Source of the DNA: Rhizophlyctis rosea
Taxonomy: Eukaryota; Chytridiomycota; Chytridiomycetes; Rhizophlyctidales; Rhizophlyctidaceae
Assembly (NCBI GenBank): GCA_027596075.1
Contig: JADGJC010000063.1
Location: 1 to 64,000 of the forward strand
Direction of reading: 5' to 3'
DNA length: 64,000 nucleotides
A program made the translations under genes and the position numbers. Under the pieces are notes generated by a model. It was not told the DNA's origin, did no database searches, and saw nothing but the letters and a program-made list of their open reading frames with translations. Shown here piece by piece: positions 1 to 64,000 of the stretch (position 1 is its first letter; every line of letters starts with the position of its first letter).

Positions 1-831
1 TGTGCTCGGTGAAGAAACTTGCTACCAATTCCGACTCAGCTTCAGGTAGGTCAAAAGGAGCTCTATTAGTTTCAGAATTCACTATTGCTGATTCTGTATT
101 TGGTTCTGTATCCTATGTGACTACTACTGCCAATCACTGGATTGGTCGTGGCAGTGGTTGTAACAAGCGGCAGTGTAGTTGTGGTAAGAGGTTGATTAAT
201 GGTCGTGCGGGTTCCCGGACTTCCCGGCAGAATATGTGCGGAGGAAACTGGGGTGTCGGCAGCCTGTCGGCAGCCTTGTGCGTTTTTGTTGGCAGGTAGT
301 CACTAACGGTTACTGCATTGGAGCATTGGTTTTTGTGCCAGGCACAAGTATGGAAGGAGCGGAGGTCGATGGCTCCGCACACCTCCCATACCCCTTTGCA
401 CCGTTCGCTCCCCCGAATTCAACATGTTGGAATCCAACCTGGTGGGATTGGGGGGCAAATTCAACATCCACCTGACACCATTCAGAAGTAGGGTGTTGTG
501 GGGTTTGACATGTGTGCTGATCTGTTCAGATTCGGCTATTGCGGGAATGCTGGTGTATCGGTTAGTTAGTGCGGATGCAGGCGGAGGATGAAATGCTGCG
601 GCAGCTGGCGAAAGTGAAGATTAAGGCTCGTTGCCTTCCATCAGATAGGTGCTACGGTCACATATTACAACTGGATGATTAATCTTCATTGTATAATACC
701 CCTTTGCCTGTTCAAAACACAACTGATCTTATGATATCACTTTGTCGAAACGGCTATTGTTGTACAGACTACTGAGGATTTCACAGGCGGCCTACACATA
801 TGGAATCTAAATTGACCGATGACTTTGATAG
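1..831. other. No supported gene; window edge
   Basis: I see no convincing coding exon here. On the minus strand a short Thr-rich reading stretch around 110-190 could be the tail of a secreted protein, but it has no start, no clear splice sites and no recognisable domain. The rest is mixed-composition DNA downstream of the F-box-like gene. Confidence 0.4.
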
Positions 832-2211
832 CTAGTCTCTAGACAATAACTGATCCTTCAGCAGGTCTTGCCCCCAGTAAAACCTCTCTTTTCCCGGCCG
901 CCCAGTCCGATATCCGCCCCCATCCACCTCATACTCTTTCAATCTTAAAAAAGATAGTTGCCAAAACTCTACTTCTGGGTTTGGACAGCGCATGGTCTTC
1001 CACCTCATCCTGTACACATCCAAGATCCACATAGTCCCACCGTTGTCACTGGCGCACAAGGTGCCATCGTTCCCAACTTTGATGCCTGGCATATGGAAGG
1101 GCATTTGCAACCGTCCAACAAACTTCAGATCCCGTAACCGATAGACATGCGGAAGTGGGGCATGATTTCTATACACCTCGGACCAAAGAAGGATGATGTG
1201 GCCACGGAGAAGGCAGAGCTTGGTAGGCTCAAAGAAGTAGGAGGAGAAGGTGGGTAGACTGATATTCCGCTTGACAACGATCGTGCCGGTGGCAAGTTGT
1301 GCAACTGTTAGGGCGTACGAGCGATTCGTTATTTGTCGGAGTTGAACCACTATGGATTCACTATGCGTAAAGAGTGCGAAAGGAAGAGTTGATGGTGCGG
1401 CTTGAGATGAAGGGTGGGTGAGGACATCGATGTTCTTATGTGGCAAGGTATTGATCAACAACGTTGTTGAGCCAACGATCCTGACTGGATCTAGGGATGC
1501 GCGTGGAAATAGGACGGTGCGGGATAGACATTGGGGAGTGGGACATGCAATGGTGGGTAATGAATGGAGTGCGACGGTGGCATTGTCCGTAGCAGTTGAC
1601 AATGTGACTGTTGTTGGTCGAAGATACCGCCCTTTGGGATGTAGAGTGGGGATTCGAAGCATGGCAATAGATATATGCCGATTATCATCAAAGATAGATG
1701 CAAGTGCACCGCCTCCTCCCCCGTCTAGGAGTACCACCACCCTTCCATCATTAAATGATCCCAGTATCTCGACATCGGGATCTCCCCACCATCCAACAAA
1801 GTCCACTATGTCCATCAAATCTCTTAAAAATGTTTTGGTCTCGATAACTATCTGTCTCGACATAGACCCCTCTTCCCATCTTTCGGCAAGTACAACTTCA
1901 GTCTCAACTTCCTCCTCGTCGTCCTCGTTCTCCAAATCTGCAACACAGCCCGTGTCCCAAGCAAAAATCTGCAAAGCAACATCTCGATAATTCTCCTGCC
2001 CGTACAAGACGGGAACCCCCCACGATGGTAATTCAGTCAAAACTTTGACCTTCCACACTTCGGTAGTGCTGGTACGGATCAAGTTCAACCAAAAATGGCA
2101 GGTTTGTTCGCAACGCAATAGCGCCGGTATCGGGGTGCGAGCAAAGATGGCAAGAAGGATATCCACGATGGTCAAGGCGCGGTGTGTGAAAGGTTGCTGG
2201 ACGGTTGGCAT
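832..2211 (-). CDS. F-box-like protein, single exon
   Basis: This intact 459-residue frame has no intron. Residues about 12-55 resemble an F-box: a hydrophobic start (LTIVDILLAIF), then Pro, a Cys-containing helix (CEQTCHFW) and a final Trp (EVWKVKV). F-box proteins usually act as substrate adaptors of SCF ubiquitin ligases by binding Skp1. An acidic insert follows at about 95-110 (ENEDDEEEVETE). The remainder contains no repeat I recognise; it reads as beta-rich, with segments such as GTLCASDNGGTMWILD that resemble single WD/Kelch-like blades without a clear repeat. It lies head to head with the ZZ-reductase gene across about 260 bp, so the two may share a promoter. A degenerate relative of its C-terminal part lies at 8280-8450. 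The function is inferred from the N-terminus only. Confidence 0.7.
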   Translation of the reverse strand: MPTVQQPFTHRALTIVDILLAIFARTPIPALLRCEQTCHFWLNLIRTSTTEVWKVKVLTELPSWGVPVLYGQENYRDVALQIFAWDTGCVADLENEDDEEEVETEVVLAERWEEGSMSRQIVIETKTFLRDLMDIVDFVGWWGDPDVEILGSFNDGRVVVLLDGGGGGALASIFDDNRHISIAMLRIPTLHPKGRYLRPTTVTLSTATDNATVALHSLPTIACPTPQCLSRTVLFPRASLDPVRIVGSTTLLINTLPHKNIDVLTHPSSQAAPSTLPFALFTHSESIVVQLRQITNRSYALTVAQLATGTIVVKRNISLPTFSSYFFEPTKLCLLRGHIILLWSEVYRNHAPLPHVYRLRDLKFVGRLQMPFHMPGIKVGNDGTLCASDNGGTMWILDVYRMRWKTMRCPNPEVEFWQLSFLRLKEYEVDGGGYRTGRPGKERFYWGQDLLKDQLLSRD

Positions 2212-2472
2212 AGAGGGCCAGCTGATATGGGAGGAGTTTAGTGGCGAACGGCTTTTAATTGAAAATCGTGATTAGTATGGAAAAGCAAGATAGATGGGAA
2301 GTAGAAGTCCTGCGAAGGGGAGCTGGGGGTGGCCAGAGTGGCCCCGCCCGGGACACCCTTGTGGCCGGAACCTTCACGAATCCCCAAGTTGAGCATCTCC
2401 TTTCCCCAACAGACATCTGTTTTGCTACTCTTTTGTGCTGTTTGCTCGCAACTTGCTGCTCCTTCTATCGAC

Positions 2473-5400
2473 ATGCCTCCTTGGAAGAGACCCAATCTAC
2501 TCGGCGCTCTCAAACGCGCCACCAGCTTCTCTCTGAAGGGAAGCAAAAAGGAAGACCCTGGACGCGACTTCCACAACACCTGGGTGCGGGCGGTTCACGG
2601 CTGTCTCCTCTGTGGGACACTACACACGCCTGATAGTTGGGTTTGGACTTGCGGTGTTTGTGAGGATTATGATTATTGCGAAAGGTCTGGGCTATCTGTC
2701 CATCATCCCAAGGTCGCTTGCTGACTGACAAACCGCGCCAGCTGCTACCGTGCTACTTTTAATGACAAACCACATCAACATGCCATGTACCATGAGTTCT
2801 ATCAAAAGGAAGTTCCTCATCAGGCCATCAAAGCCGTGGAAGGCTCGATACCGAATCTGCTCGGAGCATGCTTCAATGTATATGCTAAGCGCCCATGTCT
2901 GGGGTATCGGCCTGTTGGACCAGAGGGATGGTCCCAGGCTGAGTACAGATGGTTAACATACAATGATGTGAAGGAGAAGCTGCAAATGATCTGGACGGGA
3001 ATGGTTGGTTTGGGTTTGAAACCCTACTCCATCGATACTGACAGCACAGCTCAGCCCCAGGAGGGTGATATTGTCTGCATATGGGGTGGAGCAAGTTCGG
3101 AATGGTTTCTGTGCTACTACGCAATGCTGAGAAGCGGAACAACGGTTGTGCCAATGCACCATACCGCAAATGTAGATTATGTAGTTCATGTAGGTTTGTC
3201 GTCCGCTCCATTTGAAGCAACTCTCACTCCTTAACGAGACCCCCGTTTGCTGTTCAGATATTGAAGTTGACCAATCCCAAGTTCATAATGATGTCTTCCC
3301 ATCTCCTACTGCCGTTCCACCAAGCACTGGCACTCGCGTGTGAATCCGGTGTCAACTCCGTCCAGGCGATCATCACATACACCGATCATGTTTCCAACTA
3401 TGCACTCCGTCACGATGTGAGCACTGGAGCACCATCATACCCTCTACCCAAAACACACTCTCTCACAGACCTTCTGAATCAAGGCCAATCCCTCACACCA
3501 ATCCCCTTCCCAACCACCACCCCTCCAAACCACCCCGCAATCCTTCTCCCCACGTCTGGCACCACTGGCTTCCCCAAACTGAGCATCCTCCCTTCTTCGT
3601 TCCTTGCGCGTGCCCCAGAGCCCGAGCACCGTCTGATCATCATCTACGCCCGTGAACCCCTCCGCCAATCCATTGATGTCCTAAACCAAGGCGGCCGCAT
3701 AGGAGTCTGGAGCGGGAGTGCAGAGACAATGGAAGAAGATATCAAGATCCTCAGACCGACAGTCTTGGGGGCTACACCCGCATTCTATGGTACTCTGTAC
3801 CATCGGTTCAAAGTGGAAGTCGCGAGGGAGTTGAACAAAGCAGATGTCGATGCAACATCCACCGATGTGGAGGTTCAAGCCAAAGCTCGCAAAATCCGAT
3901 CGGACGTTTTGGATCAATGGAAACGACGCCCATTCTTCGGCCCCAGATGCAAAGTTTTGACAATCGGCGGCGCCTCCTCCAGCGAAGAACTGAAAACATG
4001 GATGTGGGACGCCCTGGGCGCCTGTGTCGTCATTGACGGATACGGGTGCACAGAAACGGGTGGCATCGCACGCATGGGGGACGTGACGCACGGGTCGAAC
4101 ATCATGCTAAGGGATGCGCCGGAGTATGGGTATACAACAGCCGATAAGCCATATCCCCGGGGCGAAATCCTGGCATCTACTAGTCGACTGATACCCGGCT
4201 ATTTCAATAACCCGACCGCAACCGAGAACGCATTTGTGAATATGGGCGGCAGACGGTACTTCCGAACGGGGGATGCGGGTGAGATGCGGGAGGGTGGAAA
4301 GATTGTTGTGATTGACCGGTTGGGAAGTCTGTTCAAGCTTGCGCAGGGGTTGTTTGTGTCGCCCGAAAGGGTGGAAGATGTGTACCGGAAGAGTGTACTT
4401 GTAGAGCAGTGTTTTGTTTGGGGGTGCGGGGAGATGAGTGGGGTCGGAGTTGTGGTTGTTGGGAGTGAGGTGTTGGTTGAGAGGGTGAGGGAGGAGCTCA
4501 AAGGCGATGCACAGGTGGATCTGAGACAAGTTGGTGAGGAGGTAGCATATAAGACGAAAGCAATGCAGCTGGTGATGGATGATTTGCGTAGGATTGCTGT
4601 CGAGGAAGAGCTTGCACCCTGGGAGATTCCGAGCATGTTGGTGCTGGAGAGTGAACCATTCACTGAGTGGAATGGGTTATTAAGCAGTATTGGGAAGATG
4701 TGTCGTCCAGCTTTGGTTCGGAAATATAGGGACAGACTCATGAAAGACATTGCCGGGACGACGGTGGCTAGGGCAGCAGATGTTGGAGATGTTTTCAAGA
4801 TGAAAGGCTCGACGGAAGGTGGAAGGGAAGAGGATGAACAACTGTGCTCTGGTCTCCGCCTATTGCTCAGTGAAAGTCTTCCCAATGTGAGGGCTTTCAG
4901 TTCAACGGATAGCCCCATCGCACTAGGAGCAGACAGCCTCGCTCTTGCCCGTCTCGCATCCAGCATACGGGAACGCTTCGGCGTGCCCATCACGCTGCCT
5001 GCAATTGCGCGTTGTTCTACATTGATGGACGTTCAGGAACTCATTTTCGGTGGGGGTAAATCCAGTACCCATCTAAACATTGCAGACATCGATTGGGAGG
5101 AAGAAGTGCGGAAAGCTTGGGAAATTGTCGTAGCAGATGACGAACCTCCCACACCGACCGACAATGCACCATCTCCACCGCGTACCAACTTCGAACCAGG
5201 CATTCTCGTCACCGGCGCATCGGGCTTCATCGGCATCCACCTCATCTCTGCTCTCCTGTCCTCACCCACATTCAGACACCACCCAACCCCGATCTACTGT
5301 CTCATTCGAGGACCCGACGCTCCCGCCCGTCTCGCCTCCGCATCATCCTACTTCTCCCTTCCACCTTCACCTCACCTGATCCCCATCGAAGCCGACATAT

Positions 5401-6278
5401 CTCAACCTCTTTTCAAACTCCCACACTCCACATACACCGCTCTACAAACCGCTACAACAAAGATATACCACCTCGCAGCGATGGTGAACGGCGTCCTGCC
5501 TTACGCGGCCCACCATCCGCATAACGTCGTTGGGACGGCGCTGGTGGTGAAGTTTGCGCTTGGGTGTTCGGAGGGGGTCAAGCTTTGTCATGTTTCGACG
5601 TTGAGTGTTTTTGGTGGGGTTGGTGAGGTTAAAAAGGAGGTGATTGATATTCCGTCTCATGGGTTGAGGGTTAATGGCGGCTATGGGCAGAGCAAGTGGG
5701 TTGCGGAACGGGTTGTGGAGAGGGCGGTGAGAGAGAGGGGGATGAGGGCGATTGTGGTGAGGGTTGGGACGGTGAGTGGGAGTAGTGGTGCGGGGAGGGG
5801 GAATGCGAGGGATTCTGGAATGTTGTTGGTAAAAGGGTTGAAAGATATTGGATGTTGGTGTGATGAGATGTTACCGGACGCGGTGATTGTTGCGCCGGTG
5901 GATTGGGTTGCCCAGGCGATTGTCAGATTGGGCGATCATTCCGGATCGGCATCGACGAGGGTGCCGCCGGTTTATCATCTGACGTCTCAACATTCCGTTT
6001 CGTTTGCGGAAATCATGGCGGCCGCGGGGATTACGCGTGTGCCGAAGCATCAGTTTGAGGATGCAATCCGTAATGTTGGGGTGGATGAAACACTATATGT
6101 CTACAAAGATGCAATACTGGCTGGCATTTTTGCAAGGAGGGGAACCATTGGTGGGGGAGGAGATAGTGCTTCAGGCGAAACGGAAACAGCTGTGACGGAG
6201 AAATGTTTGAATGCCTTAAATTTTCCTACGACAGCGCCGGTTGTAATGCCGGAGGAGTACTCAGGGGCATGCATATAA
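2473..6278 (+). CDS. Carboxylic acid reductase (adenylation-thiolation-reductase) with N-terminal ZZ zinc finger
   Basis: Three exons (2473-2684, 2742-3189, 3258-6278) join in phase to 1226 residues. Residues about 38-85 form a ZZ finger: CLLC, CGVC, then CESC across intron 1, then a His pair (HQHAMYH). The adenylation domain follows: TSGTTGFPK near 319, GYGCTETGG, YFRTGD and RLGSLFKLAQG. A thiolation domain carries the phosphopantetheine site (GADSL near 775). The C-terminal reductase has the NADPH motif TGASGFIG near 870 and YGQSK near 1030. Known A-T-R enzymes activate a carboxylic acid with ATP, load it on the carrier and release an aldehyde with NADPH. The substrate cannot be read from the sequence. 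Alpha-aminoadipate reductase shares the order A-T-R but is longer and lacks a ZZ domain. The ATG at 2473 was chosen because it begins a basic leader just before the finger; the frame is open upstream to 2329. Confidence 0.88.
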
Positions 6279-6505
6279 GATGAATGTACATAAGGAGTGG
6301 TTAAGTGCTGTATTTCCCATCAGCAAATATACAGATTGTTGTAATATCCTTGAGAGGTCTTCAACTTGCACAATCATGAGGCTGCGTCGGGACAGATGAC
6401 CGAACAGGCCAAAGCTACGCTCCAATATCGCTGACATGGTTCAACAGTCCCTGGAACCACCACTTTTTGCCATTGATTTGTAAAGAGAACAGTCACCTAC
6501 ACAAA

Positions 6506-7789
6506 CTACCTCTTCCAAGCATCCTCCGGAATAGCCAACATAACCGCCACAATAACCACACTTCCCACCGCCCCCCAAATCAACACCTTCCTCTTCAACG
6601 CCGCCTGAATCTTAAACACAAGCGGCTCCTCAATATCCTTGAACGTCTTCCCAACAATCTTCGGCTTTGCCCCTCCCTTCCTCTTCTTTACTTCCCCCTC
6701 TCCATCCTTCCCCTTGAACACCGTCGGATCCGTCGTGAAAACATCGATGTGCGCTTTGGGCTTTTGCTCGTCGGTCATCTCAGTTAGGAGCACCTCGCGT
6801 TGGCGTTTGCCCATGTAGGTAAAGCACATTTGAGTTTGGGCTGTTTGGAAGTAGAGGAGGGACATGTAGAGTGGGGGGAAGATGAAGAGGCGGTACCAGC
6901 GGGATTGGTGATAGTAGAGCTAGGGTTGGTTTGTCATTGGGGATGTGGGTATTGGGAGGATGATTCGAATGTAAATTGGGCAAGGTAGAAACAAAGATAT
7001 AGTCATGAGTTGGTTGCTTCACGCTTGTTACCGCAAACCACTCCCTATGCAAACCCTTGACAACCTCAAAAACTCACCAAAACAATCATAATCGCCACCG
7101 GAATACTAATCCAACACAACCCCTTAACCCCCCTCTCCAAAACCTCCTCCCTCGAATCAATATTCCTCGCAGCCCCCTTCAAAAACTTCGGCAAACTACT
7201 GCTCCGCATTAACTCCACACAATGATGAATACTCGATTCAAATACATCCGGATGCGTCGTCGCTTCTAGCTCTTTTCGGACTTTAGCTTGAAGCTTGCTG
7301 GGGATATTGAGTTCCTGTGGTGCGGAGGAGCAGTAGAAGTTTTGGACTGCTGCTGTGCATTCTGTGCGGAGGGGTTGGATGGAGGGGTCGACGGGGCGTT
7401 GGGTTTCGGATGTGGAAGGGGGTGGGGAGAGGCGTTGGTCGGGTTCTGGGAGGGAGAAGAAGCGTTTGCGGTAGGCTTGGAACCATTCGTAGGCGTCGAG
7501 GTTTTCGGCGGAGTATTCTTTTGTGGCTGGATTTGAGGGATGGGATTGCCGTTAGGTTTGGGTCATAATGAAATGGGACGGCACACATGGCTATTGGCGA
7601 CAACCTCGAGGCGAACCGTTACTCACCCAGAAACTCTCGAAACTCCAGTAAAGACACAGGTGTGCAAGTCTTGCCCTCCAAAATCTGCTCCAGTATATCG
7701 GGCGGAATGAGATCATTCCTACTACCATGCGTTGCCTTCTTAGCTGCTTCCGCATCTTCCTCTGTTCGTCGCGATAATAGAGAACCCAT
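6506..7789 (-). CDS. RGS-domain membrane protein (Rax1-like)
   Basis: Three exons (7789-7627, 7526-7078, 6919-6506) join in phase to 341 residues. After a short leader, residues about 25-195 form an RGS domain: TPVSLLEFREFL, then EYSAENLDAYEW, and a C-terminal helix pair ending near SSSLPKFLKG. RGS proteins accelerate GTP hydrolysis on G-alpha subunits. The C-terminal half holds hydrophobic spans: GLCWISIPVAIMIVL, then RWYRLFIFPPLYMSLLYF, then a last one near the end (VLIWGAVGSVVIVAVMLAI). RGS followed by membrane segments is the layout of fungal Rax1 and related cortical proteins, so a site at the plasma membrane or ER is likely. Whether it acts on a G-alpha or only as a cortical marker cannot be told from sequence. 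It is tail to tail with the reductase gene, about 230 bp apart. Confidence 0.8.
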
Positions 7790-8639
7790 TGTTGCCGTCT
7801 GCTCGATATCCCTGTGGGGAGCAAATTGTCATTGCAGATGAGAAAGTTGCGCTCGCTTTACGGTTTGCTGAAAGGATCCAAGGAAAGGAGAAAATGTAAC
7901 AAGAAGCGTATGTCGTATCCTTACACCTGTGACCCCAATGCTCGTGTCATTCACGTTTCCCTGCCTTTCATTCCCAATCGGCCGATATTGACCCCATTCA
8001 CCGGAGGTCCAAACAGTGAAAGTGGTTGTTTGGATCAGGAATTCGGAGGTTTGAGGGTTATGCGGAAGTTTACGTGTTTCAGGGTCCTACGGTTTTATCA
8101 CTCCTGGATGTATGGATCGGGGCGATCTTGGTCAATCGGCGCCACCATGTTAAAATTGGTTGGGCAACTTGGGCTAATGAATATCATTTGTGGAATCCTA
8201 TCATTGCTAATAGGGCTTGCGAAGGCTGGTATGTTTAGCTGAGTTTCTCAACTTGATTCTGAGTATATGGTTGCTCAGCACTTGGCAAGTAGCACAATGC
8301 GCACACGTTGAAACCGACGGTTGTGTGGACGAATGCCGTCCATATTAACATATGGAACTGCCCGGACACAAGCGCAGCTGCATGCGGAATTGTAACAAGG
8401 AAAACGAAGTTACATATGAATTCGGACCAAAGAAGGGTGATGTGCATCGAACAACACTATGGTCCTCAAGCTGACCCGATTCCCTAGTCGCTGTCGATCT
8501 CATATCCCCCTGCCGAGAATCTGAGCAAACTGCTATCTCAGTATTTGCAATAAATTTGAATAGAAAGACTGGATATACTACAACAATAGGAATAACCTCT
8601 GTACAAACATTTATCAAAATCTGCACCCATAGCCACCGA
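7790..8639. other. Intergenic, with a gene relic at 8280-8450
   Basis: This lies upstream of the RGS gene and downstream of the orphan gene at 8640. Apart from the relic listed separately I see no coding exon. Open frames on the plus strand here have no domain, no splice logic and unusual composition, and I take them as chance. Confidence 0.45.
8280..8450 (-). pseudogene. Relic of an F-box-like gene
   Basis: Read on the minus strand, this stretch shares a 15-16 base near-identical block with the gene at 832-2211. The shared peptide is ILLWSE in that gene and ITLLWSE here. It is followed by further matched short blocks in the same order: CCGCATG, TTCCATATG and a GTGCGC-type Cys segment. The rest has diverged with small insertions. 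No F-box, start codon or intact C-terminus is present. It looks like a decayed partial duplicate about 6 kb from its relative. The similarity was judged by eye and is short, so convergence is not fully excluded. Confidence 0.35.
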
Positions 8640-10058
8640 CTACTTCCCAGCAACACCCAGCCACCCACCCCTAACAACAACCTCCACAACACCCCTCTCA
8701 ACATCCCCTCCATCAGCAACTAAAATCTCAACTTCCTTCCCAACTTCCCCACCCCGCTTACTCCACTTTGCCCAATCTCCAAAGGGTGCAACCTCCCCAC
8801 CCATCAAAACAGTACGCGCCTTGTGCTTCGCGACAAGCGATTGAATGTGGGTGTGGAGACGGCTGGGGAAGGATGTTGGGTGGTAGAGGGGTAGGAGGGG
8901 TAGTTGGTCCGTTTGTTGGGTGTCATCCTGGTTTTGATCCTTCTCGGTCTGTTCCTCGTCCTTCGTGGCCTCTTTCTTCTCATCTTTCTTTTCGTTCTTC
9001 TCGTCTCCCGGGATATCCGTGACTTTCCCATCCTCCGTGACCAAAGCCTGTGTGATGGAGTTGAGGTGGACGGAAACAGAGAGGAGGGGTAGTCGGATGT
9101 GCGGGTTTGAGGAGAGTTTGCCGGTGGCTTGTGCTACGGCATAAGTTATGCCCTGGGTTGCATCATTCAGGAGGCAGAGATGAGTGGAGATGGGAGTTTT
9201 GGCGTACGGTTCTGAAAGGGGTGTTTGGGATTCGTGGTTGAAGGAGCCCTGTGTGTGATGTTATATATTTTGGTTGCTTTGCACTTTGGTATATCAGTAA
9301 ACATAGGAGAGTAAGACTAACCGGAAACGCAACGCCAAACAAGATGCCTTCGTCCAGTTTTTGCTTTTCAATGTCTTCGTGGACTGCAGGTGAGATTGAA
9401 ACGAGGCGTGCTTCAAAGGGACTGGCATCTCCGGCGGGCTTGTAGGCTATTTTGTCTCCATCAATGGAGAGACTGTATCTCCGGTGCAGGATGCCTTGGC
9501 TGGAGATGTCAACTGTTTCGACATGCGTGATGGGAATGATGTGGAAAACCTGATTGATCAGAATCGGTCGTCAAACTTTCTAGCATCCTCTTCTCCCATC
9601 AATCCCAAACCCCACCAGAACCAAAACCACAACCACTCACCTCCATAACCTCCGCCTTCTCCCTAACAAACAAATTATAATACACATCCGCCCCAACATA
9701 CTTCTCCCCACCCTCCTTCCCACTCTCCACACACTTCAACAAACACCGATCATGTCCATCCAACAATTTCACTTCGACGGCATATTCGGTCTCTTCGTCA
9801 CCTTTGCCCTTGACGTAGATCGGGCCATGCTGGTAATGGAGGAGGAGTCGGTTTTGAGAGTCTGCTTGGGTATGGAGGGGGGCGCGGAAGTGGGTAAGGG
9901 ATGTGGGGGCGTAGGGGGAGGGGTGGAAGTATGTGCCGGGGTGGGAGCGGAGGGTGAAGATTGGAGGGAGGGTGGGTCCTAGGGGAAAGTGATATGATTG
10001 ATGAGCCACGTGGATATAATGGCTGGTCAGGAATGTCTTTACCTGTTGAAGAAGGCAT
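8640..10058 (-). CDS. Orphan protein, four exons, function unknown
   Basis: Exons 10058-10043, 9978-9641, 9549-9322 and 9248-8640 join in phase to 396 residues. The first exon is only 16 nt (MPSSTG start). I do not recognise a family. The first two thirds read as a globular, beta-rich domain with Tyr/His-rich strands (NRLLLHYQHGPIYVKGK; YVGADVYYNLFVRE; HIIPITHVETVDIS). A highly charged Lys/Glu/Asp/Gln linker follows at about residues 265-305, then a folded C-terminal segment containing LVAKHKARTVLMGGEV. No signal peptide or membrane span is visible. A CRE site and a CCAAT box lie about 220-240 bp upstream of the start on the same side. The splice sites are canonical, which supports a real gene; its role cannot be inferred. 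Confidence 0.6.
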
Positions 10059-10277
10059 TGTTTAGGTGACGGGGATTTGGATTACTGAATTGGAGGCAAG
10101 GACAGCGGTATTATGATCTATGAATTGAACTGCGAAGGAGCTAAATGAGTGGGGGGCCGAGGAGGTTGTTCAAAGCAAGGGCTGGTTATATCTGCTTGAA
10201 TATGATTAGTTCATAACGATCTCATTATGTAGTTTATTTTTACACAAAACAACAATGTGGCCGTGTTCCTGCCCGTA

Positions 10278-10296
10278 ATTGGCCAGCGTGACGTCA
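10278..10296. promoter_or_regulatory. Inverted CCAAT box plus CRE
   Basis: ATTGG (10278-10282) is followed after 6 bp by a perfect palindromic TGACGTCA (10289-10296). TGACGTCA is the binding site of bZIP ATF/CREB proteins and CCAAT that of the HAP/NF-Y complex; that is family knowledge, not shown here. The pair sits about 230 bp upstream of the orphan gene start at 10058. The same two motifs build the array at 47086-47555, with a different spacing. Confidence 0.45.
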
Positions 10297-10441
10297 GGTC
10301 ACTTCCGCGTTCCTGTTCAAATTTGCTTACGTAACGAGGAGCCAAATCTGGTGGCACAGCCATCCTTCACCGTTCTCGCCCAACATTGGTTTCCCGGAAC
10401 GTCAAGTTCAAGAACATTTGATTGAATCAGCATCCGAGCCA

Positions 10442-10551
10442 TGGCGTAGCGGTTAAGAGGAGGAACCCCCAGCGTACACTGTACATCCAGTCGCTGGTTC
10501 GGTTCCTGCATCTGACAACGGCAGCTGGACCTGACTCGATGTTTTTTTTTT
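10442..10551 (+). ncRNA. tRNA-like element with A box, B box and T10 run
   Basis: TGGCGTAGCGG (10442-10452) fits the Pol III A box and GGTTCGGTTCC (10496-10506) the B box. The 56-nt distance from U8 to U54 is that expected for a class II (Ser/Leu-type) tRNA. The T arm has four of five pairs. However, the acceptor and D stems do not pair, so it is not a working tRNA. Ten T residues (10542-10551) follow about 35 nt later and could terminate Pol III. A tRNA-derived SINE head or a tRNA pseudogene is most likely. Confidence 0.35.
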
Positions 10552-10792
10552 GCATTTTTGGTTGACGTCCCTCCCTACCACGACCCCTCTCCCCTCTTCC
10601 CACGCATTCACGGCACACATTTACACTACGCAGTTTACGACGGTGACCGAAGCGTTTTCCCCAGCTACAGATATTGAGACAGCAGTCACAGACCATGCAT
10701 CCAACTGCTCGGCCTCTTTGATCCTGAGTCCACTTATATTGAGTCACTCACAGGCCTACAACGGCCAGTGTCATCTATTTACATGAATCTAA

Positions 10793-11847
10793 TCAAAACG
10801 TAGCATCAAAGAACTCCGCCACCCGGTTGTACGCATCCGTAAAACTCTTGTATACAGCGGGGTCTTTCAAGTCTGCCCGGGATCCAGCAAAACCTGATGT
10901 ATGTAAGATCAGAAACTCCCCAATGGAATGCCCACATACACACACGCACACACATAGCAAGCAAGCAACATACCATGATACATGCCCTCATAATGTACAA
11001 ACAAACTCTTCTCCGCAACCTTTCCTCCCTTCCCGCGAACAATCTCCTCAATCCTCGCCTGCACGTCCGCGGGCTCGTCATCGGAGATTAAACTCGCCAG
11101 TGGGATGGAGAGGTGTTCTACATTTGCTACGTCCATGCGGGCGGGGTGAAGTTGCGCAATGGAAGTGAGGAGAGAGGGGTGTTGCGTTGCTGCTTGGATG
11201 ATGAGTTTACCGCCCCAGCAGAGACCGTAGGATGCGATTTGGGCGTGGGATTGTGCGAGAGTTCGGGCTACGTGGAGGAAGTCGGGGAGACGGTTGGTGA
11301 AAGACCCGGTTGTGGAGAAGAAGGTGAACATTTTTTGTTTTCTTTGAGGGATGGGTGGAAGGGTTACATTGTGTCGGAGAGTTTTGTTGCTGTGTTTTGA
11401 AAGAAGGGACGGTTGTATGAACAAAGCTACCTACGTTTCATCATCAAAGGTCGCCATGGCCCGGATGGGTGAGCCAAAAGCAGGAATCTTATCGCTCTTC
11501 AAGTACTCCCCGCGGAACAAATCAGGAATGACGACATAGTACCCTCGTGTGGAAAGCATATCGGCACCTTGCTTGACTTGCGGGAAGTCCAATCTGAGGG
11601 AAGCAAATATCATACATCCAATCAGCAACCAAACTTTGCTTTCCTCCAATTACTTTGAAATGGAATCATGCCGTTACCCGAAGACATCGTAAACTCCTAT
11701 GATGGCTTTCTGAGATGACGGGTCACCTACGGCGTAGGTGTCGAAGCCTGCGATGGTTGTCATGTGCCCTTTGGGTGTGTAGTCGACCTGGACGGGCGGG
11801 AGGGTGCAGCAGGCTTTGGAAGTGGGGAGTACCTCGTCGGTAGTCAT
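10793..11847 (-). CDS. Dienelactone hydrolase family protein
   Basis: Four exons (11847-11678, 11593-11435, 11341-10974, 10893-10793) join in phase to 265 residues, a normal length for the family. The alpha/beta-hydrolase nucleophile motif is present with Cys as the nucleophile (YGLCWGGK). The acid is probably the Asp in LISDDEPAD, and the catalytic His follows in MYHGF, split by the last intron. The segment YYVVIPDLFRGE is also typical of the family. Members hydrolyse dienelactone or other small lactones and esters in the cytosol. Fungal copies are numerous and mostly of unknown substrate, so no pathway is assigned. The acceptor of exon 3 is AAAG rather than CAG or TAG, which is the least certain junction. 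It is followed downstream by the tRNA-like element. Confidence 0.88.
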
Positions 11848-12310
11848 GGTTTTTCGATGTTATGTTGGGATGTAGTGGATTATGATGAACTGGTTTTTTT
11901 GGTATGTGGAACGTAACGGGGATGCAATCGTTAATGCGTATGTGTGCGGAGGGGCTGAAGTCCGATGGCGTTGAACAGGTTTTATACGAAATCTGGAAGG
12001 GATGCGCATTGCACACGAGTTGGAATGCGTGGGTCCCTTCCAAAATCCTGTGGTTGTTACACCGACTTTGCCCCGGTGGCCCGTGAAACACCAAATACCC
12101 GTCCGCCGAAGTTCCTCCGCGGAATTTTGGAATGTTTCTTTGAACAGTTCCATTATGAGATACGAGGGTCCTTTGCAGAGACATCATACTCCACCACAGG
12201 GGTCCATACTCAAGAGAAGTTCAGTAGACTTCATGATGAAATGCGCCACAAGCTGTCATTATTTATTTACATTTCCTCTTCATCCCATCCATCACGCCCT
12301 GCCCCTGTCT
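11848..12310. other. Intergenic, upstream of the hydrolase
   Basis: About 460 bp between the start of the hydrolase and the stop of the arrestin-like gene, both on the minus strand. I see no exon, RNA gene or clear promoter motif. Confidence 0.4.
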
Positions 12311-13645
12311 TCAGATCCCCTCATCTCCCTCTTCTAAATATGCAGGCAACTCATCCGCTTCATCCTCCTCCCCGACACTTCCCTCCACCTCCCGTACGAC
12401 GTCTGGGTGCGTCATGCGCAACCTTTCAACATCCTCTATGGTAAATCCCGCAACTTTCACAGAACATCCAACCACTGCTTTCTTGTACTTCCCTCCTTGC
12501 GCGTATCGAATGATGATTTTCAGTGCATGCCAGCTGTGGAGTAATGCGCCTTTCGCTGTGTAAGTGGGCAGAAAGCTATCTTTCGCGTTTTCGGTATCAT
12601 CGTTATGTTGGACTTTTGACCGAAAGGTGGGGATGTGGAGCTCCACATCCCTAACTTTCCACAGCTCCCCCGTGACTGTCTCTACAATCTTCTGGGAACA
12701 GATGGTGAAGGGGTCGTAGGGTCGTTCTTCGTCCGGGTTTTGGGGCGTGCCGAGGTTTGATTGGGTGTATTGGACGAGTGTGATTTCAACGGAATGGATT
12801 TGGATGGGAAGTGTTGGTTGTGGTTGGGTGGGACGGACGGAGATTGAGGCGTGGAGGGTGGAGGAGGGGAGGAGGGTGGGGAAGGTTGAGGTTTGGATGT
12901 TGCATGTTATATCTATTGGGCTGGAATAAGCATGGGGGGAAGAGATTTGGTGGGGTTAGGTTCGTCCGGCTCAGGCTGGGTGGTCCGTCCGAAGTCAAAC
13001 TTACACATTCTCATCCAACCCCGTACTGCCTTTCGGCAACCCGACCGGTCTACCTCCTTCCCACCCAATGTCGCCTTCCAAATGCGCGGGACTACCCACC
13101 ACCGATCGCAAGATCTTCCTATCTATCCAACGGGATGATGTCAAATTCACTGTCTTCCTAACCGTCTTATTCTTCGTCATTCCCGGAAACACCCCCTTGC
13201 TCTTGATATCAACAACAGCAATCAACTGATACCGATGCTCCGCAACTTCCCTCCCAAACTTCATGGGAAGAGGTGGTAGATTCTGCGGTCCACCGGAGGA
13301 TGGGGAGGGGACGTGCATGGAGAACGGCATCGTGGTTGTCGTGCCTGCACCAATTTCAATTGACGAACTGCCCATCCCATCGACCAAGGACACCTCCTTC
13401 AAAAACATAGTGCGCGACTTTAACTTTTCGGTCCTGATAACTGATATATCCTGTACTTGCACATCAGGCGGAATGACAGTCGTGTCGCAGCGGAAGTAGA
13501 TGGAAGGGTTAGTGATGCTGCGGGGCTTAGCGTCGGTATTTTGGATCGTTACGATCCCGCTGATGGTGAAGTCGGTCAGGCCTGGCGTGCCGGTGATGTA
13601 AGGGGCATCGGCTTCTTTGGGAATGATTGTGATGAGGATCTTCAT
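12311..13645 (-). CDS. Arrestin-like protein
   Basis: Two exons (13645-13005, 12920-12311) join in phase to 416 residues. The N-terminal half reads as an arrestin-fold beta-sandwich: an opening strand (MKILITIIPKEADAP), a strand pair typical of the family (TISGIVTIQNTDAKPRSI), and later HRYQLIAVVDIKSKGVFPG. The C-terminal half (VELHIPTF; LHSWHALKIIIRYAQ; KYKKAVVGCSVKVAGF) fits an arrestin C domain. Fungal alpha-arrestins link membrane cargo to Rsp5-type ubiquitin ligases through PPxY motifs. I see only the Pro-rich tail segment ADELPAYLEEG and no clean PPxY, so an adaptor role is uncertain. The ATG follows an A-run and opens the first strand. A second arrestin-like gene lies at 41097. Confidence 0.68.
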
Positions 13646-15520
13646 TTTTTGGCGTTTGACGTTGATGAGTTTGGCAAATTGGTAGATTTTGAGCTGGGAT
13701 CAAAGAAAAAGGTTCAACGCACATCCACAGGAAACAAAGTTTTTGAGTTCTCTTGGTTGGCAGAAGGTGCAAAAGTGGAAGACTTGGGGAAGGTGCACAC
13801 GCCCAAATGGTACAGCCTCAAACAGGGTCCTTGTACCAGTATGCACAAGATGTCCTGTGCCTCCGGATTGGCTGCGGCTGCGTGCGTGGTTGCAGTGTTG
13901 AAATTCAAACTCCATACAAAAGGCATCGTGGAATTGGGTAAGGATCTTGGAATTGGTCTCAAATCCGATACCTAAGTATGTGCTGCCTCCAAATGAGAGT
14001 TAGGAGGAAGTAGTAGAAGTTGGTGTGGGTCCAGACTGTGGGTCCAGTCTGAAAATGCATGATTGACTTCACCGTTTCATTTGACCTGACAGCCTATCTA
14101 TGAGGGCAGCAAGGGGGATGGTCAAATGTTCTCCCCGCAGGCAATCTTCGGAAATTCAATGCCCCCCAATGCCAAGCCGGAAAGAATCGGTAAATTGCTA
14201 GGTTCGATGATGGACGTTGGCGATTCCCTTGCATAGTGGCGGAACTTTCCTGCCCCCATGTCTGTTTACCATCCTGTGTGGTTTCTAGATACACTAGCGT
14301 TTATATATTTTTGGAACCCAATAGTTGTGGGAAAGTGGAGGCGTCGCAGGAGGGGGAATGGATGCATGACGTAAACAAACAAAAGAAGATTGCGATCGGA
14401 CACGGCCGGGCCGTCCACCAAGCCCCCATGAGTTGACGGCCCAATTCGTTCGATACATCCGGACACGACTCAGCCAAACAAAGTCGCCCAGCCTCTTTTC
14501 TTGTCCCTGTTCTCTCAGGGTGCGGACAAATCCAATGGGTTGGGGCTTGCTCTCCCTGGTTGAGGCTTGACTGAGCAGCGACTGATCCCCATTTGTCAGA
14601 GCAGGACAAGCCACATCTGACTGGACACGGTCCTGAGAATGTACAGAGTGCGAAAAGGTGGATCAGATGCTGAGGGGAAGTCCGAACGGTGAGCCAGAAC
14701 GAATGTTTGTTGTTGGTGGGAGGGGGGAGGCGCTGCCCAACTGGCAACTGGACTTGGCCAAATTCCCGTACGTACTTCCCACTCTCACTCACACAACGAG
14801 AAAGACTCTGCCACTCTGGACACCCGCATTTTATCACACCTACCCTCACTCCACCACTCACTCTATACAAAGTAACACCATCTGTCTACGACACACAAAG
14901 CGGGTCTACATCAGCCACTGAGGTAAGGAGCAGGAGGAATGTGCAGCACTCGGAAGATACACAACTGTTAGGGTATTGTTGTGATTTCAACGTTTGTTTG
15001 GCAACGAAAATATTGTGTCCGTCAGACCGTGGGAAAGCGAATCAGATGCTTTAGCGTTGAGGGACATCTTATGGAATATTATTGACAACCACTGTCCACT
15101 GAAACCCGCGAGCAATGGTCAACGGAAAGGGTCTTGAGGGGTGCAATAGAACATAGAACGGAAGTGTTCCGAGGGATAGGATCCCATGTTCGGACATTCT
15201 AGATAGTCCTGTTGCATGATAGGATCGGACTTTTTCGCAAGACAACTGGTGCTAACCTTTTTTGTCTCTCTTTTGACTACCGACTTCACGCAGCAGGAAC
15301 TCTAGCTTGATATCTTTTCCTCCCTTTACCGCACCAAAATCAGTCAAGACGGGGTCCCACAGGAATCACCTGCTGGTCCTGCAGCATCAGCTTAGACGAG
15401 CGCCCCACCTATTGCCTCATCTTCTAAACCAGCAGGGTATGTCCGATCATTTCCAATAATACGGTTTTGCCGGCATCTGTTCTACAACTTACCTTGTACT
15501 TTCCCATAGGTTCGTCCAGC
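13646..15520. other. Long divergent promoter region
   Basis: About 1.9 kb between the arrestin-like gene (-) and the Zn2Cys6 gene (+). Both genes start outward, so this is their shared upstream region. Open frames here have no domain or splice support. Near the right end a GTATGT donor at 15437 and a TAG acceptor at 15509 suggest a 5'-UTR intron of the regulator. No other structure is evident. Confidence 0.45.
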
Positions 15521-17369
15521 ATGGCCGACGCCCCATCTCACCCACCCCCGAACTCCAACCCACACATACCACCCGATACTCCGCCGTCGGAACCTGAGCC
15601 CACCGTTCCGGACGTTCCCGTATCCCCTGCAATGTCATACAAATCCGAGGACGAAGATGACGACGACTCCAACTATGCGGACGCTGTCATTGGGGCTGAC
15701 GGATTGCCCATGTCCAGGAAGCGGAAGCAAGTCAAGAGTGCATGCGGTAAGTTGCTCAACGACTTCGAATTTATAAGGGTAAGCGCTAAACATGGATTCC
15801 CTACCACAGTCAACTGCCAAAAAGCCTGCAAAAAGTGCGAAGAGCAACGGCCATGCCCCCGCTGTGTGAAATACAACCTGCAGGAATCTTGCAAAGATTC
15901 AAGCCGCAGAGATAGGAAGAGAGGTATGTCGCCTAAAATACCATATCACGTTGCGGGTTGCGCTATCAACTCATCTTACCTAAGACCCCTTCGTTTGCTG
16001 GGGAACAGAAAACAACGCCATGGTCGCCGACCAAGGCGTTCATTCCGCTACACCGGAATCAGACCCATCCACCGTTCCTCAACGTTCCATCCACCCATCC
16101 CCACCACCCTCCCAAGAAGACCAACTAAACACCACCATCTCACCACCAACACCCGTCGTCGACTCCACGTCCCCAACAATCGGCACCCCGCCGACAGAAT
16201 CTACCACCCCGTCCCGCCCACCAGAAGAAGGCCCCTGGTCCAAACTCCTCATCCTCTCCCAACTCTGCAGCACGATCCTCGATAGGGAGTTCATCAACGA
16301 GCCCCGACACGGAGGGGAATTCGTTCCGGTCGACCCGACGTTCGGGTACGGCTTACGGCACATGAATGGGAGTGTGTATAGTGTTCCGGGTGTTGCGAGG
16401 CGGGGGAAGGATGGGAATGAGACGGAGAGTGATGATGAGGGTGGTGATGCCGCGGGAGGAGGAGGAGGGGGAGGAGGGAAGGTACCGCCTATGTTGATGT
16501 CTGTACCGTCGGATCCTAGCACGTGGAGTTCGCCGGATCGACCGGATACGGAGTGGATGCAACGGGCGTTTGAGAGGGATGCGCCGGCGCCTGTGGGCCA
16601 TCACCTTTATGGTCATCCGGGGGCGTCGTCGTCTTCATCTTCGGCGGCCGTGGGGAGTGGGAATGCGTACGCGAGTTATGGGGATTATTATGCGGCGTTG
16701 AATTCTGGTGGTGGGAGTGGTGGTGGTGGTGGAGGGACGTGGGGAGGAGAATGGAAGGGTCCTTCGGCTGGGGCGGGGGTGGGGTATCCGCCTTTTGATG
16801 CGACGCTTGCGGCTATTGCGCAGTATTCTGGTGGTGGTGGGGGTGGTGGTGGGGGNNNNNNNNNNGTGCGCGGTCGTGGGTTTTGTGGTCGGGCTGGGGG
16901 GTGGTTTTGTGTCTGTGTGTTGTTGGGGTGTGGGGGGTTTGGGGGGTTTTGGTTGTGGGACGGATGGATGGAGGGGAGATGGGGTATTATCATCAGGGTT
17001 TGGCGGGGTTTAGTCCTCCGCAGGAGATGTTGGCTAGTAGTGCTATGGCTGCGGAGGCGTATTCGAAGATGGTTGGTGGGGGCAGGGCGGGGGCGGGTGT
17101 TGGTGTTGGTGTTGGGTTGGGTGTTGGAGGAGGGGGTGGGGAGGGGGGACCGAGTCCGAAGAAGAGGCAGAGGACTACGCTGAGTGAGTATTTGTTGCAT
17201 TTTGGGGTGTTTTGTCTTTGTCAGTTTGTACATCGGACGTGGGATACTGATAACTGTTTTTTTGTGCAATTGATCAGGAAAACCACGTAACCTCTCAACG
17301 ACGACAAGTAGTCGACGGAAAAAGCCCGTGAAGACCGAGCCGCCTTCCGAGTCAATACCGTCGATATAG
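15521..17369 (+). CDS. Zn(II)2Cys6 transcription factor, Ert1/AcuK type; interrupted by assembly gap
   Basis: Exons 15521-15746, 15810-15923 and 16009 to the gap are in phase; after the gap, exon ends at 17183 and 17278-17369 close the gene. The DNA-binding cluster is C-x2-C-x6-C-x5-C-x2-C-x8-C (ACVNCQKACKKCEEQRPC begins it), split by intron 1 after the first Cys. A basic tail follows (SSRRDRKR). Clusters with this spacing and tail are found in fungal regulators of gluconeogenesis and non-fermentable carbon use (Ert1, AcuK, AcuM), so that role is inferred. The N-terminus is Pro-rich and acidic, and the middle is Ser- and Gly-rich with Gly runs. The last exons carry a nuclear-localisation-like PKKRQR and SSRRKKPVK. 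The coding frame differs across the N run, so the product length is unknown. Confidence 0.8.
16856..16865. other. Assembly gap (10 N) in a GGT-rich repeat
   Basis: Ten N bases interrupt the regulator gene in a poly-Gly (GGT/GGG) stretch, followed by about 120 bases of G/T-rich sequence. The frame that is coding before the gap differs from the one that resumes at GYYHQGLAGF after it. The drawn size is therefore not the true size, or an intron lies inside. Confidence 0.9.
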
Positions 17370-17745
17370 AGTCTCCCCTTTTCCTTTTTTTCCTTTTCTC
17401 TGTTTCTTTGAAACATGCACATGCACGATACACAATCAAGCAAAATGGGAGTTTATAGGTTGTAGCATTATCTTTTTTCTAGTTGGGTCTCTCAAGTAGT
17501 GAGGGAACGTGGGGGATTGTTTGAAAACACCAGTAAACGATTATATACGCCTCAAAAAAACCGGGGTCTTTTCTGATGCATAACAAAATTGGTTCCGCTT
17601 GAAAAAGACGCTCCCTGACCAAGTTTTGGTGCTTATTTGCCTCTTTTTTTTGGATTGCTGTAAACATAGTCATGGGTATTTTTGCCAGTACGATATAACT
17701 GTGTGTGACATTTTAGTGTCTTTTTGTGGGCCGAGAGTTTCCCTA
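17370..17745. other. Convergent 3' intergenic region
   Basis: About 380 bp between the stop of the regulator (+) and the stop of ATG101 (-). T-rich tracts follow the regulator stop. I see no gene. Confidence 0.4.
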
Positions 17746-19038
17746 CTATGTGGGCATGAGGGATGATGGACCACCCGTGGAGACGAACTGGCGCAACATG
17801 GAGGTCCAGGATACGTCGGCGGTGTTGAGTGTGACGATCTGGGAAAAATTAAAGGGGAATGTCGGCAAACGGCAGTTTGGAAGTAGAAGGTAATATGGCA
17901 AAGAACCCCTCCCCCATGCCTCTCCCAACCACCACACAACCCACCCGGGCCGGTAGACTCACTTCACTCAATTGCTTTTCAATTTTGCCATCCCATGTTG
18001 TACGCACCTGAAACGGAAACGGATCATTATTCGTGATCGGGGGTATATGCTCTTTCTGCTCGTTCGTCTTTTGCGAGATGGTCGTGAGTGCGTTCACGAG
18101 GTTTTCGCGGAGGGATTTGCGGGCTTCGATTTGTTCACGTTCGGTTTTGGAGGTTGTTGTTGTTAGGGTTATCAGCCATTGCTATGTGTATGTGGCAGTG
18201 TGAGTTTTCTTCGTCGAATTGCCAGCGCGGGCGGTCGTATTCTTGTTTGTTTGTTTACTTTACCTCCCAGCAGACTTCCTCCTCTGATTTTGAGAACCAT
18301 GATTTTTTCGGGCGGCGTTCGAAGAACATTACGGCTAGCTGTTTTTCAACCGACAAAGGACGAAGAAGATGGAGCATGACATTCGTTGATGCGTTAGTAT
18401 CTTTCGATAAAATTTGTTTCCGAAGCAACCATGCCATGAAAAAGTTCCTTGACGTGAGGACATCAGTCAACTTTACCTGCGTTTTGTTTGGAGACCCCGG
18501 CGCATCCAGCAGACGCGTCAGAGCTGCTAGCTTGTCTTCTATTGTGTTTTCGACCTAGCAGTTGGGGTGTTACTGGCTGCATGGATGAATGGATGATTGT
18601 ATCGGATTCATCACGCACCTCAGAATCCTCCAGGCATACCTGAAAGTGAGGTTTGGAATGTCAGAGATTTGTTCGTTTCAGGCTGATAAAGCAAGAATAA
18701 CTCACGTATGTCACGCCCAATTGTTCAATGTCCATTTCTCGAGGTCTGACGGTTGTGAAGCTCCGATGGAATATGATGGAATGTAGGACGGCTGTGTGCA
18801 ATGTGATTAGGTGAATGAGCATGTGAACTGGCTTCAGAAGCAATCATGAAAGGACGCGAATGATACCTCGTAGAGCATCTTTCAAGTAGTATCGATCCAC
18901 AACCTAGTTGTTGATTAATGGTCGATACTTGATGTTGGGAAGTGGGGATGCGTACCAGATCCAATGGAAATGCTTCATGGATTTGTCAGATGGGCTTGGA
19001 TTTATTGTGTGGGCGGACAACTTACCTACAGCCGTCAT
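17746..19038 (-). CDS. ATG101: Autophagy protein Atg101
   Basis: Nine exons (19038-19026, 18972-18956, 18903-18867, 18791-18706, 18639-18619, 18554-18477, 18338-18264, 18181-17963, 17838-17746) join in phase to 212 residues, close to the about 218 of animal ATG101. Diagnostic stretches are ALRAVLHSIIFHRSFTTVRP, DIEQLGVTYV, and the FFERRPKKSWFSKSEEEVCW loop with its Trp pair. The C-terminus contains DVSWTSMLRQ. ATG101 is a HORMA-fold partner of Atg13 that stabilises the Atg1/ULK initiation complex; it is absent from budding yeast, which uses Atg29/Atg31, but common in other fungi. Three exons are very small (13, 17 and 21 nt). A donor at the FPFQ codon within exon 8 is possible, but the read-through used here keeps the frame. 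Confidence 0.9.
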
Positions 19039-19835
19039 GATGAGGGGCTTTTTTGATGGATATGCCAAACTGGCGGGTAGGGGTTAGCTGAGAGTCTGAG
19101 CTGAGGTGGTCTCTTCGCCAGTTTGGCAGGATGTAAAACACGCGCTGTCGACTAAGTGGGCGCAGGCGTGACTGTCGCCAACCGACGAAGAACAAAACGT
19201 CTCTAGCTTACCCAGTCTGTATGGTTCGTATTTTGATGAGTTATTTCGTGCGAAAGTCGGGTGGATGAGGATGGGAAACGGTGAGAAAGGGAACTGTGGA
19301 AGGCACAAGGGTTGGAGGCGTAGCTGGCTTCACCCGATGGCAGTGGCTTGGCTGACATGTGAGAGTTCATTTATGGCTGGGTACCAGCCCCGCGCCATTT
19401 CATACAACAGATGCTGCGCCTGGGATAGTCTCGATCTGTACTCACCTTCCTATTTTGGGTATAGATGCTGCGCCGTCAGTCGGTTCTGCATATGAAATCT
19501 CGTTTATGTAAACAAATGGTTGTATTCCCATCATGCCGGACTCAGGACCCTTTTCACTTCGTTTTGGTGGGACTGGTGTATCATCCACAAAGTCCAGACA
19601 ACTTGAATGCTTTCGAACTTTCCCATGCAGACTTTACCTTGCTTCTGTTTACTTTTGTGTCTTCTCAAAAACGTGGCAATAAGTGCATAACATAGTTCGG
19701 ACATCACCCTCCGCATTTCCCACCATCTTGCTCAAGCCATAACACAAGCAACACTCATACTGTACATAGTCCCTGAAACCCTTCCCACACACAACACAAC
19801 ACTTTCCCACGCAACAAAGCCCCAAACCCGCAACA
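19039..19835. other. Divergent promoter region, ATG101 / SH3 gene
   Basis: About 800 bp between two genes that start outward. No exon or RNA gene is supported; open frames here are short and lack splice logic. Confidence 0.4.
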
Positions 19836-20849
19836 ATGGCCATGTCCACAGGCGCATTAATCGGTATCGCAATATCCAGCGCCGTCCTCCTCGTCTTCGC
19901 ACTCTACCTCCTCTGGCGAACAAACCGCGCCCGCAAAGCACGCGCCGACATCACTGATCTCGAGTCACCGCAAAACTCTGCCCACACCACCGGTACTCGC
20001 AATGGAAAGCAGTCGTTTACACAGAAACGGATGTCGCGGCTCGGTGACTTTGGGAGTCTTGCGTCCAAGAGTCTGATTGAGATTGGGAGCAAGGGGGACA
20101 CTGAGTTTGGGAGGGCCAGGTCGATATCGGTTGGGGCGCCAATGGGGAGCAGGGCGAGCAGCAAGGCGAGTGAGAGCAGTCGTGGGGGGCTTTCGTTGAG
20201 TGACTGTCCGGTGCGGTCGACGTCGTTGAGTCCGGTTGCCAGCGGTGGTACGGGAAATATGCCGCAGTTGTCGGGGACGGAGACGGCGGTCGAGGCTTAC
20301 AGGAGGAGGGGACCGGACGAACTTACATTGAGAATTGGTGTAAGTTACAATTGTCCATGGCATTGAATGAAATCTTTCTTATTTCTTCAGCGTCAAATAA
20401 CATCATTCATGCAGGACCCCGTCTCCATCTACAAATCATACTCGGACGGCTGGGCAGTCGGCATGAACTGGAGGACCGGACTGAGCGGATGCTTCCCACT
20501 GGTGGCAGTCTACCCCGAAGCCGCAAGTCTTTTCCCAGCCAGCGGCGACGAAGACGACGCGCCACGCGACATCGTTCTCAAAGGGCCCCCATCCATCGGC
20601 GAATCCACCGTCATTGCTGGCATCCACACGAACACACCCCTTGCGCCGCCGCCGTGGAAGGGCGGGAAGCCCGTGCATCTGACTGACCCGTCTCCTCGAC
20701 CTTCTGTGGAGGCGCAACAGGCCCTGATGGAGGTTCTCATGGCGAATGCGGATGCGTATGCAAGGATGGAGTCCATGCGAGCGGCTGAGGGGGTTGCGCA
20801 ACCGGAGGGGGCACATTTGGGGAAGGATGGGAGGGCGAAGGGTACGTGA
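19836..20849 (+). CDS. Single-pass membrane protein with C-terminal SH3 domain (Fus1-like layout)
   Basis: Two exons (19836-20339, 20415-20849) join in phase to 312 residues. A single hydrophobic span lies at about residues 7-28 (IGIAISSAVLLVFALYLLW), followed at once by basic residues (RTNRARKAR), which predicts a cytoplasmic body. A Ser-rich linker follows. Residues about 152-205 form an SH3 domain: AVEAYRRRGPDELTLRIGD, then DGWAVGMNWRTGLSGCFP and VAVYP, which keep the ALYDY-like, GW and FP positions. The intron splits the SH3 domain at the Gly-Asp of the RT-loop end. SH3 domains bind Pro-rich peptides. A membrane anchor plus SH3 is the layout of yeast Fus1 (cell fusion), while Sho1 has four spans. 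Orthology is not claimed. The tail after the SH3 is Pro- and Ala-rich. Confidence 0.75.
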
Positions 20850-21669
20850 TTGTCACATCAGTAAGGTGGTACGCGCTGCATGCTGGGGTACTTGTATATT
20901 GCTGTTGGAACGGGATGTAGGTAGCGAATGCAATTGCACAATAATGGGGTCCATTTTTCTTTTTCTTTAATTATTTAGCTTATTAGTAAGTGGTAATAGT
21001 ATAATTGGCAAAGTATAGCATAGCAATAGTCTAGTAACACCAAATACGCAAAGTGTATAGTTTATATCTGAACCTTGCTTCATTGTGTTTTGCTTACCTG
21101 GCGTGATGCTCAACTGGTCATTGCAAATGGCAGGTCTACCCAGTGTGTAATTTATCCACTTTCCCATCAGCGTTCGGGTGAATGCGGGTTCATAGATTTC
21201 GGAGTGAAACGGTGAGTCAGAATGATGAGTGTTAGTAGCAAATTGATCACGTCAGTCAAAAATGAATCACTGACTTTTGGGATGTGGCTTGGATATGGGT
21301 TCGCGTCTCGCTTTGGACGGAAGCTGCTGTGCTCAAAAATATCCCGCTCCTGCTTTGTCCTTCCCTGCACCCTGTGCTGCCCTTTCATTGCTAGGGGCTT
21401 TAGAGATCGTGTCGACATCGACGGCATTACTTGAAACGGGGTGACCTGGGATACGATATATATTTATTATATAGGTCTACTGCAAATAGTGTGTGAAGCA
21501 GGGCATAATATCACTCCCTTTTGACAGCATTTGTTTACTTGGTGAGTTCTCCCGCAATTGAGGAAGAGGGGTTTCGCTTTTCAACGTCAAAACGCATACT
21601 GACCGCTGTCAACGCGTCGATCTTCACCACTGGAACTAAATAACACTAGTCCGCTGCTTCGTCCCCATA
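20850..21669. other. Intergenic, AT-rich
   Basis: About 820 bp between the SH3 gene and CLU1, both on the plus strand. It contains AT-rich tracts near 20960-21000 and a TATA-like tract near 21460. The CLU1 start follows at 21670. No gene is supported. Confidence 0.4.
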
Positions 21670-24600
21670 ATGACTTCCGACTTTGTTGAAGACCCTCACG
21701 TCAAGGCCGACACTGCCGAGAATGGCACTTCTCAGGAAGCGAACGGCAAGGCCGACGCGAACGGCGAATTGTCGGAGGAAGCAATGGCTGAATTGAATGG
21801 TATGGGCGTGGTGCGGGTTTTAGATCGCGTGCTGAAGCGAACGGGCGTCTGATTGATGCAACCTTTGACAGCCGTAGTTGATGAACAAACTTTTACTCTG
21901 AACATCGCTCTACCGCATAACCTGGGCAAGATCAAGCTGCTGGTCGGTTGTTGGTGGTTTGGTACTCAGACTTGCGAGAGCTGGCAGGCGCATCTCATCC
22001 TTTTGCCTTTCCAGGTCCATGCCCACACATCCGTCCACGACATCCGCCAACACATCTTCGATTCGCCCGAAGCCCACTTCTACACATGCTTCTACTTTGC
22101 GTTCAATGGGAAGCGGCTGAACGATCTGACGGATTTGGCGGACATTGAGGGGTTCACGCCGGAGAGTGAGCTGCAGCTCGTTGAAGGTATGTCTTGAGCG
22201 GAACGGATATGTCTGACTTAGGATCGGATTTTGACGGAATCTCTATGCAATCAAAGATGTCTACAATGACCGCGAAGTCCGCGTCCATGTCATCCGGTTA
22301 CGAGAGTTGTTGACGAACTTCCAGCCGCCAATTCCGACGTTGGGGCTTGATCAGGCTATTTCATATCTGCCGGCGGTGGGAGGGGATGTTGGTGAGTGGC
22401 ACCATCCAATTGCACGAGTAGGTGAGCGTTGTTCATATCCCACATCTCACAGATCTTTTGGGCGGCTTGGCTGTGGCTCCCGAGAAGAAGAAGAACAAGA
22501 AGAGCGCAAGCGGCAAATCAAAACAAGACACATCAGGACAAACCGCTTTCCAGCAATACTCCTTCGACCCCGCAGACCACCAGTCAATATCTGGATTGCT
22601 ACCGGACGCAGACGAACAGCTAGAACCATGCCTCTACAACCTTGCGCTTTCGTCATGGAACCCACCTCCATACCACCGCCGCATGGCTGGTGACATCCTG
22701 TACCTCACCGTAACGACCCTGGAGAAGGAGACGGTCCACATTACCTGCTCAGCATCAGGATTCTACGTCAACCAATCAACGGGGAAGGACTTTGATCCCA
22801 CACCGAGACCTAAATCATGCCATAACCACACTCTCCCTGCCACGCTTTCACGTCTCAGTCCCTTGTTTGCTCTCAAGTACGCTCGTTTGCAGGACGCCGT
22901 TGGCAAACGGCATCCGTACGAGTACATCATGACAGCTACACCGTCGTACCCTTGGCTCGTCCGACCGCGCCAACATTCCAGTGATTCAGGACGGATTGTG
23001 GACTTTTGTCTCAATTCTGCGGAGGCACTTGAGGGTTTTGTGTCGAGGGATTGGAATGAGGACCTTCAGACTGCGCGTGAACTACCGGGGTCGACACCCC
23101 AGGAACGCGTTCAAAGGGATTCGGCTATCGCGAAAGCCCACGCGGACTTTGTGGAAGCTGCCTCTCGTGGCGTAGTCTCCATCATCAACGGATCCGTCCC
23201 CTCCATGAACCCCATGGACCCCCTCCCCCAACAGATGTACCTCCACAACAACATCTTCTTCTCCCAACAATCTTCCGACCAATTCGACCAAGTAGGCGGC
23301 AAGGCAGCCTCCCACGCCGCCGTATCAAAAGACGTCGACGGCGTTCAGCTGGTCGCTAATTTGGAAGTTGAGGGACTCCACACGCTTGGAACGGCCGTGG
23401 TGGATTATAAGGGGCATCGGATTGTTGCGCAGACGATTATTCCGGGGATTTTCAAAAAGGCTCCTGGGGCGGATGGGAGCATTGAGTATGGGAGTGTGGA
23501 TAGTGGGAAGGTTGTGCGGAGTGAGAGTGGGTTTCATGGGGTTGCGGAGAAGGTTGCTGCGCCGTTGCATTTGGCGGAGCATGAGGTTGAGGATGGGGAG
23601 GGAAAAGTACATAAATTATGGACGTCGGTTGAGTCTAAGGTTTGTTTTTTTTTGGCCTTCATTTCTCCTTTGGCGATGCTTCTGCCGTAGCCATTTTTCT
23701 GATTCTGATACCCATAACATTACAGGGCATCAAAGGCGACGACGGCCGGCGGTACCTGCTTGATTTGTACCGCGTGACGCCGGTGGACATCATGTTCCAG
23801 GAAGAAGTTGAGAAGGAAGCCGAGACGAACCCGTACCCGCATAAGATGACGTTGTTGAGGATCGAGATGGTGGATTACTTCTATGAGTATAAGTTGAGGG
23901 AGTGGTTGAAGAATCAGAAGGTTGGTTTTTGGGGATTTTGGGGTTTGGGTAGGGGAATTTTGATGCAAGATTTGTGTTTTGGGTTTTTTGGTTGATGTGG
24001 CTTTTTTTGTTTTTGTTTTTTTAGGCAAACAAGGAGGCGGAGGGGAAGGCGGAGGGAGAGAAGGAAGGGGAGAAGGAAGGGGAGAGCGAGGGAACGGAGG
24101 AGGAGAAAGAAGATGGGAAGGAAGCGAATGGGACGAGTAGTACCGCTTCTCCGGAAACCAACACGCCTGCTGAGAACTCAACCGAAACACCCACCCCGAA
24201 ATTCCACCTAACACTCAACCCTGACGTCTTCACCCCCCTTAAACTCCACGGCACGCCCGAGAGTATTAAGGAACAAGAAGACACCGTTAGGGAAGCGTCG
24301 AACTTTTTGAACACTAATGGGATAAGCCGCTTGGTTGTTGATCTGGTGGATAATAGTTCTAACGTGCCAGTGGATGGGGAAGGGTTGACGGGGTGTTTCC
24401 ATCGACATGGAGTCAATATGCGGTATTTGGGGAATGTAGCGATATTTTTTGAGCAGTATGGGGAGTTGAGTGCTAGGTATTTCAAGGTGGGTTGTGGTTT
24501 TGTGGTATTTGTTTTGGTGGCAGCGGGGGATGGGGTTTTTGGATGTGTGAGTTTTGACTTTTCGCTCTCTTTTTTGTTGGTCGATAGGCACTGTGTACGC

Positions 24601-26275
24601 AAGAAATGGTCGCGCGGGCCGCGAAGCATATTTTGAGGGAGTTGTTGGAGGCGACGCCGGGGTATTTGGTTGGGGATTGTGTTTCGCATTTTTTGAATTG
24701 TTTGTTTGCTGGGGAGGATAAGAGTGTTGGGTATGAGTGTTCTTCTATTCATAAGAAGGTAGGTTTGTTTCATTTGAAATACCGCTGTTTGTTTTTTACT
24801 CTGTCACAATTGCCTGTTTTCTCACCCGCCTCCGATTAACCCCCCTCCCACCCACCAGCTCGCAACAACCTCAACACCCTACGCAAACCTCACACCTTCC
24901 ACCCTCCACGCCCAAATCCGAGCGGAAACGAAGAAAAGGTTCAGATATGAAGTCCAGGAAGACTTTTATTTGCAGAGGCGGATCCCGACGTTGCGGAGTA
25001 TTTGTTTAAAGGTTGGGATTCAGTTGGGGATGAGGGAGTATCAGTGGGATGGAGGGGTTGAGGGGAGGATTTTCAGGAGTGAGGATGTTGTGAATTTGTA
25101 TCCAGTTGTCAAGAGTGGGGAGCCGAGGGCAGCCTTCGCCGAAGAAGCCCTCGAACACGGACGGATCAGTCTCGCGCAAAATGAGAGAGCAACGGGGGTG
25201 GAGCTTTTGAAGGAGGCTGCGTCGATATATGAGCAGATTTATGGCCCGATTCATCCGGATACTGCGCGGCCGTACCAGAGTCTTGCTATGTTGAGTCATC
25301 AGGAGCGGGATTTTGAGAGTGCGAAGGCGTGGCAGAGGAAGGCGTTGCTTGTTAGGGAGAGGACGGGTGGGTTTGATGATGCGGATACGTTGCAGCAATA
25401 TGTGAGTTGTGTTTTGCTTTCCTATGTGAGGACTGTGGAATTGACTTTCGTCATGTTTCTGTTGCAGATGAACCTGGCGTACTTTGAATATTCGTCTGGG
25501 AACCCGCATCTTGGATTGAAGTATATGCATCATGCGATGAAGCTTTGGGAAGTGTCGATTGCTGGTGGCATGCATACCGATTCGGCATCCGCATACGTAA
25601 GTTTCGGCACTCTCCTCCCACATATCCCCCTCCTTCCTCCCATCCTTACACACCACACAGGCCAACATCGCCGCCATGCTCGAAAACCTCAAAGACCACG
25701 CCTCCGCCGTGAAATTCTACGAAAAGGCCGCAGAAATCAACGAGACGCTGTTAGGGAAAGACAACATGATGACAATTCTGAGTCGGGAGAGTCTTGTGAA
25801 GGGGTATTTTTTGAGTGGGGAGTATCGGAAGGCATTGGGTGTGCAGAAGGGGGTGTATAATTATTATCGGGAGCATTTGGGGGAGGATGTTGAACGGACG
25901 AAGGAGGCGGGGGTTATTTTGGGGACGTTGACGCAGCAGGCTGTCATGGGGGTGAGTTGTCATCTTGCATCTGATTGATTAGTACTTTTTTCAGTGAATT
26001 GCTTTTCATGAGTGTTCCGCGTTTGTGAACAGGCACGGAAGGAGAAGATGGATGCGGCGGAGAAGGTGAAGGCTAAGAAGCCTTCTACGCGGAATAAGCA
26101 GGCTGCTGCTGCGGCGGCGGCGGCGGCGGGGGGAGGGGTGAGTGGGGGATCTAGTCCTGGGAGTGGGACTGAGGATGTGAGGAGCATTGAGCAGCTTTTG
26201 AAGTTTATTGGGGAGCCTGCGGGGGTCGTTGGGAGTGCTGTGGGGAAGAAGAAGAGGGGTGGGGTGGGGTTGTAG
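21670..26275 (+). CDS. CLU1: Clustered mitochondria protein (Clu1/Tif31)
   Basis: Twelve exons (21670-21799, 21872-21942, 22015-22186, 22257-22391, 22453-23639, 23726-23920, 24025-24486, 24588-24758, 24859-25401, 25468-25596, 25661-25951, 26033-26275) join in phase to 1242 residues, a normal length. The order is: ubiquitin-like CLU N-domain (TFLNIALPHNLGKIKLL type strands, HTSVHDIRQHIFDSPEAH, GFTPESELQLVE); the CLU domain (residues about 330-560, FFSQQSSDQFDQVGG, YRVTPVDI, MTLLRIEMVDYF); an eIF3-p135-like region (ISRLVVDL, LTGCFHRHGVNMRYLG); then TPR-like repeats (YGPIHPDTARPYQSLAML, DHASAVKFYEKAAEIN). Clu1/Tif31 keeps mitochondria evenly distributed and binds mRNAs for mitochondrial proteins; in yeast it also copurifies with eIF3. 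An Ala/Gly run lies near the C-terminus. Exon 4 uses an AAAG acceptor and is the least certain junction. Confidence 0.93.
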
Positions 26276-29200
26276 AATGTTTTTTAGATGATGAGTTGGC
26301 GTAGGGGTTTAGATGGCTTGTGGAGGACAAGCGTCGAGGTTCCTTCTTGTTTATATTATTTAGCTTGTTCGATAGAACCAATGATTTCATTTCGGAGGAT
26401 GGGATTAGATTTGTTTTGTGTGGCTGCCATCGGCCGGCCGCCATGCGCAATTTATGACAGTGAGGCAAACCCGCCAAACCTCATTTTGTGTATTTCATGA
26501 AGCGGAGATGGGATTGCACTACTCAACCATTCACTTTGATGGACCCCACCCTGCGTCGGTATGGGTGGGAAAGGGGACCGGGAAAGTATTAGTAAGAGTG
26601 TCAAAGGCTATGGTCAATGCTCATTGCTTTCCAAGGCCAGATGTTGCACTTGCAAGAGTTGCAATTGTCCCAGTCTGGACCACCATACCAGCATTCCCCT
26701 TTATTCCGCAAGCATGCATACAACGTAGTAATGGGATCCCCATGATGGCGAAGGACGAAGAGGAATATAGTAAGCAGACAATTGCTACGTTGACCATCAG
26801 GCCAAAGTTGATAACGAGCAACTTGCCAACCAAAATCACTGACGCCCGCGGCTCAGATGTGGCCCATCTGTTGGAACGGTCGACCATCCAGAGCTCCCAC
26901 CTCCCAGCTCCCTCGCATAAAGACCGACCGGTCAAACCATGGTACGTGGCAGAACCATGGTTTGACCATAGAAGGCTATTTTTTGAGGCAACCCAGCCAG
27001 GATCAATCCCATAGCACTGATGGCTTCATCACAGCTAGGACACCTCCGAACCCCCTTAGAGAGCGAAAATTCAACACCGCCCGTTGAAATTTTCACCTCC
27101 GTCCATACTATCATCGAATGACCTGACCATCTGCCTTTCCATAGAATACTCCAATCATGTCGGAAAACACAGAAAACACTCCTCCTCCACATCTCAAACG
27201 GTCGTCACAGCCCATTGGAAACACCCCCCCTGACCCTCCCAATTGCCGGACCCCTCCAACTCCCACGCTCAAGAAGGGCCCGCGCAACTCGATGCACATT
27301 ACCTCTCATCATGTGCCATTACGTTCTCATTACCAACCCATCACAGCTGTGCAACGATGGTGTCACAGAGAGCAACGTGGTTGAAGTGAAGCGCTAACTC
27401 CCGAGGGAACCCAACCCTTCTTCATCATTTGATTCATCAAAGATTCAGCTCGAGGCTCCATATGCACAGTTCCGCTGACATTGCTCTCTTTCGCTCTTTG
27501 AAGAAGTGCCAGCCTCTTGCACAGTTGGTTGTTTTGAACGCCGCTGGTCGTATATTCCCCAATGTTGTCCGCGCCCTTTCATATTTCACAGAAGAGCAAT
27601 CTGCCAAGCGGGATCGGCGACACTGGCTTTGTAGTTTTCGCCATTGATGCACCCATTCGACGTCCATTCCCTCCATGAAAATCGCCGGTGTAAAGTGGCC
27701 GATCATCATGAACTAACACGCTCAAGGTTTTGTTTTCTCCCTATCATGCCCCTTATAATATCCGCCTCTGGCGTCGCAGATGTTGAACCCGCTATCCCTT
27801 CGGCGCCTCTACCCCATACGCATCAACCTTTTCACGAATCGAGCGACGTTATCACGAGTCGAGCGGCTGACACGAGAATATTGACATGAGAGACTGACCA
27901 GACGATTGGGATCATTGGCTCCACATTTGGGCCAGTAACTACGTTATTCATGGACAACTTTATGAATGTTGCGAACGGGCTGTTCAGGACATAATAAGAT
28001 TCATGGGCTTTTCCGATCCAACTTTCTTTCTGTTTCAAGTGTGGTGATCATCTAAGCAGGGCCTCATGAACAATTGTCACGGTGGGGTATCCCATGGTGG
28101 CATCCAAATGTCTTCTTCGTACAGGACGTGTCCCCATAATGGTTGTGTGTATGTATCTCGACCTTGAGCTCTTGTGAGTTACATCCTGAAGTTCCGGAAG
28201 CCCCTGAAGATAACTTGGTCATCGTTCAATGCGAAGTGCCTCCGACGAATGAGATCAACACCAAGCATGCCGCTGACAATACCACAACGGAATAGATATG
28301 GAAGCTGAATATACACTATCTATAAAATATGTACAAAATCCTACTAGCACCTTGGACTAAATCCCCAGAGTCATACTACACTCAAGAATTTGAAAGCCAA
28401 CAACTTCCCCCGCAGACGAAATATACATTCCTACACAGCTACTCTCAGTGGCCTCCATCGCAATACTTAGCATGCATCGGCTCGGTATTACCAATCTCTA
28501 ACACATCCCCGCCCAGGAAGTACTCCAAAGTCCTGAATTCAGTTGCAAGGTGAATTCAGGTTGCGCAACACAAGTGAGGAAAGCTAGCCTACCAATCATC
28601 CAGGGATCGCAACCCAAAGATTCCAGTCAATGTCGCATTATGATATTCCATGCGTACACAGTGTTGAATGGTGGTGTGAGTGAGGTGTTGTCGTTGAAGA
28701 CGAGGAAGTTTTTGCCCTTGACGATTGTGACAACTCTATGAGTGTCTGTTGAGGGCGCTTGTGACGGCAGCAAGGAAGGAGGGGAAGTCACAGCGTTGTT
28801 GGTCGCGTCCGTGGTGTAAGACGTGATCATCCTAAAAGTGAGTAATACCGTTGACAACAATTGGGTGGTCGTGGCGCCTGTTATTGGGGTCGCGGCCGCG
28901 GATGTGTTGAGACCACATTTGAGGGTCTGTCGAGGGGTTTTACAAAGGAGAATCTGAGAACGCCAGAACAGTTGCAAACTGCGATTATGTGCGACCCCAC
29001 CGTTTGCGCAAAGCCACACATCAGTCCACATATGTTTACATTGCATTAGACCAATATCTGTCAAAACAACTAGCTAAGCGAGCTAATGACCTAACAAGTC
29101 CGGACTGTCGGTCAGCAAGTTATAAACAATTTGATTTATTTTACAGAAGATGGGATTAGATTTGGGCTTTCTTTTTGAAATGTTGGAGGTGATATTATGA

Positions 29201-30576
29201 TGTTCAAACGTACGGTGCCTTATCTGTGTGCAGTTCAGACTGGGCTACCTTTCTACCTTACCTTCGGCATTGATTGAATCTGATTTGGCAGTTGTCGGTA
29301 AAGAGTCCCTCAGACTCACTCTTCACTCTGCAAAGTCCAGGGTCCTTCTACAGGTTGCACGCTGCAAGCTCAGGGTCCTTCTCCCGGAGGACTGAAGTAC
29401 CTACTTACATGACTCACCACTGAGTGGCTGCTTCCATTTATGCATGACTTTGCCACAAGATGACCGTCCGCACGTGATTGGAAATGGGCAATTGGGGCCA
29501 CACAAATTTGTCGCCCCTGGCCTTGAGTTGATGAGTGACATGACACACCCATCGTCATCGGGTCATGCACCTCGGAGGCGGCGGTGGGAGGCGGTCAGGG
29601 CCTTGATGTGAGCCCCGGCAAATCGGTGCAGCCTCATACAAGGCTTACAAGCCCAATGATCCAAATGCAAATCCAGGCCAGGGCCCAATGACAGCCTCTT
29701 GGATTGAGACCCCAGAGTGGCCTCCCTTTGATGAGTCCCCAGTAGTGTGGATGAGTGAGTGCCACACAAGGAGGTCTGACTGTTTGGCACCCTAACAGAA
29801 GCAAAGGAATGTGAGGCTGGATCACTCAGACACACCGCACATCCCCTTGGACTTTCGCTGTTGTTTGCTTGGATTTTCACACCATTCTCACGATAGGTAA
29901 AAATAAGGTGCAGCAGTGCAGATACCCTCCTTCCCTCTTCTACAATAACAATTCAGAAAAGGGTCTGCAATATCATAGTCAACGAGAGAAGAGAACCCTC
30001 GATATTAGAAAGGACAAAGAGTGTCTGTCGCAACAATTTTACAGACGACTACACTCTATCCCTGACGCGAAAAGAACACTTCCGTTATCGAATCCTGATC
30101 CTGTTAGCGTGCTTTCCCACGCTCAATTCCCACCTCTACCCGAACCCTACAGAAGGTGTACCTTACCCTTACAAACTTCCTCATTTCGCTTATTGGTAGG
30201 TGGTTTGGTGGATGGCGTCCCCCTTGGAGGTACACAAGCAAAGAATTTTTTTCCATTCCCGAAAGCTGATTCGTCAATCCTTCGTTCGCAAAATTTGCAG
30301 CTTACAACTTCTCGCAAGCACAAGGCGACTTGAACAACTCCCACCTCCACAATACCTCCTTCCCTCCTTACCGCCTCCCCCTTACACAATTCAAAGGGTC
30401 GATTCCGGTCATCACCCGTGATTCGTCTCCCACACCTTCCCGACTGGCACCTACAGCTCAGTGGCGCTCATTTCGGAATCACCACGACAACAGTCACGTG
30501 ATGAGTTTGAGCGACTGGTCAGAATATAACACAACAACATCATTATCAACATCATCGATTCCCGTACCCAATAACG
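26276..30576. other. 4.3-kb stretch without a convincing gene
   Basis: I see no exon with domain or splice support. Weak candidates are a Pro-rich start at 27157 (MSENTENTPPPHLKRSS), a Ser/Thr-rich minus-strand stretch at 28630-29064 with a possible intron (acceptor near 28833), and a 198-residue plus-strand frame at 26418 that has no domain. One 14-bp perfect hairpin lies at 26930-26967. A short direct repeat (CAGGGTCCTTCT) occurs near 29336 and 29370. The right end is the upstream region and possible leader of the Q-rich gene. Confidence 0.4.
26930..26967. repeat. Perfect 14-bp inverted repeat with 10-nt loop
   Basis: The left arm GGTCAAACCATGGT (26930-26943) is exactly complementary to the right arm ACCATGGTTTGACC (26954-26967). 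The loop ACGTGGCAGA separates them. No T-run follows, and no coding gene adjoins it. It could be a protein-binding palindrome, an excision footprint, or a structured RNA element. Confidence 0.85.
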
Positions 30577-32462
30577 ATGTCCATCGCGTTCAAACAGCAT
30601 TTCCATCAACAACAACGCTCTGCTTCTCCTGTTCCGTCTCAAGGTCGGTCGGCACAACAACAATTTCAACAGCAACAACAACAACAGCGAGGAAAGAACA
30701 TGCAGAGACAGCAGAAGAGAGATAATAGTCCGCATAATAGTCAGGCTGCTTTGAATGTCTCTCGTAAGTGTTGGGTGAAGTTTTAATTGAAAAAGGGACG
30801 CGGTTGGTGGGAGTGTAGAAGGGGGATGAGGAGGAAACTTGCAAGCTCATCATTCTTGATTTCTGCAATTATCAGTGCTGGTCAAGAAGCGCAATCGAAG
30901 TGGCAACACCAACAAGAAGTTGCAGGCAGTGCAGGGCGATACCGAGCAGGCAGCAGAAACATCTTTAACCCAAATCCCCTCCGTCACCACATCATCCGCA
31001 CCACAGCAAGAGAACCAACAACGAAACGGAAACTCGCGAAACCAACGATACCCTCAACAACAACAGCAGCAACAACAACTACCACGCCAACAGAATCAGA
31101 AACAGCAGTCTCAGCTGGGGTCGCTATTGCAGACGGCCAAAGAGAAGGCTGGGATCATTGGAGAAGCGGAGGGCGCTGGGAAGTCGGGGATACCGGGCAT
31201 ACTCAACGTGCCACGAGGAGTTTTCCAAAATGAGACAACCGGGAGGAAGGGTCCAAATAACCAGAAGAAAGTCAACATCCCACCAAATGCAGTGGTGGTC
31301 CGACCTTCACAACCGAGGCAAACTGCATCTGCTCCGCCGGCATTGGCGGATTCAACGACAGAGGGGCCGACGCCACATGGGGATGGCTCAATTGGCCGGA
31401 GGAGGCGGCAGAGGCGCAAGCGCGTTGCTGAGCGGTCCGATATTTTGAAGGAGGCGGAAGCGGGATCGTCTAGTGACGAGAAGAATGAAGCTGCGCCAAC
31501 GATCATTCCCAGCGTGATGCAGAATGTTCACATCATTCCGCTGGTATCACCTCCAGAGGACGCTAGGTGAGTTGCCTCTGTGCAAGTTTTTGTCATCACA
31601 TTATCAATTGAACAGTCCTGTCCACAGACCGTCCATGCCCCGCCGGCGCCTCAGCGCGCCCGACGCAACCATGCTCCAAGCCCAATCAGAAGCCCTCTCC
31701 CGCGCCCCCGACAGCGCCCGCTCCACCCGCACCGCCGACCGCCTCTATGCCGGCGCCAACTTCCAAAACTCACCCGCGGCAAGCAATCTCCCCATCCCTG
31801 TCTTCTCCACCCGTCAACAAACCCCAACCTCGGCCTCGGCCACGAACACCATGAGCGACATGCTCCCGCGCAGCTACGAGTCCACCTCGGTGCCGAATTC
31901 CTTCTTCGGCATGCATCATCATACTGGGTTTTCGGGTTTTGGGCCGACGAGGACGCCTAGTCATGAGGTTTTGAGAGTACAGTTGGAGCATTCGCCTACA
32001 CCCCCGCCGAGGACGCATGATTCTTTGAATCGGCATCAGAACACGGCGGAGACGGAGATGTTCTCGATGGAGGATGATCACCGCGACACTCACCCGCGAA
32101 CCACGGACGCCGACCTTCGTAAGAAATCGCGCGAGTTGCTTTCACTTCTCAGCGGCGCATCCCGGTCCGCGCCTACTTCGGGTGACGCGTCCCCGTTACG
32201 GTCGTCACAGACGTCATCGCCAGTTGGGTTTGCGGACCCGTTTGCGGATCCGAGGGCGGCAGGGGAGGAGAGACTCGGTGGGATGCAGATGCAGAAGCCG
32301 GTTGCGGTTAGGGGGGCGTTTGGACAGCAGCAAGAGAGTGAGTCGCCGTCGCCGCCGCAGCAGCATGGGGTGTTACATCATCATCAGCAGCACCAGCAGC
32401 AGGATCATAACGTGTTGGCGCAGATTAGCCAGAATTTGAAGAATATGTTGAAGATTAATTGA
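30577..32462 (+). CDS. Q-rich, intrinsically disordered protein
   Basis: Three exons (30577-30763, 30876-31566, 31616-32462) join in phase to 574 residues. I do not recognise a family. The N-terminus is Gln-rich (QQQFQQQQQQQRG near 28-41; a second Q run near 125). Basic clusters are RKKRNR-like near 63 and GRRRRQRRKRVAE near 228. Phosphosite-rich Ser/Pro segments follow (RPSMPRRRLSAP near 297; DPFADP near 500). It ends with a His/Gln stretch and a short amphipathic helix (LAQISQNLKNMLKI). No membrane span or enzyme motif is present. The composition suits an RNA-binding or condensate-forming regulator, but that is conjecture. The splice sites are canonical (GTAAGT, GTGAGT), which supports a real gene. 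Confidence 0.7.
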
Positions 32463-33676
32463 GTGAGATGGGGAGTCTGTGGAGGCGGGGACTCGATGGG
32501 AGGGGGGTGCGGTTTGGGTAGGGAGGGGTGGGAGAGAAGGTGGGGGAGGGTTGGAGTGGTCTAGTTTGCGTTTTTTTTTTTTTTTGCTTGCTTGGGATGG
32601 TACAATTCCTACATGTAGATAGTTTGTTTGATTTTTTTCTTTCCCCCTTTTGTTTTTTGGTTGTGTTTTCTATTTTCATCTCTTTTTATGCGTCTTTTGC
32701 TTTTCCTTTCTCTTTTCCCGCCGTGTTGCATAATTTCCCTTTCTAGTCCCTCTTTTTCCTTTTCCTAGCGTTTTTTTGATTTAGCTTGTACATTTTGAAC
32801 CCCCCTTTTCTTTCTTGTGCTAGTGTTGTGGTTGGGGTTCTTTTTCGGGATTTGGTGCATCGGGTCATGGGGAGGGGGCTTTTGGAGGGGGAGTTTTTGT
32901 GGAGGGGAAGGTGTTTGGAGGGGTGTGTGGGGAGGGTCGGTTATCGCGGTTGGGTTTCGGGAGGGGCGAACTTGGGTGGGATCGGTGTGGGTGGGATTGT
33001 CAGGTGGGAAGCTCTTTGCGGTGTCAGGATGGGGATCGGTGGAGGGTAGTGCGTGTTGCGTGCACTGGGAGCGTAGAATTGTTTTTCGGCTTGAGGGGTC
33101 GTGAGGTGTGGAGAGGAGATTGGCGGTCAATTTTGCGCCTTAGCTGTGTTTAGATGAAGATGAAAACAGCAGGAGTGCATCTATGATGATTTAGCGATGC
33201 GCAGTTCTTTTAGTAGAAGCTACAATAATAATGGCTTTGTGCGTTTTTGATTGCCGCGAAAAATACGCCTGATCATCTCTTTTGGTTGATGCTAAATAAT
33301 GATACATCTTGGTTCACCTTTGGGTGAAGGCCTCATTGTTCCACACTAGTTCTTTATTTATCGTTGTTTTCGTTTTGTTTTGTTTTGAGGGTGCGCTTCC
33401 TACTCTATGGTTGACTATCTAACCTCCACCACCGAAGTCCTACTTTCTTAATGGTGTCCCTAACCTCCAAGATATTGCGCTACACTAATACTGGCCATCC
33501 CACTCACCAAACTATCAAATCCATTCCCCGCCTTTTGGCATTACAGCACCCTTTCCGGACTTCTTTTCACCAGCCCCATCCGAGCACTACAGTCAATCTG
33601 ACCGTTCCACCAAAGAAGCCGGACTATCTAGATGGAAACGCCGTATCAGAGGTTACTCACGTCATCTGAACCCGCA
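32463..33676. other. Convergent 3' intergenic region, T- and G/T-rich
   Basis: About 1.2 kb between the stops of two convergent genes. It holds a T15 run near 32571-32585, several T-rich tracts to 32780, then G-rich sequence. No exon is supported. The T-rich tract may serve as the 3' end region of the Q-rich gene. Confidence 0.4.
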
Positions 33677-34958
33677 CTAACTTCTACTATAAACCCCAAC
33701 ACACTCCTCGCCCGCAATCCTCCACCGCCACACAAAGCCCATGCCTGCTACAAACCCTCCCACGGCGCTGGACTGTAGTGTTGAATCTGTGAGGGTGAGG
33801 GTGATTGAGGAGGCCCCGAGGGCTGGGAGTGCGGAGAGGGATGAAGGGGGGAGGGGCAGGGAGGGAGGTGCGGTGGTTAGGAGTTGGGGACATGGACAGG
33901 AGAGTTGGGGTTGCGGGAAGGAGGAGAGGGTTGGGTTGATGGTGAGAGTGAGGGAGAAGGTGGGAGTGCAAATTGGGCTGGTGGGGAGGTGAGGGTAGTG
34001 TGATGAGTGGGGATGAATTTGGTTTGAGACTGAGATTTGGTCCACCGTTCGCTACATATTTAATGGTCGATACTCACCCACACCGCCCAACACCATCATT
34101 GCGATCGCATACCATGCTTCCAGGTTCTAAGGTGTACGTCCCGATGTAATCTTCCACAGAATACGCCTCACCATTCAAAGGCCACCCTTTTGCACGAGCG
34201 GCTGCATCGCCTGTCGTCCCACTTCCTGTTGTGGCACCAGCAACCCCACCACCAGTTGCAGCACTAGTTTGTACAACTGTTCCCTCACATGTCACACCGT
34301 TGGCAAACGACGCCGCCACTGCAACGCTTAAGGGAGTTACCGCTGACGGGAGGGTAAGAGTGCGTAAGGTTATTGATACCGTGCTGTTGGTGTTGGTTGT
34401 TGTGAACGAATATGAAGTTGATGTTGAGAGGATTGTTGGGAAGGGTTGGAGGAGGGGGAGGGGGCATGTGCAGTTTTGGAGGGTTGTGGGGAAGGATATG
34501 AGGAGGCCGTTTGAGGTTGGGCGGATTGCGAGGGAGGTTGTGCATGTGGTTCTGGTGGGAGGGGGTTTTGATTAGGGTTGGCGTGAGGGATGGATGGTGT
34601 GGGGAGATTTATGAGGGGCTTACGCGCAGATAAGGGATGTGCTTCCGACTCCGCTTGCTGTGCTGGTACATGTCATACCCTCATCAGAGGTTGTGCCATA
34701 TGTGCCAACGAAGAGTGTTTGTAGAAATGGGTTCAGGTCTGGTATGCCTTGCATGGGGGTGTATAGTGGGATGACTTCCATTGATGGGAAGGTTGCGGAG
34801 ATTGTTTCTGTTGGGAGGTCGTCCGAGAGGAGTTGGCGTTTCTGGTGGTCATGTTGGTGAGGGGTGTGTATGGGACGGTGGTGGATTGCTGCGGTGTTTG
34901 TTGAACCAATGAAGAGGAGGGTGAGGATTGTGAGGGTTGGGAGGGAGAGTTGATGCAT
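33677..34958 (-). CDS. Secreted Thr/Ser-rich protein with paired Cys modules
   Basis: Three exons (34958-34624, 34551-34078, 33977-33677) join in phase to 369 residues. It opens with a signal peptide (MHQLSLPTLTILTLLFIGS), then a dibasic site (HQKRQ) that might be cleaved. Two related Cys segments follow: one near residues 105-150 (SLICATTCTTSLAI, then NCTCPLPLLQPFP), and one near 270-310 (GRCGPICTPTFSLTLTI, then LSCPCPQLL). Between them lies a Thr/Gly-rich stretch. The second segment appears to repeat the first (C-x2-3-C, about 25-35 residues, C-x-C-P). No enzyme motif or C-terminal GPI signal is evident. An extracellular or cell-wall role is inferred from the signal peptide only. It is head to head with the MFS gene, about 220 bp apart. 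Confidence 0.68.
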
Positions 34959-35178
34959 TGTGGGATGGCGGAAGGTAAGAAGGTGAGGTCGGAGCAGGGA
35001 AAATAGCACATCAGGCGATTACGTGAGCCTGGGCCCATGCTGGCGTAAACTAACTTAATTTGCTGAAAGAGGTCAAATGATGTTGGCAAGCGCCCTTCCC
35101 ACCTTTCAAGCTCTCCCTCCTGCTTCCTTCTCCTCCTGAAGTTTCCCACAACTCTCACCCTCATTTTCCCACGCAACA

Positions 35179-36661
35179 ATGTCCGCACCACCAGACGACG
35201 ACCCCCCTACATCCCAACCAGACCCCAACCGCCTCTCAACCTCAACCGTCCAACCCCCTGACCCCGCCTCCTCCTCCTCCTCCTCCTTCTCCTCCGACAT
35301 TGAACCCCTCCTCCCCACCACAACAACCCCTCACACAAAACCCCACCTCCCCCTCCCCACCCTCCTCCGTCTCGGAACCCTCTGGCTAGGCTACCAATAC
35401 TACTGGATCCTAGTCCTAATAATAATCGCCCCCTCCCACATCCGCTCCATAGTCGGCGACACCCAAAAAGGCCGCGCCCTCGCACTAATTAACCTCATTT
35501 CAGGCTTCGTGAACCTCTTCCTAGCCCTCATCGTCGGTGCGCTGAATGATCGATTCCAGAGTCGGTGGGGGAAGAGGAAGCCGTGGATTGCGGGGGGTGT
35601 TGTGGGGATGTGCGGATGTTTGGTGATGTTGAGGGGGAATGAGCCGCTTTGGGTGTATGCGGTGGGGTATGCGCTGTTGACTGCTTCGACGGTTGTGGCG
35701 AGTGTGCCGTTTAATGGGTTGGTGGCGGATGTTACGCCGGGGGAGCAGAAGGGGAGGGTGTCGAGTATACTCGGTTCAATGAATCTTCTCGGCTACCTCC
35801 TTGGTGCTGTTACGGGGGTGTTTGCGGATACGATAGGGTTGCAGGCGGTGTATGCGATTATGATTTGTGTTGTGTTGGGGACTTCGGCTATTACGATTTT
35901 GGGCGTGGAGGAACCGGAGGAGAATTTTAGAGAGGAGATATTGGAGCCTTTTCATTTGCCGACTTTGGTGAAAGCTACGATACGACCCCTTTTCGTCCAC
36001 AAAGACTTCCGTCTAGTCTTCTACAGCCGCTTCGTCTTCCAACTCGGAATCGCGACCGTCCAGCAATTCCTCCAATAGTAAGTCTTGAAACATCTAAGTT
36101 CTTTCCCCCCAGTAAGCAATCCTCTAACTGCTCGTATTTTCTCTCCCTCCAACCCCCAGCTGGATAGAAGACTGCATCCACACCACCCTCCCCCCAAAAC
36201 GCGCCGTCTCCCTAGCCCTCCTCCCCCTCCTCCTAATCTCACCCCTCTCCGCCCTCCTAATCCCCTCAAAATCCCGCAAACGCACAGTATACACCTCCGC
36301 AACGCTCTTCATAACCACCAGCATTCTAATGACGCTCGTCCGCTCCTTCCCCTTAGCACTCCTCACCTCCGCTCTCTTCGGAACAGGCTACGGTCCCTTT
36401 ATTAGTGTCGAGTTTGCCATGTTAATGGATGTGTTACCGAGAGCGGAGGACGCGGCACGGGATATGGGACTTTGGCATGCGAGTTTGGTGTTGCCGCAGG
36501 TTGTTGCTACGCCTGTTGCGGGGTGGGTGAGGGATTTGGTGCAGCCGGTTGGGGAGAGATGGGGTGTGGAGTGTTTGGGGTATAGGGTTATTTTTGTGGT
36601 TTGTGTGGGTTACTTTTTGGGTGGGGTTTGGGTTACGAGGAGGATTGAGGGGGTTAGATGA
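35179..36661 (+). CDS. Major facilitator superfamily transporter
   Basis: Two exons (35179-36077, 36160-36661) join in phase to 466 residues. A cytoplasmic Ser/Pro-rich leader of about 60 residues precedes twelve predicted membrane spans. The loop between spans 2 and 3 carries the MFS signature in the form DRFQSRWGKRKPW, which is typical of the GPH/sucrose-type and related MFS branches. The motif recurs weakly in the second half (AMLMDVLPRAEDAARDMGL). Span 1 begins near LGTLWLGYQYYWILVL. The family moves small solutes with cations; sugars or glycosides are possible, but the substrate cannot be read from sequence. The start chosen is the first ATG after the divergent promoter shared with the secreted protein gene. 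Confidence 0.85.
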
Positions 36662-37003
36662 GACTGTGTCAGATGGTGGTGTATCTGGTGGAGATTGTTT
36701 TTCTGCGTGACCTTTTTAGCTATGTATATAATTTCTCTGTATATAGTCAAGTTTAGTAGTCAAGTTTATAGTAGGATGTTTGTGTTTTCCTTTCAAAAAT
36801 TGGCTAGTTGCGACGCCAGTGGTGCAATTGTCTTCTCAAAGGAAGACAAGTAGTTGGTGCAACTTACACATATATTTACGATTAGAGCAAACTCCCCGCT
36901 GAGAAACCTTCCCTAGTCCCTCACAAGGAATCAGCAACATACTAAACCTTCATCATCCATACAGTCCTTCCCACTAACCTATATTCCCGTTCTCACCCTT
37001 CAC
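36662..37003. other. Convergent 3' intergenic region
   Basis: About 340 bp between the stops of the transporter (+) and CHS7 (-). It includes TATATA-like AT-rich sequence near 36720-36770. No gene is seen. Confidence 0.4.
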
Positions 37004-38316
37004 CTAATACCTCCTATCATACCCCTCATTCCCAATAGCCGCCAACCCATCATCACTCAAAAGCGGGTCCTTAATCTCCCAAACATTGCTCTTACCCCCA
37101 ACAGAGAACTCCAAGTCTTCTTTAGTGATCGAGTCCCAGTACTTGTACACCATCATGACGGCGAGGAGGGAACACATGGTGCCGAAGAACATTCCGTCGA
37201 TGTAGTGTTTGGCCATTTCGCAAATTTTGGTGGAGAGGACGTAAGAGAAGATTTGGCCGACGATGAAGAAGGTGAAGCCGAAGAGGATGTCGCCTGTGTT
37301 GGGGTGGGGTGAGTTAGGTGAGGAGGTTTTGATTTGTTGGGTTGCAGTTGGTTGAGAGATTTACCCAATGGCCATCGGTCATCCAGGGTGTTAACGACCA
37401 GGACGATTTGAAGCACGACGTATATGAGGATGAAGGCGGCACCGAAGATGAAGTACATGATCCATAGGGCGGTCGGCGTCACTTTGGAGAAACCGGCTTT
37501 TTGGAGGTATGTCATGATGTTGATGAAGTATGAAATGCCGAAAATGACAAGGGAGGAGAGACGGATAGACTGTTTATTTGCGTGTGAGAAGAACGTGTAA
37601 CGTGTTGTGTGATGTTCATAAGTCACAACATACCCAAAGAGAAAGGGGCGTCCCATCCTCTGCCCATTGGAAACCAACGAAACCGTTGAGCAATAGGCAC
37701 CATAATGTTGTGATGATCATGGAAACGTGTGCCGCAACAAAGTACTATGAGTGTTGCTGTTAGACACTTTCGTGACCCGATAGAGAAAATTGATCATGGC
37801 GCGCGTACCTGGAATCCATTCCATGCGGTAGGAATGATGCCTGATATTACGAAAAACTCTAGAATAACGGTCACCAAGTACATGTAGAAGAACATAACAA
37901 TCTCTTTCCGGCCTGTTGACAATGTTCGGGATGAGTGAAAAACGTCTCGCTAAGTGTGAGACTACTGAGATGATAAATGATGCAGAAACTGACCTACTGC
38001 AGTGAACTTCGACTTGATGTGGTAAATCATGATACAGGTCATTACCAGCGCGATTAGGTGGATGACGAGTGTTGCTGTGCGACACAATCAATGCTCAGAT
38101 GAGAAACTATGCAATTCGACTTGCTTCATATTTCGCCTTTTGTCAACTCGTTGTCCCACCTGGCTCGAAAATTAGGGTAGAAGCGATTTCAATATTCCGG
38201 GAGTAACACGATGGCTCGACTCCAGTGTCCGGTCCGACCAGCGGACACATGGAAAGGGCGATTTGGTTGCAAAAGTAGTTGAAGGAGCCGAATTTGAACC
38301 CCGTGTCGACGGACAT
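37004..38316 (-). CDS. CHS7: Chitin synthase export chaperone
   Basis: Six exons (38316-38160, 38074-37994, 37912-37809, 37744-37634, 37569-37365, 37293-37004) join in phase to 315 residues, as expected for Chs7. The N-terminus has the conserved Cys-rich lumenal segment ([16 protein letters not shown], then [18 protein letters not shown]). Seven hydrophobic spans follow. The C-terminus shows the family signature [20 protein letters not shown] then [19 protein letters not shown]. Chs7 acts in the ER membrane to fold and export chitin synthase Chs3 and its relatives to the cell surface. The start was placed at the ATG opening the conserved segment; the frame is open further upstream but loses similarity. 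It diverges from the W-W repeat gene across 580 bp. Confidence 0.94.
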
Positions 38317-38897
38317 ATTGACGAATTTTTTGGTGAAAAAAGCTGGCGAGTGGGGGATGGGTGTTGAAGGAGGAGGGAAGTCTTTTTGGAGGTTAAGATT
38401 CCGTCCTTTGCTATGTAAGTCTCGAACGGTGGGGAGCTCGGGAATATGTAGAAATAGCACCTCCTTACTGTCGAATGGGTTATGGGAATGAGAGCGTGGG
38501 AAAGTGAGGTCTATTTGGGGAAAGGCAAGAAAGCAGCAGGGTTCTGCACCAGCAGCAGCACGAACCAGCAAGCACAAACTGTTGGCAACTTCCAATGCCA
38601 ATGAACACAGGAGTGTGACCGTCGTGTTCCTGGTGGCGCAGAAGCCTTGACGCGCCCTCGCGGCGCCCAATCTTGGCCAGTGCCCGTCTGCTTGTGCTTT
38701 TCCGATGCAGCAATATATATCCTCAGAAATGAAATCGGATGGCTTGTGGATAATTGTGAAGTCAAAGCCAATTCAGAACCACATTATTTGGGCATTCTGA
38801 CCTCATCAACCGTTTTCTTTAGACCATTTCCTCAAAATTCAACTTTCCCACATTGATTCTCTTTCATCAAAGCGTTGCTAGCACATTCTCGCCCGAC
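38317..38897. other. Divergent promoter region, CHS7 / W-W repeat gene
   Basis: About 580 bp between two genes that start outward. The minus-strand frame upstream of CHS7 is open but shows no conserved sequence. I see no exon or RNA gene. Confidence 0.4.
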
Positions 38898-40019
38898 ATG
38901 GCATCATTCGCCCTTCCTCTGGAGCTCATTGCCGAAATCTTCCTCTATATTCGGCGACATCAGGCATTCCAACTCGGTGTCATCCTCTCGGTCTGCTACA
39001 AATACAACAGTCTCCGCGATGCCCTTCTTCCTTTCCTTCCATATGCATGTCCGGACGAAGCGTCCCGCAAGGGTCAAACTGATCTTCTCACTTGGTGGCT
39101 CACATGGAAATTTAAAAAACCAAACCGCCGCCTTCGGTATTCTGAAAAGGCTATGGACGTCGCCATCGAGAACGGCAACAGCAAAGTGCTTGACTGGTGG
39201 AAGCAAAGCGGTTTGCCCCTAAGGTGGTCCCCTCCGGCGCTAGACGTTGCATCGGATCTCGGCCACGTTGACGTCTTGCAGTGGTGGAAAACTTCCGGTC
39301 TGAACCCATCCGATAATTACACCAACAACGCTCTGTTTTGGGCTACGATGAAAGGGCAGTTCTCAGTTCTAGACTGGTGGCGGTTCAGCAACATCAAACT
39401 CAAATATAGCCACCTAACGCTAAACCATCCATCTGCAACTGGACGAACCGACATCCTCGATTGGTGGAAACAAAGCGGGCTGAAACTGAAGTACACCAAA
39501 CACCCAATCAACATTGCATCGCAGAACGGACACGTTGAGGTGCTAGAGTGGTGGAAACGGAGTGGTCTAAAAATGAAGTATGGGAAACACGCAATTGATT
39601 GGGCATGTCATGAGGGCAAAGTGGGAACGTTAGAATGGTGGATGAACAGCAACCTGCCCCTCAAATATTCCTCAGCCGCCATTGACAATGCCAGCGCCCA
39701 CGGTCATATGCCTATTTTAGAGTTGTGGCGAAACAGTAAATTAGACCTATTATATACAACAATAGCAATAGATAAAGCCTGCTCAGAGGGCCACACGCAG
39801 GTCCTCCAGTGGTGGAAGGATAGCGGGTTGGAAATGCGGTATTCCTCGGGTACAACATATTTGGCATCAGCGGAGGGCCACGTTGACGTGTTAGAATGGC
39901 GGAAGCGGAGTGGTTTGGAGTTGAAGATCGATGAGGGGTTGGTGGATTTTGTGCGGAGGGGGGCCTTTGGCGCAGAGGTGACCAAGTGGTGGAGGAGCAG
40001 CGGGCTTGTGGGATTCTAG
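38898..40019 (+). CDS. Ankyrin-like repeat protein with repeated W-W motif and F-box-like start
   Basis: This single-exon gene encodes 373 residues. The first 20 residues (LPLELIAEIFLYI) resemble the start of an F-box. From residue about 70 to the end the protein is about eleven copies of a 29-residue unit, built as LxWWKxSGLxLKYSxxAIDxASxxGHVxV. The unit has the ankyrin-like A-x-x-x-A-x-x-x-G-H helix pair with an invariant W-W pair at the turn. Examples are VLDWWKQSGLPL, VLEWWKRSGLKMKY and LQWWKDSGLEMRYSS. Repeats of this kind act as protein-binding scaffolds; large ankyrin-like families with this motif are known to me from zoosporic fungi and oomycetes, with no assigned role. The last copies are degenerate (LEWRKRSG, TKWWRSSG). 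Absence of introns contrasts with its neighbours. Confidence 0.82.
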   Translation: MASFALPLELIAEIFLYIRRHQAFQLGVILSVCYKYNSLRDALLPFLPYACPDEASRKGQTDLLTWWLTWKFKKPNRRLRYSEKAMDVAIENGNSKVLDWWKQSGLPLRWSPPALDVASDLGHVDVLQWWKTSGLNPSDNYTNNALFWATMKGQFSVLDWWRFSNIKLKYSHLTLNHPSATGRTDILDWWKQSGLKLKYTKHPINIASQNGHVEVLEWWKRSGLKMKYGKHAIDWACHEGKVGTLEWWMNSNLPLKYSSAAIDNASAHGHMPILELWRNSKLDLLYTTIAIDKACSEGHTQVLQWWKDSGLEMRYSSGTTYLASAEGHVDVLEWRKRSGLELKIDEGLVDFVRRGAFGAEVTKWWRSSGLVGF

Positions 40020-41096
40020 TGGCGGTGGGAGGGGATGGCCGATTGAGCGCTGGCGCACAGATACGGGATGTAATGAGTAGGCAAGAGGGTGCTCAGCATG
40101 TTGGCCGCCAGAAGGAACCCCATTCAAATGATAGAAGCAATTTGGCCGTTATTAGGGATGTTCTGGTGGGATTTGTATAGACGCCTTAGAAGGATGTGGA
40201 GGAGGACCCAATGAGGAGTGAGTAGTTTAGTTGGGCAGAGGCTCACGAAGAAAACGTTGATGGTCTGCTTCATGGTGAAATTGTCACGTGTATCAGATTT
40301 TTACACAAATGCTATTCAAACTGGCGACAGTGTGCGTGATTTTAGGTCGAAGTTAGTCGTTTGGCGATCCTTCTTTCGAGAGTAGATCTCGGTCATCATA
40401 GCTTTTCTTCATTGTTGAAGAACGAACCCATGTGGGTGCGTAACATTTCACATGTACAATATGGCAGTGATGCAAGTCGGCCATGTGACGGTGTACTGAC
40501 AAGAATCAATGGAAGCACCTCGGTGCAAAGTCGGTTGAAGTCAGTTCAATGGAAAAACTATCAAGTAAAAATGGACGAGCCCACCCGAAGTCGAAGGCGT
40601 TCATCGACTGCCGCACCTCTCGCTTTTTCTTGTTTTTCATCTTCCCCCGTTTAGTCTATCTTTATGCTCGTTTGGCAACTTGGCGACCCGAGCGAGGCTC
40701 CTTTGCACTGAGCTTGCCGTTACGCGAGGGGGCACTCGGATGGTGTACAGGCAACTTGCTTTTGCTGAACCCGACAAGCCCGACAAGTCGGCGGACAAAT
40801 AGCGGCTTCCAACCCCACGCACGCGGTCGCACCTGCTGCGCAATTCAGAACGAGAAACAGAGAGATTCCAATTTTGGAGGTGGGCAGGTCTCGAAGGTTT
40901 GTTTCTGGAGCTACTCGCCTGCCAAAGATGAAGTTACAAACCCTTGCTTACAGAAGGCGATATGGGAGGTCCAACCCGGCCACATCAGACACCAACGGCA
41001 GGTCGACACTCGCTCAGTCTTCACATAACACAACTAAACCCAGCTGGTCGTTTGTGACTGCCCTTCCCCGATTCATTCACACCTTTGCCAGAAGCT
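40020..41096. other. Intergenic
   Basis: About 1.1 kb between two plus-strand genes. On the minus strand 40040-40275 there are short hydrophobic reading pieces (MKQTINVFF; MGFLLAANMLSTLLP), perhaps decayed membrane-protein exons, but no complete structure. A plus-strand frame at 40549 has no support. Confidence 0.35.
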
Positions 41097-42396
41097 ATGC
41101 TATCAACGATGAACAAGTCGAACAAGCCGAGCACCATCGACATCGCCATTATTCCCGCGAAGGATCAGAAATCCCTCTTTTACGGCATGCGCAATACCCC
41201 CGTCTTCGGCGTCAACGGTTTCCTGCGGATCCAGAACAAATCTCCAAAGAAGTACAAGAATGTTCATAGAGCCACTTTTAACTTTGCGTGCAAGCTTTCC
41301 AATTTCGTTCAGCTTGAGGAGGACGGCTACACCTACAAAAGGGTACGATATCCTGTCAGTCGCTCTTCAGTTTTGGTGCAAAAGCCGAGTGCTCAGGAAG
41401 GCATGTATTTTTTCAATCTTACTTGGGAGTCAACCGTTTAGAGTATCCCACGTGTCGGAAAGGGCTGGGAGGATGGATGATCAAGAAGCGATGAATCCAT
41501 CATTTACAAACCGCATGATTTGATCTCCGTTCGATATTGACTGGTGCAATTTGTAACAAAATGTAGGATTCCCGCCCCTCCCGAACACGACCGGCGCAAC
41601 AGGAACCAGCACCATCCCTCCAATCCCTCCAAACTCCCACATCGACCTCCCCATCGTAATGGACCTCGGATCGGATACGACGCCCTACTTCCCGAGCTTT
41701 GACTCATTCCAGACCTGTTTCTCCTTATCTTTTGCAACCGCCGGGGTTCTTATACCTAGAAGGCAAAACGTCCCTCTAAACATCGAAAAGAAGATAAACA
41801 TATCCATCGTCTCTCCGATATATCCTCCAATCCCGCCCGCAGTGCAGGCTGGGTGGGAATCAAAGCCATCCAACCTGGAGGAGACGGAGGAACCAAGGGA
41901 CTGCCCATTCTATTTGGACTTTACCCTTCCCGACGGTCCCTGCTTGCGGGTCAATCACCCCTTTGCTGTTGACTGCCGCATTACGCCAATTACTGCAGAC
42001 GTCGAATTCAAGATTGAGTCCGTGACGATTCGCATCGCGCAGCATGTTGTTATCTGATCGGGCTCGTACCCGGTGGGCGATAGAACAACGCACGGGGTCA
42101 CGAAAAGGATCAATAGAGATCTGCTGGTCCATACTGTTGAACGTCCACAGGTGTATGATGAAGGGCAGACGTGGGAGTTGACTGTTCCGAGAGTTATGCC
42201 AGTGATGACGAAGGAAGAGGGGTTAGTCATGGGGTTTAAGGAATCAGTCCATTTGAAACATATGTGGCGGATTTCGCATACATTGAGGGTTGAAGTTTTG
42301 GTGAATTGGCCGGAGAAGAAGGTGTATGCGTTTCAGACGGAAGTTAGGATGGTTAGAGCGGCTGAGGATTGGAAGGGTGGGGTGAAGGGTTGCTGA
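41097..42396 (+). pseudogene. Arrestin-like gene with an in-frame TGA
   Basis: An exon starts at 41097 (or the ATG at 41109) and runs to about 41342 with an arrestin-like opening: IDIAIIPAKDQKSLFYG, then VNGFLRIQNKSPKKYK. A second exon begins near 41567 (FPPLPNTTGATGT) and runs with arrestin-like strands (IDLPIVMDLGSD, LNIEKKINISIVSPIYPP, VEFKIESVTIRIAQH). It meets TGA at 42055-42057. The same frame continues beyond it for 112 codons with fitting sequence (VHTVERPQVYDEGQTWELTV, LRVEVLVNWPEKKVYAF) to a stop at 42394-42396. Splicing between the exons could not be resolved: the best donors do not give the right phase. The gene is either decaying, spliced in a way I missed, read through, or miscalled at one base. 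It is related in fold to the gene at 12311. Confidence 0.55.
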
Positions 42397-42881
42397 AAAT
42401 TTATTACGGACTTGGTGCAGGCGCTAGTGCTATGGATCATTTGGGGAAAACCCCCGTAAGTCGGGTCATTGTAAATACTGCCAAGTTGGACCATCTCTGC
42501 CTTTGCGAAAAAAAAAAATCGAAAAAATCATCCCATTGTTTTTTACAAAGACCGTTTACTATCCTACCGCAAGCCCCGACAATGAAGCACTCCTTTGCAC
42601 CTACTGCAATGTAAAAACTCTATTCCTTGCACCGTCTTTTGACTGGATGCATTTTTTTGGACGACCCAACGGGCCAGCATGGAAGGTGAGGCTTGATCCC
42701 GTGTTGAGAAGGGATCCCAAACTTCACATGTCGACACTGGAACCGCGACGGCACTTATCCACTGTTGCAAAACTGTTTCTAGGTGAGTACTTATGAAGGA
42801 GACGGGGTGTCTTATGGACGTATGGTATTTACAACAAAGTGCTAGGTACCATAAACATTCCTTCCCCAACTAGACCGAATC
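42397..42881. other. Convergent 3' intergenic region
   Basis: About 485 bp between the arrestin-like gene (+) and the CobW gene (-). An A-rich run lies near 42509-42518. No gene is supported. Confidence 0.4.
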
Positions 42882-44332
42882 TCATGCCCTTCTCGGATCC
42901 GCCGGTGTAAACAACACATTTCCTGGTCCCACACCAAAGCCCTGCCTAACCCTCTCCAGCACCATTCTCAACCCCTGCCCCATCAACGTCACTCTAACCT
43001 TGATATCTTCTCTATTTGTACTATCTATCGGAGTCAAGGTAAACCGTCCAAATGCCCAGTTGAGCACGTGCAGCTCATCCTTTGATGCGGATATTTGCAA
43101 TCGAACCAACCCTTTGACACGATAGATGTCGTCTTTAGAGAGAGTGTTTAAGAATGTTTCTAGGGATTCTTTGGTGAGTGGTGATGGGTTGTGGTCATCA
43201 TTATCATGGGAGTGTTGATGCTCATGCCCATGGCCAAGCACATGTCCGCACTGCGCCCCTTCTCCGCAACCATGTTCACTCTCTATCGGAGGATCGGCAA
43301 CTGTGATAAGATCCACTTCCTGGTAGTGGTGGTTGAGGTCCATCCGCCCATCCCATTCCTTATCTGTCGAAGATTTTGTTGTGGATGCAGTTGGTGCCAG
43401 GGAGAAGAGTTTGGTATCAAGACCAAAAACTAAGTCGGGAGATACGCCGTGTTCGCCTTCGCATTTGAGTTTAGGTGTATCTTCGTTGAGGTGGTAAACG
43501 TGATCTAGTACCAGGTCTAGCTGGCGCTCGGTGACCTGCCAATGCGGTTGAAGCGGATTGTAAGGATTTTCTCTGCTCAAGAATGTCCTGAATTATCAAC
43601 GCAATAATATATGAATACTAACCAGCTCATGCTTATTCAGCAAGATGACATCAGTATACTTCGCTTGCATCTTAGCGGTATAACTTGTGTCTTCATAGCC
43701 CGTAAAGTTCACACAGTCAATGACGGTGATGATAGCATCAAGCGTGAAGTTTTCTGATGCGAGTTCACGAATTTGCCATGCGATCGGAGCGGGGAAGGCG
43801 GAACCGGATGTTTCAATAATGATTCTATCGGGTTTTTGTGTGTCTGTAGAAGCGGGTCTGTCACTTGACAGCTGAGAAGAGCAAAGATCTGTGACGTGGC
43901 ATACCTCTGATCTCTAACAGTGCGTTCTTCATCTGCCCAACCAGTACACAGCACATGCACCCGTTGAGCATTTCTGTGACTTGTATATTGGAGGCACGGG
44001 CGAGTTCACTGTCCACTGCGGCAGTGAACGCAGTGCTTTAGTCAGATCTGACCGTCAACTCCTTGAGAACGCGAGTACCGACGTTCTCATACTTCAATAT
44101 CCACCTTTGACATCCCCAAACTCATTCTTCAACAGGACGACCTTATAGCCGGGAGGGAGTCGCTCGATGAGGGAAAGGATAATGGTTGTTTTGCCGGCAC
44201 CTGTGAAAAGAGGTCCGTTATAACAACCAGGGAGGCTTTGTGACAGCTACAAAACATACCTAAAAACCCCGTGAAGACTGTCACGGGGATCGGCGTGCTG
44301 GAGCCTTCTGCTGGCGGTTTTGTGTCGTCCAT
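42882..44332 (-). CDS. CobW/ZNG1-type metallochaperone GTPase (COG0523)
   Basis: Five exons (44332-44260, 44200-44105, 44015-43905, 43843-43623, 43535-42882) join in phase to 384 residues. The Walker A motif (GFLGAGKTT) is split by intron 1. The family metal-binding motif CxCC is present as NGCMCC near residue 80. The G-domain continues with IIETSG and LLNKHEL. A His-rich metal-binding stretch lies near residues 265-280 (HGHEHQHSHDND). The C-terminal CobW_C domain contains DDIYRVKGLVRL and LNWAFGRFTLTP. Family members deliver zinc or other metals to client enzymes in a GTP-dependent way; human ZNG1 activates methionine aminopeptidase METAP1. The N-terminal CPELVP motif of ZNG1 that docks METAP1 is not seen (SSTPIPVTVFTG here), so the client may differ. 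Confidence 0.87.
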
Positions 44333-44932
44333 TGATACTGGGACTTGGTATACTCCCTAAGGTGTGTGATGTAAACAAAGGAAGAAATGACCTGAAAGCA
44401 AGGCAGACAGAACGGAGAAAGAAGGCGAGATTTGACGGTTGGTTCATCAGATCTTTGATCACATCGAACACAGAATAGCGTAAGCAACGTGCCTATTCGA
44501 TGTCGAACGTTTCAATATTTTGCATGAGAATATGGTATAGCTATTGTTACGTTTGTCTGTGGTCATGGCAGATAGGAATGAATCCCTTCCAGTGATTGCC
44601 TCTTATTCAATGTGCATCATTTTACGATGACCACCCGTTATAAACAGCAAGAACCTTCGTAAACAACCTTGAGACCAAACCTTTGCTCAATTTGATCAGT
44701 GTCCAATGAACATAAGCATGACTTGAAGAGGAGAATTGCACTTCTACATTGCTGGTGACGAGAGCCTCACGTTGCCGCACGCGGTGGGGGTAATTTGAGG
44801 TGGTATGAGACTGGCATATCAAAATCTGTTCGTGAGAAGACCAGGTTGTTTTCAGCAATGATTCCAATGTTTTTCCCAGCAAGCATGTCGTATTGCTCAA
44901 CATTGAACGCAGACCCAGCAGAATAGTCTTCA
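44333..44932. other. Intergenic
   Basis: About 600 bp upstream of the metallochaperone and downstream of the CFEM-like gene. No exon or RNA gene is supported. Confidence 0.4.
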
Positions 44933-46133
44933 TCAAAGCGCGACATACATAGCATACAAAATGGACGCCCCAAGAGCAGCCATGACGCCTTCAGTAGCTT
45001 CAGTACCCTTCCAAACACTCACACCCGCCCTCTTAGAGTTTTCAGCTGATCAGGCAGATCCAGTCGCCGTTGCCGTCGAAGCGGCTCCAGACTGCGTCGC
45101 ACTAGTGCGTCCCGGATATGGATCGCGCGCATCAATGTATGTTGCATTGACGGGAAGCCGTCGGCGATGCAACTTTGCTGCGGGACACCGAAGGTTGTCC
45201 AGTTACCGGCGCATTGCGAGATGGCGGATTGGACTTTGTCGGAGAAGGTTGGGACGGGCATTTGGGGGTCGCAGGTTTGTTGAACGCTGACGGTCGTAAA
45301 GTTTATTTAGGAGCAGTGAATGGAGGAACAGGAAAGAGGATGTGAGTCGAGCGCTCCCTCTTGCAGACCATCGCTAATTACGAATCTTCTTGCTTTAAAT
45401 CAGGACACCTCCATCGAGATCTCTGACTCCTGCTCATTCAATGTTGTCCACACTCCAATGATTCGATTATTCCTCGCTTTTGCATCAATTATATCTCATT
45501 TTGATTGACTCCTCTTTCAGCACCAGGAACTAGTCCGACAAAACTCACCATCCCAACAACCCACTAACAACACAACAACTACACTGATCCTTCTTCGAAG
45601 CCGATTGACAAGTCGAACTGGCATACATGGCAGCGTCAATAGGTGTGGCACAGGTATATGCTTTCCCAATGTCGCAAGGTGACTGGTCGGGCATAGTCGC
45701 GAGTGCAGGAAAATTGGGCGAGGTCACCCCGCAAATTTCCTTGATGCTTGCGGCGGTGGATTGGTAGTCGGTTGGCGATTTGCGAGGGGCAGGAGGATAT
45801 ATAGCTGTGGAGGAGGGAGGGATGCAGGATGCGGAGCGGGTATCAGCGGAAAGAGGCAACACTTCCATAAGCTCTGATCTTCACAAAGTCAGTCAGAACG
45901 CACCGGCTCAATTGAGCGGTCTGGATCTTGCAAATGCAAGCCAGTGCGGCAACGGCGTCCGTGTTTGCCGAGCATAGAGAAGAAGCCTGTGCGACATTTG
46001 TCATGCATGAGTCAAATGAAGCTTAATTGTCTCAGGTGTATGCGTCTGCGGCGAAAGTTCGTGTCGTCAGGAGCGAGGAGACGAGCAGGAGGAAGGTTTC
46101 AGTGAGGGTTTTGCGAGTTGGGGTGTAGTGCAT
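44933..46133 (-). pseudogene. CFEM-like, GPI-anchored surface protein gene with frame breaks
   Basis: The ATG at 46133 opens a signal peptide (MHYTPTRKTLTETFLLLVSS). A next exon carries SLCSANTDAVAALACICK and QTAQLS, the C-x-C spacing of a CFEM-like domain. Further exons give SIKEICGVTSPNFPAL, then KKDQCSCCVVSGLLGC across an intron (45287-45549), and ISQCAGNWTTFGVPQQSC. A Thr/Ser/Ala-rich stretch (ATQSGAASTATATGSA) and a hydrophobic GPI-type tail (GASILYAMYVAL) follow. Three defects are visible: the frame shifts after CPSQIAN near 45770, shifts again near 45160 before NATYIDARDPYPG, and has TGA at 45050-45052 before the tail. The first intron also lacks a GT donor. CFEM proteins bind haem or sit in the wall. 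This copy looks inactive, unless the base calls are wrong. Confidence 0.5.
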
Positions 46134-46982
46134 TTTGTTGCTTGGAGGATATGGTAATGCAGGAGGAAAGCGCTTGCGACGCAGAATGGGGAGAGGAATC
46201 GAAAGACGGCATTTATACCCTCATTTACTCACGATCATGGATGTGACCTACCGGTTGTCGGATGGCCACGCAACGCCAGACGGGATGGGTTCCACATGAT
46301 AAGGTGAAGGGAGGTTTGCGGCTTCTGTAGAGAAGGTTCCGGCCAGACATCTGCTTGCTAAGTTGCCAGTCTGATTATCAGCAACCCATGGAAACAAAAG
46401 TTCCCCTCTTGCCGAACTTGGCGGGCCAGAAGAGGTGGTGCTCACCAATCGGAGGTTTGAACAGTCGAACTTCTTCAAACCTCCGAACACCCCCATCGGG
46501 TGTATTGGAAAATTCCACGGATCCCAAAGGCTGGAATTTGGTTGTTGGGTAACAAGTTGAACATGAGACGCCAGGGTCCTTTCGACGGTTCAACCATTTT
46601 GTTTGTCAATAAAAAGGGTAGACTGCACTTTTAGTCTGCTCGTCCGAAAGTGGTCCTCTAAGGTAAAGTACCCCATTTGTTCGCCATCTTATGCTCAGCC
46701 AACTTGCGCATCCCTCCATACCGACAGAAGAGTAGTCAAAAGTACCTGTTGAGAATTGGTAGTACACCCAACTGTGTAACAGGTGGTCGAAAGTACGTAG
46801 AATGCGCTCACAGTTTGTTTCCTGTGTTGTACGCAGTCCAAACGTACTTGATCAAGCATGGGGAAACGAACTCTCAGTGGTACTGGAATGTCTTGCAAAG
46901 TCAGCGATCCGATCAATTGCAAAACCTCCTCGCCTGTCCGGCTGCTGTGGGGCGGAAAGAAATGAAAGAAGGGCGACCGAGC
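46134..46982. other. Intergenic between CFEM-like gene and promoter array
   Basis: About 850 bp. If the minus-strand TATA box at 46983-46990 is used, this would be the leader of a minus-strand transcript leading towards the CFEM-like gene at 46133. I see short minus-strand reading pieces with Cys residues (46695-46920) but no complete exon chain. Confidence 0.35.
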
Positions 46983-46990
46983 CTTTTATA
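46983..46990 (-). promoter_or_regulatory. TATA box, leftward
   Basis: Minus-strand TATAAAAG, in the context ATATAAAAGGC, about 95 bp left of the first CRE of the array. Its immediate context matches the right-hand box (TATAAAAGGC). It would direct transcription to lower coordinates, with a start near 46960. Confidence 0.5.
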
Positions 46991-47085
46991 TGATGATAAC
47001 CACCCTTTGTTTGCTGCTAAGTCACTCAACCACAAAAAATAAGAAAAAAGCTGATCGCCCGGAAATCTCAACGGCCTTTGCGGCA

Positions 47086-47555
47086 TGACGTCAATCAAAA
47101 CGGATTGCCGTTCGCTAATTGGCTACGTCAGTCACAAGAGATTGCCGTTCGCTGATTGGCCAATTATTTTTAGGCTCTTTCTGAGCGTGATGTCAATCAT
47201 AAAAGATTGCCGCCGGTGATTGGCTGAAGAGCTCAGCGGTCTTCCATGCATGACGTCAATCAGAAGAAGTTTGCCGCTCAATGATTGGCTAGTTATCTTC
47301 AAGTCTTGCTGGGCATGTGACGTCAATCACGATAAGATTGCCGCTTGGTGATTGGCTAGAGCTTCATACGGTCATCTGAGCATAGGATCATAGCATCATG
47401 ACGTCAGTCGCAGGTGATTGCTGCGCTGTGATTGGCTGGATGTTTGAACGAACCTATGATCGACAGGTAGTTAACAACATTCTGTCAGCTGAAGCTGATT
47501 GCCGCGCGCTGATTGGTTGAAACCTTCAAGGCCCATAATGGACCTTTTTGATTGG
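47086..47555. promoter_or_regulatory. Array of CRE + inverted CCAAT modules
   Basis: Six modules each have a TGACGTCA-type site followed by GATTGCCG and then TGATTGGC. CRE starts are 47086, 47124 (TACGTCAG), 47188 (TGATGTCA), 47251, 47318 and 47399; four are perfect TGACGTCA. The paired ATTGG starts are 47118, 47155, 47219, 47284, 47351 and 47431, so the distance is 31-33 bp every time, about three helical turns. A seventh copy (ATTGG at 47512) has lost its CRE, and an eighth is only ATTGG at 47551. Distances between modules vary (38-81 bp). In fungi CRE sites bind bZIP proteins and CCAAT boxes bind the HAP complex; use of either here is inferred. Confidence 0.75.
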
Positions 47556-47588
47556 TGGAACTTTTGATGAATCGTCACATCTTGGAAG

Positions 47589-47596
47589 TATAAAAG
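47589..47596 (+). promoter_or_regulatory. TATA box, rightward
   Basis: TATAAAAG in the context GTATAAAAGGCC, about 35 bp right of the last CCAAT box of the array and 29 bp before the hairpin at 47618. The spacing fits a transcription start at or just before the hairpin. Confidence 0.6.
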
Positions 47597-47617
47597 GCCC
47601 CACGTCCTCTCAAACCA

Positions 47618-47686
47618 AGTGAGTCCCGACGGAGGGCCTTGAATGTGGAATCGATCATTTGTCCGTCGTCCGTGACACTCACTTTT
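47618..47686 (+). ncRNA. Candidate structured transcript after the array
   Basis: AGTGAGT (47618-47624) pairs with ACTCACT (47677-47683), and GACGGA (47628-47633) pairs with TCCGTC (47662-47667), giving a two-part stem with a 28-nt loop. TTTT (47683-47686) follows directly. With a TATA box 29 bp upstream, this has the layout of a TATA-driven Pol III transcript about 67 nt long. No known RNA family is recognised. An alternative is that GTGAGT at 47619 is a 5'-UTR splice donor of a Pol II transcript; no plus-strand coding gene follows within 2 kb except ECO1. Confidence 0.35.
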
Positions 47687-47927
47687 CCCGGCATACGACG
47701 TGATGATGCACTGCGTGCACGTACTCGAGCCTGAATGGACCAACTTGAGGCCAAAGACTTGATTGCAAATTCCCTCCAAAATAGGGTGTTGCTATCATAT
47801 GATCATTGTGATCAGTTTACAAGGCCGAGACTTCTTTCATACTCGTGAACAATTCAAATTTCTTTTCAGGGTATTTGCAAGTGGTATATTGGATCCCCCA
47901 CATCCCGCAACGCTCATCCAACCTCCC

Positions 47928-49056
47928 TCATCTCTCCTCCTCATCCTGTCCATCCACAGCAATATCTTCTAATCCCGCCCCCTCCTCATCTTCATCGTTT
48001 CCATCTTCATCCCTATCCAATACCGACAGATCCAGTGCGGCAAGCACGTCGCTCTGCAGAAAATCGCTGGCGATATCAACCATGCTGGCCATATATGCGG
48101 TTCTGTTTGGTGGAGGGATTGTGAAGGATGTTGGGAGTTTGGGGGAGGCAGTGGGTGTAGCTGTTCATTTTGACTTGGTATTAGCAGATGGCCCTGATGC
48201 GGGACAACCCATGGAGACATACATGAAAAATCTGGCGAACTTGGCGATGTTGATGTTGAAGGTTGATGCTGATGCCGATTATCAACGCGTCTTGCACTAT
48301 GTTCCATTGACACTCTGCCTCGTGGCTGAGATCTTGTCGTGCTTTGAGTCACACTGGCAGGTTTCGGTGTTGACGAATCGCGGGTCCGACGGGGAGTAGG
48401 TTGTTCTGTGCTTGGTTCGACCGGTGCCGTTGTTGAGTCCCTATGCACCTGAACATCTGCGCTTGTTTGTGTCATTTCATCCACTTGACGAGATTGTTCG
48501 CCACCTGCCAGTTCGTGAGCTGTGGAAGCAAAATCCCTGATGATGAAAGGTATCCACATACCCGAAGGCCGACTGTTCGGCCGTTTGGGATCCGTGGTGC
48601 GCTGATCAGGTTTCTGATGAAGTTTACGCAGGAGCTCGAGATACTTTGGCTTTTGATGTTCCCTATGACCCCACCAGCTGGGATATTGCCCAAAAATAAC
48701 GGTAGGCTCAGAGCCTGGTATGGTCAAAAGTTTGGGTTCGGGTTCTTGTTCTGCAGAGTCTCTGGGGTTCTGGGTGGGTGGTGGATCGGAGTGATCAGAC
48801 GAAAATCTTGTGTCTGTTTAGAAAGCTGTATTGACTTGAAAGGCCTCACCACTGGAATGTTATACACCGCCTTCTGTGCCGTCTTTCGTGTGCCTGCCCT
48901 TGTATCGTAGGTGGAGTCTGGTATTCTTTCGCTGATCGGCTGTGGGAATTGTGGAACTTGGTAGTAGCGAAGTGCGTCGCTGCTATGGCGAGTGCTCCCT
49001 CGTGGATCGCTGACTCTTGTATGAGGAAGGTCAAAAGTTGTACGAGTTGTTGACAT
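47928..49056 (-). CDS. Unknown protein with acidic C-terminus
   Basis: Exons 49056-48850, 48769-48223 and 48160-47928 join in phase to 328 residues. I do not recognise a family. An N-terminal polar segment (RYYQVPQFPQPISERIPDS) is followed by an aromatic patch at about residues 88-110 (IFGQYPSWWGHREHQ, then KYLELLRKLHQKP) that could be a short folded or binding element. A long Ser/Thr/Pro-rich disordered middle follows. The C-terminus holds MASMVDIASDFLQSDVLAAL and then an acidic tail (DRDEDGNDEDEEG). A possible 42-nt intron with good GTATGT/CCACAG borders lies at 48520-48561; it is in frame, so the protein may be 14 residues shorter. A nuclear role would fit the composition, but is not shown. 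Its 3' end faces the promoter array. Confidence 0.55.
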
Positions 49057-49591
49057 TACTATGTCGTCTGGTTTTGAATATCAGCCGTTGTGCAGATTGC
49101 GATGGGTTTCGTGGGAAAGGGTGGAGGAGGGACCATTATCAGAGAGTCGGAGCATCTGGGCAAGGTCTGGACAATCGTGGCTTGTGCTCGTCCGAACCCC
49201 TCGGACCCCCCATTCATTCCCCAAAATGTTTCCCACTTGAAACTCAACTTTCCCAACCACTTTCTCCCCAAATCTCTTGAAACCAATCGCGCATGTGAGC
49301 AGTGGAATGGACTTCTTTCGCAAGCAACGACAGACCCCTACTGAGTCAACAGAAGACTTGTTGCCGTCCAGGTAGTGGCCCTCGCTTGCTGGACATGACT
49401 GCGAGGAAACTGATCGATACCCATAGACCGCAAGTAACCCGGACATATGTCTCCCGAAAGAAGCGGGCAGAACTAGAAGCGGCAGCAGCAGTCCTCGATA
49501 CCAACAGGTTAGATCGCTAAGTTGTTCCAATGAGAGTCGCCACTGATACATAGTTTTTTGACTCAGCGATTCAACCAACGGGTCAGCAAAT
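49057..49591. other. Divergent promoter region, unknown gene / ECO1
   Basis: About 535 bp between two genes that start outward. Minus-strand frames here extend but show no splice or domain support. No RNA gene is seen. Confidence 0.4.
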
Positions 49592-51165
49592 ATGGACAAA
49601 CTCATAGACAGTGAAAACTCTTTCAACGAGCAGCACCCTTCCCCAACTCGCAAACCCAGCACAACTCAGAATAGTACCAATTCAGTACCATCAAAAGATA
49701 ACGACCCTCCACCAAAAACAAAACCAAAAACCATCGACAACTATTTCTTCAAAATCAACCCACAACCCAGATCAATACTCAAACGCCCCGCACCCGATGA
49801 CTCCACAAGCCCTCCACCAAAACATAAACAAACACCCAAAGCACACCACCCAAACTCACAAAACCCTGCCCTCCTCCTCTCCTCCTCCCCATCCCCTCCC
49901 AAACGTCCCCGCACAACATCCCACACACCAACCCGCACCGCCAAATCCCCTCGCCCCTCATCATCATCAATACCATCATCAACAACAACACCCGCAAAAA
50001 AGTACGAACAGCTCTTCCTAGATCTTGGACAGAAAAACGCCGGTAGCAAGCAATGTTCTCAATGCGGTATGGAGTATGCGTTGGGGAAGGGAGAAGACGA
50101 GGCGGTACATGATCGGTACCATAGAGCTATGATTAGTGGGGTGGAGTGGTCGGTGAGTAGTTTGTGTTGATCGACTGGTCATACTACAAGTCGTTGTTGA
50201 TTGTCGGGCCGAGCTTCTCAATTGCTGGCATTCTCAATATCCAGCGACACGTCAACGAAGTCGTCCTTCAAACCTTCCATGACGGAGCAAAGATCATACT
50301 TGCTGGCGAGGGCTCTAATGCGCGTGAACGGAAGAAGGTGGGGTTACAATTCGACATTGGACCGGAAAACATGCCCTGGCGCAAGTCATCTCATCCTTCT
50401 CCATGACGTTTATCTAGATACGCGACATCATCTCAATCGTAGACCAAGAACTATCGGCCATACCGCTGACAGATGCAGAAATCGACAGAAGCAAGGTATC
50501 CATCTGCCTCCCTTTGTCTCATCAGCTCGCGTTTGCTCATACGTCAAATCACCCTACCGACATTGATGACAGATATACCTCTACCTCAGCAACACCAGCA
50601 AAGTCTACGGCTGTGTCATAGCGGAATCGATCTCGCATGCGTATAGAGCTTTGGCGTTGGGTGAAGAAAGTGGAGGAGAAGGTGGGGCAGCGATAGATGG
50701 GGAAGGAGGGACGGCGTCGATTGGAGGTGGTGGTGCTCTGATTTATTGCAGGTATGATACCCGAGATGCTGGCAAGCAAAACCCTTGCTGTTTATGTAAC
50801 TATTGAACTCTCGCAGCACCGTACGCGTCCCAGCCCTCTGCGGCATAAGTCGAATATGGGTGTCAAAACTCCAGCGACGGAAAGGGATTGGGAGGAAGAT
50901 GTTGGATGTCGTTAGGTAAGTCATGGACGGGCATACGTAATCTACATATCCTCCTATGCCCTTACATGTTTCCTCGTACAGATCCAGATTCCTATTTGGC
51001 TGCACGATCGAAACAAATCTCCTGGCATTTTCTCAACCCACACCGTCAGGCAAATGTCTGGCGGAGCGGTACTGCGGTCGTCCGGATTTTCTTGTGTATG
51101 ATTTGGCGAATTTGGATGGAGATGGGGAGACGTGTACTCCCTCTGCACTTCATGTATCACGGTAA
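49592..51165 (+). CDS. ECO1: Cohesin acetyltransferase Eco1/Ctf7
   Basis: Six exons (49592-50152, 50245-50337, 50418-50495, 50573-50751, 50817-50915, 50982-51165) join in phase to 397 residues. A PIP-like box (TIDNYFFKI near residues 47-55; the usual Gln is replaced) would bind PCNA. A Pro/Ser-rich linker leads to a C2H2 finger: CSQCG, then HDRYHRAM, near residues 158-180. The GNAT acetyltransferase follows with SKVYGCVIAE, then GISRIWVSKLQRRKGIGRKM, which binds acetyl-CoA, and the diagnostic end LLAFSQPTPSGKCLAERY and DFLVYD. Eco1 acetylates Smc3 during S phase to lock cohesin on sister chromatids. A Gly/Glu-rich insert lies between the two halves of the GNAT fold. The order of finger and GNAT domain is that of yeast and animal Eco1/ESCO. 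Confidence 0.93.
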
Positions 51166-51289
51166 CACCGCCGCATGTAGAAGATCAGTTCTGAACCAAT
51201 ATCACAGTTGGGACATAGTGACAAGAGAAATTGGCTCCCTTAATGGTATATTCCAGTGAACGCTCCAAATCTCATGGATCCAAACGCTC

Positions 51290-53515
51290 CTATGAAGCCT
51301 CCAACGGCACAAACTCCTCAAACTCCTGCCGATCCCAGGGGCACCGCTTCGGAACTCCTTCCCTAATGTGTTTGGCGCAGTTGGAGCAGACGCGGTGATT
51401 GCATGGAATAATCGCTAAGGGGGATTTTCGCATGTCAGTTTTGCGTATTACTAAAGAACCACATCATGGGGGGAGAAGCCTTACCAAAACTCTCAATCTG
51501 GTCGTAGCAGAGTTGACATTCTGATGGCGGTGCATTGGCATTTTCCGGTTCTGTTGCTAATAAGGTTGTTTGGTGAGCTTGTCCAGATCGGCCGGCAAGT
51601 AACCGACGTAGCCTTACCTGCGGGCGGCTCCGCTATGGACGCCTGACCTTGCAACCACAAAGTACTCTTCTGCATATCACGTCATTCAGCCTCATGTCAT
51701 CTTTACAGCCCATGAATAATCAAAATCAAACCCACCAACATAATGTCCTCCCGTCTCTGCAAATACTCCTCCTCTAATCCGCGCAAAATCTCTGAACACC
51801 TCTGTTCAGCTTCGCGAATGATACGCGCTTTTTCTGCTAGTGCTCCCTTTCGCCGAGTTCTAGAAAATGTGAGAGGGTGTGAGCGCAGGCTTGATGAACA
51901 GGATTTTGCGATCAACTTCAGCGTCCAACTTCGCACAACTACATACTCATAATCCGCTTCCAACTTCTCCAACTCCTCGGCAGACTGCGCATGGATCTCC
52001 GCGGTGGGTTCTCCCATTGGAGTGTCGGGTGGCGACCTGCACGGGATTCATCAGAATCACGATGTAGTCTCTCAGAAGATGCGCAATGAACATACCGAGT
52101 CTCATACAGAACTTGCATTAAGTCCACCGACGCAGGCGAAGGCGCCGGGTGTTGCTTAGGGACGGGTTTGATGACTGTTCGCGTGATCTTTAGGTGGTCG
52201 TGCACGGTCTGGCGTGGATGAATGGGCGTATATAGGGAATGGGACCTGCAATGGAAGGTCATCAGCCGCCGTTCCAATTTGGATGGGCTACATTAGAAGT
52301 ACCGTTTACTCGGTCCAGACGGAGTAGACGTTCCACTACTACTAGCAACGCTCGTTCTACTCATCAATGATTTATCCAATGACATCAATCTATTTGCCGA
52401 TACAGCATCGTCGCGTCGAATAATATTGGCAGTTACGGGAGGTGATTGCTGCTGTCGCGCTTTTTGTTCGATAATGCTTTTGTAACAGGACTCTGGTTCG
52501 TTATCTGTAGGACAATGACTGTCAGCGTTGAAGCATCATATGCTTCGAGTTGGCGAATGACTCTACCTTGCGCAAACGTAAATTGCAAGAATATGGTTTC
52601 GGCCAGCGTGACTTTCAACATTGGTGGTGTTCCTGTGACGACCTTTGGTTGTATATCCGTCAGTGTATCCAATGGAAACTTGTAGGTAGCGGTTTGGTTG
52701 AAGCGTTGTGACGTCGGTGATGTGTTGCTGTCTGTGCGAATGATGATATCTCCTTGCCACGAGATAGCGTTTTGATAGACGCGGAGAGACCCTTTTCCGA
52801 GTTCCACCTGTGCTGGTGGTCAGCTGCATGCGACACAGATAGTCGTGTCTGGACGTCTTACAAAGTTGAAGCACAGGTTGCAGTCTGTGGTGGCGATGGG
52901 AGGATTCGGGGCCAAGGCTTCAATGCACCATCGCCGGAGCTTCTCAATCATGTCTGCCACAGTCTCTTCCGGAGTGCGCACTTCATCCTCTGGCAGCTTT
53001 TCTTTCGCTTTTGCCTATTCAATCAGAGTCAACTATTCTGACAATCGGATCACGCTTTCGTGATTGCATTGCTTATTTACCAAATCCTCCTCCGTAACGA
53101 ATACTTTCTCATATGATCCAAGTCCAAATACATCTTCAGTAGCGGTAGGTTCAGGTAGCACCGGTCCTGTTGTCAATTCTGCGAGTGCGCTGCGGCCGTT
53201 CTCGAACCCAGTGAGTTGGGTTTGTGGCTGGGAAAGACCCACCAGGCCACCCAACGCCGACGGCCTGGACGACTGCTCTGCTCTGCTAGGAGTTGTGGTG
53301 GTAGGGTTGCTGGACCCAAATATCGCGTCTAGGTCATTATTCGACGACGTTAGAAGTGAAGATAAGGAGCTGGTTTGGCGTGGTGCGGGTGTGGAGGAAT
53401 TGGAAAACAGGGATTCTAAAGAACTTTGCCGTGTTGACGGGGTCGCGAAGGGGTCGTCATCGCGCAGAAAGGATGAAGATGACGAGGTGGACTTGGTGGT
53501 CGGGTATTGGAACAT
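51290..53515 (-). CDS. RING-type zinc finger protein with central PH-like segment
   Basis: Ten exons (53515-53081, 53014-52862, 52807-52567, 52504-52303, 52245-52096, 52036-51947, 51859-51736, 51669-51618, 51556-51485, 51414-51290) join in phase to 547 residues. The N-terminal 145 residues are Ser/Thr-rich with DPFATP- and DLDAIFG-like motifs of the kind that bind endocytic adaptors. Next comes TVADMIEKLRRWC and a beta-rich segment (ELGKGSLRVYQNAISWQGD, then MLKVTLAETIFLQFTF) that reads like a PH/GRAM fold. A coiled-coil follows (EKARIIREAEQRCSEILRG). The C-terminus is a RING finger: ECQLCYDQIESF, IPCNHRVCSNC, then KRCPWDRQEF, with Asp in the last ligand place. RING proteins are mostly ubiquitin ligases; activity and target are inferred. 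I cannot name an ortholog. Confidence 0.75.
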
Positions 53516-53801
53516 GGTTCAGTACGCTCGGGGCTACAAGTTGACTAGGTTTGCTATGTGTTTTCTTCACGCGTGTGGACAGTCTCTAAATGTTGCAGGA
53601 TGGCAAAAGGGCAAGCTGCAGTTGGGAGGATGAGGAAGGGTAAGGTTGCATGCACTTGAATGTCCGCCACCCCGGACCACCTCCACAACTGCGCCACAAA
53701 CAAAGTGCCCACTTTCAAGTTTTGACAGGTCGGCGTGTCGGAAATTTGCAAACTTCATTCCAAAGTATTCCCAGTTCCACCGAACTCAGGGTCTTGAAAG
53801 T

Positions 53802-55061
53802 ATGCCACGAACAACCTTCTTTTGCGTAGGCGCTATATACAAAGATGCAATATTCCATACAGCAAGGTGAACCCTAAATGAAACTCCTCAAGATGATGTG
53901 CAATGGGAGAACCCCTAACATGATACTCACATCGCTAGATTTCCTGAAGAAGATTCGAAGCTGCGAGCCGACCGAGTCGAAAATCGCCTTGGGGGCAACG
54001 CCGGAAACACCCTCGTTGTTCTGAACCACCTACAATGTCTTTCCAAAGACCTACCTCATTGTCAAGAAATGGGTCTAGAGTTTGTTGGAGCCTTCGCCGG
54101 CGACCGCGATGGTCCTCACAAAAGGTGACCCTCAGCAGTGCTCCTTACAGTCCCGAAGTTACATAATCCTCATAGATCACCACCCCAAGTTCCTCCGCAA
54201 CAACCCTTCAAACCCTCTGCCCAACCCTCTCCCTCACCCACTCCCACTTCCGCGGCCCTGCTTACACAGACCCAACCTCCTTCATAATCTCCACCCCAAC
54301 CTCCCGCACAATAATAAACCACACTGACCTCCCTGAACTAAACCATGCGGACTTCACATCAACAATCATGACCGACCCATCCTCTCTCCTCACATCCACC
54401 CCACCACCCGCAGACACCAAAGCTTGGTACCACTTCGAAGGCCGCAACGTTGAGGAATCCAAAAAAATGATCGATTTCATAAGTGAATATCGGACCGCAC
54501 ACCCCGCACGAATCACCATATCCGTTGAATTCGAAAAACCAAACAGACCAGGGCTGGAGTCCCTCCTCCCTAAAGCCGACATCTGCTTCTTCTCGAAAGC
54601 CTTCGCGGAGGGGAAGGGGTTCCAAAATGATCCACAGGTGTTCTTGGCATCTCTCGAAGATACATGTAAACCAGGGTAAGCAAGCTGCCAACTCGACCCA
54701 GCATTTCCTGAACACCCAAAATGGGGTATTACATGTCCAAAACCTCTTCCCATTCCGCAGGGCACACCTCCTCCTGACATGGTCATCCCAAGGCGCATAC
54801 TACACAACAGTCCCAAACACTCAAATCCACCACATAGATGCTATTCCAGTCACGGTAATAGACACCGTGGGCGCCGGCGACACCTTCATCGCTGGCGTGT
54901 TATGGGGACTGGGCATCGGTAAACTCCCACTACACAAAGCAGTGGAAGTAGGATGCACCCTGGCCAGTATCAAATGCAGCATGGCAGGGTTCGGTGGAGT
55001 GGTTGACGCCGCGAGGCAGAGGATAGAGAGAGTATGTGAAAATAAGGAAGCCCTGGAGTAG
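53802..55061 (+). CDS. pfkB-family sugar kinase, ketohexokinase-like
   Basis: Exon 1 (53802-53866), exon 2 from 53939, exon 3 to 54675 and exon 4 (54761-55061) are clear. The junction between exons 2 and 3 (about 54110-54200) has several possible sites and is unresolved. The N-terminus (FFCVGAIYKD) and the pfkB motif RLGGNAGNTLVVLNHL are present. The middle carries SRTIINHTDLPELN and WYHFEGRNVEES, then SVEFEKPNRPG and CFFSKAFAEGKGF. The C-terminal pfkB signature DTVGAGDTF contains the catalytic Asp and anion hole. The set of motifs WxHFEGR, VEFEKP and FxSK is that of ketohexokinase, which phosphorylates fructose at C1; other ketoses are possible. It diverges from the RING gene across 286 bp. 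Confidence 0.83.
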
Positions 55062-55199
55062 CATCTATGCTACAAAGAGGGGTGTTGCATCACGAAGCTT
55101 CACTGGTTGGATATCAGACAAATTGATTTCCGGCAACCCTGTTATGAATCTTTTGGGCAAAGGGGTATATACAAAATCACAACAAGAAAAATGTCAGAA

Positions 55200-58100
55200 T
55201 CACGACGCGCGGGTAGGGGAGCCCTTTGTTGGTGATGCGGTCGCGTTCAGGAAATCGTCAATTTCCTTCATCTGTAATTGAAGAATCAAACAGCAAAGTC
55301 AACAAGAAGTACCTCATCGAAATAGAGATCCTAGAGATCCAAAACGCCGCCGGGAGTCAATTCCGTACATACCTGATCGTCCAACTCCGCCATAAATTCG
55401 TCCCCCGTCATCTGTTGCACATCTGCATCCATCGCCCCTCCACCCTCCGTGCCTTCATCCAAATCCCCCAAATCGATACTTCCTATGCTGTCATTCGTTA
55501 CCAAAGGTTGTGGTGGCGCACCACCCGATGAAGGCGATTGTTGTGAAGTATTTGGCGTCGGGGCTGGCTTGGCGGCACTTGCTGTGGAGGGTTGGGATGT
55601 CGATAATGATGATGATGCTGCTGTAGGTGTCAGATTTGGAATTTGCCGGAAGGCAACACAAATGCTTACCGGCTGAAGATGTAGAAGGTAGTGTGGGCAC
55701 ATGATGTGAATCCGACCGATGTGGCAAACTGGGAGGTCGACCCAATTTTGTCGTTTCGTACTGCTTAACGGCTTGGTCAAGCACATCATTGACGGATAAA
55801 ATGGTTCCTGGATCATCAGGTGAGTCTCTCAAGAGTTCATGGTGGTACATATGAGTTATTTAAAAAGCGGTCAAACCCTACCCAAAAGTTCCTCCTCCAT
55901 CCCCATATTATTGTTCACAAGCTGATGCAGTTGAACCTGGAAGGCTTTAGTATCTTCGTACAGTTGCTGCATTGACCTCCCAAAATTAGATCTGAAACAA
56001 CTTTCAAACTGATTCAAGCAATCAACCAACCTGCAAAACCTCCTGATTCTCCTCCGCACCTCCCGCCTGAATCATCTCCGTCAACACCATGGCCGTCTCC
56101 ACCGCCCTGTCCATATCCTTCCGCAACGACACAGGATCAGGCGCACTCGGCGGTGGTGGTGGCGACGAGGACCGTCTCGACGGTCGTGGTGGTTTCGGGG
56201 GCATCTCTTCATCAGATTCCTCCTCGTCCTCATCATCTCCTTTGGGTACACCATACTCCCCCCGTGCCAACGCGGCAGCCCTCTCCTTCTCTTCCTGAGC
56301 TTTCAGAATCGTCGCGTTGCGCTGGCAGTAAATGACAATGTCATTCATGAGGCGTGCCAGTTCCTCATCCTCCTGAGTTCAGAATGAGGAAATGTGATGG
56401 TTTGGTCATTTGAGAGCGAGCAAGAAACCGAGGCTGGTTCCAGGCTATTACCTCATAACCGCTACTCTTCCCCAACGACGGCGCAATCTCCAAAGACGTA
56501 ATGCTCTGATTCATCTTCAACGAAACAGCCAAAGCCATCGCACCGGCCAATCCAAGCGGGTTGTACGCCAGATGCAGCCGCTGGATCGACGTCGTCAGCG
56601 GCAGTGCTTCCGCCAAAGCTATCGTCGCTTCAGATCCGATGTTGGTATTTGCCAGCGAAAGCTCGCGAAGCTTTTTGTTGAGACTGAGTGCGTCCTTGAG
56701 CATCATGATCTGTTTCAACAGTGCCGCTTTAGCCTCCGCTTCACCATCATTGCTTGGCATGCTCAATCCAACCAAGTCTTACCCCATGCATATCATTCTC
56801 ACCACTCATCATGTTCCCGCTGAGATCCAATACTTCCAACCCTTTGTTCGATCTCTGCAAGCCCAGGTTGGTTTTATGCATCATCTCAAATATCTGAGCG
56901 ACCAATACCAACCAACGCCTCAGCAATCGAACACAAATCAATCGAATCCAACTTATTATCCCGCAAGCTCAAGTTCTTCAACCGCCGATTTCGTGCCAAC
57001 GCCTTCGCAACATACGCCACTCCATGCTGTCGCCATCCGAAAAACTTCAAAATGCCGAGCAAGCGTGCATCATAACCCAAATTCGACTAATCGCGCTTTA
57101 CCTTCAGCTGGTTACCCCGAAGATCCAATGTCTGCAGTCGATTTCGCATCTGCTTGTTCTGACCAGATTCCCTCCTGATCATTTCCGACAGTGGTGGCCC
57201 ACAATCGGCTGTGAGACGATTGTTGCGGAGCGACAGATGCTTCAGGCGGGATCGACGGATGCCAGGCGCTTACGTTTAAATTTAGTGCATTGCCATGATG
57301 AAAAGAAATCGTTTGCCCATCATACCAATGATCTCAAGCGACTGGGCTTTCAGGCGACAAGAGTCCAGTCGTAACACCTCCAAGGTAGCACCCGCAGGCG
57401 GAATCAACGACCCTTGAGCGAGCGCATGTCCCAGGTACGCCAAGCCCCTCCGGTCCATATTGACTCCACTCATGTCAAGGTACCGAAGCGCTTTACTCTG
57501 GATAGATACGTTGGACATCACAGAACCACAGAAGATGAGCTTTGTGCCAGACGGTACCTTCTTCACATACACAGATATGTACTTGACTCCGTTCATCTTC
57601 AGCCTTTTGTTATTCGCCAAGCTCAGCCAGGGAAGTGTGTCACAGCTCAAAACGGCATGAAGGATCCCTTTCAGGCTCTATAGGCGTAATTAGCTCCTTG
57701 CAAACTGAACCTGTCAGGATCTCCCTCAAATACCTCATCTTCCAACCCGCAGCCGTCCAAGTTTAGGTGCTGCAAGCCAAAGTCCACAATCAAGACATCC
57801 GCCAATGACGCCGCGCTGCTTCGGTCCAATGTGACACCTGTCACAAATCCTCAAAAGTCAATACACCGTCCGTAGCCAACCATTCCGCGCAATTTTGCAT
57901 ACCAGAAAGATCGATCTTGACCAACACCCCGCTCGTCTGTGCCGCATTCCTCATCTGCACATCTAACTTCTCAATATATGGCTCGCCCTTCTTATCGCAG
58001 GTCTGATGATAATAGTTCATCAGATCTTCGGCAAGGAGATCAGGCACCCGGCCTTCCTCCCTCTGGACCTCCACCGAGGCGTCCTCCTTCCAACCCGGTT

Positions 58101-59335
58101 CATTCTCACTAGATCTTTGACGTTGCACCGTCTGGAATCGACGCTCATTTTCTGACATGTGTTGCTGGTCCTCGGATGGAGGAGTGCCTGGTGGAGACGG
58201 CTCGGTTTTGAGTTCTTCGGGATCTGGCGTGAAATCGGGTTCAGGATCAATGGTGATATCAGGGAATGAGAATCGGACGTGTTTGGGAAGTTTGCTGAGT
58301 GGAGTATGACCGGGCGGTGCTATGTCATTAAGAAAACTGCTCAATGAATCGCTGGAGGCTGAGATCACGAATGGGTTGGATGCATTCTGTGCTGGGGCGG
58401 GCTCGGTTGGAGCGGGAGCAACGGAGTCTGAGGAACCACGCGCGCTGTCTCGGCTCGTTGTTGATGAGCGCAACTTTGTGAATGACAGTCCCAATACTTC
58501 CGCAGCTTGATCCATCTTTGAAGAAAGCCATTCTGGCCGCTTAAACATTGACTGGGATGGTCCACGCGAGACAGGAGGCGATTGTCCAACTTTCAATATG
58601 GATTTTGCTGGACGCGCGTCAGGTGGAGGGGGTCGAGAGGGTTTGGGGGAGGGAACAGGAGAATCTGGACAAGAAAAGCAACATGGTGAGAACTATGTCC
58701 CCCATGACGCATGCAAGCTATGCCCTAAATGGTCAACGCCAGCCATCGGCAAATAACTTACATCGTACACCTCTAGGCTCATCGCCCCCCTGCCTGGCAA
58801 TAATCCACCCAATGGACATCTCCAACAGTGACTGATGCCCTGCACCCCTCCCGCTCGTCCGATCCGTCACACATTCTGCTATTGCCACTTCGCACGTGTT
58901 CACATCAAACCCCATTGACAGCAGCTGAGCCAATACCGAGTCTGGATCGTTTTCATCCTCCTCGTAGGCGTGATGCGGCGTGGGGTGACCTTGATTGGAG
59001 GCGGTTGATTCGTCTACTGGTTTGCTGGCGGAGCTGGACGCGCCGTGCGTCGCGGTGTCATCTGTAAGATGCTCTGACGAGTGAACAGTTGCGGCAACGG
59101 AGGGAGAGTAGGTGTCGATGGTGGCAGCTTGGAGAGCGGTTCGATGTTCGTCGGTGGGAACGGGTGGTATCACCGCAGCACTGGAACCTTCCAACTCTGT
59201 TGCCTGCGCGTGGGACTGCGCTCCGGTTTGCTCTTCCATAGCAGGAACGGGCCCCTTCCCTTTGGCTTCTGAACCTTTCGGCCCGTTGTCTTCGTCAAGA
59301 GATAGGGTTTGGGACGGGTTTGAAGTTTCTGCCAT
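55200..59335 (-). CDS. PPP1R37-like leucine-rich-repeat scaffold with UBA and GAT domains
   Basis: A multi-exon gene. The first exons are 59335-58762, 58664-57867, 57837-57734, 57677-57573 and 57497-57326; later borders are partly ambiguous down to the stop at 55200. A UBA-like domain lies at about residues 140-190 (LAQLLSMGFDVNTCEVAI, MSIGWIIA). A PP1 docking motif of RVxF type follows (KHVRFSFP) with KSILKV before it. Leucine-rich repeats then run for several hundred residues (LPWLSLANNKRLKMNG, KALRYLDMSGVNM, LKHLSLRNNRL, LQTLDLRGNQL, LRELSLANTNIG). A stretch like the end of human PPP1R37 (NATILKAQEEKER) follows. Near the C-terminus is a GAT-type helix bundle (SMQQLYEDTKAFQVQL, then LSVNDVLDQAVKQYE). 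PPP1R37 inhibits PP1; UBA and GAT domains bind ubiquitin. A ubiquitin-responsive PP1 scaffold is inferred. Confidence 0.78.
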
Positions 59336-59897
59336 GTTAGGTTCCGGAACGCGTTTGGCGTGGGAGAGGTATTGTGTGTCCGGCGACTGAAGAATGCGTG
59401 TCTGATCAAAGATGATTATTTACGCTTCCTTCACGCGTCGCATAGAGAGCTTGCTGCGTACACTTCAGCAGTTCTGACGAGATTGGCTCTACCCACGGAG
59501 GCAACGCTTTTTTTCAATATTATGTGACGGAGATGGAGAGGGTACGCGAGGGTGAGCGGGTAAAGGAATTCTGGGGAACGCGTGGATCGAGGCTTGCCGC
59601 CAGCAGGGCTGCATTGCAGTTGTGAGTCGTGACTGGGAGACTGGGCGGGCCCTGCCACTACGGCCGCGCCAAGTAAACTGTCAATTCAACCAGGCTGACT
59701 CAGCCCTCTGAACCCCCCATATACGCAATACATATCACGAGCTGCTATTGTGCCTAACTAAAAAGCGCAAACAAACAAATGATAAGGCAAAAATATATTA
59801 TAAACAAGGTTCACCCTTCTGCATTTTTTGGCAAGAAAGGAGAGGACAGGCCTAATACGTGCTCTGAACCCCCATCTCGGATTTTCCATCCATCCTA
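59336..59897. other. Intergenic
   Basis: About 560 bp between two minus-strand genes: upstream of the UBA/LRR gene and downstream of the F-box-like gene. AT-rich near 59770-59810. No gene is supported. Confidence 0.4.
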
Positions 59898-62005
59898 TCA
59901 ACTCTTCCCAGCAGCAGCCACCAAAACCGCTTTCAAGTTAGCGCACAACTCCACCGCTATCGTGTACGCCTCGCTCCACCACTCTTTCTTCTCCTTCCCT
60001 TTCCCCCAAAGCCCCGAATCTCCTCCATCAGTAATCAATCTTTCCCTTCTCAAAGACCATCTTGGGGTTTCGTCATCATCGCTCAAATCATCATTCGTAC
60101 TCCCCTCATCCCCATGCAAACCACCCGTACTGCTCGCACCAGCAGAACTAGGGAAGTAAGGCATGTAAGGGTGAGGCAGCGGTGGATTATCATACCGATC
60201 GTAGCGATTCATGCTACACGATTCCTCAAGCCTCGAAACCGCATTCGCACTCTCCCCCGCCACGATCGCATCTCCCAATGCACCCAGCTTCCCACCAACC
60301 CACATCTCAAGCTCCTTGTTCCACCCTCCACCATTCCCAACCTGCTTCCTAACGGCATCCACCACAGCCTTGAAGAACCCCATCGCCCCAAAATACCTCG
60401 CTCGCTGCGGGAAAAGGTCAAGGTGTTCAGGTGCCATTGGGACCCCACGTTGCAAAGCGTCAACAATCGCTGTCAGGAGCTGCTGATTTGTGAATTCGTG
60501 ATTCGCAGGAGGTTGATGTGGTCTAAGGGAGTGGTGTGCAGGAGCTGAGCTCATATAATTCCGTTCAATACGGAATGCGGCAGTGACCCAATTGTCGAAC
60601 AGTTTCCGGGTAAGCTCGTGGGTGGGGGCAAACCTGCTTCGGATGAACGGCCACGCTTTGAAAGGGAAACTTTGGAACTTGTTAAGGAAGCTGTACGTGT
60701 TCATAATTCGCAAGAACGACTTGGCGACTAGGTCGTCCGTGACGGTGGGGAAGGCGGTTTGGAGGTGGCGGATGGGTTGATTGGGGGAGGCATAGGAGTC
60801 GAGGAAGATGGTGTCGAGGGTATCTTCGAGGATTTCAGGGAGGTTGGACTCGGTGGCATATTTTCTGACGAGTTCGATCCCGGCTTCGCGACTTGAAGGC
60901 ACTTTTATGGCCTTGATGAGGGTGTTGACGAGATGTTTGGGTAGAAGGGTGAAGCCTCTTCCCAACAGCAGATCTAGATGTTCAAAATCCATTGACATGA
61001 TATGATTCATGACTTCCTCATTGATAGCCGCAATGAACCTCTGCTTAGGGAAACCGTTGCCCATAAGGGAAAGGAAGAGTTCATAGTGGGCGGGATCAGG
61101 GGAACTACATAAATATTTGATATCGTACGGTGTCTCTTCCAGCTTGGCATACACTATCGGACAATAGGCATAATCCTGAATCAACGATTGCATACGGGAC
61201 ATGTGATAATCCCCCGTTCTAACCCGCAGATATTCGCGAAGACCGCTAGCAAACACGGAATGATCATCGAGCGTTACGTTGAGGTTGTTTCCAAATTTGG
61301 CGTGGCCGAGGGTGAGCATTTGGGCGATGACCAGGGGGTGGAAGCTTATGCGATTATGATAGCCACCCGAATCCCGCGCGAAGTTTCGTAACAAGACTTG
61401 GACTGCTGCGCGGGTGAGGACGGCCCCTTGTTCCAACAAAGCATTGAGCAACTCAACAGTAAAGATTTTGCTGTATCTAGACTGATAGACAAGTGCCTGG
61501 ATGGAACATGGAATACCGACTTCGTTCCGGAGGACTTTGGTGCGGACGTGGGTTTGCTTGCCTAGGGAGGAGAAATACTTGGCGGTTTTGACGAGGCGGG
61601 AGCGGCCTGTTGTTGCGAGAACAAACACTTCGGTCCAAATTTCGTCTGGGAGGTGGGAATATTTGGTCGGGACGATGTCTAGCCGTGGGAGGGGAGGAGG
61701 TGGTATGGATGGGAGAGTCCGGTCACGCCTATTCGGCAGCGGCATAGACGACGGCGCGCTGGGTCGGCTTGACAGCATCTGATACAACATTCGGTGCCTT
61801 TGCCAGCGCTGAAGCGATTCCAATGTTTCTGTACAGGAAACTTTAGTTAAGATACACCATTCAAAGCAGCTGGTCAATTTGCCGACTTCTTACCTTCGTC
61901 AGCACCTTCAAGATCCTCCTCAGACTCACTGGGATCCTCATCGTCATCATCTATGAAGCCGTCGTGTAGGTCTTCATCAGAGTCAAATTCATCGCTGTAC
62001 ATCAT
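59898..62005 (-). CDS. Large F-box-like protein
   Basis: Two exons (62005-61894, 61828-59898) join in phase to 680 residues. The N-terminus is acidic (DSDEDLHDGF, DDDDEDPSESEEDLEG). An F-box-like segment lies near residues 85-130 (YSHLPDEIWTEVFVLATTGR, then LVKTAKYFSSLG). The rest is a long, mostly alpha-helical region with repeated hydrophobic pairs (FTVELLNALLEQGAVLTRAA, FEHLDLLLGRGFTLLPKH), which recalls degenerate ankyrin-type helices. The C-terminus is Gly/Ser/Asp-rich before a last helix (SEAYTIAVELCANLKAVLV). A role as an SCF substrate adaptor is inferred from the F-box only. The start is set at the first Met of MMYSDEF; the frame stays open for 137 codons upstream to 62416, so a longer form is possible. 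Confidence 0.68.
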
Positions 62006-62934
62006 GATTGAAGTGTGGTTGACCAAAACGTCACTTGTGTTTGAAAGGCAAGGTGTGCTCAAAAATAGATAGGGATGGAGGGACTGAGGGTCAAAAAGGG
62101 CAATCTTCCACTTGGTGTGGGATTTCGGTGGATCACCTATGCAAATTAGACCAGATGCGGCCAAATTGGTTAACGATGGTGGCACAGCAATGGGTGGCAA
62201 AATCGCAGGCGTCCACATGTTCGGACAAGCAACAGAGGGACAACCGACAGTCCAGAAAGTAGGAAAGGAAGTCCATCGGGAGTATTTGATTGGTCCATCA
62301 TCGTGGAGGAGGGATTGTGGAGGAATATGCGCAGAAAGACGCATGCCACCTGCACATGTCATCCCCAGCAATTCAAGACCTCTAGGTTTTCCTTGAAACT
62401 GGAATATCCACGACAAGGAATGAGCGGTCTCTAAGTTCGTCCACGCACTTCATGACCCTCGCTCTCCACGGAATAATCCGCCTGCCACGGTGATCCATTC
62501 GGCATTCCTACAATGGCATATCACAGCACGCAAAGCCGGTTTGAGTGCTTTATGCGAACTGCGGTGATTCTGCTTTGATTCAGATGCTGCTGGGGTTGTC
62601 GATTTGCGTTTTTGGTCTTCCCTGATGGATTGTCACCAACATAATGGCCCAAATTTATGCCACCATTATAATGTCTTCACCAGTCTCTGAAATCGATGAA
62701 CCATAACAGCCGGTTTGAATCCTGTTCTCTGCATCGACCGCATTCTGCCGTTATCAAAGAATCATTCATCGCATCTGAAGCTTGGTCCTGCCGCGATGTC
62801 GCTTTGAAATCATGACATGCATCGAAAATCGGATGACTTCAATCAAAATAGGGACGTATGAGACTGGCCATCCGAAGCAAGCGCCCTAGTGAGCATTCTC
62901 GCAATGCAAATTTCCAACTCGGCATTGAAGATCT
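62006..62934. other. Intergenic
   Basis: About 930 bp between two minus-strand genes. The first 410 bp are open in the frame of the F-box-like gene, and also on the plus strand in another frame, without conserved motifs. The remaining 500 bp show no exon or RNA gene. Confidence 0.35.
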
Positions 62935-64000
62935 TCATCGCTGCATTTCTGCCAACCGATTGCGCACAAATCTATCAATAGGATTTTTCTTGGTCTGCTG
63001 CGCAATCCTCCTCGCCATTCGCAACAACTCTTGCTTGTCCGCTGGGCTGAGGTGCTGCGTGCGCGAGAGCTGGTCCAGCATGTCAAACACAATTTGATCG
63101 TGGCCACCTAGTAATCCGAGTCAGGAGGTCTTTTCGGAGAACGCATTTGGCAGTCAGATCATAGAAAAGCCAAAAGACTTACTCCACTCTTGTATCAAGT
63201 CCTTCAGGCGACGCTGCACGTCCTCCTTGTCCGTCCAAGACCCCCATGGTTGTTGCGCCCTTTCTACCAGACCGTCCCGGTGACCTGACCGATACGCTCC
63301 CGATGGATGAGCAGGAGATTCAGACCGAGACCGCTTTCGCACTTGATCGACTCGTTGGTTGGGGTACGGTCGTGACTCACGATGTTGATCGTGGGGTGGA
63401 AACTGATCAACCTGTTGTTTCCACTGACGTGGCTCACGGTGATGATCATGTGGCGGATGGCCGTTGCTGCTTTGACGAGCCATGGACGGAGGCGCTGCCG
63501 GACCGTTTGAAGGGCCCTGGTGTCGCGACGGAGGACCGAGCCCCATGGCGTGATCCGGTAATGGTGGCGTCCGACCGTCTCGCACATTGGCGCCCGGATG
63601 AGGATGCCCGTTGCGGTGCCGTTGCTGATCGAATGAAGGTGTTGCCCGGGGATCGCGAGCCGATTCACTTGACGGGGTTCTGGCCATCTCCGGTGGTCGC
63701 CCGCGGGCAATGTGACGGTCAGGCGCTGCATCTTCTGGAGGATGTGAGACGAGATGCTTGTGCTGAATTGTTGGTGGTGCGGTGTATGACTGTGGGACAG
63801 GGCCTTGTCGACCATTTGTGGCATTCGCAGCAAATTCAGGATGTACAGCAGGCGGATTTGCGATTGGTTGGCTGCCGGAAACTGGGTAAGGTTGGACGCT
63901 TGGTGATACGGCTGGTGGGACTGCATGTGGCGGCAGATGGAGAGCTGAAGGGATTTGATAAAGTTGACCATTGCGCGCTGCTGCTGCTGGAAGCCGGGGA
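62935..64000 (-). CDS. Pro/His-rich protein, 5' end beyond the window
   Basis: Two exons are visible: 64000-63183 (open to the window edge) and 63107-62935, joined in phase with canonical GTAAGT and TAG borders. The visible part is about 330 residues. Most of it is disordered and rich in Pro, His, Arg and Ser (PPHDHHREPRQWKQQ, VRKRSRSESPAHPSG). The C-terminus is a compact helical segment: SWTDKEDVQRRLKDLIQEW, then IVFDMLDQLSRTQHLSPAD and LLRMARRIAQQTKKNP. I do not recognise the family. The RS-like and basic segments would suit a nuclear or RNA-linked protein, but that is conjecture. No start codon can be assigned. Confidence 0.6.

What the first reader, a model, noticed from the sequence alone, without database searches (positions are those of the whole stretch)
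47086..47596. CRE-CCAAT module array with fixed three-turn spacing, flanked by divergent TATA boxes
Six modules repeat TGACGTCA-type site, GATTGCCG, then ATTGG, with the two outer motifs always 31-33 bp apart while the gaps between modules vary from 38 to 81 bp. Fixed spacing inside modules and loose spacing between them suggests selection for a bZIP and a HAP/NF-Y complex on the same DNA face. Two further copies have lost the CRE. TATAAAAGGC occurs on the minus strand at the left end and on the plus strand at the right end, so the array looks like a strong two-way promoter. Neither side has an obvious intact protein gene close by. I know of no described fungal promoter of this design.
Basis: partly seen in the sequence, partly recalled or inferred. 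Interest (0 to 1): 0.85.

Follow-up and report, generated by a model that had tools for sequence, protein, structure and literature searches.

The report
Two-way promoter array in a chytrid
A stretch of DNA in a chytrid-like fungus repeats a three-part, probably protein-binding module with very strict internal spacing between two outward-facing start signals, and similar arrays lie elsewhere in the same genome, which points to an undescribed kind of promoter rather than a chance repeat.

Summary
Seven modules (six with a CRE-type site) lie at 47086-47517, plus a lone CCAAT box. CRE to ATTGG is 31-33 bp in 6 of 6; neighbouring ATTGG boxes are 37-81 bp apart. The most rigid part is GATTGC to ATTGG, 14-15 bp in 6 exact pairs.

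Genome searches found a second array on contig C551 (12 model hits, 8 with E below 0.03) and a weaker third on C168. Array 2 keeps the 14-15 bp pair but has almost no CRE, so GATTGC+CCAAT looks like the core and the CRE an add-on.

TATAAAAG occurs twice in the 64-kb window and twice in 16 kb around array 2; all four copies are the arrays' outward-facing flanks. 42 other loci (128.6 kb) hold one.

Best reading: a TATA-containing two-way RNA polymerase II promoter built from composite NF-Y-type elements, in a chytrid near Rhizophlyctis. Transcripts are unknown: no Rfam match to the leaders, no unusual fold. Binding proteins and transcription are inferred. The number of arrays is open, as the cluster scan never ran. 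New variant of a known kind.

The parts
46983..46990 (-). Left TATA box TATAAAAG (TATAAAAGGC 46981-46990), pointing left
   Evidence: only minus-strand TATAAAAG in the 64-kb window
47086..47123 (+). Module 1: TGACGTCAATCA, GATTGCCG (47103), TAATTGGC (47116)
   Evidence: 42.7 bits (model built from these modules, so they match by construction)
47123..47160 (+). Module 2: CTACGTCAGTCA, GATTGCCG (47140), TGATTGGC (47153)
   Evidence: 38 bits; 86% identical to module 1
47188..47224 (+). Module 3: TGATGTCAATCA, GATTGCCG (47205), TGATTGGC (47217)
   Evidence: 41.8 bits
47251..47289 (+). Module 4: TGACGTCAATCA, GTTTGCCG (47269), TGATTGGC (47282)
   Evidence: 40.7 bits
47318..47356 (+). Module 5: TGACGTCAATCA, GATTGCCG (47336), TGATTGGC (47349)
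   Evidence: 41.2 bits
47399..47436 (+). Module 6: TGACGTCAGTCG, GATTGCTG (47416), TGATTGGC (47429)
   Evidence: 41.1 bits
47480..47517 (+). Module 7, CRE degenerate: GATTGCCG (47497), TGATTGGT (47510)
   Evidence: 35.7 bits
47549..47555 (+). Lone inverted CCAAT box TGATTGG, 33 bp before the right TATA
47589..47596 (+). Right TATA box TATAAAAG (TATAAAAGGC 47589-47598), pointing right
   Evidence: only plus-strand TATAAAAG in the 64-kb window
47614..47690 (+). Presumed start region of the right transcript; begins ACCAAGTG, as does that of array 2; a 5' hairpin is possible but not clearly stronger than chance
   Evidence: (z -1.24, 22 of 200 shuffles fold as well); inferred

Best explanation
The array is a two-way RNA polymerase II promoter of a chytrid fungus. 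Each module is a composite element. NF-Y (the fungal CCAAT-binding complex) would sit on TGATTGG, a second unidentified factor on GATTGCYG at a fixed 14-15 bp (about 1.4 turns) upstream, and in array 1 a CREB/ATF-type bZIP on TGACGTCA a further 17-18 bp upstream, so that bZIP and NF-Y come about three turns apart. Seven to a dozen modules in one orientation recruit the transcription machinery to a TATAAAAG box at each end and fire transcripts outward on both sides. Shown: the modules, their spacing, recurrence in other arrays, and the outward TATA boxes of arrays 1 and 2. Inferred: which proteins bind, that the TATA boxes are used, and what is transcribed.
For: Rigid spacing inside modules and loose spacing between them. 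Motif columns conserved, the rest not (0 of 20000 permutations). A second array on contig C551 (L023) with 12 model hits, 8 of them with E below 0.03, and a third on C168 (L035) with 4, of which only the best is strong, E 0.0009. Strong strand bias: GATTGC +6/-0, +12/-1, +3/-0 and ATTGG +8/-1, +11/-0, +3/-0. TATAAAAG is rare, yet outward copies stand at all four ends of arrays 1 and 2: 2 of the 2 copies in 64 kb and 2 of the 2 in 16 kb, against 0 in 14.5 kb around array 3 and 1 in 128.6 kb of 42 other loci (these 42 were fetched by motif or U2 searches, not at random). Over the 14.5-20 kb compared around each of the three arrays, similarity outside the modules is limited to short weak translated hits (best E 3e-4 over 28 aa), so the plan recurs independently of the neighbouring genes. 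The right TATA lies 33 and 43 bp after the last ATTGG in arrays 1 and 2.
Against: No transcript data. The left array-2 TATA lies about 265 bp before a plausible protein gene with no Pfam match, but array 1 has no such gene. The first ATGs of the right-hand leaders give only short frames with no similarity that I saw, the leaders have no Rfam match and fold no better than shuffles over about 125 nt (z -0.22, +0.36, +0.65; the two 5' hairpins alone -1.24 and -1.15). Array 3 lacks TATAAAAG; it has TATATAAAC on the right and none was seen on its left in L035 1340-1760. 10 U2 snRNA loci and 16 of 20 fetched histone loci have no module, so this is not a general strong-promoter design here. The pattern GATTGG..TATAAAAG as such is hardly above its control (12 hits against 8). 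NF-Y and bZIP genes were not looked for.
Confidence: 0.66

Rival explanations
1. A one-way promoter or enhancer: only the right-hand TATA, towards which the modules point, is a real start; the left TATA is weak or incidental.
For: Nearly all motifs have one polarity in three arrays; in array 1 the right TATA is closer to the nearest module; array 3 shows a TATA only on the right.
Against: A left outward TATAAAAG is present in both large arrays although the motif is very rare. In array 2 a plausible protein gene begins on that side.
Confidence: 0.15
2. Paired promoters of small non-coding RNA genes (snRNA or snoRNA-like), the RNA being the product that matters.
For: Judging by open frames, only about 240-440 bp lie between the right TATA and the next gene in each of the three cases. 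Arrays 1 and 2 both have ACCAAGTG.G 25 and 19 bp after the start of the TATA. A 5S rRNA gene lies beside array 3.
Against: At E<=5 Rfam gives only the 5S gene and one weak hit (17.6 bits, gathering 75) inside array 1 itself. Right leaders are not unusually stable. U2 genes use another promoter. ACCAAGTG occurs 7 times in 192.6 kb on both strands, array 1 included, so sharing it is weak evidence.
Confidence: 0.12
3. A decayed tandem repeat (minisatellite) with no function, its shared motifs being remnants of the repeat unit.
For: Modules 1 and 2 are 86% identical and adjacent, so duplication has taken part.
Against: Identity is concentrated in three blocks while linkers are far less alike (0.41 against 0.81-0.93; one linker column is mostly gaps). 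Spacing inside modules is fixed and between them loose. Another contig repeats the plan with outward TATA boxes, with no overall DNA similarity between arrays in genome searches.
Confidence: 0.04
4. A non-promoter element such as a replication origin or chromatin boundary.
For: NF-Y-type arrays can open chromatin (recalled); no protein gene was seen starting close to array 1.
Against: Outward TATAAAAG at 4 of 4 ends of the two large arrays.
Confidence: 0.03

Closest known systems
Mammalian MHC class II S-X-X2-Y enhancer (RFX, NF-Y, recruits CIITA; CREB on X2 recalled); PMC2278383, passages read
   Same: Composite of a CRE-type site (X2, recalled), an inverted CCAAT (Y) box and further boxes, with conserved order, orientation and spacing near promoters.
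   Different: Order differs (CRE first, then GATTGC, then CCAAT). Modules here form arrays. No RFX DNA-binding domain was found in this genome (with a silent control). Array 2 manages with almost no CRE.
Fungal CCAAT + bZIP composites: HapX/CBC and Candida glabrata Yap5-Hap5 (YRE and CCAAT 10-14 bp apart in 7 of 9 co-regulated promoters); PMC5471220, passages read
   Same: A bZIP site and a CCAAT box at constrained distance, taken as evidence that the two factors must interact.
   Different: Other bZIP site (TTACTAA), 10-14 bp between motifs rather than 31-33 start to start; the passages read mention no middle motif, array or divergent TATA boxes.
Mammalian ER stress element CCAAT-N9-CCACG (NF-Y + ATF6); search listing only, remainder recalled
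   Same: NF-Y plus a bZIP at fixed spacing.
   Different: Different partner motif and distance.
Divergent histone H2A/H2B promoters; chytrid transgenesis paper PMC7213984 seen as listing and start of abstract only, the promoter use recalled
   Same: Two-way promoter in a chytrid; CCAAT boxes are common in animal histone promoters (recalled).
   Different: The module was not found at 16 of the 20 histone loci fetched from this genome (the other 4 not scanned), and no histone gene was seen beside the arrays.

Membership tests
Composite NF-Y/CCAAT element with fixed partner spacing | CCAAT pentamer at a fixed distance from a second motif, beyond chance | tested here: met
Composite NF-Y/CCAAT element with fixed partner spacing | NF-Y (CBC) binds the box | not testable with these tools
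   needs ChIP or gel shift; NF-Y genes were not searched
Two-way TATA promoter | Outward TATA boxes on both sides of one regulatory block | tested here: met
   for arrays 1 and 2; not met in array 3 (right side only)
Two-way TATA promoter | Transcripts start on both sides | not testable with these tools
   no expression data
MHC-type S-X-X2-Y enhancer | RFX DNA-binding domain protein and X box | tested here: inconclusive
   no PF02257 match in the genome, but no control genome rang, and a gene split by introns can be missed
MHC-type S-X-X2-Y enhancer | Box order X, X2 (CRE), Y | tested here: not met
   order here is CRE, GATTGC, CCAAT
HapX/Yap5-CBC composite | bZIP site 10-14 bp from CCAAT | tested here: not met
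   31-33 bp start to start
Known structured ncRNA gene | Rfam match downstream of a TATA box | tested here: not met
   (the 5S gene beside array 3 is on its left side, where no TATA was seen)

The most novel reading that the evidence does not exclude
A dedicated promoter class of chytrid fungi: arrays of a three-factor module (optional bZIP, an unknown GATTGC factor and NF-Y in fixed phase) between two outward TATAAAAG boxes, used for a small co-regulated set of transcript pairs, some of them non-coding. It would be an enhanceosome-like array in an early-diverging fungus, with GATTGC + CCAAT as core and the CRE as a replaceable input.
Probability: 0.3. Interest if true: 0.72.

Novelty: new variant of a known kind. 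Interest (0 to 1): 0.52.

Why it matters
Fixed-phase composite elements of NF-Y, a bZIP and a third factor are best known (recalled) from single copies in animal immune genes. A chytrid that builds whole promoters from arrays of such modules, with one array that has almost none of one input, gives a natural series for testing how much of a cis-regulatory grammar is spacing and how much is site content. It may also give two-way promoters for chytrid genetics.

Tried and rejected
U2 snRNA promoters: 10 U2 loci found; 5 of 10 have a TATAAA box 42-45 bp upstream and none carries the module at E<=5. Histone promoters: 16 of the 20 histone loci fetched were scanned, no module. Telomerase RNA idea: only single TTAGGG-type hexamers near the arrays, no tandem template. 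Transposon idea: the array, the left hairpin region, the right leader and array 2 each match only themselves by DNA similarity. RFX as reader of GATTGCC: no RFX domain found (silent control). Shared neighbouring genes between arrays: only short weak hits. Right-hand small structured RNA: folds not exceptional.

Pattern searches, with controls: GATTGG..TATAAAAG gave 12 hits against 8 for the reversed control; 2 are arrays 1 and 2, 4 of the other 10 were read upstream and show no array, 6 were not read. CRE..GATTGC gave 10 hits, control 0: 4 in array 1, 6 scattered and not read. Strict CRE..GATTGG gave 8 hits, control 3: 3 in array 1, and the model finds no module in the other 5 loci.

The genome scan for clustered GATTGG boxes never ran, so three arrays is a lower bound. 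The first protein tried for placing the organism had no relative at E<=0.001; the second had.

Full report
WHAT WAS CHECKED. The window is the first 64 kb of contig C559 of a 44.1-Mb, 634-contig genome. A long single-exon protein from the window is closest, among named hits, to Rhizophlyctis rosea (55% identity) and Borealophlyctis nickersoniae (49%), so the organism is most likely a chytrid near the Rhizophlyctidales (inference from one protein).

THE ARRAY. Reading 47086-47596 confirms seven modules and one lone CCAAT box. Six modules have a CRE-type site, 4 exact. CRE-to-ATTGG distance is 31-33 bp in 6 of 6. The middle motif to ATTGG is 14 or 15 bp in 7 of 7, counting the GTTTGC of module 4. 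CRE to the middle motif is 17-18 bp in 6 of 6. In helical terms CRE and CCAAT are about three turns apart, while the middle motif sits roughly 1.6 and 1.4 turns from them, that is, off the shared face. Spacing between modules is loose (37 to 81 bp). Mean pairwise identity among modules is 0.81 for the CRE, 0.60 for its ATCA extension, 0.93 for the middle motif, 0.93 for the CCAAT block and 0.41 for linkers; 0 of 20000 column permutations reach the difference between the three motifs and the rest. Six exact pairs at 14-15 bp compare with a shuffle mean of 0.0005.

MORE ARRAYS. A genome-wide pattern for the middle motif and CCAAT (18 hits, against 1 for the reversed control; 4 of the 18 in array 1) led to contig C551. 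There a model built from the seven modules gives 12 hits at E<=5, 8 of them with E below 0.03, all in one 600-bp stretch on one strand; the other 18 loci of that scan (57 kb in all) gave none. A second pattern (26 hits, control 3) has 5 hits in array 1, 5 in array 2 and 16 elsewhere, of which two on contig C168 lie 78 bp apart. A pair within 100 bp among 15 scattered hits has a chance of about 5 in 10,000; with the correct count of 16 it is 5.4 in 10,000. The model gives 4 hits there, one strong (E 0.0009) and three weak, and none in the 14 other loci of that scan. Array 2 keeps GATTGC/ATTGG at 14-15 bp (6 exact pairs) but has one CRE-like site within one mismatch. Array 3 has one exact GATTGC..ATTGG pair at 15 bp, one at 17, and two CRE-like sites. 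The CRE therefore looks optional and the GATTGC + CCAAT pair the core.

TATA BOXES. TATAAAAG occurs twice in 64 kb on both strands, exactly at the two ends of array 1 and pointing out. It occurs twice in 16 kb around array 2, again its two ends pointing out, and not at all in 14.5 kb around array 3. In 42 other loci (128.6 kb, fetched by motif or U2 searches and so not random) it occurs once. Array 3 has TATATAAAC on the right, none was seen on its left, and a 5S rRNA gene lies about 90 bp to its left. Both left boxes of arrays 1 and 2 read TCATATAAAAG.

WHAT IS TRANSCRIBED. Unknown. Left of array 1 the next gene seen, a small secreted Cys-rich protein, starts 850 bp away with its own TATA. 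Left of array 2 a multi-exon protein gene without a Pfam match appears to begin about 265 bp after the TATA. On the right, about 240-440 bp are free before the next gene in each case, judging by open frames. The leaders of arrays 1 and 2 share ACCAAGTG.G, which is weak evidence, since the 8-mer occurs 7 times in 192.6 kb. No Rfam family fits the leaders and their folds are not exceptional. The flanks of the three arrays share only short weak translated hits.

MECHANISM. The most likely reading is a two-way RNA polymerase II promoter whose modules bind NF-Y at TGATTGG, an unknown factor at GATTGCYG and, in array 1, a CREB/ATF-type bZIP. The polarity of the modules towards the right suggests that the right transcript is the main one. 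Binding proteins and transcription are inferred. An RFX protein for GATTGCC (resemblance to an X-box half site, recalled) is not supported: no RFX domain was found, though the control was silent. The module is not a general feature of strong promoters in this genome: none at 10 U2 loci or at 16 of 20 fetched histone loci.

COMPARISON. The nearest described designs are the MHC class II S-X-X2-Y enhancer, with order, orientation and spacing conserved (PMC2278383, passages), and fungal CCAAT + bZIP pairs such as Yap5-Hap5 at 10-14 bp (PMC5471220, passages). Both share the principle and neither fits in order, distance or array form. What searches listed (titles and starts of abstracts, open-licence papers; one search listed 10 of 76) holds no chytrid promoter of this kind. 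The verdict is a new variant of a known kind, with real sequence evidence and an untested function.

Noticed in passing
window 46449-46486: Perfect 13-bp inverted repeat with a 12-base loop in the presumed left transcript, matching only itself in the genome; the 71-nt stretch folds better than shuffles (z -3.42).
   Followed up: partly
L059-L068: Ten U2 snRNA-like loci above the Rfam cut-off. Five have a TATAAATA-type box 42-45 bp upstream; L066 has it 178 bp upstream; L064, L065, L067 and L068 start with a different, partly shared sequence and show no TATA box within 600 bp.
   Followed up: partly
L035 1223-1341: A 5S rRNA gene (105.9 bits) on the minus strand lies about 90 bp left of array 3.
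   Followed up: no
window 45545-46133: Small secreted Cys-rich protein gene (signal-peptide-like start MHYTPTRKTLTETFLLLVSSLL...); the two pieces scanned have no Pfam match.
   Followed up: no
L023 1440-1870: By eye, some array 2 modules have a further recurring piece (AATCAAGCA or AATCATGCA) before GATTGC, where array 1 has GCATGACGTCA-like sequence.
   Followed up: partly
window 3288-6272: Single-exon protein with AMP-binding, carrier and reductase domains, closest to a Rhizophlyctis rosea protein.
   Followed up: no
window 16856-16865: A run of ten N right after a GGT-rich tandem repeat, probably an assembly gap.
   Followed up: no
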